A stretch of 64,000 bases of DNA, taken from positions 1 through 64,000 of the forward strand of contig NZ_DS022272.1 of assembly GCF_000153705.1 (NCBI RefSeq), in the 5' to 3' direction. Numbering within the stretch: position 1 is the first letter of the stretch; every line of letters begins with the position of its first letter. Below, one piece after another: positions 1-64,000 of this stretch. The position numbers and the translations under genes are program-made. Source of the stretch: Fulvimarina pelagi HTCC2506 (GTDB lineage: Bacteria > Pseudomonadota > Alphaproteobacteria > Rhizobiales > Rhizobiaceae). The notes under the pieces are model-generated. The model saw nothing but the letters and a program-made list of their open reading frames with translations, was not told the DNA's origin and ran no database searches.

Positions 1-139
1 GGCGCGGGATCTCGATACCTCGTCGACGCAGCTCTGCAAGGGGGAGAAGACCGCCTGCCGCTTTGATCTGCGGCAGATTTCGTCGGTCCGTGAAATGATA
101 GAGGAAAGGCACTCTTTCGAGCGTGTTAATGTAGTTCAC
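1..139 (-). CDS. DarT-like DNA ADP-ribosyltransferase (DUF4433), N-terminal fragment
   Basis: Only the first 46 codons lie in the window; the gene runs off the left edge. It starts at a GTG with GGGAG six bases upstream. Near the N-terminus it reads FLYHFTDRRNLPQIKAAGGL followed by LAELRRRGI. This matches the opening of the DarT/DUF4433 family, whose YHxT...NLxxIxxxGGL motif is part of the NAD-binding pocket. Family members add ADP-ribose to bases in single-stranded DNA and act as toxins or anti-phage effectors, usually paired with the macrodomain antitoxin DarG. It follows the small Cys/His gene by 21 bases and the helicase on the same strand, so the three form an operon. The catalytic Glu lies outside the window, so activity cannot be judged. 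The family call rests on remembered motif similarity. Confidence 0.66.
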   Translation of the reverse strand, partial: MNYINTLERVPFLYHFTDRRNLPQIKAAGGLLPLAELRRRGIEIPR

Positions 140-160
140 AGCGTACTCCCTATTGGCTCC

Positions 161-415
161 TCAATCATCGCGCGATGCGGCTCCTTCCTGTTGTTCGCCT
201 ACAACAGAAGTTAGGAGAACTCGAAGGCGTTCGGTGTCGCGTTCCATGAACCTCTTAGCGCAAGCCAAGCAGTAATGATGCTCGTCGCCATCGTCTTTGA
301 TCGTCAGACGGCGTTCCCCCTTAAAAATGCGATGGGTACTATTGAACCGGCAATCATGTGCTCTGCCGGCGATCGTTAGCTGCATACTCACCAAAAGCGA
401 CCTAGGCCGCGCCAT
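161..415 (-). CDS. Small Cys/His protein (possible zinc finger), middle gene of helicase-DarT operon
   Basis: 84 residues. I do not recognise a named family. Cys22, His28, Cys49 and Cys52 (CRFNSTH ... KGERRL ... YCLACAKRF) are spaced like a treble-clef or PARP-type zinc finger, in which a C-x5-H pair, a KGE turn and a CxxC knuckle bind one zinc. A zinc-binding or nucleic-acid-binding adaptor is therefore plausible but unproven. The start at 415 is preceded by AGGAG seven bases upstream and overlaps the helicase stop by 14 bases, which indicates translational coupling. The DarT-like gene begins 21 bases after its stop. It could be an antitoxin, a targeting subunit or a regulator. Confidence 0.6.
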   Translation of the reverse strand: MARPRSLLVSMQLTIAGRAHDCRFNSTHRIFKGERRLTIKDDGDEHHYCLACAKRFMERDTERLRVLLTSVVGEQQEGAASRDD

Positions 416-2183
416 CGCGCAACTCCTGTTCGAGGCTTACCACGATATTTGAACAGGCATCGTGTGCAGCATTGAGCTGATCCAGTGTAAAATTCTGCCG
501 GTCAGCGTTCGCACCCCCAACATGCTCGTTTATCCGGCGATGCAATTCCGATGCGACCCATGCAAAGTTCCGTTCCCTTCTGCGTGGGTCGAGGGTCTTG
601 CTACCAGGATTGATGCCACATCGCCCTAAAATCCCTCCACTCTCATTCTGAACACGATCGTTGAGAGCTGTGCGGCGGGCTTCTCGGCGGTCCTGACGGG
701 TCATTCGAATGCGGCGGATTTCTTGGGCCGCTTGATTCGGTGTCACGCCCAAATTTGCTAGCCTCTCAAGAAGAGCGGCAGCTTCGGGATCTCCAATCGG
801 CTCCAGGTCAGCCGCGCGAACGTCTCTCTCCTCAAGGATTTCTACTGGCGCGATCCCGCCCCCGCCGGCAAAGTCGCGGTCTGCCGTGTTACCGTCGAAA
901 ACTACGTCCTCCGCTTCCGGAAGGAGGTCGGCGAAGAACTCCTGATCAGCCTCGCTGAACTGCCGGAAATCGTTCCACCGCCGCGCAACGTTGGCGCCGA
1001 CATGAAAAACGACTACTCCTTGATTTTTAGGGTGCCCTGGCTGGTTTTGTTCAATCGCTCGCATGATGCGGCCGACGAACTGTACGAAGGGGCTGAGATT
1101 GGCGAAAATGCTGCCAACCATAGCGACCGCTAAGAAAGGGTGATCAAATCCCTCGCCAAGCATGCGCGCTTGGACGATCACGTCAAGGTCGTGGTTCTCA
1201 AGGCGTTCGAAAACACGGTCGTTGGCTTGAGCCTCGCGTGAGTGCACATATTCGGCCCGCCATCCGCGGGCGCGGAACGCTTCTTTGATTTGGATGCAGT
1301 GATCGTAGTTAATAGCGGAAGCTATAATCTTCAGACGCTGTTCCCCTGTCTCATCGCGTAGGCGGCGAAGCTCGCTAATTGATTGCTCGACGATAGACGA
1401 TAGGGTTTCGTCCGACATGACGATGCCGCGACGAAACTCGGCATTCATCTCACCAAGGCGGCGAGCTTCGTCCGCGTCAATAATCCGCTCTCCTTGTTCT
1501 CTGTCGACATAACGGAGCGATTCGGGCCGAAGCATCTTCGCTCGGAGCCGCTTCACATAACCCGCTTCAATCGCACGCAGAACAGGGAAGCTGTAAATGA
1601 CTTGGCCTTGCATCAAGTCGCCGTCCGCACGAGCAGGCGTCGCGCTGAAATTGACTATGCGAGCCGCAGGGAACCGACGCTTTACCTGCTGCCAACTTTC
1701 GGCGGTATTGTGATGAGCTTCGTCCACGAGAATGAGATCGAAAAAGTCTAGTGCCAGCTCGTCGAGCCAACGGTTCTCTTCTCCCGCAATCTGCTGAATG
1801 TTCGCTATGACTATATCAGCATGGCGGATGTCATCCATGTTGACCCTGCCGCTCTCGACAATGGCTACTTCCGGGAACTCAGCCTCACGAGGGATAACCC
1901 CAAAACGATCATAGAAGTTGGTAGTGCTATTTGCCCGCATATCTCTACCAAGCTGATCTCGAATGCGGGTTCCAGGTGCAATCACAAGGGCGCGAGTAGC
2001 TGATGCAGCGTAGGGCGAGAGCGAAATCAGCCCCGACTTTCCACATCCTACAGGGAGAACTATGCCTACTTCCGCAGCCGCATCATCGGCCGCATAGTGG
2101 TCGGCGATATGTTGCCAACCCTCCCTCTGCGGAGTTCGCAATTGCTCATTCCGAGCAATATTCACTTGTTGACTGAATGGCAT
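402..2183 (-). CDS. SF2 DEAD/DEAH-box helicase (type III restriction-like ATPase)
   Basis: 593 residues. Walker A is PVGCGKSG (about 44-51), motif II is VDEAHH (153-158), motif III is SAT (180-182), motif V is MLGEGFDHP (341-349) and motif VI is QFVGRIMRA (368-376). These form both RecA lobes of a superfamily 2 helicase like those of type III restriction and related defence systems. No nuclease motif is evident in the last 200 residues, which are rich in Arg and Glu. The start at 2183 was chosen because GGAGG sits five bases upstream; the longer reading from 2231 lacks such a site. It is the first gene of the operon with the Cys/His protein and DarT-like gene. Base composition is visibly poorer in GC than the core genes to the right, which suggests acquisition. 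Confidence 0.85.
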   Translation of the reverse strand: MPFSQQVNIARNEQLRTPQREGWQHIADHYAADDAAAEVGIVLPVGCGKSGLISLSPYAASATRALVIAPGTRIRDQLGRDMRANSTTNFYDRFGVIPREAEFPEVAIVESGRVNMDDIRHADIVIANIQQIAGEENRWLDELALDFFDLILVDEAHHNTAESWQQVKRRFPAARIVNFSATPARADGDLMQGQVIYSFPVLRAIEAGYVKRLRAKMLRPESLRYVDREQGERIIDADEARRLGEMNAEFRRGIVMSDETLSSIVEQSISELRRLRDETGEQRLKIIASAINYDHCIQIKEAFRARGWRAEYVHSREAQANDRVFERLENHDLDVIVQARMLGEGFDHPFLAVAMVGSIFANLSPFVQFVGRIMRAIEQNQPGHPKNQGVVVFHVGANVARRWNDFRQFSEADQEFFADLLPEAEDVVFDGNTADRDFAGGGGIAPVEILEERDVRAADLEPIGDPEAAALLERLANLGVTPNQAAQEIRRIRMTRQDRREARRTALNDRVQNESGGILGRCGINPGSKTLDPRRRERNFAWVASELHRRINEHVGGANADRQNFTLDQLNAAHDACSNIVVSLEQELRDGAA

Positions 2184-2208
2184 TGTATTCCTCCAGTTAG
2201 ATAATTCT

Positions 2209-2238
2209 ATTCTAGAAATAGCAGAAAGCACAACTCAA
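2209..2238 (-). promoter_or_regulatory. Putative promoter of the helicase operon
   Basis: On the minus strand TTGAGT (2238-2233) and TAGAAT (2214-2209) are separated by 18 bases, close to a housekeeping promoter. Transcription would start near 2202, leaving about 19 bases to the helicase ATG at 2183. Prediction by eye only. Confidence 0.4.
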
Positions 2239-2309
2239 ACGAGGTTAGCTTACACCTTCTTGATAGCTATAATGGGCCTGGAGCTATCGGTCGCCTGTTC
2301 GGCTCGGTC

Positions 2310-2336
2310 TGAAACAGAATTAATGATTCTGTTTCA
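2310..2336. repeat. Perfect 11-bp inverted repeat upstream of the helicase operon
   Basis: TGAAACAGAAT, a five-base spacer (TAATG) and ATTCTGTTTCA form a perfect palindrome. It is AT-rich in GC-rich surroundings and lies about 70 bases upstream of the predicted -35 of the helicase operon. It could be an operator or mark the edge of the acquired segment. There is no U tract, so a terminator is unlikely. Confidence 0.5.
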
Positions 2337-2339
2337 TGC

Positions 2340-3187
2340 TGCCCGAAATCGAAGTCGGCCATGCCGGACATGCCCAAAGTTGATTTCCGCTAAGTTTTGA
2401 GCGTCCCCTTTCGAGGGGACCGAAACCGGCCATTTTTGCGCAACCTGAAGAACTTTCCTCAAAATCCGTAAGCCCATCGGGTCGACGCATGGTGCGTACC
2501 CACGCGAAACTGCGATACGATGGAGAGGCTTCAGGCATGGATCCCGGGTCAAGCCCGGGATGACGACGGTGGGGAGGCAACCGCAGAGCCGCCGAACAAA
2601 ATTCTTATCCCCGCCCCATCCCACGCCCCCATAATCCCCGCAGCCATTCGTCTCCGGGGCACGGGTGATCGCCGGGATCGCTCTCGGACGGATGGTGCGG
2701 GTCTGCGGCGTGGTCTCTTCCGGAGGGACCGACGTCCCGGACGACTCGCGGCTCCGCCGGCCCCTCGCGTACTACGGCGCGAGCGCGGATCGGACCGCAT
2801 GGGGGCGCTCAAACGCCGCCCACGCGCCGGCAGCCGCTCGAACCACGGGTCGGGCCTCGGCCGGGCCGGTCTCATCCCCCCTTCGCCGCCTCTCGGGGCG
2901 GGCGCAAGGCTGGCATGGATCGGTTTCGGACGGAGCGCACCCCGAAGCTCGGGCGCAGCGAAGTCGAAAAAACCGCGCGGTGCGCTGGAGGCGAGCCGTA
3001 TCACACCACTTTCGGAGGGCTTGCCTCCGGCGCATCGCCGCCCCGACTGGCGGTGGCGGACAGAGCGGCGTCCCCGACGCCGGGGACCAGAGAAACGAGA
3101 CGATTAAACCCGGCCGCCACGCGGTGCGGGACGGCGAAGCATGGGCGAGGGGAAGCGGCAGCCGAACCGGCCCGGCCGATGCCCATG
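2340..3187. other. GC-rich stretch of about 850 bases without a convincing gene
   Basis: Several overlapping open frames exist on both strands, but none has a recognisable protein motif or a good ribosome site, and they look like stop-poor high-GC noise. Visible structure includes a hairpin at 2403-2420 (GTCCCCT, TTCG loop, AGGGGAC) and one copy of the dispersed palindromic repeat at 2536-2569. It may hold decayed sequence or an RNA gene; nothing more can be supported. Confidence 0.4.
2536..2569 (-). repeat. Dispersed palindromic repeat, copy 1
   Basis: ATCCCGGG, TCAAG and CCCGGGAT form the hairpin, flanked by GG and GACG. Read on the minus strand it fits the pattern CGTCAT - arm - short loop - arm - CCA shared with four other copies at about 29.25, 29.35, 52.78 and 52.88 kb. 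Such elements are common intergenic repeats in Hyphomicrobiales. Confidence 0.6.
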
Positions 3188-3219
3188 AAAAAAGCCGCCC
3201 CGGCGGATGCCGGAACGGC
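3188..3219 (-). terminator. Rho-independent terminator of the small membrane-peptide gene
   Basis: Read on the minus strand, an 11-bp stem GCCGTTCCGGC / GCCGGGGCGGC with two G-U pairs and a four-base loop is followed directly by TTTTTT. It lies 25 bases after the stop of the 30-codon gene at 3244-3336 and supports that gene being transcribed. Confidence 0.8.
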
Positions 3220-3243
3220 TCGAATTTCTCGTCACCGAATGTG

Positions 3244-3336
3244 TCAGCCGCCGATCATCATCAGCGCGACCGGCAGGCCCACCACCACGAATGCAGCGGC
3301 GATCCCCAGGCTCGGCGAGTGTTTCGTGACCTTCAT
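3244..3336 (-). CDS. 30-residue single-pass membrane peptide
   Basis: A 30-codon frame starts MKVTKHSPSLG and continues as one hydrophobic helix (IAAAFVVVGLPVALMMI) ending GG-stop. AGGGG lies eight to nine bases upstream of the ATG, and a strong intrinsic terminator follows the stop. The layout is that of a short basic N-terminus plus one membrane span. I do not know a characterised homologue. Small hydrophobic proteins of this kind often modulate transporters or enzymes in the inner membrane, but no function can be assigned here. Confidence 0.65.
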   Translation of the reverse strand: MKVTKHSPSLGIAAAFVVVGLPVALMMIGG

Positions 3337-3468
3337 TGCGAATTCCCCTCTTCGCGATTTCGGATGCGAACAGGGTCAGGGCACAGGCTAAATGAAGCGT
3401 TAAAGTGACGGCTCAAACAGTCGTGTTTCGTCTGTGACATATATGTCGGAACCAATCAGGGTCCCATC

Positions 3469-3894
3469 TCATCTCGGCGGGATCGAATAGGTGGCCGTCG
3501 CATGGGCGACGATTTCGCCGTCGCTCTCGTTGATCATCGAAACCTCGGTCACCGCCAGCCGGCTGCCGAGCTTCAGCACCTGGCCCCGGCCGATGATCGC
3601 CCCCGGCTGCGGCTTCTTCAAGAAGTTGATGTTGAGGTTGGTCGTTACCGTCAGCGCCTTCGGCCCGATCGCGGTCAGGATCGACAGCCAGCCGGTCACG
3701 TCCGCAATGGTGAACAGCGTCGGCCCCGAAACGGTGCCGCCCGGCCGCAGATGCCGCTTGTCGGTTTTAAGCTTCAGCACCGCCCGCCTCGGCGCGACCT
3801 CGGCGACGCTGAGACCGGGCAGGGCTTCGGCGAGTTCGGGAAAGTGCTCGTGCAGAAACGCGTTCGTCGCGTCCACGGTGTCGATCGCCTGCAT
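3469..3894 (-). CDS. PaaI-family hotdog thioesterase
   Basis: 141 residues, a normal length for a single hotdog domain. The segment RPGGTVSGPTLFTIADVTGW carries the usual hotdog helix (family pattern HGG..a...D), with Asp at the position used in PaaI-like acyl-CoA thioesterases. TTNLNINFLKKP matches the following beta strand. It likely hydrolyses a short or aromatic acyl-CoA in the cytoplasm. The start at 3894 gives the typical family N-terminus and has AAGGG seven bases upstream; a longer in-frame start lies upstream. It is divergent from the enoyl-CoA hydratase-like gene about 220 bases away, which suggests linked acyl-CoA metabolism. Confidence 0.8.
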   Translation of the reverse strand: MQAIDTVDATNAFLHEHFPELAEALPGLSVAEVAPRRAVLKLKTDKRHLRPGGTVSGPTLFTIADVTGWLSILTAIGPKALTVTTNLNINFLKKPQPGAIIGRGQVLKLGSRLAVTEVSMINESDGEIVAHATATYSIPPR

Positions 3895-4111
3895 TCGTCG
3901 CCCTTCTCGTCTTGCGTCCCGCCGGTCCGCCGCCCTATCATTCGGGTGAAGGTGCGGGTTCCCGTGGGACCGGTATCCAACGGCACTGATGATGGGCTCG
4001 CTATACCAGGCGCTTCGCTCTGCCAATGTCGGGAACCCAACCGCACGGAATGCCGCAGCGGCCATGGCTGCCGCCACCGCCATTCCGATCACGACCTGAA
4101 GAGACACGACC

Positions 4112-4936
4112 TTGGCCGATATCGTCGAATTGTCGCCCGAAGCGAAAAGCGATGCCCTGATCACGGTGGAGGAGGGGCCGGGCATCACCCGGATCGTCCT
4201 CGCCAATCCGCCGGCGAATGCGCTCTCGATCGAAGTCATGGAAACGCTGAAGGCTGCCTTCGAACGCTGTGCCGAGAACACCGACTGCCGCGTCGTGATC
4301 CTCGCCGCCAAGGGCGAGACCTGGTGCGCCGGTCACGACCTCAAGGAACTGACCGCCCACCGCGCCGACGAGGACCGCGGCCGCGCCTTCTACGAGAAGA
4401 CCATGCGGCTCTGCTCGGATCTGATGCAGACCATCGTCCGCCTGCCGCAGCCGGTCATCGCCGAGGTCGGCGGTTTCGCCACCGCCGCCGGTTGCCAGCT
4501 CGTCGCGTCCTGCGATCTTGCGATCGCCTCGGAGGAAGCCCAGTTCCAGACGCCGGGCGTCCATATCGGCCTGTTCTGCTCGACGCCCATGGTCGCCCTC
4601 AGCCGCAACGTCGCCCCGAAGCACGCCATGGAGATGCTGCTCACCGGCGAACGTATCGATGCCCGCACCGCCCGCGAGTTCGGCCTCGTCAACCGCGTCG
4701 TTCCGCCGGAATATCTCGGCACGATCATTGGAAAGTACGCGACCACCATCGCGTCGAAGTCGCCGCTGACGGTGAGGACCGGCAAGGAGGCGTTCTATCG
4801 CCAGATGGAGATGCCCCTGTCGGAAGCCTACGACTACGCCGCTCGCACCATGGTCGACAATATGCTGGCCAGGGATGCCGAGGAGGGCATCGGCGCCTTC
4901 CTCGAGAAGCGCAAGCCGGAATGGACGGGTCAGTAG
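4112..4936 (+). CDS. Enoyl-CoA hydratase/isomerase family protein (ECHDC3-like)
   Basis: 274 residues of the crotonase fold. The first oxyanion-hole loop is WCAGHDLKEL and the second is EVGGFATAAGCQLVASCDLA. The segment HIGLFCSTPMVALSR is typical of the ECHDC3 subgroup. The usual Glu pair of authentic hydratases is not obvious in the second loop (GFATAAGC), so the reaction may differ from simple hydration. The first codon is TTG at 4112, with a weak GAAGAG upstream. Together with the divergent thioesterase it suggests acyl-CoA processing; the substrate is unknown. Confidence 0.85.
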   Translation: MADIVELSPEAKSDALITVEEGPGITRIVLANPPANALSIEVMETLKAAFERCAENTDCRVVILAAKGETWCAGHDLKELTAHRADEDRGRAFYEKTMRLCSDLMQTIVRLPQPVIAEVGGFATAAGCQLVASCDLAIASEEAQFQTPGVHIGLFCSTPMVALSRNVAPKHAMEMLLTGERIDARTAREFGLVNRVVPPEYLGTIIGKYATTIASKSPLTVRTGKEAFYRQMEMPLSEAYDYAARTMVDNMLARDAEEGIGAFLEKRKPEWTGQ

Positions 4937-5003
4937 CGGCGTTAGCATGCAAAAATGCACCGCCGTCGAACGGGCTTACATTCTTTCGCACACGCTGACG
5001 ATG

Positions 5004-5031
5004 AAAAGGGCCAGCACTCGTGCCGGCCCTC
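5004..5031 (-). terminator. Rho-independent terminator of the 30-codon basic peptide gene
   Basis: On the minus strand AGGGCCGGCAC / GTGCTGGCCCT form an 11-bp stem with one mismatch and a very short loop, followed by TTTT. It lies 36 bases after the stop of the small gene at 5067-5159. It may also stop read-through from the opposing hydratase gene. Confidence 0.7.
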
Positions 5032-5066
5032 TCAAAATTCATGCTGCGGATCGTAAGGCGTGGCGC

Positions 5067-5159
5067 TCAGTAGCGCCGGGGTGCCCGGCGCCGTCCGCGC
5101 CCAGCGAACTTGCGTGCGACCCAGCCTACGAAAATCGCTTTCAGAATGCTGCGGATCAT
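5067..5159 (-). CDS. 30-residue amphipathic, strongly basic peptide
   Basis: A 30-codon frame begins MIRSILKAIFVGWVARKF and ends in an Arg-rich tail (GRGRRRAPRRY). GAGGT lies seven bases upstream of the ATG and a terminator follows. The N-terminal half could lie along or cross the membrane, and the tail would bind phosphate groups or nucleic acid. No characterised homologue comes to mind. The combined ribosome site, short frame and terminator argue that it is expressed; the function is unknown. Confidence 0.6.
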   Translation of the reverse strand: MIRSILKAIFVGWVARKFAGRGRRRAPRRY

Positions 5160-5319
5160 CGGTTCTACCTCGGTCCTCGGTGTCGTCGATTGTTCATTTG
5201 AAACAATAATGCGTTTCCGTCTGAGTGGGTTGCATCGGCAGCGTGCCGGGCTCGCCGCTCGGCCTCCTCGTTTGTCGGAGCAGCGCGGTCATTCCGGTTG
5301 CCAGAGATGAAACCGCGCT

Positions 5320-7026
5320 ATGTCCTCCTTTAATCCGATGAGACAATCGAAAAGGATCCGGCGGATGGCGCAATCGAATTCGGTCGGCAGAGTGGAGACA
5401 GGTCCCCTAGGTCCGTTTCCTCATGTCAGCGTGCCCGTCTTCACCATATCCGCCGCTCTCATTCTCGGCTTCATCATCTTCGGTGCCTTCTTCACCGAGC
5501 TCGCTTCCAGCGTATTCCCGTGGCTTCAGACCCAGATCGTGAACAAGTTCGGCTGGCTCTTCATCATCATCGTCAATGTCGCGCTGGTCATCTGCTTCTA
5601 TCTCGCCTTCAGCCGCTTCGGCGACATCCGCCTCGGAGCGCAGACCGAGAAGCCGGAATACAGCCTGTTCAATTGGGTCGCGATGCTGTTCTCGGCCGGG
5701 ATCGGCGTGGGCCTCCTTTACTGGGGCGTCGCCGAACCGCTCTATCACTTCTTCTCTCCGCCGCTCGAGGAGGCCGAGACCGCTGCCGCCGCCAAGGAGG
5801 CGATGGTCCTTTCGTTCCTGCATTGGGGCCTGCATGCCTGGGCGATCTATGCCATGGTCGGCTTGGCGCTTGCCTATTTCCATTACAGGCACGGGCTACC
5901 GCTTTCGATCCGCTCGGCCCTGTTCCCGCTTATCGGAACGAAGATCTACGGCCCGCTCGGACACACCGTCGACATCCTCGCTGTCTTCGGCACGATGTTC
6001 GGCATCGTCACCACGCTCGGCCTCGGGGTCATCCAGCTCAACGATGGCATGGAGACCATCTTCGGCCTGCCGAACAGCGCCTTCGTTCAAATCATCCTCA
6101 TTGCGATCATCACAGGCTTTGCTGCCACCTCGGTCATGATGGGACTCGACGACGGCATTCGTCGGCTCTCGGCCTTCAACATCTGGCTCACCTTCGTCCT
6201 CCTGGCCTTTGCTGTCGTCTTCGGCCCGACGCTCTTCATCTTCGACAGCTTCATCGAGAACACCGGCAACTATCTTTCGCAGGCGATGTATTTCGGTTCC
6301 TGGGCGGAAGCCTATTCCGGCACGGACTGGCAGGTGAACTGGACCATCTTCTACTGGGCATGGTGGATTTCCTGGTCTCCGTTCGTCGGCATCTTCATCG
6401 CGCGTATCTCGCGCGGGCGCACGATCCGCGAATTCATCCTCGGCATTCTCTTCATCCCGTGCGCCATCCTGTTCTTCTGGTTCACAGCCTTTGGCGGCGT
6501 CGCGGTCGAGTTGAGCCTCAACGGTGATCCTGGGCTCATCGAGGCGACGAAAGAAAGCTATGGCAACACGATCTTCGTCCTCATGGAGTCCTACCCGCTG
6601 ACCGCGATCGTCCAGACGCTGATCCTCGTCATGATCGTCGTTTGGTTCGTGACGTCATCGGATTCAGGCAGTTTCGTGATCGACATGCTGACGGCCGGCG
6701 GCCACGATGATCCGCCGAAAATCCAGCGACTGTTTTGGGCCTCGACCGAAGGCGTCATCGCCGCAATCCTGCTTGCAGCCGGCGGGTTGAACGCGCTGCA
6801 GGCGGCTGCCGTCGTCGCAGGCTTTCCCTTCGCTTTCGTGCTAGTGCTCCTGATGTGGGGGTTGGTCCGGGCGCTCGGCCGCGACAAGCTTCCACTTTAT
6901 CGGAACGAACAGTTCTACCGAAACGAGGCGGAAGCTGAAGCCGCGAGCCCCAGCCCCTTCGTCGACGAGAAGCTTCTGAAGGGACCGCCGCAGCTCCTCG
7001 GCGGCCGAGGCCAGCCCGCAGAATAG
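5320..7026 (+). CDS. BCCT-family betaine/choline/carnitine transporter
   Basis: 568 residues with about twelve hydrophobic segments. The family signature is clear: GVGLLYWGVAEPLYHF near residue 130 and WAWWISWSPFVGIFIARIS near residue 350, the Trp-rich segment that lines the substrate site. It would import a quaternary ammonium compound, driven by Na+ or H+, for osmoprotection or catabolism. In-frame ATGs occur at 5320, 5338 and 5362; the third would give an N-terminus starting MAQSNSVGRV and has GGAT upstream. There is no betaine catabolic gene nearby. The short C-terminal tail (about 45 residues) is smaller than in osmosensing BetP. Confidence 0.9.
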   Translation: MSSFNPMRQSKRIRRMAQSNSVGRVETGPLGPFPHVSVPVFTISAALILGFIIFGAFFTELASSVFPWLQTQIVNKFGWLFIIIVNVALVICFYLAFSRFGDIRLGAQTEKPEYSLFNWVAMLFSAGIGVGLLYWGVAEPLYHFFSPPLEEAETAAAAKEAMVLSFLHWGLHAWAIYAMVGLALAYFHYRHGLPLSIRSALFPLIGTKIYGPLGHTVDILAVFGTMFGIVTTLGLGVIQLNDGMETIFGLPNSAFVQIILIAIITGFAATSVMMGLDDGIRRLSAFNIWLTFVLLAFAVVFGPTLFIFDSFIENTGNYLSQAMYFGSWAEAYSGTDWQVNWTIFYWAWWISWSPFVGIFIARISRGRTIREFILGILFIPCAILFFWFTAFGGVAVELSLNGDPGLIEATKESYGNTIFVLMESYPLTAIVQTLILVMIVVWFVTSSDSGSFVIDMLTAGGHDDPPKIQRLFWASTEGVIAAILLAAGGLNALQAAAVVAGFPFAFVLVLLMWGLVRALGRDKLPLYRNEQFYRNEAEAEAASPSPFVDEKLLKGPPQLLGGRGQPAE

Positions 7027-7122
7027 ACGGCGGAACCGAGAAGGGCTTCTCGGCGCAGCCCGATCGGGCGCTCTCCAGCGCAGCGCCCCGCCCCGCATGG
7101 CCGCGCGCAACGCATTGGAATG

Positions 7123-7151
7123 GTTAACGCACCGGCGGCAGGTGCGTTAAC
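7123..7151. repeat. Perfect 11-bp inverted repeat (GTTAACGCACC)
   Basis: GTTAACGCACC, seven bases, GGTGCGTTAAC. It lies about 100 bases after the BCCT stop and just before the predicted small-RNA promoter. No U tract follows, so it is more likely a dimeric regulator site than a terminator. Confidence 0.5.
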
Positions 7152-7203
7152 GATGAGTTAGGAAACGCTTTGCGGTCGTTGCCCAGTCGGGCTATCAGTC
7201 TTG

Positions 7204-7326
7204 TCGGGACAAACTTGGTTCTCGATCTGCAGCACGGATCATACTGTCGGGGTGCCTGACCTCACATCTCGTCGGATATTTGAAGGCCGTCAGCGCGTTT
7301 TGAACGCGAGGGCGGCCTCTTTTTTT
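7204..7326 (+). ncRNA. Candidate small RNA ending in a strong intrinsic terminator
   Basis: The gap from 7027 to 7444 has no protein gene. Within it, TTGCGG (7170-7175) and CTATCA (7192-7197) resemble a promoter, and a bulged hairpin followed by seven T lies at 7284-7326. A transcript of about 120 bases between them contains no plausible open frame. I cannot match it to a named family. An alternative is that the terminator serves the BCCT gene through a long 3' UTR. Confidence 0.42.
7284..7326 (+). terminator. Rho-independent terminator
   Basis: AGGCCG pairs with CGGCCT around an inner CGCGTT/AACGCG stem, followed by CTTTTTTT. It ends the candidate small RNA or the BCCT transcript. Confidence 0.75.
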
Positions 7327-7444
7327 GATCTCGGCGGGTAATCGGGAGAACTTCGGCCCGCGACGTGTCCGCCGGATCGGATGCCTTAGCAGGGAACCTG
7401 CCCTAGCTTGACTTCGGACTGAGAACAGCGCGACCGGATGCGAC

Positions 7445-8188
7445 GTGACGACAGAACCCGATCCTTACAGCCCGATCCGACGCAGCCCGCCGCCAGCCTT
7501 CAATGCGCCGACCGTCATCCTCTTTTCGATCGTGGTGCTGGTGGCGGTGCATTTCTTTCGCGTCTACCTGGCGGGTCCGGCGCTCGAGGAGTGGTTCGTC
7601 CTCAATCTCGCATTCATTCCAGGTTGCTACGGCGATCTCGCAGTCGACTGTTCGGACCGGCTTGCTGGCGTCGACTACTGGACCCCGGCGAGTTACATGC
7701 TGCTTCATGGCGATGCCGTGCACATCGGATTGAACAGCCTGTGGCTGCTCGTCTTCGGCACACCGGTCGCCCGCCGTCTCGGCGCGCAGCGCTTCCTCGC
7801 CTTCTCAATCGCAGGTTCGGTTTCAGGAGCAGCGCTTTTCTACGTGATCAACCCCGGCCTGCTAGCACCCGTGATCGGTGCTTCGGGCGCTGTCTCCGCG
7901 CTGATGGGCGCTGCGAGCCGGTTCGCACTGCCGCGTGCCGGACGAATCAGCTTCATGCGCGCCGATATCCGCCTGCCGCTGGAGCCCATCGCCACCTGCC
8001 TGACCAACCGGACGGTCGTGGTGTTCGTGGCTGCGTTCTTCGGGACGAATTTCCTGTTTTCAACGGGTCTCGGCGGCGCGCTTGGAGAGGGCAATGTCGC
8101 CTGGGAAGCCCATTTAGGCGGTTTCGCTTTCGGTTTTCTCGGGTTTGCACTGTTCGATCGAAAGATGCCCGGGAGCCCAGCATTCTGA
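7445..8188 (+). CDS. Rhomboid-family intramembrane serine protease
   Basis: 247 residues with about six membrane spans after a short cytoplasmic, Pro-rich N-terminus. The catalytic serine is in GASG (Ser147) and the catalytic histidine is in EAHLGGFAFG (His223), the usual rhomboid dyad. An HxxxN-like segment (HIGLN, about 93-97) lies in an earlier helix. The start is a GTG at 7445; the longer overlapping frame at 7438 is a different reading. It would cleave membrane-anchored substrates within the lipid bilayer; the substrates are unknown. A CBS-domain gene follows after 87 bases on the same strand. Confidence 0.9.
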   Translation: MTTEPDPYSPIRRSPPPAFNAPTVILFSIVVLVAVHFFRVYLAGPALEEWFVLNLAFIPGCYGDLAVDCSDRLAGVDYWTPASYMLLHGDAVHIGLNSLWLLVFGTPVARRLGAQRFLAFSIAGSVSGAALFYVINPGLLAPVIGASGAVSALMGAASRFALPRAGRISFMRADIRLPLEPIATCLTNRTVVVFVAAFFGTNFLFSTGLGGALGEGNVAWEAHLGGFAFGFLGFALFDRKMPGSPAF

Positions 8189-8275
8189 CTTCGTTCGAAT
8201 TGGCCACTTGCGAGAAACCCCGCTCCGTCGCACCATATCGTCCGAAGGGTGCCGGAATTCGAGGAGTTTAATGGC

Positions 8276-8710
8276 ATGACGATCAAGCGCATTCTGGAGG
8301 AGAAGGGCCGCGACGTCGTGACCCTGACGCCGAGCGTGACCTTGGCCGAGGTTGCGCAGGTCCTTTCGGAAAAGCGGATCGGCGCGATCATTCTGGTTGA
8401 GGACAACGGCCGCCTCGCAGGCATCGTATCGGAGCGTGACATCGTGCGCGTTGTGGCGGCGCGCGGCCCGGACGTCCTCACACAACTGGTCAAAGAGGCA
8501 ATGACACCGAAAGTCGTCACCGTCCGCGAGGACATGTCGATCGATGAGGCTATGCGCCTGATGACTGAGAAGCGCTTCCGCCATCTGCCCGTCGTAGACG
8601 AGACCGAGCAACTCGTCGGCTTCGTCTCGATCGGCGACGTGGTGAAGCGCAAGATTTCAGAGGCAGAAGCAGAGGCCTCGATGATGCGAGACTACATCAA
8701 TACCAACTGA
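8276..8710 (+). CDS. Two-CBS-domain protein
   Basis: 144 residues made almost wholly of two CBS motifs: VTLAEVAQVLSEKRIGAIIL ... GIVSERDIVR and MSIDEAMRLMTEKRFRHLPV ... GFVSIGDVVK. CBS pairs bind adenine nucleotides or NAD and act as energy sensors; the partner is unknown for stand-alone proteins like this one. The start at 8276 has GAGGAG nine bases upstream; the ATG five bases earlier is out of frame. Confidence 0.92.
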   Translation: MTIKRILEEKGRDVVTLTPSVTLAEVAQVLSEKRIGAIILVEDNGRLAGIVSERDIVRVVAARGPDVLTQLVKEAMTPKVVTVREDMSIDEAMRLMTEKRFRHLPVVDETEQLVGFVSIGDVVKRKISEAEAEASMMRDYINTN

Positions 8711-8739
8711 CTTCAGCAGTCGAATAGGATCATACTGGG

Positions 8740-9750
8740 TCAGCCGTGCAGGCGCGCGACCTCTTCGGCGATCTGCTTGATCTCTGTGATGCGGGCCGTG
8801 GCCGCCTCATAGCCGATATCGATCGCTTCCCCCGCCCGGTGGAATTCCGATAGCCCTATCTCGCGCACCCTCGGACTTACCGTCATGTCCGGAGGATCAC
8901 CCGCAAGGCGTGCCCGCGAGATCCGATCCTGAATGATGTTGAAGGCGTCGACCATCGAGCGGATCACGCCGAAGTTTTCGCGCCGTGCCGCCGTATCCGG
9001 GTTTCGACGTTCGCGATGGTCCTGACGGTTTGAAGCGCTGCAATCGCGCGCGGTCATGCGCACGACGGCCGCCCGGCCATAGAGGTCGTGGTGGAGGTTC
9101 ACAGCGACGACGAGACGTTCTTCCATGGTTCGGCAGACGTTGGCCGGCACAGGATTGACGAGAGCACCGTCGAGCAGGCGCCGACCAGAGCAGTCGACGG
9201 GCTCGAACACGCCTGGCAGGGCGTAGGACGCTCGCATCGCTAGGACGAGTGGACCGCTGTCGATCCAGATCTCGTGGCCGGACCGAGCGTCGGTGGCCAC
9301 GGCGACGAATGGCTTCGAGAGGTTTTCGACCGTACAGCCCTCGAGTGACTGTGTCAGGCGGTGCGACAGGCGCATGCCGCGGATGAGCCCGCTGCCACCC
9401 ATCTGAAAGTCGAGAAAGCGAAACATGCCCCGGCGCGTGAGGGAACGTGCAAAATGTTCAAGCTCGTCCAGCTTGCCCGCAAGATAGCAGCCGCCGACAA
9501 GGGCGCCGATGGATGTTCCGGCAATCATCGAGATTGGGATGCTGGCCTCGTCCAGCGCCTTGATGACCCCGATATGAGCCCAGCCTCGTGCTGCACCACC
9601 GCCAAGGGCCAATGCAATGCCCTCTCGGTCTCCCTTTCGTCGTTTCGGCACGTCCGGCTGCGCGTCTGCGTCGAGACCGGAGAGGGCGTTGTCATCCATT
9701 ACACGAACCGGCTCGGCATTCTCGCGCCAATTGAGAACTCGCTGCAGCAT
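8740..9750 (-). CDS. Patatin-like phospholipase (RssA type)
   Basis: 336 residues. The oxyanion loop is LALGGGAARGWAHIGV, the nucleophile elbow is GTSIG (GXSXG) and the Asp of the dyad is in LLDGALVNPVP (DGA). This fits the bacterial patatin family, soluble lipid acyl hydrolases. The C-terminal 130 residues are helical and less conserved. The start at 9750 is uncertain; a second ATG in frame is 17 codons in (MDDNALSG). It ends close to the CBS gene on the other strand and lies just downstream of hisI and folE on its own strand. Confidence 0.9.
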   Translation of the reverse strand: MLQRVLNWRENAEPVRVMDDNALSGLDADAQPDVPKRRKGDREGIALALGGGAARGWAHIGVIKALDEASIPISMIAGTSIGALVGGCYLAGKLDELEHFARSLTRRGMFRFLDFQMGGSGLIRGMRLSHRLTQSLEGCTVENLSKPFVAVATDARSGHEIWIDSGPLVLAMRASYALPGVFEPVDCSGRRLLDGALVNPVPANVCRTMEERLVVAVNLHHDLYGRAAVVRMTARDCSASNRQDHRERRNPDTAARRENFGVIRSMVDAFNIIQDRISRARLAGDPPDMTVSPRVREIGLSEFHRAGEAIDIGYEAATARITEIKQIAEEVARLHG

Positions 9751-9819
9751 CCCGGCACTTGCAACCTCGCTGTCTGGCCCGTTCGGGCTGAGAGGTTGCC
9801 AGTTTACACACGTTATCTT

Positions 9820-10224
9820 TCACGAACTTGAATGAACGAGCGTCCGGCTCTCGAAATCGAACTTGCGATAGAAACACGTGATGCGGCTGGTATGACAGGT
9901 GTCCTCGGGCTTTGCAGAGGTGACGGAAAGCCAGATGGCGTCCTGATCGCAGTCGACACGAATCCCACGGACACTCTGTAGCGCACCCGACGTCTCGCCC
10001 TTCTTCCAGAGCGTCTGGCGGGAGCGGGACCAGTAGTGAGCAAACCCGGTTTCAATGGTCGTGGCGAGGGCCTCGGCGTTCATGTGGGCCACCATCAATG
10101 GGCGGCCTGTCTCGTGATCGGTCACGACGGCCGTAACGAGGCCGTGGGCGTCGAAGCGCGGGCGAAAGACGAGACCTTCTTCCTGTTCGCGCGCTTCGGC
10201 TGGGTCGGCGAAGGTGGCTGCCAT
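9820..10224 (-). CDS. hisI: Phosphoribosyl-AMP cyclohydrolase
   Basis: 134 residues, the usual length of a stand-alone HisI. It opens the adenine ring of PR-AMP, the third step of histidine synthesis. [12 protein letters not shown]-type zinc and magnesium ligands appear as [10 protein letters not shown], and the second Cys-rich motif is [20 protein letters not shown] and [17 protein letters not shown] are the standard substrate-binding segments. It begins 9 bases after folE ends, and both use related Zn-dependent purine-ring-opening chemistry, a gene order common in Hyphomicrobiales. Other his genes are not in the window. Confidence 0.96.
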
Positions 10225-10233
10225 CAGGGCACG

Positions 10234-10857
10234 TCAGGCCGTCTGGCCGACAAGCTTCATGAAGCGGCGGCTCAATTCCTTGTCGGACTTGAATTCGCCG
10301 TTGAAAGCCGTCGTGATCGTCGTCGCATCCTTTGAACGAATGCCGCGCATCGACATGCAAAGATGTTCGGCGTCGATCATCACCGCGACGCCAGACGGCT
10401 GCAGGAGACGTTGCATCGCGTCCGCGATCTGGGCGGTCATCGATTCTTGGGTCTGCAGCCGGCGGCCGTAGATATCGACAAGCCGGGCGATTTTCGAAAG
10501 ACCGAGAACGCGGCCGTTCGGAACATAGGCGACATGGGCTTTGCCGATGATCGGCACCATGTGATGCTCGCAGTGGGAATGGAAGTCGATATCCTTGACG
10601 AGGACCATATCCTCGTAACCCGAGACATCCTCGAAGGTGCGGCCGAGAATGTCGGCGGCATCCTGCTTGTAGCCGCCGAACAGTTCTTCATAGGCTTTGA
10701 CGACACGGGCTGGGGTCTCGAGAAGGCCTTCGCGAGACGGATCCTCGCCCATCCAGCGCAGGAGGGTACGGACCGCTTCCTCGGCTTCAACACGGTCTGG
10801 CCGGTCTGCATTCTCGATCTTCGAGCGGTCCGGAAACTGCTTGACGACGGCTTCCAT
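10234..10857 (-). CDS. folE: GTP cyclohydrolase I
   Basis: 207 residues from this start. It converts GTP to dihydroneopterin triphosphate for folate (and possibly queuosine) synthesis. Zinc ligands are visible in [10 protein letters not shown] and EHLCMSMRG, and [19 protein letters not shown] is a family hallmark. GGGAG lies ten bases upstream of the ATG at 10857, and this gives the family's usual length. A GTG at 10971, with GGAG five bases upstream, would add 38 residues (245 in all) and cannot be excluded. hisI follows closely. The queuosine-precursor transporter at 34.6 kb is in the same broad pathway but far away. Confidence 0.95.
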
Positions 10858-11185
10858 CGCGGCTTTCTCCCTGAAATGCGGAATTCGCGCAGCCACCCAT
10901 ACGGAGTGGACATCGGGTGCTTCGTGACTACGGGTCGGGACCGGAAGGTTCGTCTCGGTGTCCTTGGTCACGATGTCTCCAATTTCGCCGCAGTGTCGTT
11001 TTGCCAGCCGAAGAGGGCGTCACAACGCCGTCCAGAAGCATGGGTCGCCAAGGCCTTTCGGGCCGGCGGCGTGGCGCCTATATAAAGAGGCCGAGCGAGG
11101 AATGATAGAGAAGAAACGCGGGACGAAGCCTTAAGGTGCAGCAGATGCAGCCCTTCCGGGCAAACGCGTAACACAGGTTCGCACC

Positions 11186-11632
11186 ATGATCGACGACGTC
11201 TACAACGCCCGTATTCTCGAACTGGCTGGCAACATTCCGCGCACCGGCCGGTTGGAAACGCCGGATGCGAGCGCGACGGCCCATTCCAAGCTCTGCGGCT
11301 CGACGGTTACCATCGATCTGAAGATGAACGACGGCGCGGTTTCGGACTTTGCGCATGAGGTGAAGGCCTGCGCGCTGGGACAGGCTTCCTCTTCGGTGAT
11401 GGCGCGTAACATTATCGGCGCGACGCCCGACGAGTTGCGTACCGTGCGCCAGGCAATGCAGGCGATGCTGAAGGAGAACGGAGAGGCGCCTACGGGCCGT
11501 TTCGAGGATCTGAAATACTTGGAACCTGTGCGCGAATACAAAGCGCGCCACGCCTCGACTATGCTGACCTTCGACGCGGTCGTCGATGCCCTCGACCAGA
11601 TCGAGAAGGGCGCGACCACGGCCGCTGCGTAA
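11186..11632 (+). CDS. IscU/NifU-like iron-sulfur scaffold protein
   Basis: 148 residues. Two of the three scaffold cysteines are present, in HSKLCGSTV and KACALGQASSS. The third position is occupied by His in KARHASTML where IscU has a Cys. I believe this His form is common in Hyphomicrobiales orthologues, so it is probably a lineage variant and not damage. It is predicted to assist Fe-S cluster assembly in the cytoplasm, though loss of the third Cys leaves the mode of cluster binding open. It is divergent from folE. Confidence 0.85.
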   Translation: MIDDVYNARILELAGNIPRTGRLETPDASATAHSKLCGSTVTIDLKMNDGAVSDFAHEVKACALGQASSSVMARNIIGATPDELRTVRQAMQAMLKENGEAPTGRFEDLKYLEPVREYKARHASTMLTFDAVVDALDQIEKGATTAAA

Positions 11633-11662
11633 TCATATAGTCTGCTCCGCTTTCGGGAGAGA

Positions 11663-11959
11663 ATGACGATGAGGCCGTCCGAAGCGCTCGAAATGCACCG
11701 CGAGACGATCCGGGAAATCCTGTCGCGCTATCCGGTGAGCAATCCGCGGGTATTCGGCTCCGTTGCGCGGGGGGAGGATACGGAGGAGAGCGATCTGGAT
11801 ATCCTCGTGACCCCGCAACCGTCTCTCGATTACTTCGAACTGTTCCGCGCGCAGAACGAGGTCGGGGCCGCGATTGGCCATAGCGTGGATCTGCGACTTG
11901 ATGGCGAATTCTCTCCCCGGGTCTTGCGCAGAATTCAACGGGACTTCACGGCCCTATGA
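11663..11959 (+). CDS. MNT-type nucleotidyltransferase antitoxin (MntA-like)
   Basis: 98 residues. The motif FGSVARGEDTEESDLDILV contains GSxAR...DxD of minimal nucleotidyltransferases, with both metal-binding aspartates intact, so it should be active. In MntA-HepT systems this protein transfers AMP groups to the HEPN toxin and silences it. Its stop overlaps the toxin start by four bases (ATGA), typical of such pairs. A Glu/Asp-rich turn precedes the DxD. Confidence 0.9.
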   Translation: MTMRPSEALEMHRETIREILSRYPVSNPRVFGSVARGEDTEESDLDILVTPQPSLDYFELFRAQNEVGAAIGHSVDLRLDGEFSPRVLRRIQRDFTAL

Positions 11960-12333
11960 GTCCGGCTCTCGGCGAGGAAAAGCTGATCGATGCGCTTATC
12001 GCCCTACACGAGGCCTATTTGCGATGCGAGCAGGCCACCGAGATGACCACGCTCGAGAGATTGCAGGTCGAGCCCTTTTCTCAACTCGCGATATCGAAGG
12101 GTGTGGAGCAGGTCGGCGAGATGTCGCATCGTGTACTTCGAAAGTTTCCATCATTCGCCGCTCAGTATTCAACTATTCCGCTTCGCGAGTCCTTCCAACT
12201 CCGAAACAGAATTTCTCACGGCTACGAAACGTTGGATTGGAATGTAATCTGGCGCGTGGCGACACGCTCGGTTCCCGAATTTCGTCGGCAATTGGAGCCA
12301 ATCCTTCGTGAGGCCGGCGAAGATGTCCCGTAA
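11956..12333 (+). CDS. HEPN-domain toxin (HepT-like, DUF86)
   Basis: 125 residues, all alpha-helical in character. RNRISHGY carries the RX4HXY signature of HepT ribonucleases and sits near residue 95. The protein is expected to form dimers that cut RNA until modified on the conserved Tyr by its MNT partner. It overlaps the antitoxin by four bases, and its 3' end overlaps the start of yidD, so a core gene now depends partly on the module's transcript. The frame is intact. Confidence 0.9.
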   Translation: MSPALGEEKLIDALIALHEAYLRCEQATEMTTLERLQVEPFSQLAISKGVEQVGEMSHRVLRKFPSFAAQYSTIPLRESFQLRNRISHGYETLDWNVIWRVATRSVPEFRRQLEPILREAGEDVP

Positions 12334-12574
12334 CTATGCCGGACCCTGGCGCAGGACCCCCGGCCGCCTCGTCGGCACCGGCCTCATCCGCGCCTATCAG
12401 CTGACGCTCTCGCCACTGATCGGCGGGCATTGCCGGCATTTGCCGACCTGCTCGGAATACGGCTACGAGGCGGTGGCGCGGCACGGATTGTTGCGGGGTA
12501 GCTGGTTGACAGCCAAACGCGTGAGCCGTTGCGGCCCGTTTGGGAAGGGCGGTATCGACAATGTGCCGGATTGA
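12323..12574 (+). CDS. yidD: Membrane protein insertion efficiency factor YidD
   Basis: 83 residues from this ATG. IRAYQLTLSPLIGGHCRHLP, then TCSEYGYEAVARHG and RVSRCGPFGKGG, are the family hallmarks with all three conserved cysteines. The protein sits on the inner face of the membrane and helps YidC-dependent insertion. A GTG at 12308 would add five residues. The gene overlaps the HEPN toxin by 11 bases; in relatives it usually follows the IscU-like gene directly, so the toxin-antitoxin pair seems to have been inserted between them. Confidence 0.94.
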   Translation: MSRNYAGPWRRTPGRLVGTGLIRAYQLTLSPLIGGHCRHLPTCSEYGYEAVARHGLLRGSWLTAKRVSRCGPFGKGGIDNVPD

Positions 12575-12583
12575 CGTTCGGCC

Positions 12584-13075
12584 TTAGTCGGCAACCGGTA
12601 TACGCAGCACCTGGCCTGGGAAGATGACGTTCGGGTCTTCAACGAGGTGTGCGTTCGCCTGCTGGATCACGCGGAACAGGCTGCGATCGTTGTAGAAGCG
12701 GTTGGCGATCGCCGAGAGGCTGTCACCGCGTTGCACCGTGTAGTTCCTGAAGCCGACATAGTCGGGCAGTATCATCGGGCCGTAGATGACAGGCACCGTC
12801 ACCATCGGCGGTGGTGACTCGCCGCCGCCGGCAGTGTCGTCTGAAACGGTGACGAAGAGGCGGCTCAACTGGAAAGCGGCATCGCTTGGAATGGCGATCG
12901 TGCCCTGGAATTGGCGTATCGAGGTTGACCCGACAGTGACGAAGCCGGTGATCTCGTCATGGCCTTCGCTGACGGATACGCTCAACGTACCCTCGAAGGC
13001 GACGGCGTTGCCAGCCAGCATGATGGTGCTCGAGACCAGGTCGAAAGGCTTGGGCTGCAACAGCTCAATGTTCAT
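12584..13075 (-). CDS. Gmad2-like and LysM domain protein
   Basis: 163 residues. Residues 3-80 resemble an immunoglobulin-like Gmad2 domain (LLQPKPFDLVSSTIMLAGNA ... FEGTLSVSV). The C-terminal part, from YTVQRGDSLSAIANRFY to VIFPGQVLRIP, is one LysM domain that binds peptidoglycan. No signal peptide is visible, so either it is exported by another route or it works in the cytoplasm. GGAG lies eight bases before the ATG at 13075. It is divergent from thrS. Confidence 0.85.
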   Translation of the reverse strand: MNIELLQPKPFDLVSSTIMLAGNAVAFEGTLSVSVSEGHDEITGFVTVGSTSIRQFQGTIAIPSDAAFQLSRLFVTVSDDTAGGGESPPPMVTVPVIYGPMILPDYVGFRNYTVQRGDSLSAIANRFYNDRSLFRVIQQANAHLVEDPNVIFPGQVLRIPVAD

Positions 13076-13244
13076 CGGATAAACTCCTTCACAGGCTCGC
13101 CCCCTTTCAATATATCCCGCGCGTCGGCTCCGCTCAATCGAAGTGGAAGACATCGTCATGCCGGGCTTGTTCCTTTCGGGACCGCCATCGGCCTATCACC
13201 CCACCCGCGCTCGTAGGCGGGACTGGAAACCCAGGAGCATACCT

Positions 13245-15257
13245 ATGGCCGAGGCCGTTTCCCTCACCTTTCCCGATGGTTCGATCAAGAATTACGCGCC
13301 CCAGACGAGCGGCGCGGAGATCGCATCCGGAATTTCCAAATCGCTCGGTAAGAAGGCCGTCGCCTATGCGCTCGACGGCGAGGTGCGCGATCTCGCCGAT
13401 CCTGTGGGCCGCGCCGGCGCGCTCGAAATTCTGACGCGGGACGATCCGCGCGCACTCGAACTGATCCGGCACGACTGCGCCCATGTGCTCGCCGAGGCCG
13501 TGCAGGAACTCTGGCCGGGCACGCAGGTGACCATCGGCCCGGTCATCGAGAACGGCTTCTATTACGACTTCCACCGAGAGACGCCGTTCACGCCGGAGGA
13601 TCTCCCCGTCATCGAAAAGAAGATGAGCGAGATCATCCAGCGCAATCGTCCCTTCACCAAGGAGGTCTGGTCGCGCAACGAGGCGCGCGAAGTCTTCGAG
13701 ACGAAGGGCGAGAACTTCAAGGTCGAGCTGGTTGATGCGATTCCCGAGGATCAGGACCTCAAGATCTACAAGCAGGGCGAATGGTTCGACCTGTGCCGTG
13801 GACCTCATATGGCTTCGACCGGCCAGATCGGCGATGCGTTCAAGCTGATGAAGACCGCCGGTGCGTATTGGCGCGGGGATTCCACGCGGCCCATGCTCAG
13901 CCGTATCTACGGCACGGCATGGGCGTCGAAGGACCAGCTGAAGAATTACCTCCATATGCTGGAGGAAGCCGAGAAGCGCGACCACCGCAAGCTCGGCCGC
14001 GAGATGGATCTCTTCCACTTCCAGGAGGAAGGGCCGGGCGTCGTCTTCTGGCATTCCAAGGGCTGGCGCATGTTCCAGTCCCTCGTTTCCTATATGCGCC
14101 GCCGGCTCGACGGCACCTATGAAGAGGTGAACGCGCCGCAGATCCTCGACAAGGCGCTGTGGGAGACCTCCGGTCACTGGGGCTGGTATCAGGAGAACAT
14201 GTTCGCGGTGAAGTCGGCCCATGCCTTCACCCGTCCGGATGACGCGGAGGCCGATCACCGGGTCTTCGCCATCAAACCGATGAACTGCCCGGGCCACGTC
14301 CAGATTTTCAAGCATGGGCTCAAGAGCTATCGCGAGCTTCCGATCCGCTATGCCGAATTCGGAAATGTGCATCGGTACGAGCCGTCCGGCGCACTGCATG
14401 GTCTGATGCGCGTGCGTGGGTTTACGCAGGACGACGCTCACGTCTTCTGCACCGAGGAACAGCTCGCTGCCGAATGCCTGAGGATCAACGATCTCATCCT
14501 CTCGATCTACGCCGACTTCGGTTTCGAGGAGATCGTCGTGAAGCTCTCGACGCGGCCGGAAAAGCGGGTCGGCTCGGATGAGAATTGGGACCATGCCGAG
14601 GCCATCATGGGCGATGTCCTCAAGGAGATCGAGGCGAAATCCGGCGGCAAGATTAGGACCAGTATTCTGGAAGGAGAGGGCGCGTTTTATGGACCGAAGT
14701 TCGAATACACGCTGCGCGACGCGATCGGTCGCGAATGGCAGTGCGGGACGACGCAGGTGGACTTCAACCTTCCGGAGCGCTTCGGAGCCTTCTATATTGA
14801 CGAGAACTCCGAGAAGAAGCGGCCGGTCATGATCCACCGCGCAATCTGCGGCTCTATGGAGCGTTTTCTAGGCATTCTTCTCGAAAACTATGCTGGTCAT
14901 ATGCCGCTCTGGTTCGTGCCTCAGCAGGCCGTGGTCGCGACGATCACCTCGGAAGCTGACGATTACGCCCGCGAGGTGACTGAAGTCCTGCGAGACGCTG
15001 GGCTGAAGGTGGAGACCGATCTGCGGAACGAGAAGATCAACTATAAAGTCCGCGAACACTCGCTGGCCAAGGTGCCGGTCATTATCGTCTGCGGCAGACG
15101 CGAGGCCGAAGAGCGTGCGGTCAACATCCGCCGGCTCGGCTCCAAGGATCAGACGGCGATGGGGCTCGAAGAGGCGGTCCAGACGCTTGCTGCCGAGGCA
15201 ATGCCGCCGGACGTGAAGCGCAGGGCGATGGAAAGGGCGTTCGAGACCAGAGCTTGA
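13245..15257 (+). CDS. thrS: Threonyl-tRNA synthetase
   Basis: 670 residues. The N-terminal TGS domain (about 1-64), the editing domain with [10 protein letters not shown], and the class II catalytic core with [15 protein letters not shown] and [18 protein letters not shown] are all present, followed by the anticodon-binding domain. It charges tRNA-Thr and edits misloaded serine. GGAG is eight bases upstream of the ATG at 13245; the frame is open further upstream but without domain content. It is divergent from the LysM gene. I see no convincing operator fold in the short leader. Confidence 0.97.
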
Positions 15258-15276
15258 TGTCACCTGGTTATGGTAA

Positions 15277-15303
15277 TTCAGGCGGACCGTCCGTCCGTCT
15301 GAA
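15277..15303 (+). terminator. Stem-loop after thrS
   Basis: TTCAGGCGGAC, five bases, GTCCGTCTGAA form an 11-bp stem with one G-U pair, 20 bases after the thrS stop. There is no clear U tract, so termination efficiency is uncertain. Confidence 0.45.
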
Positions 15304-15439
15304 GTCAAACTACGGATAACCGTCCGGGTGAATGTGGAACACTAAATTCACAAGCTCCTATTTTGGAGCAAGCTCATGCCTGTTTTTCGAGCACGATGAT
15401 GATAAATGCAGCAGACCATTTTCATCAAAGTACGCTTGT

Positions 15440-16606
15440 ATGGTTCGACAGTTTCTACGCCGCCTTGTTCCCGATCTCGGACATGTCAGTGTGCAGGAGC
15501 AGTTGCGTGCAAGTATTGGGGCGCTTTGCGGAATCGCCGTAACCGGCTTTGCCACCCTGCTCGTTCTCGGTCCCGAAACAATCGTACCACTGCTGGTCGC
15601 ACCAATGGGCGCGTCGGCGGTGCTTCTGTTTGCGGTCCCGTCCAGTCCCCTTGCACAGCCATGGTCGATCATGGGGGGCAACGTCTCTGCGGCCCTGGTC
15701 GGCATCGCCTGCCGGATGTCGATTTCGGATCCCCTTCTGGCCGCTTCGGTCGCCGTATGCCTCGCAATTGCGCTGATGTTCGTCTTGAGATGTCTGCATC
15801 CTCCAGGCGGCGCCGTCGCGGTGACGGCTGTTTTCGCTGGTCCAAGCGCGGATGCTTTAGGCTTTTCGTTCGCAGCCGTTCCGATCGGTCTGAACTCGGT
15901 CCTTTTACTTTCAGTCGCACTTGTCTTCAACCAGCTGACAGGCAGACGATATCCGCATCTGCGGCCAGTGAAACAACCGAATGCCCATGGAACCGCTGAT
16001 CCGCCTGCTCTGGAGCGGGCCGGCTTTACGCTCGCTGATCTCAACGCGGTTCTGGAACGAAGCGACAAGGTTATCGATATTGATCGACAGGACCTGATGG
16101 CAATTCTCACGACAGCCGAACACGAAGCCTATCGCAGGCGTTCCGGCAATATGACCTGTGCGGATGTCATGTCCCGCGACGTGATAACAATTTCGCCCAC
16201 CACAACGATCAGCGAAGCCTGGTGGATCATTCAGGATCGCAACTTCAGCGTTCTTCCTGTCACAACCGAGGACCGTCAGCTGGTAGGGATGTTGTCCCGC
16301 GAGAACTTCGTTAAGGCGGTTGGAAAGGGTCTCGGCCGTCCGGCCCTTCGAACTGCGAAGCGTCTCGCCGACGGTTTCGAAAAGGGGTTCTCTACGTGGA
16401 TGACGGTCGACAGAATCGCTACTCCCAATCCGCAGAAGGCCACCGCCAATACACCCATCGCAGAGCTTGTGCCCTTTCTCGCGCGGAAACAGCTGCATCA
16501 CATCGCGATCGTGGACGAAGCCGACCGGCTCATCGGGCTCGTTACCCAGACCGATCTCATTGCGGCCCTGTTCAGGGGCACCGAGGCCACCGAACGCGCT
16601 GCGTGA
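15440..16606 (+). CDS. HPP-family membrane protein with C-terminal CBS pair
   Basis: 388 residues. The N-terminal half has four or five hydrophobic segments with the family motif RCLHPPGGAVAVTAV (HPP). The C-terminal half holds two CBS motifs (TCADVMSRDVITISPTTTIS and the segment ending GLVTQTDLIAAL). HPP proteins have been linked to nitrite transport in cyanobacteria and plastids; in this lineage the substrate is unknown. The start at MVRQFLRRLV is chosen because upstream residues look non-native; no good ribosome site is seen. Confidence 0.85.
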   Translation: MVRQFLRRLVPDLGHVSVQEQLRASIGALCGIAVTGFATLLVLGPETIVPLLVAPMGASAVLLFAVPSSPLAQPWSIMGGNVSAALVGIACRMSISDPLLAASVAVCLAIALMFVLRCLHPPGGAVAVTAVFAGPSADALGFSFAAVPIGLNSVLLLSVALVFNQLTGRRYPHLRPVKQPNAHGTADPPALERAGFTLADLNAVLERSDKVIDIDRQDLMAILTTAEHEAYRRRSGNMTCADVMSRDVITISPTTTISEAWWIIQDRNFSVLPVTTEDRQLVGMLSRENFVKAVGKGLGRPALRTAKRLADGFEKGFSTWMTVDRIATPNPQKATANTPIAELVPFLARKQLHHIAIVDEADRLIGLVTQTDLIAALFRGTEATERAA

Positions 16607-16617
16607 ACGCGTTCGGT
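16589..16617 (+). terminator. Palindrome spanning the stop codon of the HPP-CBS gene
   Basis: ACCGAACGCG, nine bases including the TGA stop, CGCGTTCGGT: a perfect 10-bp stem. No U run follows, so it may be a weak or Rho-assisted terminator, or an RNA-stabilising hairpin. Confidence 0.35.
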
Positions 16618-16785
16618 AATGCGCGCCTTGGAATATGTAGTTCATGAGTGACGAGCAGGACTTGCCCGTTCGCCCTCCTCACCTTCGTCGAAGTCGAGCG
16701 AAGACGAGAGTTCGATCGCTCGAGCTTGTTCCCCGATGAGCTCAATCAAACCATTCAGACGCGCTTCGCGTTGGCATCGAGAAGT

Positions 16786-17667
16786 TCAGCCGAACAGGGC
16801 CTTCTCCGTCTCGACCGCCTCGCGGATGAATTCGGCGACGGCGGCAATGCGGGCGACGTCGCGGACGCTCTCGTGGAAGACCAGCCAATAGGCCCGGTCG
16901 ATGCGTTCGTCCGGAAGGATGCGAACGAGCTCGCTCCGTCTTTGGGCGGAGAAGCAGTGCAAGATTCCGATGCCGGCGCCGGCTGCTACCGCTTCGAGCT
17001 GACCCATGGCCGAAGATATCTCGAAGCGCGACGGCCATTCTTGAAGTAAATCAGCGAAATAGGTGAGGCGCGGGGAATACAGGAGGTCTTCCACGGCGCC
17101 GACGAGACGGTGGGAGGCGAGGTCTCCCAGTTTCTCAGGTTCGCCGTGCCGTTCGAGATAGGATCGGGCAGCGTAGAAGCCGAGGGCGTAGTCGGTGAGC
17201 TTGCCGGCGACGAGACGGCCGTGCTCGGGCCGCTCCACCGTGACCGCGATATCGGCCTCGCGGCGGGAGATCGAGAAGGCGCGGGGGACGGGGACGAGTT
17301 GGATCGTCAGGTTCGGATGGCGCTCGGCGAGGCGCCAGAGGCGCGGGGCGAGAAAGCTCGTGCCGAAGCCATCCGGTGCGCCGATCCGCACCGTTCCCGA
17401 CAGGCTGACATCGGCATTGCCGATCTCGGCGCGGGCGGAGATCGTCGCGGCTTCCATAAGTTCGGCCTGGGCGAGGAAAGCCCGGCCCTGGGCGGTCAGC
17501 TCGCAGCCGTTCGGCCGGCGATGCAGGAGCTTCGCGCCGATATCGGCTTCGAGCGCCGAGAGCCGCCGCCCGACGGTCGCATGGTTGAGTTCGAGCCGCC
17601 GCGCCGCGCCGAGGATCTGGCCCGCGCGGGCGACGGCGAGAAAGATCCGAGCGTCGTCCCAATTCAT
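16786..17667 (-). CDS. LysR-family transcriptional regulator
   Basis: 293 residues. The N-terminal winged helix-turn-helix (ARIFLAVARAGQILGAARRL, then NHATVGRRLSALE) is followed by a periplasmic-binding-like effector domain. It is transcribed away from mmsA across 126 bases, the normal layout for a LysR regulator of the adjacent operon. The effector may be a valine, inositol or propionate catabolite; this is inference from context only. Confidence 0.92.
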   Translation of the reverse strand: MNWDDARIFLAVARAGQILGAARRLELNHATVGRRLSALEADIGAKLLHRRPNGCELTAQGRAFLAQAELMEAATISARAEIGNADVSLSGTVRIGAPDGFGTSFLAPRLWRLAERHPNLTIQLVPVPRAFSISRREADIAVTVERPEHGRLVAGKLTDYALGFYAARSYLERHGEPEKLGDLASHRLVGAVEDLLYSPRLTYFADLLQEWPSRFEISSAMGQLEAVAAGAGIGILHCFSAQRRSELVRILPDERIDRAYWLVFHESVRDVARIAAVAEFIREAVETEKALFG

Positions 17668-17705
17668 CCATGACCCCCGAAGAGAAGCTTTAGGACTCTA
17701 CTTTT

Positions 17706-17754
17706 CGCACAACGGATTGGCGTTTCAAGGGATTGGTTCCGACGAAATTGTGCG
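17706..17754. promoter_or_regulatory. Possible LysR operator between regulator and mmsA
   Basis: CGCACAA at 17706-17712 and its complement TTGTGCG at 17748-17754 flank 35 bases in the divergent intergenic region. The later half-site contains an A/T-rich core. Spacing fits a two-site LysR footprint only loosely. Confidence 0.28.
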
Positions 17755-17793
17755 TCAGAACGGAAGCAAGACAGATTATCTGAGGAGGATCTT

Positions 17794-19290
<1,497 letters not shown>

Positions 19291-19319
19291 AGAGCGAGCC
19301 GAGCCGGGCTAGTTTCGAT

Positions 19320-19346
19320 CGGGCGCTGCTAACGGGGCGCCCGTTT
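19320..19346 (+). terminator. Probable terminator after mmsA
   Basis: CGGGCGC and GCGCCCG pair across a ten-base loop and are followed by TTT, 30 bases after the mmsA stop in a convergent gap. Confidence 0.5.
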
Positions 19347-19399
19347 GCGCTCGATTGGAACCGCATCTCGGGTTCGCTCCCGGCGCGTCCAAGCCGAAA

Positions 19400-20077
19400 T
19401 CAGCTTTCGGCGAGAAACCGCGCGACGTTAGCGAATACCATGTCGAACATCGCTTCGGTGAGACGGCCGGTGTTCGTGTTGTAGCGGGAACAGTGATAGG
19501 TCGGGAACAAGGTGTAGCGCCTGGCCTCGATCTGCGCGCCGTGGCCGAACGCGTGATCCTTGAGCTTCAAGCCAAGAGTGCGGACGGTCGAATCATGGGC
19601 GATCCGGCCGAGCGTGACGATGGCACGAAGGTTCGGCAAGGCAGTGATCGTCGCGGAGAGGAACCGCCGACAGGTATTGATTTCCTCACCAACCGGCTTG
19701 TTCTGCGGGGGGACGCAACGCACCGAATTGGTGACCGCTGTCTCGAACAGCTTGAGGCCGTCGTTCGGATCGGCGGCGAAACGATCATTCGCAAAGCCGT
19801 GTCGGTGCAAAGTCGCATAGAGGAGATCGCCGGCATAGTCGCCGGTGAACGGTCGGCCGGTTCGGTTCGCGCCTCGGACGCCGGGCGCAAGGCCAACGAT
19901 CAGCAGGCGAACCGCATCGGTGTCTTGAACTGGGTATAGGGTCGGGACGGGCGCATTATGCCAATCGGGTTCCCGGGTCTGCCAAGCTTCCCGGAATTCC
20001 ACAAGGCGGGGACAGAGCGGGCAGTCACACGGCGGCTCGATGGGCGTAGACGCGGTCACCGTCTCTCGTCCATGCAC
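19400..20077 (-). CDS. Family 5 uracil-DNA glycosylase (UdgB-like)
   Basis: 225 residues from a GTG just after the NYN stop; a start 18 bases later is equally possible. GLAPGVRGANRTGRPFTGDY is the family 5 active-site loop. The N-terminal CDCPLC and later NSVRC and NTC cysteines fit the 4Fe-4S cluster of family 4/5 enzymes, and HCSRYNTNTGRL fits the second active-site motif. It removes uracil and other damaged bases from DNA. It follows the NYN gene almost without a gap, so the two may be co-transcribed. Confidence 0.88.
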   Translation of the reverse strand: MHGRETVTASTPIEPPCDCPLCPRLVEFREAWQTREPDWHNAPVPTLYPVQDTDAVRLLIVGLAPGVRGANRTGRPFTGDYAGDLLYATLHRHGFANDRFAADPNDGLKLFETAVTNSVRCVPPQNKPVGEEINTCRRFLSATITALPNLRAIVTLGRIAHDSTVRTLGLKLKDHAFGHGAQIEARRYTLFPTYHCSRYNTNTGRLTEAMFDMVFANVARFLAES

Positions 20078-20081
20078 AGGA

Positions 20082-20681
20082 TCAGTAATCGTCTTCTTCT
20101 TCGTCCTCGGCAGCTTCCATACTGGCTCGACGGGCCAGACGGGCGTCACGTTCGGCCTGGCTGCGACCGATTTCGTTCTTGAGGCTGGTCAGATCGATGA
20201 AATGGTCGGCCTGACGGCGCAGGTCATCGGAGATCATCGGCGGCTGGGTCGCGAGCGTCGAGACGACCGAGACCTTCCGGCCCTTGCGCTGAAGTGCGTC
20301 GACCAGCGAGCGGAAGTCGCCGTCGCCCGAAAACAGGACGAAGTGGTCGACGGTGTCGGACAACTCCATGGCATCGATGGCGAGTTCGATGTCCATGTTG
20401 CCTTTCACCTTGCGGCGCCCGGTTTGATCGGTGAATTCCTTGGCCGGCTTCGTCACTACTCGGTAGCCGTTGTAGTCCAGCCAGTCGATAAGCGGACGGA
20501 TCGAGGAGTACTCTTGGTCTTCGATGAGCGCGGTATAATAGTACGCCCGCAGCAGATAGGCCTTCTTCTCGAAGAAGGTCAGCATTTTCTTGTAATCGAT
20601 ATCAAAACCGAGATTTCGAGATGCTGCGTAGAGATTTGCGCCGTCAATAAAAAGTGCAATTTTCTCGCGCTGATCGAACAT
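20082..20681 (-). CDS. NYN-domain protein (LabA/DUF88 family)
   Basis: 199 residues. KIALFIDGANLYAASRNLG carries the first conserved Asp, KGNMDIELAIDAM the second, and HFVLFSGDGDFRSLVDAL the third pair, the acidic residues of the PIN-like NYN nuclease fold. Such proteins are thought to act as RNases, though many are uncharacterised. The C-terminal tail is highly acidic (EAAEDEEEDDY). The start at 20681 places the domain at the N-terminus; the frame is open upstream. Confidence 0.87.
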   Translation of the reverse strand: MFDQREKIALFIDGANLYAASRNLGFDIDYKKMLTFFEKKAYLLRAYYYTALIEDQEYSSIRPLIDWLDYNGYRVVTKPAKEFTDQTGRRKVKGNMDIELAIDAMELSDTVDHFVLFSGDGDFRSLVDALQRKGRKVSVVSTLATQPPMISDDLRRQADHFIDLTSLKNEIGRSQAERDARLARRASMEAAEDEEEDDY

Positions 20682-20924
20682 CCATTCAACTTTCACTAGT
20701 CTATTGGGCGGTCCGCCGTGTTTGCGTAAAATTATGGCCGCCAAATCGGGAGTGCTACTGAGGAGGCTCCGGTACAGGGACAATCAGGTCTAGATCAAGA
20801 TGGCTTGCGAATTTATTGAAGTCACAAGTGCATTTTATCGAGGCGCGGCCTTGTGGACCTGCCGACACTTCGGTATTGGGTTCGTAATTCCAACCATACC
20901 GATATTCGGCATTAGGAGACAGGC

Positions 20925-21323
20925 ATGGCCCGTGTCACCGTAGAAGATTGCGTCGATAAGGTCGACAACCGTTTTGAACTTGTGCTCTTGGCAAGCCACC
21001 GCGCTCGTCAAATCAGTCAGGGCAATCCGATTACCGTCGACCGCGACAACGACAAGAACCCGGTCGTCGCGCTGCGCGAAATCGCTGACGAAACCCTGTC
21101 GCCCGAGGATCTGAAGGAAGACCTCATCCACACGCTGCAGAAGCATGTCGAGGTGGACGAGCCCGAAGAGACCCGCCCGACCGAGCGCTCCGAAGCACCG
21201 GCTCCGCAGGCCGCAATCCAGGAGAAGCCCGATGATACGGTCGCATTCGACCGCATGTCGGAGGACGAACTGCTCGCCGGGATCGAGGGCCTGGTCGCTC
21301 CGGAAAAGACTGACGACTACTAA
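20925..21323 (+). CDS. rpoZ: RNA polymerase omega subunit
   Basis: 132 residues. [20 protein letters not shown] and [10 protein letters not shown] are the omega signature, and the long acidic C-terminal extension is usual in alphaproteobacteria. Omega helps assemble RNA polymerase and forms part of one ppGpp site; the next gene makes ppGpp. GGAG precedes the ATG by six bases, and a terminator follows at 21406, so it is probably largely transcribed alone. Confidence 0.96.
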
Positions 21324-21405
21324 GGCCGGTCCGCGAAACGCCCTTGAAATCGGCATCTTATGCCGCATGGGCCTACCGCGTTGCACCAAAGCCGACTATC
21401 ATTAG

Positions 21406-21436
21406 GGAGCGTGCCTTGACGGGCATGCTCCTTTTT
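21406..21436 (+). terminator. Rho-independent terminator after rpoZ
   Basis: GGAGCGTGCC, six bases, GGCATGCTCC (one G-U pair) and TTTTT. It lies between rpoZ and rsh. Confidence 0.8.
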
Positions 21437-21494
21437 CGTTTCGGGCTGCTGCAATCGAGGCCGGCCTATGCATTGATGAGAGCGCAGCGCCGCG

Positions 21495-23726
21495 ATGATG
21501 CGCCAATACGAACTCGTGGAGAAGGTCGCAGCCTACAGGCCAGAGCTCGACGAAGCCCTGCTTAACCGCGCCTATGTCTACGCCATGCAGAAGCACGGCG
21601 CGCAAAAGCGTGCCAGCGGGGATCCCTACTTTTCCCATCCACTCGAAGTCGCGGCGATCCTCACTGAATTGCGACTCGACGAGGCGACGATCGCGACCGC
21701 CCTCCTGCACGACACGATCGAGGACACCGACGCCACGCGCAAGGAGATCGATCAGCTCTTCGGCCCGCGGATCGGCCAGCTGGTCGAGGGGCTGACCAAG
21801 CTGAAACGCCTCGATCTCGTCTCGAAGCGCGCAGCGCAAGCGGAGAACCTCCGAAAGCTGCTTTTGGCCATCGCCGACGATATTCGTGTCCTTCTCGTCA
21901 AACTCGCCGACCGGCTCCACAACATGCGCACGCTCGGGCCGATGCGGACCGACAAGCGCATGCGGATCGCGCAGGAAACGCTCGACATCTACGCGCCGCT
22001 TGCCGGTCGCATGGGCATGCAGGACATGCGCGAGGAACTGGAGGATCTCGCTTTCCGAAACGTCAATATGGAAGCCTATGAGACGTTGAGCGAGAGGCTA
22101 GCCGAACTGAAACGGCGTTATTCCGGTACCATCACCAAGATCGAGGAGGATCTCACGAGTCGTCTGAGGTCCAAAGGTATCGACGCGAAGGTGACCGGCC
22201 GGCAGAAACGGCCCTATTCTGTGTTTTCGAAGATGCAGCGCAAGAAGCTTTCGTTCGAGCAGCTTTCGGACATTTTCGGCTTCCGGGTCGTCGTGGCGAG
22301 CGACGAAGACTGCTATCGCACCCTGGGCATCGTACACCGCACCTGGCGCATGGTGCCAGGACGCTTCAAAGACTACATCTCGACGCCGAAGCAGAACGAT
22401 TACCGCTCTCTCCACACCACGGTCATCGGAATGACCGGTCAGCGCGTGGAACTGCAGATCCGTACCCAGGAGATGCACCGGATCGCCGAATACGGCATTG
22501 CGGCCCATGCAATCTACAAGGACCAGACCGGCGAGAACGGCGAGATCGTCCGCTCGATCGAGCTTTCCAAGGACTCGAACGCCTATGCCTGGCTGCGCCA
22601 TACGATCGAGCTGCTCGCAAACGGCGACAATTCGGAGGAGTTTCTCGAGCACACAAAGCTCGAGCTCTTTCAGGATCAGGTCTTCTGCTTCACACCCAAA
22701 GGCCGCCTGATCGCGCTTCCGCGTGGCGCGACCTCGATCGACTTCGCCTATGCGGTCCACACCAATATTGGCAATTCCTGCGTCGGCTCGAAGATCAACG
22801 GGCGTATCATGCCGGTTGTGACCGAACTCCAGAACGGCGATGAGGTGGAGATCATCCGTGGCGACGGCGAGGTGCCGCCTGCGGCATGGGAGAATATCGC
22901 CGTTACCGGAAAGGCGCGTTCGGCGATCCGCCGGGCCTCGCGCGCCAATATCCGCAAACAGTATTCCGGCCTTGGGAGGCAGATCGTCGAGCGGACTTTC
23001 AGCCGATCGAGTCGACCGTTTTCGGTTGAGATGCTGAAATCCGTTCTCGGCAAACTCGGCCATCAGAACGTTGACGACGCATTTGCCGCGGTGGGTCGGG
23101 GTGAATTGCCCTCCCTCGACGTCTTGCGCGCTATTCACCCCGATTATCAGGATACGCGGGTAACGCGGCGCACCGAACGCGATCCCCAGGATGGCTGGTT
23201 CAACCTTCGAAGCGCTGCCGGCATGATCTTCCGGGTGCCTGGCAAGCCCAAACCGCAGCCCAAGAAGAAGCATTCGTCAGCCATCCCGATCCGCGGCGTA
23301 GGCGGCGATCTCCCCGTGACCTTCTCCGAGGATGGTGCCGTGCCGGGCGACCGGATCGTCGGCATTCTGGAACAAGGAAAGGGGATCACGATCTACCCCA
23401 TCCAGTCGCCCGCACTCATGGCCTTCGAAGACCATCCGGAACGCTGGGTGGACGTGCGCTGGGACATCGATGAGAAACTCGACCGGCGGTTTCCGGCGCG
23501 TATTTCTGTTTCGGCGATCAACGAGCCAGGCTCGTTGGCCGAGATTGCCGCGACGATCGCGGAGAACGATGCGAATATACACAAGCTGGAGATGAAGTCG
23601 GCGGCCTCCGACTTCACGCTGATGGTCTTCGACCTTGAAGTCTGGGACGTCAATCACCTGAACCGCACGCTGTCCCAAATCCGCGTCAAAGAGTGCGTTT
23701 CGACCGTCGAACGGGTGAACGGATAG
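21495..23726 (+). CDS. rsh: Bifunctional (p)ppGpp synthetase/hydrolase
   Basis: 743 residues. The HD hydrolase domain (FSHPLEVAAIL ... ALLHDTIEDT), the synthetase domain (FGFRVVVASDEDCYRTLG, then DYISTPKQNDYRSLHT), the TGS domain (FCFTPKGRLIALPRGATSID) and the C-terminal ACT domain are all present. Most alphaproteobacteria have a single such enzyme that both makes and destroys the alarmone during starvation. The intact HD motif supports hydrolase activity. The gene lies between rpoZ and pyrE. Confidence 0.96.
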   Translation: MMRQYELVEKVAAYRPELDEALLNRAYVYAMQKHGAQKRASGDPYFSHPLEVAAILTELRLDEATIATALLHDTIEDTDATRKEIDQLFGPRIGQLVEGLTKLKRLDLVSKRAAQAENLRKLLLAIADDIRVLLVKLADRLHNMRTLGPMRTDKRMRIAQETLDIYAPLAGRMGMQDMREELEDLAFRNVNMEAYETLSERLAELKRRYSGTITKIEEDLTSRLRSKGIDAKVTGRQKRPYSVFSKMQRKKLSFEQLSDIFGFRVVVASDEDCYRTLGIVHRTWRMVPGRFKDYISTPKQNDYRSLHTTVIGMTGQRVELQIRTQEMHRIAEYGIAAHAIYKDQTGENGEIVRSIELSKDSNAYAWLRHTIELLANGDNSEEFLEHTKLELFQDQVFCFTPKGRLIALPRGATSIDFAYAVHTNIGNSCVGSKINGRIMPVVTELQNGDEVEIIRGDGEVPPAAWENIAVTGKARSAIRRASRANIRKQYSGLGRQIVERTFSRSSRPFSVEMLKSVLGKLGHQNVDDAFAAVGRGELPSLDVLRAIHPDYQDTRVTRRTERDPQDGWFNLRSAAGMIFRVPGKPKPQPKKKHSSAIPIRGVGGDLPVTFSEDGAVPGDRIVGILEQGKGITIYPIQSPALMAFEDHPERWVDVRWDIDEKLDRRFPARISVSAINEPGSLAEIAATIAENDANIHKLEMKSAASDFTLMVFDLEVWDVNHLNRTLSQIRVKECVSTVERVNG

Positions 23727-23959
23727 GCTTCCAGGCGACAGTCGATCTTTCGTGTCGCAGACCGGGGCGTGTTTAGGTTGATGCCGCGGTTCCGAACTTC
23801 TAAATCGGAAACGATGCGAACCGGGTTCTCGTGGACGTTTCAAAGCCGGCAATCTGTCGTTTGGCTGCAACGCACGTGCATCTTCCAGTAGGGAGGAGCC
23901 CAAATAGGCGGGCCGGCCTTTTTCGCCACGCAGCGAATGTTTCGAGAAGGGGGATCTTT

Positions 23960-24538
23960 ATGACGACCGACGAGGTCCTCAACATTTTCCGCAAGGCGGG
24001 CGCCTATCTCGAAGGCCATTTCATATTGACATCGGGGCTACGCAGTCCGGTCTTCCTGCAGAAGGCCCGCGTCTTCATGCATGCCGATCTCACCGAGCGA
24101 CTCTGCAGGGCCATGGCCGAAGCGATCCGTGAGCGGGTCGAGGGACCCGTGGACTTCGTGGTCGGCCCGGCCGTCGGCGGGATTATTCCCGCCTATGAGA
24201 CCTCGCGTCATCTGAAGGTTCCAGCCGTTTGGGTCGAACGCGAGAACGGCGTTTTCAGGCTGCGCCGGTTTGAACTCCCGAAGGGCGCGCGCGTCGTCGT
24301 CGTCGAGGACATTGTGACGACGGGCCTGTCGATCCGCGAAACGGTGGCCTGCCTTGAGGAGATCGGCGCCGACGTGCGTGCCGCGGCCTGCATCATCGAT
24401 CGCTCGGCCGGCAGGGCGGATGTCGGCGTGCCGTTGATCGCGCTCGCCGAATATGAGGTTCCCGCCTATCCGGCCGACCAAGTTCCGCCGGAACTCGCCG
24501 CGATAGAGCCAATCAAACCGGGCAGCCGCTCGCTATGA
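23960..24538 (+). CDS. pyrE: Orotate phosphoribosyltransferase
   Basis: 192 residues. The PRPP-binding motif is [16 protein letters not shown], and [16 protein letters not shown] is the second phosphate-binding loop. It converts orotate and PRPP to OMP in pyrimidine synthesis. AAGGGGGA lies just upstream of the ATG at 23960; the same frame is open 129 bases further upstream but without family similarity. A DUF2062 gene follows after about 50 bases. Confidence 0.95.
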
Positions 24539-24590
24539 GCCTGCCAAATACGAAACCCGCCGACGTCGTCTCGCGGCACCGGGAGCGCTT

Positions 24591-25172
24591 GTGACGGACA
24601 TGCTGTTTCGAAGACGTCAACCGGAGATCTTCTGGGACAGGGCAAGGCTCTGGCTCTGGCCGCGCGTTTCGTTTCACCGCTCCTTTCTCTATTTCAAGAA
24701 GCGTGTCCTGCGTCTCCACGCGACGCCGCACGCGATTGCGGCAGGTTTTGCGGCCGGCGTGCTTGCCTCCTTTACGCCGTTCATCGGCTTTCACTTTCTG
24801 CTCGCCTTTGCCATCGCCTACATGGTCGGTGGGAACATGGCTTCGGCCGCGATCGGCACCGCCGTCGGCAATCCGCTGACCTTCCCGTTCATCTGGGCGC
24901 TCACCTTCGAATGCGGCTCGGGAATTCTGTACGGGCGCGGCGACCTCGGCTCCGCTCACAGCGTCGGCTGGGCGCTGCGCGAAATGGATGTCTCGGCGAT
25001 CTGGGAGCCATTGCTGAAACCCATGCTGGTCGGCGGCATTCCGATCGGGCTACTTGCCGCGGGTCTTTCCTACTGGATTATCCATCTCGGGGTCGGCCGA
25101 TTCCAGACGCGGCGGGCAGCGCGGCTCGCCCGCCTGAAGCTCAAGCGCGCCAAATCTGCCATAACGGGATGA
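24591..25172 (+). CDS. DUF2062 membrane protein
   Basis: 193 residues. The conserved core TPHAIAAGFAAGVLASFTPF with three hydrophobic segments (about 45-110 and 145-170), plus VGNPLTFPFIW, defines the family. The start is a GTG with GGGAG five to six bases upstream. The function is unknown; the gene is often kept near pyrE, acpS and lepB in Hyphomicrobiales. The C-terminal tail is basic. Confidence 0.88.
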   Translation: MTDMLFRRRQPEIFWDRARLWLWPRVSFHRSFLYFKKRVLRLHATPHAIAAGFAAGVLASFTPFIGFHFLLAFAIAYMVGGNMASAAIGTAVGNPLTFPFIWALTFECGSGILYGRGDLGSAHSVGWALREMDVSAIWEPLLKPMLVGGIPIGLLAAGLSYWIIHLGVGRFQTRRAARLARLKLKRAKSAITG

Positions 25173-25299
25173 CAATCTTCCACGATTCGATAGCGCTTTC
25201 GTAGCGCGCCCTTTCACGCATTGCTCCTCGTGGCCATGGTGGATAAAAGCGCTTAACATTTATGGCCGGGGCATATTCGGTCGATCCAAAAGGTTTGGA

Positions 25300-26172
25300 A
25301 TGAGGATGGTCGAACCGACCCGAAAGCCGAGCGACGATGGACTTGGCCAGACCATTGGCGAGCGTGGTGCGGTGAAGAACCGCGAGTCCAGCCTGATCAA
25401 TGAAGCGCATGGCGAAACCAGCAAGCCGGTCAACAGAGATCCGAACCCGTCGAAGAAAACTGAAAAGGGAGGGTTCGGGGAGACCGTGAAGGTCGTCATC
25501 CAGGCGCTGATCCTTGCGCTCCTGATCCGCACACTCTTCTTCCAGCCCTTTTCGATCCCATCCGGTTCGATGATGCCGACACTGTTGATCGGCGACTATC
25601 TCTTCGTCTCCAAGTGGAGCTACGGCTATTCGCGCTATTCGGCGCCGCTTTCACTGCCAATCTTCGAGGGTCGTATTCTTCCCGGCGAACCGGAGCGCGG
25701 CGATATTGTCGTGTTCCGTAAGCCGGGCGAGGAAGACACCGATTACATCAAGCGGCTGATCGGTCTGCCGGGTGACCGTATCCAGATGCGCGAAGGCGCC
25801 CTGTTCATCAACGGCGAGGCCGTGCTGCGCGAGCCGGCCGGCACGTTCGTCGGAGAGGACGGCGAGGAGATCGATCAGTTTCGCGAAACACTACCGAACG
25901 GCGAGAGCTACATGACGCTCGATCTCGGCCCCAATCTCGGTGGCGATGACACTCGCGAATTCGTCGTGCCGGACGGCCACTACTTCATGATGGGCGACAA
26001 CCGGGACAATTCTCTCGATAGCCGTTTCGACGTCGGCTACGTGCCCTTCGAGAATCTGGTCGGCAAGGCGCAGATCATCTTCTTCTCGATCGGTGGCGGG
26101 GCTTCGCCGCTGGAACTCTGGGAATGGCCGAGCGAAATCCGCGTCTCGCGCATCTTCGACTGGCTTGGCTGA
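25300..26172 (+). CDS. lepB: Signal peptidase I
   Basis: 290 residues. One membrane span near residue 70 follows a long polar N-terminus. The catalytic Ser is in FSIPSGSMMPTLLIGDYLFV, the general-base Lys is in DYIKRLIGLPGDRI, and MMGDNRDNSLDSR is box E. It removes signal peptides from exported proteins. AAAAGG precedes the ATG at 25300. In many relatives acpS lies directly upstream, but here the DUF2062 gene does. Confidence 0.95.
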   Translation: MRMVEPTRKPSDDGLGQTIGERGAVKNRESSLINEAHGETSKPVNRDPNPSKKTEKGGFGETVKVVIQALILALLIRTLFFQPFSIPSGSMMPTLLIGDYLFVSKWSYGYSRYSAPLSLPIFEGRILPGEPERGDIVVFRKPGEEDTDYIKRLIGLPGDRIQMREGALFINGEAVLREPAGTFVGEDGEEIDQFRETLPNGESYMTLDLGPNLGGDDTREFVVPDGHYFMMGDNRDNSLDSRFDVGYVPFENLVGKAQIIFFSIGGGASPLELWEWPSEIRVSRIFDWLG

Positions 26173-26179
26173 TGCGGGC

Positions 26180-26884
26180 ATGAGCGCACGCACCAAGCCG
26201 CTCGCCGAACTCGAAAAGCGGATCGGCGTCCGCTTTTCCGACCACGATCGACTGCAAAGGGCGCTCACCCATTCGAGCTTCCGCTCCTCCAAGGGCGACG
26301 GGCGCTCTTACGAGCGGCTGGAATTCCTGGGCGACCGGGTGCTGGGCCTCGTCGTCGCCGACAAGCTGTTCGAGATGTTTCCGAACGCTGACGAGGGTGA
26401 ACTCAGCCTTCGGCTAAACTCGCTCGTCAACGCCGAGACCTGCGCGGCGGTGGCCGACGAGATCGGGCTCTACGAGTTCGTGCGGCAGGGCGGCGATCTA
26501 AGGAAGCTCGCGGCCTCGCGGACGAAATCGATCCGTGCCGATCTGATGGAGTCGCTGATTGCGGCGATCTATCTGAATTCTGGCTTGGACGACGCGCGGG
26601 CTTTCATCGAGTCCCATTGGGGCGAGCGGCTGAACAAGAGCGTCGCGGCCCGGCGCGATCCTAAGACGGCGCTTCAGGAATGGGCGCATCAGCGCGGGCC
26701 CGAGCCGCCGAAATACGAGGTGGTCGACCGGTCCGGTCCGGACCACAATCCGAAATTCAGGATCAAGGTGAGCATCGCAGGCGTTGATCCGTCGGAAGGC
26801 GAGGGCTCGTCCAAGAGATTGGCCGAACAGTCGGCCGCGACCGCCATGCTGATCCGTGAAAATGTCTGGAAGGACGAAGCGTGA
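26180..26884 (+). CDS. rnc: Ribonuclease III
   Basis: 234 residues. The RNase III signature YERLEFLGDRVLGLVVAD (with catalytic Glu and Asp) is near residue 45, and the C-terminal double-stranded RNA-binding domain runs from about 160. It processes rRNA and degrades structured RNAs. The ATG at 26180 follows the lepB stop by seven bases; an ATG at 26093 would overlap lepB heavily. Its end overlaps era by four bases (GTGA). Confidence 0.95.
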   Translation: MSARTKPLAELEKRIGVRFSDHDRLQRALTHSSFRSSKGDGRSYERLEFLGDRVLGLVVADKLFEMFPNADEGELSLRLNSLVNAETCAAVADEIGLYEFVRQGGDLRKLAASRTKSIRADLMESLIAAIYLNSGLDDARAFIESHWGERLNKSVAARRDPKTALQEWAHQRGPEPPKYEVVDRSGPDHNPKFRIKVSIAGVDPSEGEGSSKRLAEQSAATAMLIRENVWKDEA

Positions 26885-27837
26885 GTGAGAACGAGGCGAT
26901 CGGCGGCAAGGAGGCTGCTCCGGGCGAAGCGGCTGCCGGAGCAGAGGCGACGCGCTCCGGTTTCGTCGCGCTGATCGGTGCGCCGAACGCCGGCAAGTCG
27001 ACGCTCGTCAATCAGCTGGTCGGCACCAAGGTCTCGATCGTCACGCACAAGGTGCAGACGACACGGGCACTGGTGCGCGGCATCGCGATCAAAGACAGGA
27101 CGCAGATCGTCTTTGTCGATACGCCCGGCGTCTTCTCCCCTCGGCGGCGTCTCGACCGTGCCATGGTGAAGACCGCCTGGTCCGGCGCCAAGGATGCCGA
27201 CATCCTTCTTGCGATCGTCGATGCCGAGCGCGGCGTCAGCCCTGAGTTGGAGTTGATTCTGGAGCGTCTGAAGGACGTTCGCCAGACCAAGGTTCTGCTC
27301 CTTAACAAGATCGACCGGATCAAGCGCGACAAGCTGTTGGGCCTCACCCAGCAGATCGTGGACAAGGTCGTGTTCGATCAGGTCTTCATGATTTCGGCGC
27401 TCGACGGGTCTGGCTGCAAGGACTTGATGACATGGCTTGCGGGCGCACTGCCTGAGGGGCCTTGGTACTATCCGGAAGACCAAATTTCAGATCTGCCGCT
27501 TCGCCAGCTCGCCGCCGAGATCACCCGCGAAAAGGTCTTCCTGAGGCTGCATCAGGAGCTGCCCTACGCATCGACCGTCGAGACCGAGCTTTGGGAGACG
27601 CGCAAGGACGGATCGGTGCGGATCGAGCAGACGATCTATGTCGAGCGCGACAGCCAGAAGGCGATCGTCCTCGGCCATAAGGGCGAGACGATCAAGGCGA
27701 TCGGCCAGGCGGCACGGCGGGACATCACGGAAGCGGCCGACTGCAAGGTGCACCTCTTTCTCTTCGTGAAAGTGCGTGAGAATTGGGGCGACGACCCGGA
27801 GCGCTATCGCGAGATGGGCCTCGATTTCGGGGCGTAG
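26881..27837 (+). CDS. era: GTPase Era
   Basis: 318 residues. G1 is GAPNAGKST, G3 is DTPG and G4 is NKID, and the C-terminal KH domain contains GHKGETIKAIGQAARRDI. Era binds the 3' end of 16S rRNA during 30S assembly. The start is a GTG overlapping rnc. The N-terminus has about 20 extra Ala/Glu-rich residues. recO, which often follows in this order, is absent; an ABC transporter operon follows instead. Confidence 0.95.
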   Translation: MSENEAIGGKEAAPGEAAAGAEATRSGFVALIGAPNAGKSTLVNQLVGTKVSIVTHKVQTTRALVRGIAIKDRTQIVFVDTPGVFSPRRRLDRAMVKTAWSGAKDADILLAIVDAERGVSPELELILERLKDVRQTKVLLLNKIDRIKRDKLLGLTQQIVDKVVFDQVFMISALDGSGCKDLMTWLAGALPEGPWYYPEDQISDLPLRQLAAEITREKVFLRLHQELPYASTVETELWETRKDGSVRIEQTIYVERDSQKAIVLGHKGETIKAIGQAARRDITEAADCKVHLFLFVKVRENWGDDPERYREMGLDFGA

Positions 27838-27988
27838 TCGCGAACGCTCCCGATGTGTTGCGGCAAGTGGTTTTCTGTATAAACTCCGCTCGAGCGGCCG
27901 ATTCCGGCTCGAAAGCAATCAGAACAGAAGCGGATATGCGGGCGCAGGCGCGGCCGCCGTGTCAAAAAACCGCTTGGGGGGAGACAGC

Positions 27989-29170
27989 ATGAAATCCATG
28001 AAGATCGCAGCGCTCGGCCTGATGGCGGCGACGGCGCTCACCGGCCGTGTGCTGGCGCAGGATGCTTCCGACGAGACGCTCGACATCGGCCTGATGCTGA
28101 CGCTGTCCGGTCCCGGCGCCGTGCTCGGCGAACAGGGCCGCGACGGTTTCATGCTGGCGGTCGAGGAGATGGGTGGCAAGCTCGGCGGCGTCGAGACAAA
28201 CGTGACCACCGTCGACGACGAACTGAAGCCGGATGTCGCGGCGAACCGCGCGCGTGAACTGGTGGAGCGCGATGGAGCGGACTTCGTGGTCGGCCCGATC
28301 TTCTCCAACATCATGGCGGCGATCGCCAAGCCCGTGACCGATGCCGGCGCCTTTCTGATCAGCCCGAATGCCGGACCGTCGGTGTTTGCCGGCGAGGGAT
28401 GCAACGAGAACCTCTTCGTCGTTTCCTATCAGAACGACCAGGTTCACGAGGTGCTCGGCAAATATGCGCAGGATCAGGGTTTCGCCCGCGTCTTCCTGAT
28501 GGCTCCCAACTATCAGGCCGGCAAGGATTCTCTTGCCGGCTTCAAGCGCTCCTACAAGGGCGAGGTCACGAACGAGATCTACACCCAGCTCGGACAGCTC
28601 GATTTCTCCGCCGAACTCGCGCAGATTGCGGCGATGCAGCCGGACGCCGTCTTCACGTTCATGCCGGGCGGCATGGGCGTCAATCTCGTCAAGCAGTACC
28701 GGCAGGCGGGCCTCGAGACGATCCCGTTCCTCTCGGCCTTCACTGTCGACGAGACGACGCTACCGGCCCAGCAGGATGCGGCCGTCGGCTTCTTCGGCGG
28801 CGCGACCTGGGCCCCGAACATGGACAACGAGAAGTCCAAGGCTTTTGTGGCGGCCTATGAGGAAAAGTACGGTAGCGTCCCCGGCTTGTATGCGATGCAG
28901 GGCTATGACGCGGCGCAGATGATCGATAGCGCGGTGAAAGCTGCCGGCGGAGACCTGAGCGATACGGACGCGATCCGCGCCGGTTTGGAAGCCGCCGACT
29001 TCGATTCCCTGCGCGGTGAGATCGCGATGGGTCCGAACCACTATCCGGTGCAGGATTTCTATCTCGTCAAGGTCGCCAAGCGCGATGACGGGAAGTATCA
29101 GACGGAGATTCAGGAGACGATCTTCGAGGACTATTCCGACGCCTATGTCGACCAGTGCAAGATGGGGTGA
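27989..29170 (+). CDS. ABC transporter substrate-binding protein (LIV/Leu-Ile-Val type)
   Basis: 393 residues. A signal peptide is clear (MKSMKIAALGLMAATALTG, cleavage likely after VLA). The type I periplasmic fold begins DIGLMLTLSGPGAVLGEQGR, followed by the family segment ANRARELVERDGADFVVGP. It would bind an amino acid, amide or aromatic acid in the periplasm. GGGGGAG precedes the ATG. It heads a five-gene cluster with two permeases, two ATPases and a formamidase-like hydrolase, so an aromatic ligand is possible. Confidence 0.92.
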   Translation: MKSMKIAALGLMAATALTGRVLAQDASDETLDIGLMLTLSGPGAVLGEQGRDGFMLAVEEMGGKLGGVETNVTTVDDELKPDVAANRARELVERDGADFVVGPIFSNIMAAIAKPVTDAGAFLISPNAGPSVFAGEGCNENLFVVSYQNDQVHEVLGKYAQDQGFARVFLMAPNYQAGKDSLAGFKRSYKGEVTNEIYTQLGQLDFSAELAQIAAMQPDAVFTFMPGGMGVNLVKQYRQAGLETIPFLSAFTVDETTLPAQQDAAVGFFGGATWAPNMDNEKSKAFVAAYEEKYGSVPGLYAMQGYDAAQMIDSAVKAAGGDLSDTDAIRAGLEAADFDSLRGEIAMGPNHYPVQDFYLVKVAKRDDGKYQTEIQETIFEDYSDAYVDQCKMG

Positions 29171-29241
29171 GGCTCTTTCTTATTGGTGAGGGCGGGGCCA
29201 TCGGCGCCCGGGCTTGCCTTTCGATGCTGAAGCCCCCGCAT

Positions 29242-29273
29242 CCGTCATCCTCGGGCTCCGTCCCGAGGATCCA
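29242..29273 (+). repeat. Dispersed palindromic repeat, copy 2
   Basis: Following CCGTC, the arms ATCCTCGGG and CCCGAGGAT enclose six bases (CTCCGT). It forms an inverted pair with the copy about 60 bases downstream. Confidence 0.7.
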
Positions 29274-29330
29274 GGCGGTGTCGCTATTGAGGATTTGACT
29301 TAGAGACCGCATTCTTGCCGCCGGCTCTTC

Positions 29331-29363
29331 TGGATTCTCGGCTCGGAGGCCGAGAATGACGGA
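29331..29363 (-). repeat. Dispersed palindromic repeat, copy 3
   Basis: The arms ATTCTCGGC and GCCGAGAAT enclose TCGGAG and are followed by GACGG. It is in the opposite orientation to copy 2. Arm sequences differ between copies but stay complementary, so the hairpin is conserved. Confidence 0.7.
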
Positions 29364-29513
29364 GGAGAGTTTAGGCGGAGAGGCGTCGAGCTCTGAGAAT
29401 GCCTAGGCAATGTCGAGGCGGCATTGCTCCGTGAGGTTGGGAAGACCTCATGAAAAGAAGGCCGCCGGCCTCTGACCACTTCAGGACGACGACGAGAACC
29501 CGATAACCTCCTT

Positions 29514-30440
29514 ATGTTCAACCTCTTCATCCTGCAGGCCCTCAACGGCATCCAGTTCGGCATTCTCCTCTTTCTCGTCGCGGCGGGGCTGACGCTGATT
29601 TTCGGGATCATGGATCTGATCAACCTCGCGCACGGCGTCCTCTACATGGTGGGCGCCTATTTCGTGGCGATGTTCACCGCCATGACCGGCGATTTCTTTT
29701 TGGGTCTCGCGATCGCGCTGCCGGCGGCGCTGCTCTTCGGTATTCTTCTCGAAATCCTCATCTTTAGGCGGCTCTACGAGCGCGATCATCTCGATCAGGT
29801 GCTCGCGACCTTCGGCCTGATCCTGATCCTCAACGAGGGCGTGAAGATGATCTGGGGTGCGGCGCCGATGAGCGTGCAGATCCCCGCCATCCTGTCCGGC
29901 TCGGTGCCGCTGATTGGGTTCGTTCAATATCCGATCTTCCGGATCGCCATCATTGTCGCAGGGCTCGCGACGGCGCTTGGCCTCTACGTTCTCGTCAACC
30001 ACACACGAACGGGCATGCTGCTGCGCGCCGGAGCGACGGACGGGCCGATGGTCTCGGCCCTCGGCGTCGACATCAAGCGGCTCTTTATGCTGGTCTTCGG
30101 GCTCGGTGCCATGCTGGCTGGGTTCGCCGGCGCCATGGTCGCGCCGATCCTCTCCGTCGAGCCGGGCATGGGGGATTCGATCCTGATCCTCACATTCGTC
30201 GTCATCGTGATCGGCGGCGTCGGGTCGGTGCGCGGAGCCTTCGTCGCCGCCATTCTCGTCGGGCTCGTGGATACGCTCGGGCGCACCTTCGGGCCGATCC
30301 TCTTGCGCTCGGCGATGGATGCCTCCGCCGCAGGGCAGGCGGGCCGGACGCTCGCGCCGATGCTGATCTATATCCTGATGGCGGTGGTGCTTTTCTTGCG
30401 GCCCTCTGGCCTCTTCCCGGCAAGAGCCGCCGCGGTATGA
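29514..30440 (+). CDS. Branched-chain amino acid-type ABC permease (LivH family)
   Basis: 308 residues with about eight membrane spans. LIFGIMDLINLAHGVLYMVG near the N-terminus and VIVIGGVGSVRGAFVAAILV near residue 230 are LivH-family signatures. It forms half of the inner-membrane channel with the next gene, whose start overlaps its stop by four bases. No strong ribosome site is seen before its ATG. Confidence 0.93.
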   Translation: MFNLFILQALNGIQFGILLFLVAAGLTLIFGIMDLINLAHGVLYMVGAYFVAMFTAMTGDFFLGLAIALPAALLFGILLEILIFRRLYERDHLDQVLATFGLILILNEGVKMIWGAAPMSVQIPAILSGSVPLIGFVQYPIFRIAIIVAGLATALGLYVLVNHTRTGMLLRAGATDGPMVSALGVDIKRLFMLVFGLGAMLAGFAGAMVAPILSVEPGMGDSILILTFVVIVIGGVGSVRGAFVAAILVGLVDTLGRTFGPILLRSAMDASAAGQAGRTLAPMLIYILMAVVLFLRPSGLFPARAAAV

Positions 30441-31468
30441 CCCTTGCTGCTTCCGACACCAAGGACGATGCCGCCGAGCCGGCGATCGAGAACCGCCGCG
30501 GCTTCGGCATCGTCTCGCGGGAGGGAGCGGCCGTCGCGGCCACGATCCTTTTCGCCGCGCTGGCGCTTCTGCCGCTTCTCGCAAGCGCCATCGACGACCC
30601 GTTCCTCATTGTGACGGCGACGCGGATCATGGTCTTTGCGCTGGCCGCGCTCGCGCTTGATCTGGTGCTCGGCTTCGGGGCGATGGTGAGCTTCGGCCAC
30701 GCGGCCTTTCTCGGCATCGGCGCCTATTCAGTCGCGATCTTGTCGAGCCATGGCGTCGAGGATATCCTCGTCCAGACCCTCGTCGCCCTTGGCACCGCCT
30801 CGCTCTTCGCGCTGATCACAGGCGCCATTTCGCTGCGGACAAGCGGCGTCTACTTCATCATGATCACGCTCGCCTTCGGGCAGATGGCCTATTTCTTCAT
30901 GATCTCGCTCTCGGCCTATGGCGGCGACGACGGGATGACGCTTTGGAACCGCTCGACGGTGCTCGGCAGCGACGTTCTGGAGAGCGATCTTGTGCTTTTC
31001 TATGTCGTCCTCGCCGCGCTGGTCCTCGCATTCTTTGCCTTGCGGGCCGTTGTCGGATCGCGGTTCGGACGGGTGCTGAGGGGCACGCGCGACAACGCCA
31101 CGCGCATGCGGGCGATCGGGTTTTCGCCCTATTCCTACCAGCTGACGGCCTATGTGATGTCCGGCGCAATCGCCGCTCTTGCGGGCGTCTTCCTCGCCAA
31201 TCAGACCGAGTTCGTTTCGCCCGCCTACATGAACTGGCAGCGCTCGGGTGAACTCATCGTTATGGTGGTGATCGGCGGCATGGGGACGCTCGTCGGGCCC
31301 ATCGCGGGTGCCATCGCGCTGTTGCTTGCCGAGGAATGGCTGGCGAACCTTTGGGAGCACTACAAGCTGGTCCTCGGGGTGCTCATCGTCTGCCTCGCGC
31401 TGTTCACCCGTGGCGGTATCGCCGGTGCGGCGCGGCGGCTGTTCAGGGGAGGGCGCCATGGCGGGTGA
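30437..31468 (+). CDS. Branched-chain amino acid-type ABC permease (LivM family)
   Basis: 343 residues with about ten hydrophobic segments. VSFGHAAFLGIGAYSVAIL and VIGGMGTLVGPIAGAI are LivM-family motifs, and RATRMRAIGFSPYSYQ-like sequence (NATRMRAIGF) is the cytoplasmic coupling loop. It pairs with the LivH-like permease. Overlaps of four and eleven bases with its neighbours indicate one transcript. Confidence 0.93.
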   Translation: MTLAASDTKDDAAEPAIENRRGFGIVSREGAAVAATILFAALALLPLLASAIDDPFLIVTATRIMVFALAALALDLVLGFGAMVSFGHAAFLGIGAYSVAILSSHGVEDILVQTLVALGTASLFALITGAISLRTSGVYFIMITLAFGQMAYFFMISLSAYGGDDGMTLWNRSTVLGSDVLESDLVLFYVVLAALVLAFFALRAVVGSRFGRVLRGTRDNATRMRAIGFSPYSYQLTAYVMSGAIAALAGVFLANQTEFVSPAYMNWQRSGELIVMVVIGGMGTLVGPIAGAIALLLAEEWLANLWEHYKLVLGVLIVCLALFTRGGIAGAARRLFRGGRHGG

Positions 31469-32216
31469 GCCCCATCTCGAAGTCGAGGGCCTCAGCAAAT
31501 CCTTCGGCGCGCTCCGCGTTACCGACAACATCTCGATCGCCGTGCCTAGGGGCGAACTCCACGCTGTCATCGGCCCGAACGGGGCGGGCAAGACGACGCT
31601 GATCCATCAACTCTCCGGTCAGCTGAAGAGCGATTTCGGACGTATTCGTCTGGAAGGTGCCGATATCACGCGGCTGCAGATGCCGGAGCGCGTGCGCCGT
31701 GGCCTTGCCCGCTCGTTCCAGATCACGTCCATCCTCGACGGCTTCTCGGTCCTCGAAAACGTCGCGCTGGCGGTTCAGGCGCGATCGGGATCGAGCTTCC
31801 GCTTCTTTGCCCGCGCTGCCTCTGAAGCCGCCCTCAATGCTGAGGCCATGGAGGCCTTGGCCCGCGTGAACCTCATCGATCGCGCGCACCGGACGGCTGC
31901 AAACCTTTCCCACGGCGAGAAGCGCCAGCTGGAGATCGCCATCGCGCTTGCGACGGGCGCTGAGCTGCTGCTTCTGGACGAACCCCTGGCCGGGACCAGC
32001 CACGAAGAGTCCGCAGCGCTTGTGGCGCTGATGCAGGAATTGAAGGCGAGCCACACGATCATCCTCGTGGAGCACGATATGGAAGCCGTGTTCGCGCTGG
32101 CGGATCGGGTGAGCGTCCTCGTCTACGGCCGGATCATCGCCAGCGGCACGCCTGCCGAAGTACGCGACGATCCGGCCGTGCGGGCCGCCTATCTCGGCGA
32201 GGAGGAGGCAGCCTGA
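31458..32216 (+). CDS. ABC transporter ATPase (LivG family)
   Basis: 252 residues. Walker A is GPNGAGKTT, the signature is LSHGEKRQLEIA and Walker B is LLLLDEPLAG. It powers the LIV-type importer with the LivF-like protein. GGGGAGGG precedes the ATG at 31458, which overlaps the LivM-like gene by eleven bases; the frame remains open upstream but only as a shadow. Confidence 0.94.
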   Translation: MAGEPHLEVEGLSKSFGALRVTDNISIAVPRGELHAVIGPNGAGKTTLIHQLSGQLKSDFGRIRLEGADITRLQMPERVRRGLARSFQITSILDGFSVLENVALAVQARSGSSFRFFARAASEAALNAEAMEALARVNLIDRAHRTAANLSHGEKRQLEIAIALATGAELLLLDEPLAGTSHEESAALVALMQELKASHTIILVEHDMEAVFALADRVSVLVYGRIIASGTPAEVRDDPAVRAAYLGEEEAA

Positions 32217-32917
32217 TGCTTGCCGTCGAAGGACTGGAAGCTGCCTATGGCGACAGCCGCATCCTGTTCGGCGTCGATCTCGCAGTCGGGGCAGGGGAGG
32301 TCGTCACGCTGCTCGGCCGTAACGGAATGGGCAAGACGACGACGATCAAGTCGATCTTCGGCCTTTTGAAGCCGCGCGGCGGGCGGGTCGCGATCGATGG
32401 GGAGGATTTCACCGGTCGGCCGCCACACCTCATCGCTCAGAAGGGGCTCGGGCTCGTGCCGGAGGGGCGGCGGGTGTTTCCGACGCTGACGGTGGAAGAA
32501 AACCTCGTCGCGACTCATAGGACCGAGCGTGCAGGTGCTGCGAAGTGGACTTTGGCGTCGGTCTATAAGCTGTTTCCATCGCTGAAAGCGAGGAGACGCA
32601 ATCTCGGCAGCCAGCTGTCCGGCGGTGAGCAGCAGATGCTGGCGATCGGCCGGGCCCTGATGACGAATCCGCGCCTCGTCGTCCTCGACGAAGCGACGGA
32701 AGGATTGGCGCCGCTGGTGCGGGCCGAGATCTGGAAATGCCTCGAAGCGATCAAGGACGCTGGCGATGCGATCCTCGTCATCGACAAGAATGTCGATGCG
32801 CTGACGCGGTTCGCGGATCGGCATGTCGTCATCGAGAAGGGTCGGGTTGCCTGGACCGGCACGACGGAGGAACTGAAGGCGACGCCGGACATCAAGGACC
32901 GATTTCTGCACGTTTGA
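32216..32917 (+). CDS. ABC transporter ATPase (LivF family)
   Basis: 233 residues. Walker A is GRNGMGKTT, the signature is LSGGEQQMLAIGRAL and Walker B is LVVLDEATEG. It shares one base with the stop of the LivG-like gene (TGATG). Walker B ends in ATEG rather than the common PSEG, which is seen in part of this family. Confidence 0.94.
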   Translation: MLAVEGLEAAYGDSRILFGVDLAVGAGEVVTLLGRNGMGKTTTIKSIFGLLKPRGGRVAIDGEDFTGRPPHLIAQKGLGLVPEGRRVFPTLTVEENLVATHRTERAGAAKWTLASVYKLFPSLKARRRNLGSQLSGGEQQMLAIGRALMTNPRLVVLDEATEGLAPLVRAEIWKCLEAIKDAGDAILVIDKNVDALTRFADRHVVIEKGRVAWTGTTEELKATPDIKDRFLHV

Positions 32918-32928
32918 GGGGACGCGAA

Positions 32929-33786
32929 ATGACGGAGCTGTGCGAGGAAACCTGGATCGCGAAAGGCGATGTCGTCGCGGATTTCGATGCGGCCTACGAC
33001 AACCGCGCTGCCGTCGCCGATGCAGCGGCCTTCGGACCCCGCTGGCAGGCCGATGCAACCGCCTTCCGCGAGCGGTGTCGCGAAGAGGGGCGGGCGGAGA
33101 TCGGCATTCCGTACGGCTCCGGGTCGCGCGAGCGCTACGATTTGTTTCGGCCGGCTAGTGAGGCACGCGGGCTCGTAGTCTTCATCCATGGCGGCTACTG
33201 GAAGTCTCAGGATGTGGAGAACTTCTCGCACTTCGCCGGCGGTCCGCTGGCATGCGGCTATGCCGTTGCGTTGCCGGAATATACGCTCTGCCCGGAGACG
33301 ACGATCCCCAACATCACCCGCGAGATCGGCACCTGTCTCGATCACGTTGCAGAGCGTGTCTCCGGGCCGATCCGGTTGTCCGGTCATTCGGCGGGCGGGC
33401 ATCTCGCGACGCGGATGCTCTGTACGGATGCGCCGATCGCGGAATCGACGGCCAAGCGGGTCGACCGCGTCGTCTCGATCAGCGGCCTGCACGATCTGCG
33501 GCCGATTATGCGAACCGCGATGAACGATGTCCTCGGGCTTGATCTTCAGACGGCACGGGCCGAGAGCCCGGCGCTGCTCGAGCCGCGGCCCGGTGCGGAA
33601 CTCGTTTGTGTGGTCGGGGCAAACGAACTGCCGGAACTCCGCCGGCAGAATGCGCTTCTCGCCAATGTCTGGTGCGGCTTTGGGCTGAAGACGCGGGCTT
33701 TCGAAGTGTCGGATAGGCACCATCTCGACGTCATCGACGGTCTTTGCGAGGCCGACAGCGCGCTCACCCGATTGCTTGTCGTTTGA
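32929..33786 (+). CDS. Alpha/beta hydrolase, kynurenine formamidase-like
   Basis: 285 residues. HGGYWKSQD is the HGGYW oxyanion motif typical of arylformamidases, the nucleophile is in GHSAGGHLATR (GXSXG), and the likely catalytic His is in DRHHLDVID near the C-terminus. It would hydrolyse N-formylkynurenine or a related aryl amide or ester. It starts 11 bases after the LivF-like gene, so its substrate probably arrives through this importer. No kynureninase gene is adjacent, so the pathway is unproven. Confidence 0.82.
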   Translation: MTELCEETWIAKGDVVADFDAAYDNRAAVADAAAFGPRWQADATAFRERCREEGRAEIGIPYGSGSRERYDLFRPASEARGLVVFIHGGYWKSQDVENFSHFAGGPLACGYAVALPEYTLCPETTIPNITREIGTCLDHVAERVSGPIRLSGHSAGGHLATRMLCTDAPIAESTAKRVDRVVSISGLHDLRPIMRTAMNDVLGLDLQTARAESPALLEPRPGAELVCVVGANELPELRRQNALLANVWCGFGLKTRAFEVSDRHHLDVIDGLCEADSALTRLLVV

Positions 33787-34076
33787 AGCGTTCGAGACGC
33801 GCCCAATTCAGCCGTGGAAGCGTGTTCGCATGGCTCCCAGATCGTTCGTTATTCGCCGGCGCCTTCGGAGAGTCGGTCGTTCAGCTATTCAAGCGGCTTC
33901 CGCCCTTGACGATACGAAAGCAAGCAGCCGGCTGCGTCGGACCGGCAAGGACAGGCTGGGGCAGCTTTCGGCCCTTTTTTGACAGGGTAGGAAATTGCAG
34001 CGCGGAAGGAACGTCGGCGCTTTCTTCGGAATATCTGTGAGCGCCGCAAGCTTCGCGCCCCCATGCCGGTCGTCGG
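33787..34076. other. Spacer before rpmB without a convincing gene
   Basis: The open frames here are short and lack motifs. A weak hairpin GGGC/GCCC followed by TTTTTT at about 33958-33980 may terminate the transporter operon. Nothing else is supported. Confidence 0.4.
33958..33980 (+). terminator. Possible weak terminator of the LIV-type operon
   Basis: GGGC, eight bases, GCCC and six T on the plus strand, about 170 bases after the hydrolase stop. The stem is only four or five pairs. Confidence 0.35.
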
Positions 34077-34105
34077 CTTGACGCATCCGACCTTGGCGAC
34101 TATAG
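34077..34105 (+). promoter_or_regulatory. Housekeeping promoter of rpmB
   Basis: CTTGAC (34077-34082) and CTATAG (34100-34105) are separated by 17 bases, nearly the alphaproteobacterial consensus CTTGAC-N17-CTATAT. The start site would be near 34112, giving a leader of about 93 bases before rpmB. Confidence 0.75.
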
Positions 34106-34204
34106 CCAAGCCCAATTTTCCGATCATGCCCGTCAGCATGGTTCGCGCCGGTATCGGCGGCGCGGGGCGGCGGGCGTTCAGACCTATAGAGAAGGTGAAC
34201 CAAG

Positions 34205-34507
34205 ATGTCGCGCGTCTGCGAACTCACCGGCAAGGGCGTCATGTCCGGGAACAACGTGTCCCACGCGAACAACAAGACCCGCCGCCGCTTCCTGCCCAAC
34301 CTGTGCAGCGTCACGCTGATCTCCGACGCGCTCGGTCAGCGCTATCGCCTGAAGGTCTCGGCCCATGCCCTGCGCTCGGTCGAGCATCGCGGCGGCCTCG
34401 ACGCGTTTCTCCTGAAGTCGCACGAGAACGAACTGTCCCAGCGCGCCAGACTGCTGAAGCGCCAGATCGCGAAGAAGCTCGCCGAGACGAGCGAAGCGGC
34501 CGCTTAA
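34205..34507 (+). CDS. rpmB: 50S ribosomal protein L28
   Basis: 100 residues. [20 protein letters not shown] and [12 protein letters not shown] are the L28 signature. GAAGGTG is upstream of the ATG, and a consensus promoter and a terminator bracket the gene, so it is a single-gene unit. Length is normal for alphaproteobacteria. Confidence 0.97.
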
Positions 34508-34535
34508 GGCCCATCGCTTCTCGCAAGAATGCCTG

Positions 34536-34570
34536 CGCCGTGGCGGACTGATCCGTCGCGGCGTTTCATT
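34536..34570 (+). terminator. Intrinsic terminator after rpmB
   Basis: A 12-bp stem, CGCCGTGGCGGA / TCCGTCGCGGCG with two G-U pairs and a four-base loop, is followed by TTTCATTT. Confidence 0.65.
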
Positions 34571-34604
34571 TCGCCGGGTGGCATATGCTGGCCGGGCGTC
34601 CATC

Positions 34605-34635
34605 CGCTGGTTCCATCACCCAGGTTAAAAAAATG
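34605..34635 (+). promoter_or_regulatory. Probable preQ1-I riboswitch overlapping the start of the transporter gene
   Basis: CTGG (34607-34610) pairs with CCAG (34620-34623) around the loop TTCCATCAC, followed by GTT, seven A and TG. The loop CAT (34614-34616) can pair with the ATG at 34633-34635 to form the H-type pseudoknot of class I preQ1 riboswitches, with the A-rich tail running along the stem. In Bacillus queC the equivalent pairing is UAG with CUA. The AGG that should serve as ribosome site lies in the stem's 3' strand, so ligand binding would hide both it and the AUG. The downstream gene, a queuosine-precursor transporter, is a known target of this RNA class. Confidence 0.7.
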
Positions 34636-35322
34636 CATTTCCTCAAGACCAATTGGCTCGCCGTTCTGGCGATGACCCTGATCGTGCTCGCCGCGAACGT
34701 CGCGGTGCAGTATCCGATGTTCGTTCAGGTCGGCCCGCTCGATCTGGCCGATCTCCTCACCTACGGGGCCTTCGTCTATCCGTTCGCTTTTCTGGTGACG
34801 GACCTGACCAACCGGCTTTATGGGCCGAAGATCGCCCGGCGCGTGGTCTATACCGGGTTCGCGACGGCTGTGATCTGCTCGATCATCGTGCCGACGGTCC
34901 TCTATGAACTAGGTCTGATTTCCTACTCCACAGGTGCCGCCCGGGTCTCACGGATCGCGATCGCCTCCGGGACGGCTTTCCTCGTTGCCCAACTGCTCGA
35001 CATCTTCGTCTTCAACAAGCTTAGGCAGGACCGCTGGTGGCGCGCGCCGGCAGCCTCATCGGTTTCCGGTTCGGTCGTCGATACGCTGGTGTTTTTCGGT
35101 ATTGCCTTCGCGCCGATCTTCTTCTTTCTCGGCCCGAACGACGCCTTCGCGCTTGAGGCCGGCCCGCTTTTCGGCCTGATGACGACCGAGGCGCCGCGCT
35201 GGTTTTCCTGGGCGCTCGGTGACTTGGCGCTGAAGCTGCTGATCGCCGCCTTCGCGCTGGTTCCGTATCGGATCATCATCGGACAAGTCCTGCCGACCCG
35301 GCAGGCAGCGACCTTTCGTTAA
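34633..35322 (+). CDS. yhhQ: Queuosine precursor transporter (YhhQ/VUT family)
   Basis: 229 residues with about six membrane spans. ADLLTYGAFVYPFAFLVTDL and TNRLYGPKIARRVVY are family hallmarks, as is the C-terminal segment beginning ALGDLALKLLIAAFALVPY. YhhQ proteins import preQ0 or preQ1, the precursors of the tRNA base queuosine. The ATG at 34633 is the one sequestered by the predicted riboswitch; an upstream frame adds 16 unrelated residues. The gene converges with the phytase-like gene. Confidence 0.92.
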   Translation: MHFLKTNWLAVLAMTLIVLAANVAVQYPMFVQVGPLDLADLLTYGAFVYPFAFLVTDLTNRLYGPKIARRVVYTGFATAVICSIIVPTVLYELGLISYSTGAARVSRIAIASGTAFLVAQLLDIFVFNKLRQDRWWRAPAASSVSGSVVDTLVFFGIAFAPIFFFLGPNDAFALEAGPLFGLMTTEAPRWFSWALGDLALKLLIAAFALVPYRIIIGQVLPTRQAATFR

Positions 35323-35345
35323 CGCTCCGGAACCGCCACCGTCGC

Positions 35346-35364
35346 CAAGCTCAACTTGAGCTTG
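35346..35364. repeat. 19-bp perfect palindrome in a convergent gap
   Basis: CAAGCTCAA, one base, TTGAGCTTG. The symmetry and length resemble regulator sites of the MerR type, yet it lies between two 3' ends, where no promoter is expected. Confidence 0.4.
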
Positions 35365-35425
35365 AGGGTGCACCTGACCCGATGACTGCAGCCTTCGGCG
35401 AACAAACTTTCTCAATTCTCCATCA

Positions 35426-36457
35426 TCAATCGATGAGGCGAAATTCCAGGAGAAGATTGCGTTGGAGGAAGGAATTGTTGTCGTCCGAGATCAACGTCAG
35501 TCGGGTCTGACCGACCTCGTCCCGCCATATTGCGAGACCCTCCATATTGTCGATCTCCTCGGAGAGGTCGGCCTCGAAGATCACCTCTCCATCGACGAGC
35601 GCGCCGGGCGCAACGTCGCCTCCGTCCATCAGCCGCAGACGGGCGCCGAGGCCGCCCGTGAAGCCGTCGTAGCGTCGTTCCAGGACGACGAGGTCTCCGC
35701 CCGGCAGAAAGTCTGCATCGGTGACATCCCAGCGCTCATCTTTACGGATCTTGAAGATGCCGCGATCTGCCCCTGCGACGATTGCGGCAAAGAGGTTGCC
35801 GTCCGTGTCGATCGATCCTTCCGCAATGGTGATCAGGGCACCTGCCAGAGACGAGCCTTCCGGCGCGACCGCAAGAGCTTCGAGGCCTTCGTTGGCCCTT
35901 AATTCAGCAAGCGGTATGGGTTGCGGGACTTCTTCCGGCTCGCCGAAACCGCTGTCTGTGATCGGGTAGCTGAGAATGCGTGGCCGACGTTCGAAGGAGA
36001 CAAGCAAATCACTGCTCCGCCGCGCGAGGCCTTCTGCATCACTCTCAAGCTTGCCGTCGAGCGGTGCACCATCGGTGCCCGTCAGGGGCTCGACCGCGAC
36101 ATCTTCAAGGCCGGTCGGACCGCCCGCCGCATCACGGGAGATGCGGCCGGTTACCCAGGTGCCGATATCGCTGATCGCGGTAAAGCCTACGCCATCGGTA
36201 TCGAGCACAAGGCCCGATAGGCCGGCGACGCCGCTGCCGAAGGCAGAGAAGGAGAAACCGCCGACATAGGCGAGGGCGCCGAACCTCGTTTCCTCGCTGT
36301 CTTTCCGGAAGGTCTCGATCTTCTTGGCCGTTACGGTGACCGACGCGGCACCAGCGTGGGCCGAGGCGAAAATCACGAGGAATGAGACTGCCGCGAAGAG
36401 CGATGTAAATCGATCGAGTGAAAAGCGATACACGGTTTTCGGACTTGCCACCTGCAC
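35426..36457 (-). CDS. Secreted phytase-like esterase (PF13449 type)
   Basis: 343 residues from a GTG just after the cobT stop; a GTG six bases later is equally likely. A signal peptide is clear (SLFAAVSFLVIFASAHAGAA). The rest fits the esterase-like phytase domain, a beta-propeller: GLSGLVLDTDGVGFTAISD, GLEDVAVEPLTG and NMEGLAIWRDEVG are its repeated Gly-rich strands. The substrate is unknown. Proximity to cobT may allow co-transcription, but functional linkage is not evident. Confidence 0.82.
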   Translation of the reverse strand: MQVASPKTVYRFSLDRFTSLFAAVSFLVIFASAHAGAASVTVTAKKIETFRKDSEETRFGALAYVGGFSFSAFGSGVAGLSGLVLDTDGVGFTAISDIGTWVTGRISRDAAGGPTGLEDVAVEPLTGTDGAPLDGKLESDAEGLARRSSDLLVSFERRPRILSYPITDSGFGEPEEVPQPIPLAELRANEGLEALAVAPEGSSLAGALITIAEGSIDTDGNLFAAIVAGADRGIFKIRKDERWDVTDADFLPGGDLVVLERRYDGFTGGLGARLRLMDGGDVAPGALVDGEVIFEADLSEEIDNMEGLAIWRDEVGQTRLTLISDDNNSFLQRNLLLEFRLID

Positions 36458-36461
36458 GCCG

Positions 36462-38375
36462 TCAGCGCATGCCGGCTGCACGGCGGCGATAGGTAGATTG
36501 AACACCCGGGCCTTCGTCCTCGAAGAGGGCGGCAAGTTGTTCAGTCATCGCGCCTGCGAGTTCCTCAGCATCGACGATCGTGACGGCGCGGCGATAATAG
36601 CGCGTCACATCGTGGCCAATGCCGATGGCAAGCAGCTCCACCGGCGAGCGCTGTTCGATCTCGTCTATGACTGCCCTCAGATGCCTTTCGAGGAAGTTGC
36701 CAGAATTGACGGATAGGGTCGAATCATCGACAGGCGCACCATCCGAGATCACCATCAGGATGCGGCGCTGTTCGGAGCGTTTCGAGAGCCGCGAATGGGC
36801 CCAGATCAGCGCTTCGCCGTCGATGTTCTCCTTCAGAAGGCCCTCACGCATCATCAGGCCGAGATTGCGCCGCGCCCGCCGCCAGGGTGCATCGGCGCTC
36901 TTGTAGACGATGTGGCGCAGATCGTTGAGCCGGCCGGGGCGCGGCGGCTTGCCGGCCTTGAGCCACGCTTCCCGCGACTGCCCGCCCTTCCATGCGCGCG
37001 TCGTAAACCCGAGCACTTCCACCTTCACGCCGCAGCGCTCCAGCGTGCGAGCGAGGATGTCGGCGCAGGTGGCGGCAACCGTGATGGGGCGGCCACGCAT
37101 GGATCCGGAATTGTCAATGAGAAGCGAGACGATGGTGTCGCGGAATTCGGTGTCGCGCTCCATCTTGTAGGAAAGCGACTGCATCGGATCGATAACGATG
37201 CGCGTCAGGCGGGCCGTATCCAGATAGCCTTCCTCGAGATCGAAGTCCCATGAACGGTTCTGCTGGGCCATCAGCCGGCGTTGCAGCCGGTTGGCGAGCC
37301 TGCCGACGACGCCCTGAAGCGATGTGAGCTGCTTGTCGAGGAAGCCTCGGAGGCGATCGAGCTCGGCCTCGTCGCAGAGTTCTTCCGCACCGATCTCCTC
37401 GTCGAAGGCGCGGGAATAGACCTCGTATTCTATCTTCTGGAGGGGATCGAGGTCCTTCGGCTCGGGCCTGCGGGCCTCACCGGGGGTCTCGGAGCTCTCC
37501 TCCCCTTCATCAACGACGTCGTCAGCGGTAACTTCGGAGTCTTCGGCCTCGGAGGTCTCGTCGTTCTCGCCCTCGTTCTCGGCCTCTTCGGACTGGGTGT
37601 CCTCGGAGCCGTCCTCCTTCTCGGCGCCGCCTTCCTCCTGATCGCGAACCTGATTGTCGCCCTTCTCGTCCTCGTTTTCTTCGTCGTTGTCATCCGATTG
37701 CTCGGGCTCGGCCAGTTCCTCGGCCATTTCGAGTGAGACAAGGACGTCGCGGATCGCGCGGGCAAACGCTTCCTGATTGTCCGCATGGCCGGCGAGATTG
37801 GCAAAGCGCGCGCCGACCTTTTCCTCGATCATCTCGCGCCAGACACCGACCAAGGCCTCGGCGCTCGGCGGCACCGGGCGGCCGGTCAGCGCCTCGCGCA
37901 CCATCAGAGCGACGGCGTCCTCCATCGGCGCTTCGTTGCGGTCTGTGACTTCGGTGAGGTTCGAGCGGGCGTATTTGTCCTCCAGCATGGAGGCGAGATT
38001 GTCGCCGACGCCGGGCATGGCGTTCGCACCGATCGCCTCGCAGCGAGCCTGTTCGACAGAGTCGTAGATGGCACGGGCACCCTGGCCATCGGGCGAGAGC
38101 TTGGCATGAAGTTTCGGATCGTGCCGCGCCCGGCGTAGAGCCATCGCGTCGGCGACACCGCGGGTGACTGCGACGTCATTTGTCGTCGCGCGTTTGGGCA
38201 ACTCCGGCAGACGTGCGGCATTGCCGGATAGACCAGGCCGATCAGACGAAAAGGTGACTTCGAGTTCGGCATCGCCCGCGATCGCCCGCAGGGTGTTCGC
38301 CAGCGAACGCCGGAAGGGTTCTCGATTGACCGCCTTCGTAGGGGCCGGCCGCTTGTTGTCGCCGATCTTGCTCAT
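36462..38375 (-). CDS. cobT: Cobaltochelatase subunit CobT
   Basis: 637 residues. The N-terminal domain, a long acidic linker (about 215-300, almost all Glu, Asp and Ser), and a C-terminal VWA domain with the MIDAS motif [10 protein letters not shown] are as in other CobT proteins. With CobS and CobN it inserts cobalt into hydrogenobyrinic acid a,c-diamide in aerobic vitamin B12 synthesis. Its usual partner cobS lies 2 kb away on the same strand but is separated by the opposing ade gene. cobN is not in the window. Confidence 0.94.
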
Positions 38376-38584
38376 GAGGTCGAGATAAGGGGTTTGTGCA
38401 GCAGCGGACAAGGGAGGCGAAGGCGGGGTGAGACGAAAAGATCGTTGCACGAAAGAGAACCAGGCGTTCGCCGAGACGGCACCCGTCCGCTTCAATTCGC
38501 GTTGCGGGCGGCATACCTTCGTGATCGCGGACCGCCTTCGCAGTCCCGGTCAGCGATGGTGTGGCAATCAGACAAGGGGCCCTC

Positions 38585-40279
38585 ATGGCACGAGACGAAC
38601 TCGAACGGCGGATCGCGCAGGCGCGGGGTGACGAACCGGCCGATCTTAAGCTTAGCGGTGGCCGGGTCTTCGATCTCGTGACCGGAACGTTCATCGAGGG
38701 CGACGTTGCGATCTGCGGTTCGCGGATCGCCGGCATCGGCGACTACGAGGCCAAGCAAGTGGTCGATGTGACCGGCCTAAAGCTCGTGCCCGGCTTCATC
38801 GACACGCATCTCCACATCGAGAGCAGCCTCGTTACGCCCTTCGAATTCGATCGGCTGGTGACGCCGCGCGGCATCACGACGGCGATCTGCGATCCGCACG
38901 AGATCGCCAACGTGATCGGGCTCGATGGTATCCGTTATTTTCAGGAGGCGAGCCGGCATCTCGTGCTGGACCTCAAGGTTCAGCTGTCGAGCTGCGTGCC
39001 GTCGACCGACATGGAGACCTCGGGCGCGCGGATCGAGGCGGCCGATCTGGCGGAGGTGAAGGGGCATCCCTCGGCGATCGGCCTTGCCGAATTCATGAAC
39101 TATCCGGGCGTGATCCACCGCGACCCGCGTGCGATGGCCAAGCTAAGGCTCTTCGAGAACGGCCATATCGACGGGCATTGCCCGCAGCTCTCGGGGCGCG
39201 ATCTCAACGCCTATATCGCGGCCGGCATCCGTACCGAGCACGAAGCGACGACCGCCGAAGAGGCTCTTGAGAAGCTGCGCAAGGGGATGCGCGTCCTCAT
39301 CCGCGAAGGCTCCGTCAGCAAGGACCTCGACGCGCTGCAGCCGGTGCTGACCGAACGCACGGCACCGTATATGTGCCTTTGCACCGATGACCGGAACCCG
39401 TTGGACATCGGCGAGCACGGCCATCTCGACTACATGATCCGCCGGCTCATCGCGCTCGGCACGCCGCCGCTCGCGGCCTATCGCGCGGCCTCGCTGTCGG
39501 CTGCCGAAGCGTTCGGTCTCAAGGATCGTGGCCTGATCTCGCCGGGCCTAAGGGCCGACATCGTTGCGCTCGACAGCTTGGAGAGCTGCCATGCGAAGCT
39601 CGTCCTGAGCGGTGGCCAGATCGTCGACCAGGCGGCCTTCGAGCGGCGTGGCACGGTTCCGCCGGTCGGGCGCGATTCGGTGAAGGCCAAGGCCGTCTCC
39701 CCAGCGGATTTCCGCGCGCCGGGCAATACGGCTGAAACCCACGTCATCGGCATCCTCGACGGAAAGATCATCACCGAACATCTTAACGAGGAGGTCGCGC
39801 CCGTCGACGGGGACAAGCGGCCCGATACGGCGCGCGACCTCGTCCGGATCGCGATCGTCGAGCGACATGGCGTCAACGGAAACATTGCAACCGGTTTCGT
39901 GCGCGGCTTCGGCCTCAAGAAGGGCGCCATTGCCTCGACCGTCTGCCACGACCACCACAATATCGCTGTTGTCGGCGCGGACTACGAGGACATGGCGCTC
40001 GCGGCGAAACGGCTTTCGGAGATTGAAGGCGGATTCGTCGTGACGGATGGCGGCAAGATCCTCGCCGAACTGGCGCTGCCGGTAGCGGGGCTCATGTCGC
40101 TCGAACCCTTCGAGGCCGTGCATGAGAGCCTCGTCGCCCTGCGGGCTGCCGCCAAGAGCCTGGGCGTCACGCTGGAGGAGCCCTTCCTGCAACTCGCCTT
40201 CCTCGCGCTTCCCGTGATCCCTGCGCTGAAGATCACCGATTGCGGTCTCGTAGACGTCGAACGCTTCGAGATCATCTGA
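38585..40279 (+). CDS. ade: Adenine deaminase
   Basis: 564 residues of the amidohydrolase fold. [19 protein letters not shown] has the two metal-binding His of family members, [11 protein letters not shown] follows, and [11 protein letters not shown] and [15 protein letters not shown] hold later metal ligands. It converts adenine to hypoxanthine and ammonia for purine salvage. It is longer than AMP-type deaminases and typical of the Mn/Fe-dependent Ade type. It is transcribed against cobT and cobS, which flank it. Confidence 0.94.
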
Positions 40280-40303
40280 GGTGCGCGTCGGCCGTCAGGA
40301 CGT

Positions 40304-41308
40304 CTATTCCAGCACCAGGTTCGCCGCACTGTCCGGCAAGTCCTCGCCGAAGGCACGCTGATAGAATTCGGCGACTAGGGAGCGTTCGAGGTCGTCGCAC
40401 TTGTTCAGGAAGGTCAGGCGGAAGGCCATGCCGACATCGCCGAAGATCTCGGCGTTCTCCGCCCACGTGATCACCGTACGCGGGCTCATGACCGTGGAGA
40501 GATCGCCATTGATGAAGGCCGATCGGGTAAGATCGGCGACGCGCACCATGCGCGAAACGGTCTGTCTGCCTTCATCGGTCTGCCAGTCCTTCACCTTCGA
40601 AAGGACGATCTGAACCTCATTGTCATGCGGCAGATAATTGAGCGTCGTAACGATCGACCAGCGATCCATCTGAGCCTGATTGATCTGCTGCGTGCCATGG
40701 TACAGCCCTGTCGTGTCCCCAAGGCCGACGGTATTCGCCGTCGCGAAGAGGCGGAAAGCGGGGTGCGGGCGGATCACGCGGCTCTGGTCGAGCAGGGTGA
40801 GGCGACCAGAGGACTCAAGCACACGCTGTATCACGAACATCACGTCCGGCCGGCCGGCATCGTACTCGTCGAAGACCAATGCCACGTTGTTCTGATAAGC
40901 CCAGGGCAGGATGCCGTCGCGAAATTCGGTGACCTGCATGCCGTCGCGAACGGTGATCGCATCCTTCCCGACGAGATCGATGCGGCTGACATGGCTGTCA
41001 AGATTGACGCGTACACATGGCCAGTTGAGCCGTGCCGCGACCTGCTCGATATGGGTCGACTTGCCCGTTCCGTGATAGCCCGACACCATGACGCGGCGGT
41101 TTCGCGCGAAGCCAGCGAGGATCGCGAGCGTCGTCGGCTTGTCGAAAATATAGTCGGGATCGATTTCCGGGACATGTGGATCGACCTCCGTGAAGGCCGG
41201 TACGGTGAGGTCGCTGTCGAACCCAAAGATTTCGCGTACAGAGATCGTGGTGTCCGGAAGTGGGGCCGAGTCGTCGTCGGGCACGCTTATCTTTTCCACT
41301 GCACTCAT
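40304..41308 (-). CDS. cobS: Cobaltochelatase ATPase subunit CobS
   Basis: 334 residues. The AAA+ Walker A is [10 protein letters not shown], Walker B is LVFDEYDAG, and [20 protein letters not shown] is family-specific. CobS hydrolyses ATP to drive cobalt insertion together with CobT. AGGAGG precedes the ATG at 41308; an upstream open frame of 61 codons is not conserved in character. The J-domain gene lies upstream on the same strand. Confidence 0.96.
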
Positions 41309-41563
41309 CTTGCCTCCTGAAACCGGCGCGCTTCGTGGCGTTCTTGCTAGCGCTCGGCTCTTAGTCGTGTCTCGGTAATTCCGCGGCATTTCGAATATGC
41401 CGCCGATCGGGCGGCGATGAAGCCTGGCGCGAGAGCCGATGTCGTTGTCTGGAACGCAATTAACGCGTGATGCGCTCAGATGGAACCTCATCCTTGAGCG
41501 GCGTCCGCCGTTTTAGAGCTGTTCGGCTCGACATTTCTTCGCCGCGGCAGCAGAAAGCTGCCT

Positions 41564-42169
41564 CTAGCAGAAGCCGGACTGCTTCAGGAGCTTGTAGGCC
41601 TGTATCACGTCGCGCAGCCGGTCCTCATGGCCACGATCGCCGCCATTGGCGTCCGGATGAAGCTGTTTCACCAATTCCTTGTAGCGGAGCCGCACGTCCT
41701 CGCCGGTGGCGTTAGTCTGGAGATTCATCGTCTCCAGCGCCTTCTGTTCCAGTGGACGGACCCGCCGCCTTGCCGCCGTGCGTCCCTGGGCCGCATCGCC
41801 GTCGGATCCCGCCCAGTCGAAAGGCTCGCCGCGTTTGCGCCGACGATTGCGCGCTGCATTGGGCGATGACGCGTTATGGCCCATGGACCAGGTCGGACGG
41901 TGACCGGTCAGCGAATCCTTGAGATATTTGCGGATGTCATCGTCGCCGAGTCCGGAAAAGTAGTTGTAGCTCTTGTTGTACTGCCGCACGTGATCGACAC
42001 AGAAATTGAGGTATTCGCCTTCGTGGTCACGGCCCATAGGCGCTTTGTGAAGCCCCGGTTTGTCACAACCCTCCCAGGCGCATTCCGGCGTTTGGGGCTT
42101 TGCCTTGGCGCCGCCCGCACCGCGGCGCTTGACCCGGATCGTGTCGAAATATTTGGAGTCGAGTTTCAT
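41564..42169 (-). CDS. J-domain (DnaJ-family) protein
   Basis: 201 residues. The C-terminal J domain has the essential HPD (YKELVKQLHPDANGGDRG) and the segment ending VIQAYKLLKQSG. The N-terminal half contains CAWEGCDKPGLHKAP and FCVDHVRQYN, a Cys/His pattern that may bind zinc. It should stimulate DnaK on specific clients. This combination just upstream of cobS is frequent in Hyphomicrobiales, so the client may be cobaltochelatase, but that is inference. Confidence 0.9.
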   Translation of the reverse strand: MKLDSKYFDTIRVKRRGAGGAKAKPQTPECAWEGCDKPGLHKAPMGRDHEGEYLNFCVDHVRQYNKSYNYFSGLGDDDIRKYLKDSLTGHRPTWSMGHNASSPNAARNRRRKRGEPFDWAGSDGDAAQGRTAARRRVRPLEQKALETMNLQTNATGEDVRLRYKELVKQLHPDANGGDRGHEDRLRDVIQAYKLLKQSGFC

Positions 42170-42364
42170 CGCGGGGGATTATGGGGCTTTGAATGCTGAC
42201 GAACAAGAATTGACAGATTGGAAAAAGCCCGGAAGTAGAAACAGTTCGAAGCGGATCTGCCAGTCGTCGATTGCCATCGATACCGGCTCGACTTGGAGCG
42301 AAGCCGGAGACAGGTCCTTGCAGCACCCGGTGGTGCGGGCCGATGTCAGCAGGAAAGCAAGGTC

Positions 42365-42676
42365 ATGACAGTCAAATCCGCGATCGAGACGAAGCTTCGC
42401 GAACGTTTCTCCCCAGAAAGCCTGAACGTGATCGACGAGAGCCATTTGCATGCCGGCCACCATCATGCCGGCAGCGATCATCACGAAGCTTTCGACGGAA
42501 CGGGCGAAACCCATTTCCGCGTTCAGATTGTCTCTGCGGCATTCGAAGGCGAGAGCCGGCTCAACCGTCAGCGGGCGATCAACAGGCTACTTGCCGACGA
42601 ACTCAACGCGGGCGTTCATGCCCTGGCGATCGAAGCGAGAGCGCCCGGCGAGCCGGTGCGGCGTCAGGCACGCTAA
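42365..42676 (+). CDS. bolA: BolA-family protein
   Basis: 103 residues. SLNVIDESHLHAGHHHAGSD and ETHFRVQIVSAAFEG are the BolA fold with its conserved His. A His-rich loop is prominent. BolA proteins team with monothiol glutaredoxins in iron-sulfur cluster and iron-status functions. AAGG precedes the ATG. It is divergent from the J-domain gene. Confidence 0.93.
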   Translation: MTVKSAIETKLRERFSPESLNVIDESHLHAGHHHAGSDHHEAFDGTGETHFRVQIVSAAFEGESRLNRQRAINRLLADELNAGVHALAIEARAPGEPVRRQAR

Positions 42677-42715
42677 AGAAAATTCTTCGAAAAAACTCTT
42701 TCGCAACTGCGTCGC

Positions 42716-42964
42716 TCAAGCCTTTGTATTGAGGCCAAGGCGGTCCTTGCCCTGTGATCCGCGAACGCGGGAGACAATGAGCAGCCAGACCGCGCCGGAC
42801 AGCAGGATGAGCCTGATCAAGAGCCACCAGCCGCGGCCCTCGGTATAATGAAGCCGCCGGACAGCGAAGGAAAGACCGGGAAAAATTGTCGCCAAGCCCC
42901 AGATCGTTGCGAAGACGGTTCTCTGTCGCCTCTCGCTTGCCGCAAAAGGGCAGTCGTTCCAATC
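42716..42964 (-). pseudogene. Remnant of a DUF805 membrane protein (C-terminal half)
   Basis: An 82-codon open stretch has no ATG or GTG start but reads FAVRRLHYTEGRGWWLLIRL near its middle, the RRLHD..RSGWW hallmark of DUF805, followed by a membrane span and a GSQGKDRLG tail where the family has G..G.NR.G.DP. The N-terminal half expected in DUF805 is missing and a stop codon lies directly upstream. It is therefore probably a decayed gene, although a short product from an internal TTG cannot be ruled out. Confidence 0.6.
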
Positions 42965-43027
42965 TCATCGCGCCGGCTCGCTTCTCGCTCACATGCACCC
43001 GGCCGGCCGACGATTTCCACTACCGGA

Positions 43028-43918
43028 ATGGAACAGAGCCTCATGACGACCACTCGCAACCATGATCGCTTTTCCTACTCGGCCCTGCCGGATCGCCCCG
43101 TCTATGATTGGCCAAACGGCAAGCGGCTTGCCGTCTATATTGCGCTGAACGTCGAAACGTTTTCATTCGGTGAAGGCGACGGGGCGGCGCTGGCGCCGAA
43201 GCAGGACCAGCCCGACGTCCTCAACTATGCGTGGCGCGAATGGGGGAACCGGGTCGGCGTCTGGCGCATGAAGCATGTCTTCGACACCTTCGACATGCCG
43301 CTTGCTCTGCTTCCTAACTCCTGCGTCTACGAAAATTGCCCCGGTCTCATCGAAGCATTCCGCGAGCGTGGCGACGAGATCGTCGCCCATGGGCGTACGA
43401 ATGCCGAACGTCAGGGAGCGATGGGCGAAATTGATGAGAAGGCGCTCATTCGCGAGGCGAGCGATGTCTTTCGCGAGCGTGAGGGCGAGTTGCCGGCCGG
43501 CTGGCTCGCACCTTGGATTTCACAAAGTGAGGTCTCGATCGATCTCCTCAAGGAAGAGGGCTACGCATATCTTCTGGACTGGTGCCACGACGATCAGCCG
43601 GTCTGGATGACGACCCGCGACGGTGGGCGCATCCTCTCAGTGCCATACAGCCATGAGACCAACGATATTCCGGCGATTACCGCGCGCTATACTGGAGGCC
43701 ACGAATTCGCGGGCATGATCGTTGCGCAGTTCGACGAGATGCTCGAGGCGTCACAGCGAGCGCCAGCTGTGATGAGCGTCGCGCTTCACCCGTATATTTC
43801 GGGTCAGCCCTTTCGTTTAAGAGCGCTCAAGCGGGCGCTCCAACACATTGCCAATCATCGGGACGAGATTTGGCTGACACGCCCGGGCGAGATCGCCAAG
43901 GCGTTCGCGGCGCTCTGA
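43028..43918 (+). CDS. Polysaccharide deacetylase-family protein (PuuE-like)
   Basis: 296 residues. MPLALLPNSCVYENCPGLIE and GDEIVAHGRTNAERQG match the NodB-fold family that includes cofactor-independent allantoinase PuuE; the His in AHGRTN and HPYISGQPFR near the C-terminus are likely metal ligands. The substrate could be an N-acetyl or ureido compound. Starts at 43028 and 43043 are both possible. It overlaps no neighbour but sits beside the DUF805 remnant. Confidence 0.8.
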   Translation: MEQSLMTTTRNHDRFSYSALPDRPVYDWPNGKRLAVYIALNVETFSFGEGDGAALAPKQDQPDVLNYAWREWGNRVGVWRMKHVFDTFDMPLALLPNSCVYENCPGLIEAFRERGDEIVAHGRTNAERQGAMGEIDEKALIREASDVFREREGELPAGWLAPWISQSEVSIDLLKEEGYAYLLDWCHDDQPVWMTTRDGGRILSVPYSHETNDIPAITARYTGGHEFAGMIVAQFDEMLEASQRAPAVMSVALHPYISGQPFRLRALKRALQHIANHRDEIWLTRPGEIAKAFAAL

Positions 43919-43924
43919 TCTGCC

Positions 43925-45400
43925 TTACCGGCGCGGGCCGATATCGCCGCTCATCGTCCAGATCGTGGCATCCACTTTACCGCGGAGTTCGGGATACATG
44001 TCGTTGTCGAAAGTCGGCTCGAGGCCGGTTTTCTTCTGAGCGAAATAGTCTTTCGTAAGCTTCACCACAGTGCCGGACAGGAGCAGGATCGCGATAAGGT
44101 TGAGCGTCGCCATGAGGCCCATGGAGGCGTCCGCGGCGTTGAAGACCGTGCCAACCGACTCGATCGAACCCCAGATCACCATGGCGAGCGCACCGACGCG
44201 GATGATCGACATGCCGATCCTGCCGCCTGCCCCAAGAAAGGTCATCGCGTTTTCGGCATAGGAGAGGTTGCCGATGATCGAAGTGAAAGCGAAGAAGAAG
44301 ATGGCGATCGCAATGAAAGTTGCGCCCCAGTCGCCGAGATGGGCGGCGAGCGCGTTCTGGGTCAGGGTGATGCCGTCGACCTCCTGACCCGGAGTGTAAA
44401 CACCCGACAGGATTATCATCAGCGCCGTAGCGGTGCAGATCATCAGGGTGTCGATGAAAACACCAAGACCCTGAACGAGGCCCTGACTCGATGGATGATG
44501 CGGCTGCGGCGTCGCAACGGCCGCTATGTTCGGCGCCGAGCCCATTCCGGCTTCGTTGGAGAAGAGGCCCCGCTTTACGCCGTTGAGAAGGGCCGCCATC
44601 ACACCGCCGGTCACGCCTCCGGCGGCTTCTTCAAGGCCGAATGCGCTGGCGATGATCGTCCAGAGTGCGCCGGGCACCTCGGCGTAATTCACGATGCAAA
44701 TATAGAGAGCGACAAGGAGATAGGCGACCGCCATGAAGGGGACGACCACCTCTGCAACGCGGGCGATCGAGCGGATACCGCCGAAGACGATGACGCCTGC
44801 CAGCACTGCCAGCGCGATGCCGATCCAGAGGCGCCCGAAACCGAAGACTTCCTCGGTCGCACCTGCGATGGAATTGGCCTGCACGGCATTGAATATCAGG
44901 CCGAAGGAGAGGATGAGCGCGATCGAGAAGAGGGCGCCCATCCACGGCAGTCCGAGACCGCGGGCCATGTAGAAGGCGGGACCACCGCGATACTGGCCGT
45001 CCTCGTTTCGAATCTTGTACAACTGGGCGAGGGTGGACTCAGAATAGGCGGTCGCCATGCCGACAAGTGCGACCATCCACATCCAGAAGATCGCTCCCGG
45101 ACCGCCGAGGGTCAATGCGACCGCAACCCCCGCAAGGTTGCCGGTACCGACGCGTGAAGCCAGCGAGACGGTAAGTGCCTGGAGGGGCGAGATGCCCGCC
45201 TTGTCGCCGGCGCGTGAACCTTTGACGACCCTGAAGAATTCCGGAAAATGGCGGAACTGGATGAAGGCGAGGCGAGCGGTGAAGAACAGGCCGACTGCTA
45301 GAAGCCCGTAGACGAGAACATAACCCCAGAGCACGTTGTTGAGAAAATCGACGATCGCCACAAAGCCGTTCAACAATGCTTCGGGTGTGTAGTTCTCCAT
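43925..45400 (-). CDS. Sodium:alanine/glycine symporter (AGCS family)
   Basis: 491 residues with about eleven spans. SLASRVGTGNLAGVAVALTL and GPGAIFWMWMVALVGMATAY are AGCS signatures, as is RGLFSNEAGMGSAPNIAA. It couples Na+ entry to uptake of alanine or glycine. The ATG at 45400 has AAGGA nine bases upstream; one nine codons earlier lacks a site. I looked for a glycine riboswitch upstream and did not see one. Confidence 0.92.
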   Translation of the reverse strand: MENYTPEALLNGFVAIVDFLNNVLWGYVLVYGLLAVGLFFTARLAFIQFRHFPEFFRVVKGSRAGDKAGISPLQALTVSLASRVGTGNLAGVAVALTLGGPGAIFWMWMVALVGMATAYSESTLAQLYKIRNEDGQYRGGPAFYMARGLGLPWMGALFSIALILSFGLIFNAVQANSIAGATEEVFGFGRLWIGIALAVLAGVIVFGGIRSIARVAEVVVPFMAVAYLLVALYICIVNYAEVPGALWTIIASAFGLEEAAGGVTGGVMAALLNGVKRGLFSNEAGMGSAPNIAAVATPQPHHPSSQGLVQGLGVFIDTLMICTATALMIILSGVYTPGQEVDGITLTQNALAAHLGDWGATFIAIAIFFFAFTSIIGNLSYAENAMTFLGAGGRIGMSIIRVGALAMVIWGSIESVGTVFNAADASMGLMATLNLIAILLLSGTVVKLTKDYFAQKKTGLEPTFDNDMYPELRGKVDATIWTMSGDIGPRR

Positions 45401-45602
45401 CGGGCCGTGTCCTTGAGTCGAAGGCATCTGGGCCGCGCGGGACGGCCATCGTTCGGCTTAATTGAACAGGCTCGCAGGCGTCTGTCCATGGTGGCCCGCG
45501 TTTTTACCCACAGCCACGGCGCGTGCGGATGCTCGGAATCTTTCGGGGCCGATGGCTGAATCGAAACCCGCTTCAGCGGCGGGGAGCATGCTCTCAAGAC
45601 TG

Positions 45603-45636
45603 AAAAACGGGCGCGCTGCCCCTCGCAGCACGCCCG
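45603..45636 (-). terminator. Strong intrinsic terminator of a minus-strand RNA
   Basis: On the minus strand CGGGCGTGCTGC / GCAGCGCGCCCG form a 12-bp stem with one mismatch and a five-base loop, followed by TTTTT. The only sequence upstream on that strand before dsbB is the candidate RNA at 45637-45720. Confidence 0.78.
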
Positions 45637-45722
45637 CTCACGCATGTCCCCAAGGCGGAGGTTCCAATCCTCCGCAACGCACCTCTACGGTTCCCCAACC
45701 GCTCGGGTGCGTCCCTTGCCCT
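45608..45722 (-). ncRNA. Candidate structured small RNA with own terminator
   Basis: On the minus strand ACGCACC (about 45711-45705) pairs with GGTGCGT (about 45684-45678), enclosing a CGGTT/AACCG hairpin. Next comes GCGGAGG/CCTCCGC around a seven-base loop, then the terminator hairpin. The three consecutive stems and U tract look like a trans-acting sRNA of roughly 115 bases. No open frame fits. I do not recognise an Rfam family: it lacks SRP, 6S and RNase P hallmarks. The 5' end is a guess, since no clear promoter was identified. Confidence 0.55.
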
Positions 45723-45866
45723 TGTTCACTCAATATCGACCGAAATTCTTAAAGCTTCGTTAACGCATACCAACTCGTAACCATGCCGATCCTCTGATAA
45801 CGGTTCTGCGCTCTTCGGCACCTGCTGGAATGCCGGCGCCACCAGACTGCAAGGACGCCTACCGCG

Positions 45867-46400
45867 ATGCCATTCCTCACCCGGCCCACGGGCTTTCGCC
45901 AGAGTGCCGCCGCCACGATTTTGCTCATCGGAACGACGATCACTGTGGGGTCCGCTCTGCTGTTCCAATATGTCGGCGGCTATATTCCCTGCGCGCTTTG
46001 TCTGGAGCAGCGCATCCCATATTATGTCGCCATTCCGGTCGCGCTGGCAGCGATGGTCGCGGCCGGCGGCAGGGCCAAGCCGGTCCTCGTACGGGGGCTC
46101 TTGATCGGGCTCGGCCTGTTGATGCTATGGTCGCTATATCTCGCCGTCTTCCATGCCGGTGTCGAATGGGGCTATTGGCCAGGCCCGGTCGAATGCGCCA
46201 GCGCGGGCGCCGCCGGCGATCTGATGGGCGGGGACCTTCTGGCGACGATCGACGCCGTTCGCGCACCCTCGTGCGACGAGGCGGCGGGCCGGTTCCTCGG
46301 CCTTTCCTTCGCCGGCTGGAACGCGATCGCCTCCGCCATACTGGCCAGCATCGCCTTGGGCGCGAGCCGTGCCCGGGCCGACCGTTATGAAACCCGCTGA
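45867..46400 (+). CDS. dsbB: Disulfide bond formation protein B
   Basis: 177 residues with four membrane spans. The quinone-side cysteine pair is CALC (in GYIPCALCLEQRIPYY). Two more cysteines occur in the second periplasmic loop (PVECAS and APSCDEA), as in DsbB. It reoxidises DsbA using quinone. The partner dsbA is not nearby. A GST-like gene follows closely. Confidence 0.92.
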   Translation: MPFLTRPTGFRQSAAATILLIGTTITVGSALLFQYVGGYIPCALCLEQRIPYYVAIPVALAAMVAAGGRAKPVLVRGLLIGLGLLMLWSLYLAVFHAGVEWGYWPGPVECASAGAAGDLMGGDLLATIDAVRAPSCDEAAGRFLGLSFAGWNAIASAILASIALGASRARADRYETR

Positions 46401-46427
46401 ATTCGTTTCGACTGGAGTGCGTCGCCG

Positions 46428-47042
46428 ATGATCACCGTCCACTGCCTACAATATTCACGTGGGTCCCGCATCGTCTGGCTTCTGGAAGAGCTTGGCCAGA
46501 CCTATGAACTGAAGAACTACGATCGGACTGAAGCCTACCGTGCCCCGCCGGAACTGAAGGCGAAACATCCTCTCGGCAAGGCGCCGGTCATCGAGGACGG
46601 CGATCTCGTGCTCGCCGAGTCGGCGGCGATCCTTCGCTATATCGACGGGCGGTACGGCGAGAACCGTCACTCGCCCGAGCCAGGCACACATGCCCACGCC
46701 CATCATGACGAATGGCTGGACTTCGTGGAAGGTTCGATGGCGCGCTCGGTGATCGCGGCGTTCTGGGCAAAGCGCAATGGAGGCGAGATCGAACCGAAGA
46801 TGAGAGACGAGTTCGCGGCGATCATGGCCTATCTCGGCGATACGCTGGAGAACCGTCGTTTTCTAATGGGCGAGAAGCTGATGCTCGCAGACATCCAGAT
46901 CTCATATCTCCTCGCCATGTCCGAATATGCCGGTGTGCTCCAGCCTCATCCGAAAGTCACAGCCTATTGGGAGCGGCTCCGGGCAATTCCGACGCTTCAG
47001 AAGACCATCGAAAAGACCGGACCAATTATGCCGAGGGCATAA
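46428..47042 (+). CDS. Glutathione S-transferase family protein
   Basis: 204 residues. The thioredoxin-like N-terminal domain has SRGSRIVWLLEELG and the glutathione-binding segment KAPVIEDGDLVLAESAAILR; the C-terminal domain is helical. Ser10 (YSRGS) is the probable catalytic residue near the N-terminus. It may detoxify electrophiles. It starts 28 bases after dsbB, so co-transcription is likely. Confidence 0.93.
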   Translation: MITVHCLQYSRGSRIVWLLEELGQTYELKNYDRTEAYRAPPELKAKHPLGKAPVIEDGDLVLAESAAILRYIDGRYGENRHSPEPGTHAHAHHDEWLDFVEGSMARSVIAAFWAKRNGGEIEPKMRDEFAAIMAYLGDTLENRRFLMGEKLMLADIQISYLLAMSEYAGVLQPHPKVTAYWERLRAIPTLQKTIEKTGPIMPRA

Positions 47043-47129
47043 GGGTTTTCGTTGGGTTGCCAAAGCCTGTCTGAGGCAAGCTCTTAGGCGGCAAGGATCC
47101 TTGAGCTTGCTTTCGGCGTCGCTGAGGCA

Positions 47130-47603
47130 ATGTCACGAGCGATGACCTTGTTCGCGCTCCTCATTGGCATCGGCCTCATCCTTTGCCTTGGTATCGTCCA
47201 TCACTTCGGCGTCCTGACGATCATCCGGATCACGCCTCATGCAGAAGCGAATGGGCACGTGGCGGTGCTGGTAACATTCGCCGGGCTGTTCGCCCTGCAT
47301 CTCGTCGAAATTTTCGCCTTCGCATTGGTTTTCGCCGCTCTGTTGACGTTTGATTCTTTGGGGAACTTCGGCGGAAGTTATTCGGGTAGCTGGGCCGACC
47401 TGATCTACTTCTCAGGCACCAACTTCGTGACTTTGGGCTATACGGACATCACCGTGACGGGGCCGATCCGGATCATCAATATGATGCAGTCGCTCGGCGG
47501 CTTCATGGCGCTTACATGGTCCGCGACGTTGATCTATTCCGTCTCCGGCACAGCATGGCACCAAGGCGGCTACACCTCGCGTGCGTCGCCGGAAAACGCC
47601 TGA
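47130..47603 (+). CDS. Small potassium channel-like (ion channel family) protein
   Basis: 157 residues with four hydrophobic segments. The pore-loop region YFSGTNFVTLGYTDITV matches two-TM ion channel proteins, with TLGYTD in place of the potassium filter TVGYGD. The Thr in place of Gly could change selectivity. It stands alone between the GST and TRAP genes. Confidence 0.82.
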   Translation: MSRAMTLFALLIGIGLILCLGIVHHFGVLTIIRITPHAEANGHVAVLVTFAGLFALHLVEIFAFALVFAALLTFDSLGNFGGSYSGSWADLIYFSGTNFVTLGYTDITVTGPIRIINMMQSLGGFMALTWSATLIYSVSGTAWHQGGYTSRASPENA

Positions 47604-47659
47604 GGACGGCTTGGCGATCGCTCGCACTGCAACACCACAAACAATGAGATGCGGCCTTT

Positions 47660-49873
47660 CTATCCAGCCGGCGCACTCTTTGCTTTTTCTGCTTTGCTCG
47701 TAGGTTTCGCGCCTTCGATCAGGATCAGGGCAACGATCGCGGCGGCGCCGATGAGATCGGTGATCAAGCCCGGATAGATGAGCGCCAGGGCTCCAGCGAG
47801 TGCAACCAGCCTGAGCCAGATCGGGAGCGGGCGGCGGAAATAGCCCTCGGCGGCGACGGCGAGCAGGAGGACGCCGCAGATGCTCGTCACCAGCACCCAG
47901 AGGATGTTCGTCACCGTCGCATCGATCATCAGCATCGCGTGGGAGAAGACGAACATGTAAGGCACGATGAAGCCCGCGAGCGCCAGCTTCATCGCCTGGA
48001 CTCCGGTGGCGTTCGGATCGCCGCCGGAAATGCCGGCTCCGGCATAGGCCGCAAGGGCCACCGGAGGGGTGAGGTTGGCGAAAATGCCGAAATAGAAGAC
48101 GAACATATGTGCGACGAAGATCGCCGTCGCATTCGATCCCGCCAACTCCTGAAACAGCGGTAGGTTGAGGAGGATCGGCGCTGCCATCGTCGAAGTGATG
48201 ATGTAGGTAGGAATCGACGGCAGCCCCATTCCGAGGACGATCGAGGCGACCATCGTCAGGAACAGTGTCGCAAGCAGCTGGAGCGTGTCATAGGGGATGG
48301 CGTTGCCGAGTTCGACGACGGCATCGGCCGCCTCGAGCGCGATGCCCGTGAGGGTCGCTACTCCGACGATGATGCCGACCGCGCCGCAGGCCATTGCAAC
48401 GGGAATGGAGGAGCGCACGCCGTCCTCCATCGCATCCCGCAGGCTCGTGAAATCCATGGTTTCGAGGATCGGCCCAATCCGCCTTCGCGCGATGTTGACG
48501 AGGATCGGTACGACGACCATCACGACGAGAAGCCAGCGGCTGGTCCGGAACCCCGGTATCTGGTAGCCCGAGACGATCGCCATGATCTGCGGTTCGAGGA
48601 TGAGCAGCGCAGAGAGCGCGGCGGTAAAGACGACGACCGGCATGGTACCGCATACGAGCACCGTCGCCGCGATCGACCAGAAGGCCGCGTAGAACGGCGC
48701 GTAGCCTTCGAAGAGAAGCCACAGCAGCACGACCATCGGCACCAGTAGATGGCCGCGCTCGGCCATCACCTGTTTCACCGGCGTCAGCTGAGAGCGCGGA
48801 ATGCCTTCGAGCTCGTTGCGCAGGGCGCGCAGGTGCACCTGAGCGAGGACGCCGAGATAGTAGAGCAGGGCAGGGATGATGCCGGCGAGGATGATCTGTG
48901 TGTAAGGGACCGACAGAACCTCGGCCATGATGAAGGCGGCCGCGCCCATGATCGGCGGCAGGATCTGCCCGCCGACGCTTGCCGAGGCTTCGACCGCGCC
49001 CGCAAAATTCGGCTTGTAGCCGGTCTTTTTCATGAGCGGGATCGTGAATGCCCCGGTGGTCACGACATTGGCGATGGCCGAGCCGTTGATCGAGCCGAGA
49101 AAGCCGGAGGCGATCACCGCTACCTTGGCCGGTCCGCCCTTTGAATGGCCCGCGACCGCGAGCGCTAGATCGTTAAAAAGCTGGCCAAGGCCGGATTTGC
49201 CGAGAAACGCACCGAACAGGATGAAAAGAATGATGTAGCTCGCCGAGACGCCGATCGCGGTGCCGAGCAGTCCCTCGGTGATGTAGACGAGATGCGCGAT
49301 CACTTGTTTGAAGGTGGCCAGCACAATCGCTTCGTTCAGCTGATTGTAGAAGGCGAGCTTGGCGTAAAAACCGTAGGCGAGGAAGATCACGCACAGGATC
49401 GTAAGCCCCCAACCCGTGACGCGCCGCGAGGCGTCGATGACGAGGAGGATGGCGACGAGGCCGATGACGGCATCGGTCATCGTGATCCGCCCGCCGGACG
49501 CGATCACCCGGTCCGCCACAACCAGCATGTAGACGAGGATCGCGAAGGCAGCTGCGGCGGTGATCCAGTCGTAGATCGGAAGACGATCCCGGGGGCCCGA
49601 CTTCGTCAGCGGATAGAGGATGAAGGTAAGGCCGAGCAGCGTGTAGAGATGGATCGAGCGTTGGGCAACGTCGACCAGCGGGCCGGAGACCGAGGTATAG
49701 AGGTGGAAGGCGGCAAGGGCGACGCAGAGCACTGTGACGACCAGCGCGATCGGCTTCGGCAGAGAGTGCCGGAACGCGCTCTCGCGGTCGTATTTTTCCA
49801 GCGTTTCGCGATCGACGGCAGTGTCAGAGGGGACATCGGACCGCGTCGTGGTCCCGTTCGGATCGCTCGCCAC
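47660..49873 (-). CDS. Fused TRAP transporter permease (TAXI type)
   Basis: 737 residues with about 18 hydrophobic segments, a fusion of the small DctQ-like and large DctM-like subunits. GSINGSAIANVVTTGAFTIP and the following GYKPNFAGAVEASASVGGQI are the family hallmarks. With the periplasmic TAXI protein upstream it imports an organic acid using Na+ or H+. The start is a GTG at 49873, with GGGAG ten bases upstream. The DUF1850 gene precedes it. Confidence 0.94.
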   Translation of the reverse strand: MASDPNGTTTRSDVPSDTAVDRETLEKYDRESAFRHSLPKPIALVVTVLCVALAAFHLYTSVSGPLVDVAQRSIHLYTLLGLTFILYPLTKSGPRDRLPIYDWITAAAAFAILVYMLVVADRVIASGGRITMTDAVIGLVAILLVIDASRRVTGWGLTILCVIFLAYGFYAKLAFYNQLNEAIVLATFKQVIAHLVYITEGLLGTAIGVSASYIILFILFGAFLGKSGLGQLFNDLALAVAGHSKGGPAKVAVIASGFLGSINGSAIANVVTTGAFTIPLMKKTGYKPNFAGAVEASASVGGQILPPIMGAAAFIMAEVLSVPYTQIILAGIIPALLYYLGVLAQVHLRALRNELEGIPRSQLTPVKQVMAERGHLLVPMVVLLWLLFEGYAPFYAAFWSIAATVLVCGTMPVVVFTAALSALLILEPQIMAIVSGYQIPGFRTSRWLLVVMVVVPILVNIARRRIGPILETMDFTSLRDAMEDGVRSSIPVAMACGAVGIIVGVATLTGIALEAADAVVELGNAIPYDTLQLLATLFLTMVASIVLGMGLPSIPTYIITSTMAAPILLNLPLFQELAGSNATAIFVAHMFVFYFGIFANLTPPVALAAYAGAGISGGDPNATGVQAMKLALAGFIVPYMFVFSHAMLMIDATVTNILWVLVTSICGVLLLAVAAEGYFRRPLPIWLRLVALAGALALIYPGLITDLIGAAAIVALILIEGAKPTSKAEKAKSAPAG

Positions 49874-49943
49874 GTTTTCAGACTCCCAACCGCATGCTCA
49901 CAAGACAGTGGTAGAGCAGAGCGAACTGCTATTGCAAAAATTG

Positions 49944-50432
49944 TCACGGCAACGCCGGAACGATCACGAATGTCAGCACGTGCGGGGTGTCATCCGGCGT
50001 CAGATCGTAATCTTCATCGTTCCAGTGCAGCCGATAGTCCTCTTTCGGTGTCGCCAGAACTGCGAGCGGATCGACGGTACGGTCGATGCCGTCCATGATC
50101 ACCCAGCCATTCTCGATGCGCGTGGTATCGGCGCCATCGGACGGCACGCCAGCGCCGAAGGTCTTGAATCGGGTCGAATGAATTTCGATCGCGCCGGCAT
50201 TGGTGATCCGGAAGGTTTCTTCCCAAGTCTCATGCTCGACGGAATGGATCCATGCGAGGGTGAAGCGATCGTCCGGGCGGGCCGGAAAGCGATAAAGTTC
50301 AGTCTCTTCGTTCGCGATGACCAGCGAGAAGGGGGCAGCGTCTCGGGCGACTGCCGGCGTCAATACGAAAAGAAACATCGCAGCGGTGAGAGCCGCCGCG
50401 ATGTTTACCGTAAAGGCGTCGAACCGTGCCAT
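49944..50432 (-). CDS. DUF1850 protein of a TRAP-TAXI operon
   Basis: 162 residues with a signal-like N-terminus (AAALTAAMFLFVLTPAVA). RFTLAWIHSVEHETWEETF is the family's conserved stretch. DUF1850 genes are repeatedly found between the TAXI binding protein and fused permease, as here (20-base and 70-base gaps), so it is probably an accessory of the transporter. The function is unknown. Confidence 0.85.
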   Translation of the reverse strand: MARFDAFTVNIAAALTAAMFLFVLTPAVARDAAPFSLVIANEETELYRFPARPDDRFTLAWIHSVEHETWEETFRITNAGAIEIHSTRFKTFGAGVPSDGADTTRIENGWVIMDGIDRTVDPLAVLATPKEDYRLHWNDEDYDLTPDDTPHVLTFVIVPALP

Positions 50433-50452
50433 CGGGCGCGATCGATGCAGCC

Positions 50453-51493
50453 TTATTGCGTGGCAGCCTCACCGCTCTCGGCTTCTTGAGATGCGGCTCC
50501 GTCACCGCTTCCCGAAGCGGCCCCTTCGCCCGAGCCGGAATCGTAGAAGCTCTGGGCGCCCGGATGAACGGGGGCAACGAGGCCCTCATCCATCGTCGCC
50601 GGATCGAATTGGGTGAGGGCGCTCACCGAGACCGAACCCGACTGCAGATAGTCGCTGAAGCGCTTCGCAAGTTCGCCGGCGAGCGCCTCGTCCATCGAGC
50701 CCGGAACCACCAGCATGTTGCGGATCGCGACCGTCTGGACGGCGCTTTCAATGCTATAGGCCGCGTCGTCGTTCGCCGGGATCTCGTAGTTGACGTAGAA
50801 CGGATAGCTTTCGAGCAGCTTGGAGGCGATGTCGCCCTCAACAGGCACGAAGGTGACCTCGGAGGACTGCATCAGCCCCGTGATCGAGGAGTTCGGCACC
50901 CCTGAGGTAAAGAAGGCGGCGTCCAGCGTGCCGTTGTTCATCTCGGTCACAGAGTCGGCATATCCCGTGTGCGTGACGCGGGCCATGTCGTCATAGGTCA
51001 GGCCGGCGGCCTCCAGCACCTTCTGGGCGCTCTGCTCGACGCCCGAGCCGACCTTGCCGACGCCGATCCGCTTGCCTTCGAGATCGGCAACAGACGTGAT
51101 GCCGCTGTCGCCGGTCGCGACGATCTGGACGACGTTGGGGTAAAGACCGGCGATCGCCTTGAGATCGACCGGATTGCCCTCGAACTGGCCGGTGCCCTCG
51201 ACCGCGTCGTAGGCGACGTCGCTCATGACGATGGCGATCTGGTTGAGGCCGTCCTGGATGTTCTGGATGTTGGCGACCGAAGCGCCGGTGGAGACCACCT
51301 GCACGTCGCCGACCTGATCTGATTCCTCGAAGACGCCCTTCAATGCGCCGCCGATCGGATAGTATGAGCCGGACGTACCGCCCGTGCCGAAGATGAGGTT
51401 CTGTTCCTGCGCGCTGGCCGCGTTGGAGAGCCCTGTGATGCCGCCGAGAGCAATGGCGACCGCGACCGCGATCGGGGTTGTCCGTTTCGTCAT
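50453..51493 (-). CDS. TAXI-family TRAP transporter substrate-binding protein
   Basis: 346 residues. A signal peptide ends at ASA. LIFGTGGTSGSYYPIGGALK and the LEGKRIGVGKVGSGVEQSAQ stretch are TAXI hallmarks. It captures the ligand in the periplasm. The last 27 residues are a Gly/Ser/Glu/Ala tail (from GSGEGAASGSGDG) that goes beyond the folded domain and is unusual for the family. It heads the operon with DUF1850 and the permease, and is divergent from the deacetylase-like gene. Confidence 0.93.
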   Translation of the reverse strand: MTKRTTPIAVAVAIALGGITGLSNAASAQEQNLIFGTGGTSGSYYPIGGALKGVFEESDQVGDVQVVSTGASVANIQNIQDGLNQIAIVMSDVAYDAVEGTGQFEGNPVDLKAIAGLYPNVVQIVATGDSGITSVADLEGKRIGVGKVGSGVEQSAQKVLEAAGLTYDDMARVTHTGYADSVTEMNNGTLDAAFFTSGVPNSSITGLMQSSEVTFVPVEGDIASKLLESYPFYVNYEIPANDDAAYSIESAVQTVAIRNMLVVPGSMDEALAGELAKRFSDYLQSGSVSVSALTQFDPATMDEGLVAPVHPGAQSFYDSGSGEGAASGSGDGAASQEAESGEAATQ

Positions 51494-51712
51494 GATCGAG
51501 GTTTCCTCCCTGAAACCGTTCTCGTTTTCGAATTGGGATGCGAGGAATGAGGATATCGCAGCACCGGTCGGATGCAATGCCGGCTGCCGAATTCTGCCCG
51601 CGCGTCTCAAGTCTCCGGTTCCATAGCGGACTCCTTCAGCACGAGAGGCATCCCGCCTGGAATTGGCCTTCCGGCCTCACAGGTTCTGGAGCGACAGAAG
51701 CGAGGGCCCATA

Positions 51713-52756
51713 ATGGATATCGTCTTTTCGGAAACGCAACTCGTGCATCGGCCGCAGCAATACGGTGTGCACGGCCGGCTCGTAACGCCGCTCGAAAACC
51801 CAAACAGGGCCGAAACGCTGCGCGAGCGATTGACCGGCATGGGGCTGACCCATCGCCAGCCGGAGGATGTCGGTGTGGAGGCCATCACGGCGGTTCATGC
51901 GGGGCATTACGTCGACTTCCTGCGCGGGGCCTGGAGCCGATTTCAGGCACTGAGGAACGCAGGGCCGGAAGTGCTGCCGAACGTTCATCCCTATCATGCC
52001 GGGGCCTCGTCCCTCGGAGCCAGGCCGGCGCCGCGCACCACCGGCATCCTCGGACAAACGGGCTGGTATATCGGCGATCTTTCCTGCGCGATGGGCGAGC
52101 GCACGTTCGAGGCGATCTACGAGTCCGCCATGACCGCCGCCACGGCGGCGGATATCGTGCTTGGCGGTCAGCCCGCTGCCTACGCCCTCTGCCGGCCTCC
52201 AGGTCACCACGCCTATCCTGACCGCGCGAACGGCTTCTGTTTCTTCAACAATGCCGCGATTGCCGCCCAGCGGCTTCGATCGAAATACGGCAAGGTCGCG
52301 ATCATCGATTTCGATACCCACCACGGCGACGGCACGCAGGCCATCTTCTACGATCGCGGCGACGTCTTCGTGGGCTCGGTCCACACCGAGACAAGCGAAT
52401 ATTATCCGCATTTCTTTGGCTATGCGGACGAGACGGGGCGCGAGGGGGGCGAGGGCTGCAACCTCAACATCCCGCTTGCTTTCAAGGCGGACAATCATGC
52501 GATCATTACAGGCGTCGAGCGGCTGATCGATGCTGCGACGGCGTTCGGTGCCGAAGCCCTCGTCGTCTCCGCCGGCTGGGACGCGCACAAGGACGATCCG
52601 CTCTCCCGACTCTCGGTGACAGAGGAGGCCTATTCGCGGATCGGTGAACTCGTAGGCGGTGTGAACCTGCCGACGGTCATCGTGCAGGAAGGCGGTTATT
52701 CGCTGGCGGCGGTGGCGGAATGTGCGCCGCGATTTGTGGAGGCGTTCGGGCGGTAG
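51713..52756 (+). CDS. Histone deacetylase-family amidohydrolase (acetylpolyamine hydrolase-like)
   Basis: 347 residues. The zinc site and charge relay are visible: PPGHHAYPDRANGFCFFNN, then IIDFDTHHGDGTQAIFYD and SAGWDAHKDDPLS. Bacterial members remove acetyl groups from polyamines or similar amides. GAGGGCCC precedes the ATG at 51713. The gene is divergent from the TAXI operon, so its substrate could be the imported compound, but this is only context. Confidence 0.92.
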   Translation: MDIVFSETQLVHRPQQYGVHGRLVTPLENPNRAETLRERLTGMGLTHRQPEDVGVEAITAVHAGHYVDFLRGAWSRFQALRNAGPEVLPNVHPYHAGASSLGARPAPRTTGILGQTGWYIGDLSCAMGERTFEAIYESAMTAATAADIVLGGQPAAYALCRPPGHHAYPDRANGFCFFNNAAIAAQRLRSKYGKVAIIDFDTHHGDGTQAIFYDRGDVFVGSVHTETSEYYPHFFGYADETGREGGEGCNLNIPLAFKADNHAIITGVERLIDAATAFGAEALVVSAGWDAHKDDPLSRLSVTEEAYSRIGELVGGVNLPTVIVQEGGYSLAAVAECAPRFVEAFGR

Positions 52757-52767
52757 GCTCTCGGCTC

Positions 52768-52803
52768 TCCTCCGTCATACTCGGCCACCGTGCCGAGTAT
52801 CGA
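52768..52803 (+). repeat. Dispersed palindromic repeat, copy 4
   Basis: Following CCGTC, the arms ATACTCGGC and GCCGAGTAT enclose CACCGT, directly after the deacetylase-like gene. It pairs in inverted orientation with copy 5. Confidence 0.7.
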
Positions 52804-52868
52804 GTGCGATGTCGGCCGAAGGTTCTCTTTCCCTAGTGAGACGCAAGTGCCGAGGGTTCAGCGCAGGC

Positions 52869-52898
52869 TGGATCTTCGGGACGGAGCCCGATGATGAC
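52869..52898 (-). repeat. Dispersed palindromic repeat, copy 5
   Basis: The arms ATCTTCGGG and CCCGATGAT (one mismatch) enclose ACGGAG. It lies in the convergent gap between the deacetylase-like and transglycosylase genes and may act as a bidirectional terminator or RNA stabiliser. Confidence 0.6.
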
Positions 52899-52912
52899 AA
52901 ATCGCGGGGTTC

Positions 52913-55120
52913 TTACCCGTTCCGGCCGAACCTTAAATCCTTTTCGATCGAGAACGGGGCGCCGAGGCGGACCTTATAGATCTGGTAGTTTTCCAGAATG
53001 CGCTGGACGTAGGAGCGCGTCTCGCCGAACGGAATGCGCTCGACCCAGTCGATCACCTCCTCGAGGGGCTTGCCGCGCGGATCCCCGAACCGTTCGATCC
53101 ATTCCTTCGCCCGACGTGGGCCGGCGTTGTAGGCTGCGAAGGTGAGGACGTAGGAGCCGCCGAAGTCAGCGATCTGCTCGCCGAGGAAGCGGGCACCCAG
53201 CGTGGCATTGTAGCCGGGATCGGAGAGGAGGCGAGCCTCGGAATAGGGCAGGCCCAGACGGCCGGCGACGCCTCGCGCCGTGCCGGGCATCAGCTGCAAC
53301 AGGCCGAGTGCGCCAGCGCCCGAACGCGCCCGCGGATTGAACGCGCTTTCCTGCCGCGCGATCGAATAGGCGAGCGCCTTGCCCGCCGCCGAGATGTTGG
53401 CGTTCGCCGGGATGACACCGATCGGATAGGCGAGCGCCGGGGCGTCGACGCCGCGATAGCTGGCGAGCTTGCCGACCGTCAATGACAGGTTATGGTTGCC
53501 ACGACGCTCGGCCATTACCGCCAGAAGCGCGAGTTCACCCGGGCTATCGAGCTCGCGGGCTAGGTCGCGGTAGAGGATGTCCGCCCGCCAGTCGGAGCCG
53601 ATCTGCTCCAGGCGATTGATCGCCTGGACGGCCTCCCGCGAGGAAAAGCGCTGACGTTCGGCATTGCTCGGGTTCGGATAGGCAATCTGCCCCGGTGAGC
53701 GGCCAAGCTTTGCAAGCGCAAGCTGACCGTAGAAAGTGGTCGAGTGGCGCGCGGCCTGATTGTAGTAGCTCGAGGCGTTTCCGCCTCCGCCCGCCTCGGC
53801 GGCGCGGCCGAGCCAGTAATAACCGCGACCGAGCGAGATCGGCTTCGACGAGACCGAGAGAATCTTCTCAAAGTGTCGGTGCGCTGTGCCGGGATCCTTC
53901 AGGAAGCGCAATGCGATCCAGCCGGCATGGAATTCGGCTTCGGCGCGCTCGACATCGTCCTGTGCCGAATGCCCCGCTGCAATCTGGTAGGCGAGTCTCG
54001 GATTGCCGGCATCGAGAAGATCGCGGGCGACGATGCGGCGCTCGTTCCACCAGGCGTCAGGATTGATCAGGACACGCGGATCGCGTGGGGAATTAAGGAG
54101 GATCTGCGCAGCTTCCTGCAGCCGATCATGCTTGCGGTAGTGTTCGGCGAGGGCGAGTTGATAGCTTGTCGCTCGCTGATCGGCCGGCACCTGAGCAAGC
54201 AACGTGCCGGCATTGCGCTCGCCTCGCAGCGCCGCGGACCAGGCACGAAACAGTGTCGTCGCTTCAGCGAGATTGCGGACCCGGTCAGCGTCCGCGATAC
54301 GATCGCGATAGAGCAGCATCGCCATACGGTGGCGATGGTCGTCGCGAGTCAGCAGCGAACCGAAGTTTGAAAGGACGTCGCGTTCCGTGCCCTTGTCGAG
54401 AATTTCCACGTGCCAAAGCGTCTGGATCACGCTGCGGGCCTGGCCGCCCTGATTGCTTTCCTGATAGGCGCGGGCCAGCGCCATCGCACCCTCCGGTGTT
54501 TCTGGCTTGCTGCCGGCGAAGGCGCGCAACACCTGCGAAGGCGGCTGCTTCTCGCGCCAAAGCGCCTTCTCGCTGTTTTCGCGAAGGGTGGTCATACCAG
54601 GCCAGTCGGAGAGTTCACTGGCGGCGGCTGCGATCTCGTACGAGGGCACGTCGTCTTGGCCTGAAAGTGCGATTGCCCAGGCGAGAATCTTTCGGTCCAG
54701 GGAACCGGGGCGCAGGCCCTCCCGAATGCGGCGGGCCCTTGTTCCGTCGCGGTCGGAGAGCGCTTGCAGACCTTCCTTCAACTCGCCGCGCATGGGCGCG
54801 AGCTGGCCCTGCCGCGCGCTGCCGGCCGCGAGCGAGGCGGCAAAGGCGCCGGCAGAGGACGGCAACGAGGGCGCGACCGCGCGGTTCATCAGCGGGTTGG
54901 CCGGCGCGGTCACCTCGCGGCCGAAACGCCATGGATCGATGTTCTCGTTCGAGCCGCGCGGCGGGCTGGCGGCAGCTTGGGTCGAGCCCGTGACGATGCG
55001 ATCGGTCTTGCCGGGGCGATCGGCGGGGATTGGTACCGTTTGGGAGGAGGCCGAGTTCGCACTCGCGGCGACCAGAGAGGCAACGAGCCAGAGACGGGGG
55101 GACCAAGAGATGAGCGTCAT
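52913..55120 (-). CDS. Soluble-type lytic murein transglycosylase (Slt70-like)
   Basis: 735 residues. A signal peptide is present (LWLVASLVAASANSASS). A long helical-repeat region (about 80-530) forms the ring of Slt70, and the C-terminal SLT domain has the catalytic Glu in SIARQESAFNPRARSGAG and the motif LLQLMPGTARGVA, then AAYNAGPRRAKEW. It cleaves peptidoglycan to anhydromuropeptides in the periplasm. The ATG at 55120 is chosen for the signal peptide; upstream frame residues lack homology. Confidence 0.92.
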   Translation of the reverse strand: MTLISWSPRLWLVASLVAASANSASSQTVPIPADRPGKTDRIVTGSTQAAASPPRGSNENIDPWRFGREVTAPANPLMNRAVAPSLPSSAGAFAASLAAGSARQGQLAPMRGELKEGLQALSDRDGTRARRIREGLRPGSLDRKILAWAIALSGQDDVPSYEIAAAASELSDWPGMTTLRENSEKALWREKQPPSQVLRAFAGSKPETPEGAMALARAYQESNQGGQARSVIQTLWHVEILDKGTERDVLSNFGSLLTRDDHRHRMAMLLYRDRIADADRVRNLAEATTLFRAWSAALRGERNAGTLLAQVPADQRATSYQLALAEHYRKHDRLQEAAQILLNSPRDPRVLINPDAWWNERRIVARDLLDAGNPRLAYQIAAGHSAQDDVERAEAEFHAGWIALRFLKDPGTAHRHFEKILSVSSKPISLGRGYYWLGRAAEAGGGGNASSYYNQAARHSTTFYGQLALAKLGRSPGQIAYPNPSNAERQRFSSREAVQAINRLEQIGSDWRADILYRDLARELDSPGELALLAVMAERRGNHNLSLTVGKLASYRGVDAPALAYPIGVIPANANISAAGKALAYSIARQESAFNPRARSGAGALGLLQLMPGTARGVAGRLGLPYSEARLLSDPGYNATLGARFLGEQIADFGGSYVLTFAAYNAGPRRAKEWIERFGDPRGKPLEEVIDWVERIPFGETRSYVQRILENYQIYKVRLGAPFSIEKDLRFGRNG

Positions 55121-55411
55121 GCGGGTCGAGCGATCCTGATGGGTTTCGCGTATCTGGCCGTGCTCGGCGTCCTGGGAACCCCGCCCGGTGCCGCACAGCC
55201 TTGTAATGGTTGCAAAACTTCTCACAAACGGACTTAAGACGAGGTTACGGCCCTTTGAAGTCCAGCGACCCGACACCGTTCAACTGTTCGCGACCAGAGC
55301 GCATTGCCCTTCGTTGCGTCTTCGGACGCGCATTTCCCCCTTGTGTTTTCATGCCGTTGCGTTTCCACTCCTGCTCGAGACTGGTTTTATCACCGAGCGT
55401 GGAGCCGGACG

Positions 55412-56803
55412 ATGGCGCTGAAGACGTCCGTGGCGGGGCAGACATGGAGCTTTGCCGATCTGAGGACCCTCCTTGCCAAGGCCTCGCCCGAACGCTCCGG
55501 CGATCATCTGGCGGAGATCGCGGCGACGAGTGCGCTGGAACGGGTTGCGGCCCAGCACTGCCTCGCCGACATGCCGCTCAAGGTCTTCGCAGGGCTGGAA
55601 CTGATGCCCGAGGTGGACGACTGGGTGTCCGATCTCATCGCCAGGCAGCTGGACGAGGTCGCCTTTCGTCGCATCTCCTCTCTCACCGTCGGAGAGTTGC
55701 GCGAGCACCTGCTTGCCGCCGAACCCGAGGAGCTGGAGCGGCTGACCTATGCGCTGACGCCGGAAATGGTCGCGGCGGTCTCCAAGCTGATGCGCAATCA
55801 GGACCTCATCGCGATCGCCGCCCGGCGCAAGGTGGTGAAAAAATTTCGCTCGACCATCGGGCTGCCGGGGCGGCTTTCGGCGCGCAATCAACCGAACGAC
55901 CCGACCGATGACAGTTTCGGCATCGCGGCGAGTCTCGTCGACGGTCTCGTCATGGGCTCGGGCGATGCTGTTCTTGGCGTCAATCCGGCGACCGACAGTG
56001 TCGAAGACTATACCCGCGTCTGTCGCATCCTCGACGATGTGCGCTCACGCTACGAGATCGCCACGCAGACCTGCTGCCTTGGCCATGTGACGACGGCGAT
56101 AGAGGCGATTGAAGCTGGAGCGCCGGTCGATCTGGTCTTTCAGTCAATAGCAGGGTCTGCCAAGGCGAACCGTTCTTTCGGCGTTTCGCTCGAAATCCTG
56201 CACGAGGCGGAGGAGGCGGCGAAGGGCTTGAAGCGTGGTACGATCGGCGCCGACTGCTTCTATTTCGAGACCGGTCAAGGCACCGAGCTTTCCGCAGAAG
56301 CCCATCACGGCGTCGATCAGCAGACGATGGAGTGCCGGACCTATGCGATCGCGCGCGCCTTCGATTGTCTCCTGGTCAACACGGTGGTCGGCTTCATCGG
56401 TCCGGAATATCTGTTCGACGGTCGGCAAATCATCAGGGCGGGACTGGAGGATCATTTCTGCGGCAAGCTTATGGGTCTGCCGATGGGTGTCGACGTTTGC
56501 TATACGAACCATGCCGAGGCTGATCAGAACGATATGGACGTCTTGTTGACGCTGCTCGCTGCCGCTGGGGTCAACTTCGTCATCACGGTGCCCGGGGCAG
56601 ACGACATCATGCTCAACTATCAGAGCCTTTCGCATCATGATCTCGCCTATGCCCGCGAGACCATGGGCTTGAAGCCGGCACCGGAATTCCTCGACTGGAT
56701 GATGCGCCAGGGCATGATGGACGAGACCGGCATGCTGACGCCCGCGCCGCAGGCGCTCGCAGATGCGATCGACGGCGTCGAAAAGCTGCTGGAGGCCTCA
56801 TGA
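55412..56803 (+). CDS. eutB: Ethanolamine ammonia-lyase large subunit
   Basis: 463 residues. NQPNDPTDDSFGIAASLVDG and MGLPMGVDVCYTNHAEADQN are EutB-specific stretches, as is FYFETGQGTELSAEAHHGVD. With EutC it converts ethanolamine to acetaldehyde and ammonia using adenosylcobalamin. GGAG is upstream of the ATG. The gene overlaps eutC by four bases and the permease follows. I saw no cobalamin riboswitch upstream. Confidence 0.96.
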   Translation: MALKTSVAGQTWSFADLRTLLAKASPERSGDHLAEIAATSALERVAAQHCLADMPLKVFAGLELMPEVDDWVSDLIARQLDEVAFRRISSLTVGELREHLLAAEPEELERLTYALTPEMVAAVSKLMRNQDLIAIAARRKVVKKFRSTIGLPGRLSARNQPNDPTDDSFGIAASLVDGLVMGSGDAVLGVNPATDSVEDYTRVCRILDDVRSRYEIATQTCCLGHVTTAIEAIEAGAPVDLVFQSIAGSAKANRSFGVSLEILHEAEEAAKGLKRGTIGADCFYFETGQGTELSAEAHHGVDQQTMECRTYAIARAFDCLLVNTVVGFIGPEYLFDGRQIIRAGLEDHFCGKLMGLPMGVDVCYTNHAEADQNDMDVLLTLLAAAGVNFVITVPGADDIMLNYQSLSHHDLAYARETMGLKPAPEFLDWMMRQGMMDETGMLTPAPQALADAIDGVEKLLEAS

Positions 56804-57570
56804 GCGACAGTGAGAAAACAGACGATGCGCTTTTGCCTGCGCTCGTCTCCTCACCCGACATGCTCACCAGACTGAAGGACCGGACCGATGCGCGGATCGC
56901 GCTCGGTCGCGCCCGCTCCGGCTTGCCTACGAGGCCCAATCTCAAATTCGAACTCGACCACGCCATGGCGCGTGATGCGGTTTATTCCGAACTGGATGTC
57001 GAGGGCCTGAAAGCCTCGTTCAAAAGTCTGGGCTTCGAACCGATCGTGGTTAAGAGCCAGACCGGCGACCGCACGAATTATCTCGCGCGTCCCGATCTTG
57101 GGAAGCTGCTCGATGTCGACGACCGGCATGAACTTGAAACCGAGGCCGGCGGAGAACTCGTCATCCTGATCGCGGACGGCCTTTCGGCCACCGCCGTCAA
57201 CCTCAACGCCGCCGCGACGGTCGAGGCGTTGAAGACCGTATGCGACGTGGGGATGAGCCTCGTCATCGCCACGGGCGCGCGGGTCGCGCTCGGCGACAAG
57301 GTGGCGGTGGCGCTCTCCTCCGAGAACGTCCTCGTCTTCATCGGTGAAAGGCCGGGCCTCTCGGCTGCCGACTCCCTCGGCGCTTATTTCACCCATAAGC
57401 CCCGCGAGGATACGGCGGACTCCGAGCGCTTCTGCGTTTCCAACATTCGCGACGGCGGGCTGAAGCCGCAGGACGCTGCGCGCAAGATCGCTGATCTCAT
57501 CAGGAAAGCGGTGGACCGCGGCTATTCCGGTGTCACCAAGCGAGACGGGCCAAAACAGATTGAAGACTGA
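56800..57570 (+). CDS. eutC: Ethanolamine ammonia-lyase small subunit
   Basis: 256 residues. DRTDARIALGRARSGLPTRP and FCVSNIRDGGLKPQDAARKI are EutC signatures. It contributes to cobalamin binding in the EutBC complex. It overlaps eutB by four bases (ATGA). eutA, the reactivating factor in enterics, and shell-protein genes are absent from the neighbourhood, so this is the simple, non-microcompartment form. Confidence 0.95.
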   Translation: MSDSEKTDDALLPALVSSPDMLTRLKDRTDARIALGRARSGLPTRPNLKFELDHAMARDAVYSELDVEGLKASFKSLGFEPIVVKSQTGDRTNYLARPDLGKLLDVDDRHELETEAGGELVILIADGLSATAVNLNAAATVEALKTVCDVGMSLVIATGARVALGDKVAVALSSENVLVFIGERPGLSAADSLGAYFTHKPREDTADSERFCVSNIRDGGLKPQDAARKIADLIRKAVDRGYSGVTKRDGPKQIED

Positions 57571-57638
57571 CCAACTCTAAGCCTGCCGCCGTTGTCCGGC
57601 TCGGCCGGGCCCGTACCGGCAAACCCGAAGGACAAATT

Positions 57639-59027
57639 ATGGCGGACGGCAGCGATATTTCCGGTTCAGGCACAGACTATTTTGCGGAACGTCAATTGAA
57701 GCGCGGAGCGGCCGGTTGGCTGCTCCTCGTGGGACTTGGCGTCGCTTATGTCGTCTCCGGCGACTTCGCCGGCTGGAACTTCGGCCTGCAGTATGGCGGC
57801 TGGGGCGGGCTCCTCATCGCGACGCTTTTGATGGCGACGATGTATGTCTGCATGTGCTTCTCGCTCGCCGAACTTGCGACCATCGCGCCGACCGCCGGCG
57901 GGGGTTACGGCTTTGCCCGGCGCGCCTTTGGGCCTTGGGGCGGGTTTCTTTGCGGGATCGCGATCCTCATCGAATACGCCATCGCGCCAGCGGCGATCGC
58001 CGTCTTCATCGGGTCCTATTGCGGCTCGCTCTTCGGCATCGACGGCTGGCCTGTCTATCTCGCCTTCTATGCGGTCTTCCTCGGCATCCACATCAATGGC
58101 GCGGGCGAGGCGCTGCGGCTGATCTTCGTGATCACCGCGCTCGCCGTCCTGGCTTTGATCGTCTTCGTCATCGCGATGATCCCGCATTTCGACACGAACA
58201 ACCTCTTCGACATCGCAGCGACTGACGCCGTTGGGGCGAGCACTTTTCTGCCCTTCGGCTATGTCGGCATCTGGGCGGCGATTCCCTACGGCATCTGGTT
58301 TTTCCTCGCCATTGAGGGCGTGCCGCTGGCGGCCGAAGAGACCGCCGATCCCGATCGCGACCTGCCGCGTGGCCTCATCGGCGGTATATCAGTCCTTCTC
58401 CTGACGGCGGGATTGATCCTTGTCTTCGGTGCGGGCGGTGCCGGTTCATCCGTTTTGCAGGACAGCGGCAATCCGCTGGTCGCGGCGCTCGAAGCGCCGA
58501 ACGCCTACGGCGAGCCGACCCTCGTCTCGCGCTTCGTCAACTTCGTCGGCCTTGCGGGGCTGATCGCGAGCTTCTTCTCGATCATATACGGCTACTCGCG
58601 GCTGGTTTTCGCCATGTCGCGCGCCGGTTACCTGCCAAAAGTGCTCTCGCTGACGAACAGGCGGCAATCGCCGTATCTGGCGCTGATCATTCCCGGCATC
58701 ATCGGCTTCATCCTGTCGCTGACGGGCCAGGGCGACCTGCTCATCCTCGTCGCCGTTTTCGGCGCGACGATCTCCTACGTCATGATGATGGCCTCGCACA
58801 TCAAGCTGCGCCTCGCCGAGCCGGAGCTGAAGCGCCCCTATCGCACGCCTGGCGGCATGTTGACGTCCGGCATCGCCCTTGTCCTCGCCCTGATCGCGAC
58901 CATCGCAGGTCTGCTGGTCGATCCGCGCGCCGTTCTCCGCGCTGCGATCGTCTACGCGCTCTTCATCGCCTATTTCGCGATCTACAGCCGGCATCAACTT
59001 GTGAAAGGGGCACCTGGAGAGATCTAA
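57639..59027 (+). CDS. eat: Ethanolamine permease (APC superfamily)
   Basis: 462 residues with about twelve spans. VVSGDFAGWNFGLQYGGWGG and IEGVPLAAEETADPDRDLPR are features of the Eat-type subgroup. It would supply ethanolamine to EutBC, whose genes end 68 bases upstream on the same strand. AAGGA precedes the ATG. The call depends partly on this context. Confidence 0.92.
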   Translation: MADGSDISGSGTDYFAERQLKRGAAGWLLLVGLGVAYVVSGDFAGWNFGLQYGGWGGLLIATLLMATMYVCMCFSLAELATIAPTAGGGYGFARRAFGPWGGFLCGIAILIEYAIAPAAIAVFIGSYCGSLFGIDGWPVYLAFYAVFLGIHINGAGEALRLIFVITALAVLALIVFVIAMIPHFDTNNLFDIAATDAVGASTFLPFGYVGIWAAIPYGIWFFLAIEGVPLAAEETADPDRDLPRGLIGGISVLLLTAGLILVFGAGGAGSSVLQDSGNPLVAALEAPNAYGEPTLVSRFVNFVGLAGLIASFFSIIYGYSRLVFAMSRAGYLPKVLSLTNRRQSPYLALIIPGIIGFILSLTGQGDLLILVAVFGATISYVMMMASHIKLRLAEPELKRPYRTPGGMLTSGIALVLALIATIAGLLVDPRAVLRAAIVYALFIAYFAIYSRHQLVKGAPGEI

Positions 59028-59125
59028 GTGCCGTGGACCTACGGCAAATTAAAGGACTGAGACCGAACCGTCGTGCGTAATGGAACGGAACGAGCGGTTT
59101 TGCGCGGGTCACGCGATTCTACGGA

Positions 59126-61336
59126 TCAGGCTTTTTTCTGTTCCCGCAACGGCACGCGCGTATTGCGGCGTTCTCCCTGGATGATGCCGAGGAGGGAGCG
59201 GCCGGCATCGAGGACGTTGGTGCCGGGGCCGAAGACTTCGGCGACGCCGGCCTCGAAGAGGGGTTCGTAGTCGCGGGCCGGGATGACGCCGCCGCAGACG
59301 ACCTGTATGTCCTCTTTGCCGATCGTCTTCAGTTCCTCGATCAGCTGCGGTACCAGCGTCAGATGACCGGCGGCAAGCGTCGAGACGCCGACGACGTCGA
59401 CGCCGAGTTCCGAAGCGCGCTTGGCGGCATCCTGCGGGGTCGCGAAGAGGTCGGACAGTTCCACGTCAAAACCGAGATCGGAGAAGGCCGAGGCGATGAC
59501 CTTTGCGCCGCGATCATGCCCGTCCTGGCCGAGCTTGGCGACGAGCACCCTCGGCGTTTTGCCGGTCGTCTCGACATGCTCGGCAATGCGCTTTTTGAGC
59601 ACGTCGTATTCCGGATCGCCGTGATAGGCATCGGCATAGACGCCCTTGTTGAGGGTGTGGGTGGCCACGTGCCGGCCGCCGAAGCCCTGCTCCATAGCGG
59701 TCGAGATTTCTCCGAGAGAGGCACGCTTGCGGGCGGCCTCGACGGCGGCTTCCAAGAGGTTGCCCTCGCCGGAGCGGGCGAGGTCTTCGAGCTTCGAGAG
59801 CGCCGCCTCGCACTCGCTCTTCGAGCGCGTCTCGCGTACTTTCTTCAGGCGCTTGATCTGGCTCTTGCGGACGTCCTCGGTGTCGACGACGAGGAAGTCG
59901 ATCGCGTCCTCGTTTTCCAACCGATAGCGGTTGACGCCGACGACCACATCCTCGCCCCGGTCGATACGGGCCTGCCGGGCGGCGGCGGATTCCTCGATGC
60001 GCGATTTCGGAATGCCGGCCTCGACGGCCTTGGTCATGCCGCCGGCCTGTTCGATCTCCTCGATCAGCTCCAGCGCCTTGTCGGCGAGGTCCTTGGTCAG
60101 CGCCTCGACGTAATAGGAGCCGCCGAGCGGATCGACCGTGCGGGTGACGCCGGTCTCGTGCTGGAGGATGAGCTGGGTGTTGCGGGCGATGCGGGCCGAA
60201 AAGTCCGTCGGCAGGGCGATCGCCTCGTCGAAGCCGTTGGTGTGCAACGACTGGGTGCCACCGAGCACCGCCGACAGCGCCTCGTAGGCCGTGCGGACGA
60301 TGTTGTTGTAGGGGTCCTGCTCGGTGAGCGACACGCCGGATGTCTGGCAGTGGGTGCGCAGCATCTTCGAGCGGTCGTCGGTCGCGCCGAAATCTTCCAT
60401 GATCTTCGCCCAGAGCATGCGGGCGGCGCGGAGTTTCGCGACCTCCTTGAAGAAGTCCATGCCGATGCAGAAGAAGAAGGAGAGGCGCGGGGCAAATTTG
60501 TCGACGTCGAGCCCGCGCGCCATGGCGGCCCGCACATATTCCATGCCATCGGCGAGGGTGTAGGCGAGTTCCTGGGCGGTCGTCGCCCCGGCCTCCTGCA
60601 TGTGGTAGCCGGAGATCGAAATCGAGTTGAACTTCGGCATCTCGGCAGCGGTATAGGCGATGATGTCCGCGACGATCCGCATCGAGGGCTCGGGCGGATA
60701 GATATAGGTGTTGCGGACCATGAACTCCTTCAGGATGTCGTTCTGGATGGTCCCGGTGAGCTTTTTCTTTTCGACGCCCTGTTCTTCGGCTGCGACGATG
60801 AACATTGCGAGCGTCGGGATGACCGCGCCGTTCATGGTCATCGACACGCTCATCTGATCGAGCGGGATCTCGTCGAAGAGGATCTTCATATCCTCGACGC
60901 TGTCGATCGCGACGCCCGCCTTGCCGACATCGCCGGCAACGCGCGGGTGATCGGAATCATAGCCGCGATGAGTGGCGAGATCGAAGGCGACGGACAGGCC
61001 CTTCTGCCCGGCCGCAAGGTTGCGCCGGTAGAAGGCGTTGGACTCCTCGGCCGTCGAGAAGCCGGCATATTGGCGGATCGTCCAGGGCTGGCCGGCATAC
61101 ATGGTGGCGCGAGGCCCCCGCATGAACGGTGCGACGCCCGGCAGGGCTTCGCCGACGCCTTCGGGAAGGTCTTCCGGGCCATAGAGCGGCTTGATCGTCA
61201 GGCCGTCGGGCGTCTTCGTCGACAGATCGAGGACGTCGCGGCCCTTCAGCTCCTTCTTCGCGATCTCATCCCATGAAGGTGCGTCGCTGGCCGGGGCCGC
61301 GTTGAGGTCGAGATCGGTTGCCGCTTTGTCGCCCAT
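59126..61336 (-). CDS. scpA: Methylmalonyl-CoA mutase
   Basis: 736 residues, the single-chain type. The N-terminal TIM barrel includes [20 protein letters not shown] and the C-terminal domain has the cobalamin motif [11 protein letters not shown] (DxHxxG) followed by GVSTLAAGH and VCGGVIP. It isomerises methylmalonyl-CoA to succinyl-CoA with adenosylcobalamin. It starts one base after pccA ends and completes the propionyl-CoA pathway. No mutase chaperone gene (meaB) is in the window. Confidence 0.96.
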
Positions 61337-61337
61337 G

Positions 61338-63353
61338 TCACTCGAACTCCATGATGACGTCGTCCACCGCGAGGCTGTCTCCCTCCGAGACGGCGACCTT
61401 CGAAACCGTGCCGCTGCGCTCTGCTCTTAGCACGTTTTCCATCTTCATGGCTTCGATCACCGCGAGGATCTGACCCTCGTGGACCTGATCGCCTTGCCTT
61501 GCCGACAGCGTCATGACGACCGCGGGCATGGGGGAGATGAGGAACTTCGAAAGGTCCGGCGGCAGCTTTTCCGGCATGAGCCTCGCGAGCGGCGCGACAT
61601 GGGGTGGATAGACCTTGAGCGCGACATCGAAGCCCGCGCCGCGCAGGCGGTAGCCGGAGGTAATCGCGTTGACTCGGTAGATGCTCGTGCGTCCGCCGAA
61701 GGTAAGTTCGGCCGTGAGATCGCCGGGCTGCCATGCGATCTCGGCCTCAGCCGGAGCCGCGCCGTCGATCGAGACGTCGCCTTCGGTGATCGACACCGTG
61801 CGCTCGCCTTCGCCGAGGGGCACCATGACGGTGCGGGTGAAATCGCCCTGTGGCGGCAAGAGCTTCTCGAGACGTTGGCCGCTGGCATCGGTCGGCAGGC
61901 GGGTCGCGCGCTGGGCCATCAGCGTTGCTGCCACCGCCATGCGGGTGAAGGTCTCGGCGTCGGGTTCGACGTTCTCGAAGCCGTCCGGGTACTCCTCGGC
62001 AATGAAGCCGGTCGAAATCTCGCCCGACTGCCAGCGCGGATGGCGCATGATGGCGGCGAGGAAGGGTACGTTGTGCTCGATCCCGTCGACGACGAAGGCG
62101 TCGAGCGCGTCCGACATCGCGGCCACCGCGTCGTCGCGCGTCTCGCCCCAGGTACAGAGCTTGGCGATCATCGGATCGTAGAACATCGAGATCGCCGAGC
62201 CTTCGGTGACGCCCGTGTCGTTGCGAATGATCGTGCCGTCCTTCGCCTTGCCTTCCTGCGGCGGACGGTAGCGCGTGAGGCGGCCGGTCGAGGGCAGGAA
62301 GCCGCGATAAGGATTCTCTGCATAGATGCGGGATTCGATCGCCCAGCCCTTGATGCCGATATCGCCCTGGGTCAGCGACAGCTTTTCGCCCGCCGCGACC
62401 CTGATCATCTCGGCGACGAGATCGACGCCGGTGATCAGCTCCGTCACCGGATGCTCCACCTGCAGCCGCGTGTTCATTTCGAGAAAGTAGAAATTGCGGT
62501 TCTTGTCGACGATGAACTCGACCGTGCCCGCGCTCTGGTACTCGACGGCTTTCGCCAGCGCCACCGCCTGCTCGCCCATCTTTTGCCGCGTCTCCTCGTC
62601 GAGGAAGGGCGAGGGGGCTTCCTCGATGACCTTCTGGTTGCGCCGCTGGATCGAGCATTCGCGTTCGTTGAGATAGATGCAATTGCCGTGTGCGTCCGCC
62701 AGCACCTGGATCTCGATGTGCCGGGGCTCCTCGACGAACTTCTCGATGAAGATGCGGTCGTCGCCAAAGGAGGACGCGGCCTCGGATTTGGAGCGCGCGA
62801 AGCCTTCCTTGGCCTCCTCGTCGTCCCAGGCGATGCGCATGCCCTTGCCGCCACCGCCGGCGGATGCCTTGATCATCACCGGATAGCCGATTTCGGCGGC
62901 GATCCTGGCGGCTTCGTCCGCGTCCCCAATCAGGCCCATATGGCCGGGCACGGTGGAAACGCCCGCGTCCGCTGCGATCTCCTTGGAGGTGATCTTGTCG
63001 CCCATCGCCTTGATGGCCTTGGACTTCGGCCCGATGAAGGTGATCCCGGCCGCTTCCAGCGCCTCGCAGAACTTGGCGTTCTCAGACAGGAAGCCATAGC
63101 CCGGATGCACCGCCTCGGCGCCCGTTTCACTGCAGGCCGCGATGATCCGGTCCGCCACCAGATAGGATTGGTTCGCCTGCGCCGGCCCGATATGCACCGC
63201 CTCGTCCGCCATCCGCGTATGGACGGCGTCCCGATCCGCATCCGAATAGACCGCCACGGTAGCGATGCCCATCTCCTTCGCGGTCTTCATGACCCGGCAG
63301 GCGATCTCGCCCCGGTTGGCGATGAGGATTTTGGAAAAGGGAGGCTTCGTCAT
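61338..63353 (-). CDS. pccA: Propionyl-CoA carboxylase biotin-containing alpha subunit
   Basis: 671 residues. The biotin carboxylase domain (about 1-450) has the ATP-grasp loop [13 protein letters not shown] and the segment ending [13 protein letters not shown]; the C-terminal biotinyl domain has the attachment lysine in [11 protein letters not shown]. It carboxylates biotin for transfer to propionyl-CoA by PccB. It overlaps the small upstream gene by four bases, and pccB lies beyond that. Confidence 0.94.
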
Positions 63354-63727
63354 ACTTCGAGAATGTCCTGAAAGGCGTCGGGGTGCGTCTTGCGCGCGAC
63401 GGTTTCGTCGACGCGCAGCAGGGCTTCGTAGGATTGCGGATCGAACGGGTGTTCGGCGGGTACGATCTCACGGTTGAAAAGCCAGGAGATGCGTCCCGCA
63501 TCGAGATTGCCGCGCTCGAAGGGCTCGTTGCCGAACATGTGCCAGACAGCATGGAGAAAGGCGGTGTCGGCGAGCTTTTCGGTCGAGGTGCGGTCGTGGA
63601 AACGCTTGCGCTCGATGATCTTCGTCGCGCCCTTGGGGTTTGCCCGGCGCACGGTAAACTGGAAGCCGGTGCCGGGAAGGCCGGATGGAAAGCCGCGATG
63701 CTTGGTCATAGGCGGGAGCTTGGGCAT
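63350..63727 (-). CDS. Conserved hypothetical protein between pccB and pccA
   Basis: 125 residues from 63727; a second ATG at 63709 would begin MTKHRGFPSG. I recognise no domain. It is basic in the first third (GATKIIERKRFHDRT) and has a Trp/His-rich middle (FLHAVWHMFGNEPFERG). It overlaps pccA by four bases and follows pccB by about 86, so it is translated with the carboxylase. Small genes in this position recur in relatives as far as I recall, which suggests a role in assembling or regulating the carboxylase. Confidence 0.7.
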   Translation of the reverse strand: MPKLPPMTKHRGFPSGLPGTGFQFTVRRANPKGATKIIERKRFHDRTSTEKLADTAFLHAVWHMFGNEPFERGNLDAGRISWLFNREIVPAEHPFDPQSYEALLRVDETVARKTHPDAFQDILEV

Positions 63728-63812
63728 CAGCGGTCTCGCATGGGTTGGATGATCGACTGGTTGCGCCGTCCTTGGCAGGATGCCGCCCTTGAGACCATGG
63801 TGCGCGCAGCGA

Positions 63813-64000
63813 TCACAGCGGAATATTGTCGTGCTTGCGCATCGGCTCCGGCACGTCCTTCGTCTTCAGGATCTCCAAAGCCCGCAGCACCCGTCGCCGC
63901 GTGGAATGCGGCATGATCACCTCGTCGATGAAGCCGCGCTGGGCGGCGATGAAGGGGTTGGCGAAGCGATCCTCGTATTCCTTGGTGTGGGCTGCGAGCT
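63813..64000 (-). CDS. pccB: Propionyl-CoA carboxylase beta subunit, C-terminal fragment
   Basis: Only the last 62 codons are in the window. The visible end reads YEDRFANPFIAAQRGFIDEV and finishes RRRVLRALEILKTK ... KHDNIPL, characteristic of PccB carboxyltransferases. It transfers the carboxyl group from biotin to propionyl-CoA. The gene continues past the right edge and is first of the genes seen in this operon. Confidence 0.93.
   Translation of the reverse strand, partial: LAAHTKEYEDRFANPFIAAQRGFIDEVIMPHSTRRRVLRALEILKTKDVPEPMRKHDNIPL

Follow-up and report, generated by a model that had tools for sequence, protein, structure and literature searches.

In rhizobia and related bacteria, the start codon of a queuosine-precursor importer appears to be folded into a ligand-binding knot

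The E. coli yhhQ switch and the element in the window

The closest described system is the type III preQ1 class I switch of E. coli yhhQ, for which a co-crystal structure has been reported (PMC10622847). In that structure, the pseudoknot helix P2 consists of the pairs U11-A28, C10-G29 and C9-G30, U6 and A27 are located at the ligand, and A25 and A26 make up the floor of the pocket while A27 touches preQ1; the uridine that pairs with A27 is given as U7 in one section and as U6 in another. The same source reports a strong preference of the E. coli switch for preQ1, transport of both preQ0 and preQ1 by YhhQ, and a near confinement of type III switches to gammaproteobacteria, and it predicts that new subclasses with new expression-platform control will be found. 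In E. coli K-12, the leader of yhhQ has the sequence UUGGG-UUCCCUCAC-CCCAA-linker-AAAAAGG. In the general scheme for translational riboswitches, a separate sequester hairpin covers the ribosome site and the AUG (PMC10907184).

The window (the whole 64,000-nucleotide stretch of DNA that was analysed) contains a putative preQ1 switch of 30 nt on the plus strand at 34606–34635, which by direct reading of the sequence is GCUGGUUCCAUCACCCAGGUUAAAAAAAUG. An unpaired 5′ G (34606) precedes the P1 5′ strand CUGG (34607–34610), and the loop UUCCAUCAC (34611–34619) leads into the P1 3′ strand CCAG (34620–34623); the outer two pairs of P1, made with 34622–34623, covary in the 30 distinct rows described below. 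In E. coli numbering, the loop is composed of U6, U7 and C8 (34611–34613; the role of U6 is from PMC10622847), the P2 5′ strand C9, A10 and U11 (34614–34616), and the L2 residues C12, A13 and C14 (34617–34619), of which C14 is by homology the ligand specificity base (PMC10622847 and PMC11625349). P1 is followed by a GUU linker (34624–34626) and an A-rich L3 (34627–34632) containing, by homology, A25, A26 and A27, with roles as in PMC10622847. The loop CAU is complementary to the AUG start codon at 34633–34635, which would provide the P2 3′ strand A28, U29 and G30 in the register reported for E. coli (PMC10622847). The run of seven A residues extends from 34627 to 34633, and its last A is the first base of the transporter AUG. 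A Shine-Dalgarno-like AGG(U) is situated at 34622–34625 (AGGA in most relatives); the 3′ end of the AGG (34622–34624) is 8 nt upstream of the AUG, and its first two bases are paired in P1. The original prediction of a preQ1-I riboswitch with the start codon in its pseudoknot had described a CTGG/CCAG stem and a loop CAT complementary to the AUG after an A-rich tail, and each of these is present in the sequence of 34606–34635.

The hairpin in the window aligns with that of E. coli without gaps, and the two nine-base loops agree at eight positions. The exception is C10, which is A in the window, and its partner, G29 in E. coli, is U; this double exchange of C10-G29 for A10-U29 converts AAGG into AAUG, which contains the start codon. 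The window element also has the UU after the P1 5′ strand and the AC before the P1 3′ strand that characterize type III. It does not have AAGG as the P2 3′ strand, which is AAUG in the window and in its motif-bearing relatives (the search pattern required AAUG), and we therefore class the element as a class I variant rather than as type III proper. Other departures are a P1 of 4 bp, short of the 5–6 bp of preQ1 class I, and unpaired G1 and G19. Thermodynamic folding of the window element was not significant (z +1.27), as may be expected of a 4-bp stem.

The gene that starts at the AUG (34633–35322, plus strand, 229 codons) encodes a YhhQ/COG1738-like protein that scores 93.7 bits against TIGR00697 (cut-off 50.95) and also matches PF02592, which bears out the earlier assignment as a queuosine-precursor transporter. 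Among the matches listed, the nearest proteins are from Aurantimonas (70% and 68%). The rpmB gene (TIGR00009) is located upstream of the leader and is separated from it by a terminator-like hairpin (34535–34564, plus strand), recognized by pattern match only. Two genes past the transporter, a cobT gene for a cobaltochelatase subunit (TIGR01651) occupies 36465–38495 on the minus strand. An in-frame ATG is found at 34585, 16 codons before the transporter AUG, with the reading frame open back to it; gene callers could thus set the start too early, across the riboswitch, and this may hide such elements.

Model searches, distribution and covariation

Nothing in Rfam scored above its gathering score in the window, and permissive searches (E up to 10) gave only chance families, with no preQ1 match in the window leader region or in 14 relatives. 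At the same limit, RF00522 also missed the established, structurally solved yhhQ switch of E. coli (locus L031, 4600–4800); the Rfam null on the window is consequently uninformative, and other type III switches may escape such scans as well. A covariance model (R2) trained on the 30-nt leaders of two E. coli-type switches found 34606–34635 exactly, as the best match in the 64 kb (21.8 bits, E 0.004; next E 0.22). R2 was also applied to 22 loci: E. coli reached 28.6 bits, the scores of three other E. coli-type leaders lay between 15.9 and 32.2 bits, and the element was recovered in 12 of 14 motif-bearing rhizobial loci with 12.8 to 22.8 bits (E 0.003 to 0.87); some rhizobial scores were weak (E 0.3–0.9), L018 and L020 were missed, and four motif-free loci gave no match. 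Applied genome-wide, R2 yielded no match, as the initial filter sent nothing on to scoring, and this null is uninformative. A second model (R1), built from 17 rhizobial rows that included the window sequence, was too narrow, matching the window and no E. coli-type switch among the loci given. The covariance scan suggested with the original prediction was accordingly silent with the curated Rfam preQ1 model, as it was on E. coli, and positive with the two-leader model. The latter result supports the preQ1-I identity, with type III as the closest relative; binding of preQ1 is inferred only.

Leaders were gathered by transporter protein search regardless of the motif, yielding 113 that could be oriented, of which 107 belong to the family of the window; 60 of the 113 were hand-picked among the matches listed for genus spread, and a partial match from the same family (L029) and a distant homologue (L030) were left out. 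The motif was present in 102 of the 107 family leaders, and in none of six from other families of the order. As anticipated, orthologous leaders keep the complementarity between loop and AUG. Of the two outcomes named as grounds for refuting the original prediction, a poor covariance score and loss of this complementarity, neither applies. The motif was absent from the remaining five family leaders. In leader L082, translation continues into the transporter. The closest congener (L002, genome G001) has no trace of the element at up to three mismatches, and a leader from a 1.1 Mb genome (L028, genome G008) contains CGCTGGTGCTCAAAAAATG, which resembles a remnant lacking part of the loop and the P1 3′ strand.

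The motif is not a chance match. The window's genome has a single occurrence of the loose pattern GGNNNCATNNNCCNNNNTAAAAAAATG, and the 384 other genomes sampled across the class have none. Relaxed by one mismatch, the pattern was found in nine of ten same-family genomes versus none of 239 other genomes of the order; the pattern read backwards, as a control, gave three matches in the same 249 genomes. A named collection held at least 119 matching stretches, of which 80 were examined among the matches listed. These belong to Rhizobiales genera or groups in 79 cases, the other (L159) being named only 'Bacterium', and the genera among the matches listed include Rhizobium, Sinorhizobium (S. meliloti), Mesorhizobium, Agrobacterium (A. 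tumefaciens), Brucella, Bartonella, Aurantimonas and Aureimonas. The transporter is directly 3′ of the motif in 78 of these 80 loci; the two others (L182 and L202) extend only 5 and 90 bases past the AUG. The protein-sampled and named sets overlap, such that the 182 motif-bearing leaders represent 174 distinct stretches.

Conservation follows the limits of the element. For the 76 leaders left of 93 once near copies were removed, the information content averages 0.07 bit per base between −80 and −28, 1.76 over the 30 nt, and 0.31 over codons 2–11, climbing at the first P1 base and dropping at the base after the AUG. The motif pattern fixes some bases, so that the height inside the 30 nt is partly ascertained, but the edges are not; the A-tract of motif-bearing leaders was likewise required by the patterns. 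Among 173 30-mers from relatives, C14, which was free in the search patterns, is present in all, as the specificity base should be. U6 is also found in all 173 (pattern-fixed in the 80 named loci, free elsewhere). Position 7 is U in 94 and G in 79, the window having the U7 that is part of the reported conserved UU; C8 occurs in 106, and position 13, again free in the patterns, is A in 152, as it is in the window, and another base in 21. Positions 7–8 of rhizobial leaders are mostly UC, GG or GC.

A descriptor of the E. coli type, unconstrained at positions 10 and 29, was run on 249 genomes of the phylum and matched in 33, compared with 3 for the backwards control; its sole match in the window's genome is the window element. 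Among the loci fetched, all 27 with a transporter behind the match are complementary at 10-29 (19 C-G, 8 A-U). By origin, 8 of the 27 are in the window's family and 19 in other classes of the phylum, the latter probably Gammaproteobacteria and 57–78% identical to E. coli YhhQ. Of three descriptor loci without a transporter, L248 is complementary at 10-29 and L268 and L269 are not; five more listed places were left out of this count of 27 and three.

Because MAFFT misaligned the variable linker, pairs were counted on the first 19 and last 9 nt of 30 distinct rows, including 15 rhizobial rows hand-picked from 43 distinct motifs. The seven pairs are formed in 98.6% of cells versus 81.2% after shuffling (3 of 210 cells unpaired), and the covariation score of 0.409 exceeds both the shuffled mean of 0.129 (none of 500 as high) and the slid versions (at most 0.214). 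Two-sided changes occur at 2-18, 3-17 and 10-29, a number no greater than in the shuffles (3 vs 3.0). Pair 10-29 is A-U in 15 rows and C-G in 15, with no mismatch; this exchange is one event between two clades, seen many times. Inside the family P2 does not covary, since the AUG is invariant, and the covariation of three pseudoknot pairs proposed as a check on the original prediction was thus obtained for 10-29 alone, between clades. Versions starting with GUG, UUG or CUG and having a correspondingly changed loop gave two matches in 346 genomes, equal to the two of the backwards control; lacking a CCCAG strand, and any transporter match in the stretches fetched, both were rejected as chance. 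The pair statistics, without structure probing, satisfy the definition of an H-type pseudoknot (P1 hairpin, A-rich L3 and P2).

Leaders with a shifted start and alternative readings

Of the 182 motif-bearing leaders, 159 have both the AGG and an in-frame AUG, and eight lack the AGG; another 15 with an AGG could not be classified, as the short stretch gave no BLAST match. The AGG is therefore present in 159 of 160 classifiable leaders with an in-frame AUG and absent from all seven in which the AUG is not the start. Expressed the other way, the AUG is out of the transporter frame in seven of the eight AGG-less leaders (Fisher p 1.3e-11, uncorrected for kinship). The named leaders had been found with a pattern that requires the AUG; the protein-sampled leaders had not. 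Three extra leaders from the same genus as two of the AGG-less ones were fetched by protein, for a total of 11 (10 distinct). In all 11, the AUG is followed by GA (versus one of 167 others), and a single ATG or GTG is located 13–16 nt downstream of it; the AUG is out of frame in 10 of the 11, the exception being L037.

The shifted-start leaders (L005, L042, L054, L056, L136, L166, L186 and L274–L276) are from Aureimonas and its allies, where AUGGA looks to serve as the Shine-Dalgarno sequence, as AAGG does in E. coli. They keep the loop CAU, the A-tract and the AUG, and retention of the AUG where it is not the start codon supports its role as a selected pseudoknot strand. In a quick transporter tree of 99 rows, eight shifted-start rows are nested within the start-codon group with two changes; the shift probably arose twice, although a single origin remains possible. 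In L186 and L276, a frame of five codons begins at the AUG and ends in a stop that overlaps the real start (GTGA and ATGA), possibly a coupled leader peptide, and in these two leaders coupling could itself keep the AUG.

Four other readings must be weighed against a switch that pairs its loop with the AUG. The 30 nt could be coding, with the true start at ATG 34585 and the motif encoding AGSITQVKK-M: the window's reading frame is open to that codon, and a start further up in the same frame exists in 48 of 102 leaders. Such starts mean little, since a wrong frame offers one in 40 of the 102; moreover, 54 of the 102 have none before a stop, the motif differs in length in nine, shifting the frame, and variable positions 7, 8, 13 and 20 alter the amino acid. 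On account of the missing starts, the frame-shifting lengths and the amino-acid changes, we rejected the coding extension for the family and attach almost no weight to it. A DNA operator, in which a repressor binds the CTGG-N9-CCAG inverted repeat before the start codon, would explain a near-invariant repeat at a fixed position by the transporter gene. It would not explain why conservation spans a one-sided A7-AUG tail and an asymmetric loop, both matching the aptamer of E. coli, why bases of P1 and P2 are exchanged two-sided relative to E. coli-type switches, or why the translation start was rebuilt around the element in one or two lineages, and we regard it as very improbable.

Slightly more room is left for two readings that retain the aptamer, each of them unlikely. 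In one, the fold is the same and the ligand is preQ0 or another 7-deazaguanine, a possibility raised by the variation at positions 7, 8, 12 and 13, the transport of preQ0 as well as preQ1 by YhhQ (PMC10622847) and a genome that probably depends on import; against it, the ligand-reading U6, C14 and A27 are unchanged (U6 and A27 partly pattern-fixed), and the E. coli type III switch strongly prefers preQ1 (same source). In the other, a preQ1 class I switch represses without pairing of loop and AUG, because P1 and the A-rich triplex block initiation indirectly or because the AGG is hidden. The AGG is indeed half in P1 and well spaced for the AUG, and indirect occlusion is documented for a type I switch from Carnobacterium (PMC11625349), yet this leaves the retention of AUG and CAU unaccounted for in leaders where the AUG is not the start and the AGG is lost.

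Proposed mechanism and comparison with known riboswitches

We consider it very likely that the element is a class I preQ1 riboswitch homologous to E. coli type III, in which the start codon has replaced the Shine-Dalgarno sequence as the P2 3′ strand. The analysis establishes the sequence, its conservation, the homology and the gene context; that the window element binds preQ1, turns expression off and acts on translation is inferred from homology. The window's genome contains tgt and QueF, and no QueC reached the cut-off of its family (best score 26 bits against 150.3), which suggests that it probably imports preQ0 or preQ1; in such a pathway, the preQ1 level would reflect precursor taken up from outside. 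This gene content fits an importer that preQ1 switches off. The association with QueC is not general, as G022 has the switch together with QueC and QueF. Genome G001, without the element, has QueC and QueF, unlike the window's genome, and G008 has no match to either above cut-off.

When preQ1 is scarce, P2 would be open, and the ribosome could reach the AGG(A) and the AUG and make the importer. When preQ1 is plentiful, the ligand is predicted to lie between helices P1 and P2, where C14, U6 and A27 would recognize it (by homology), and to clamp C9-A10-U11 onto A28-U29-G30; the AUG, and part of the ribosome site through the P1-paired half of the AGG, would be hidden, and import would stop. In Aureimonas and a neighbouring branch, the aptamer would be kept with AUGGA as the Shine-Dalgarno sequence, so that the platform changes and the knot stays intact. 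The original prediction had both the AUG and the AGG hidden upon ligand binding. Its AUG half agrees with our analysis; the AGG is only half in P1, which covers that half in the unbound state too, such that the gain from ligand may be modest, and the hiding itself remains an inference.

We also think it probable, with less assurance than for the identity of the element, that this is a fourth type of preQ1 class I expression platform. Here, the first base of the start codon would form the ceiling pair of the ligand, the start signal and the metabolite pocket being one structure, and the conversion of a start-codon switch to a Shine-Dalgarno switch, nested in one tree, would have occurred at least once, and probably twice, without breaking the knot. 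This amounts to a natural experiment in which the expression platform was altered and the aptamer retained. The locus indicates that the initiation codon itself can be enlisted as a structural strand by one of the smallest natural aptamers known, a case the published type III model of AAGG occlusion does not cover, and it helps to explain how such switches can be overlooked in searches based on Rfam or on the Shine-Dalgarno sequence. The reading makes a prediction that can be tested in the bacterial family to which the rhizobia belong; in Sinorhizobium meliloti, impaired symbiosis has been reported for a queF mutant (PMC10570037, citing Marchetti et al.).

No preQ1 switch that uses the start codon in P2, and none in rhizobia, was found in the literature searched, which left out most subscription papers. 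The comparison included the accessible portions of PMC8632094, PMC11109978, PMC10907184, PMC12519234, PMC2258182, PMC10570037 and PMC11625349; McCown 2014, the founding type III paper, was outside the search, and an earlier notice cannot be excluded.

The element shares with E. coli yhhQ type III the gene it precedes, the loop length, the A-rich L3 and the P2 register (9-30, 10-29, 11-28), and its length equals that of the 30-nt E. coli crystal construct (PMC10622847). It differs in that the P2 strand is AAUG, with the start codon, rather than the Shine-Dalgarno AAGG, in that P1 has only 4 bp and the Shine-Dalgarno sequence lies at the P1-L3 junction with a linker of nearly constant length, and in that the rhizobial variant is confined to one alphaproteobacterial family in the samples searched. 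With class I types I and II (RF00522), it has in common the H-type pseudoknot, the C specificity base before the P1 3′ strand and the A-rich tail, whereas their loop is shorter, the window has no Rfam match, and the window has AC before the P1 3′ strand where type I has UC. The Vibrio vulnificus add switch exemplifies the use of a separate sequester hairpin over the ribosome site and the AUG. As in such riboswitches, the start codon would be rendered inaccessible in the switch proposed here; there, however, the AUG belongs to a hairpin of the expression platform, whereas in the window it would be part of the aptamer itself, as one strand of the pseudoknot that binds the ligand.
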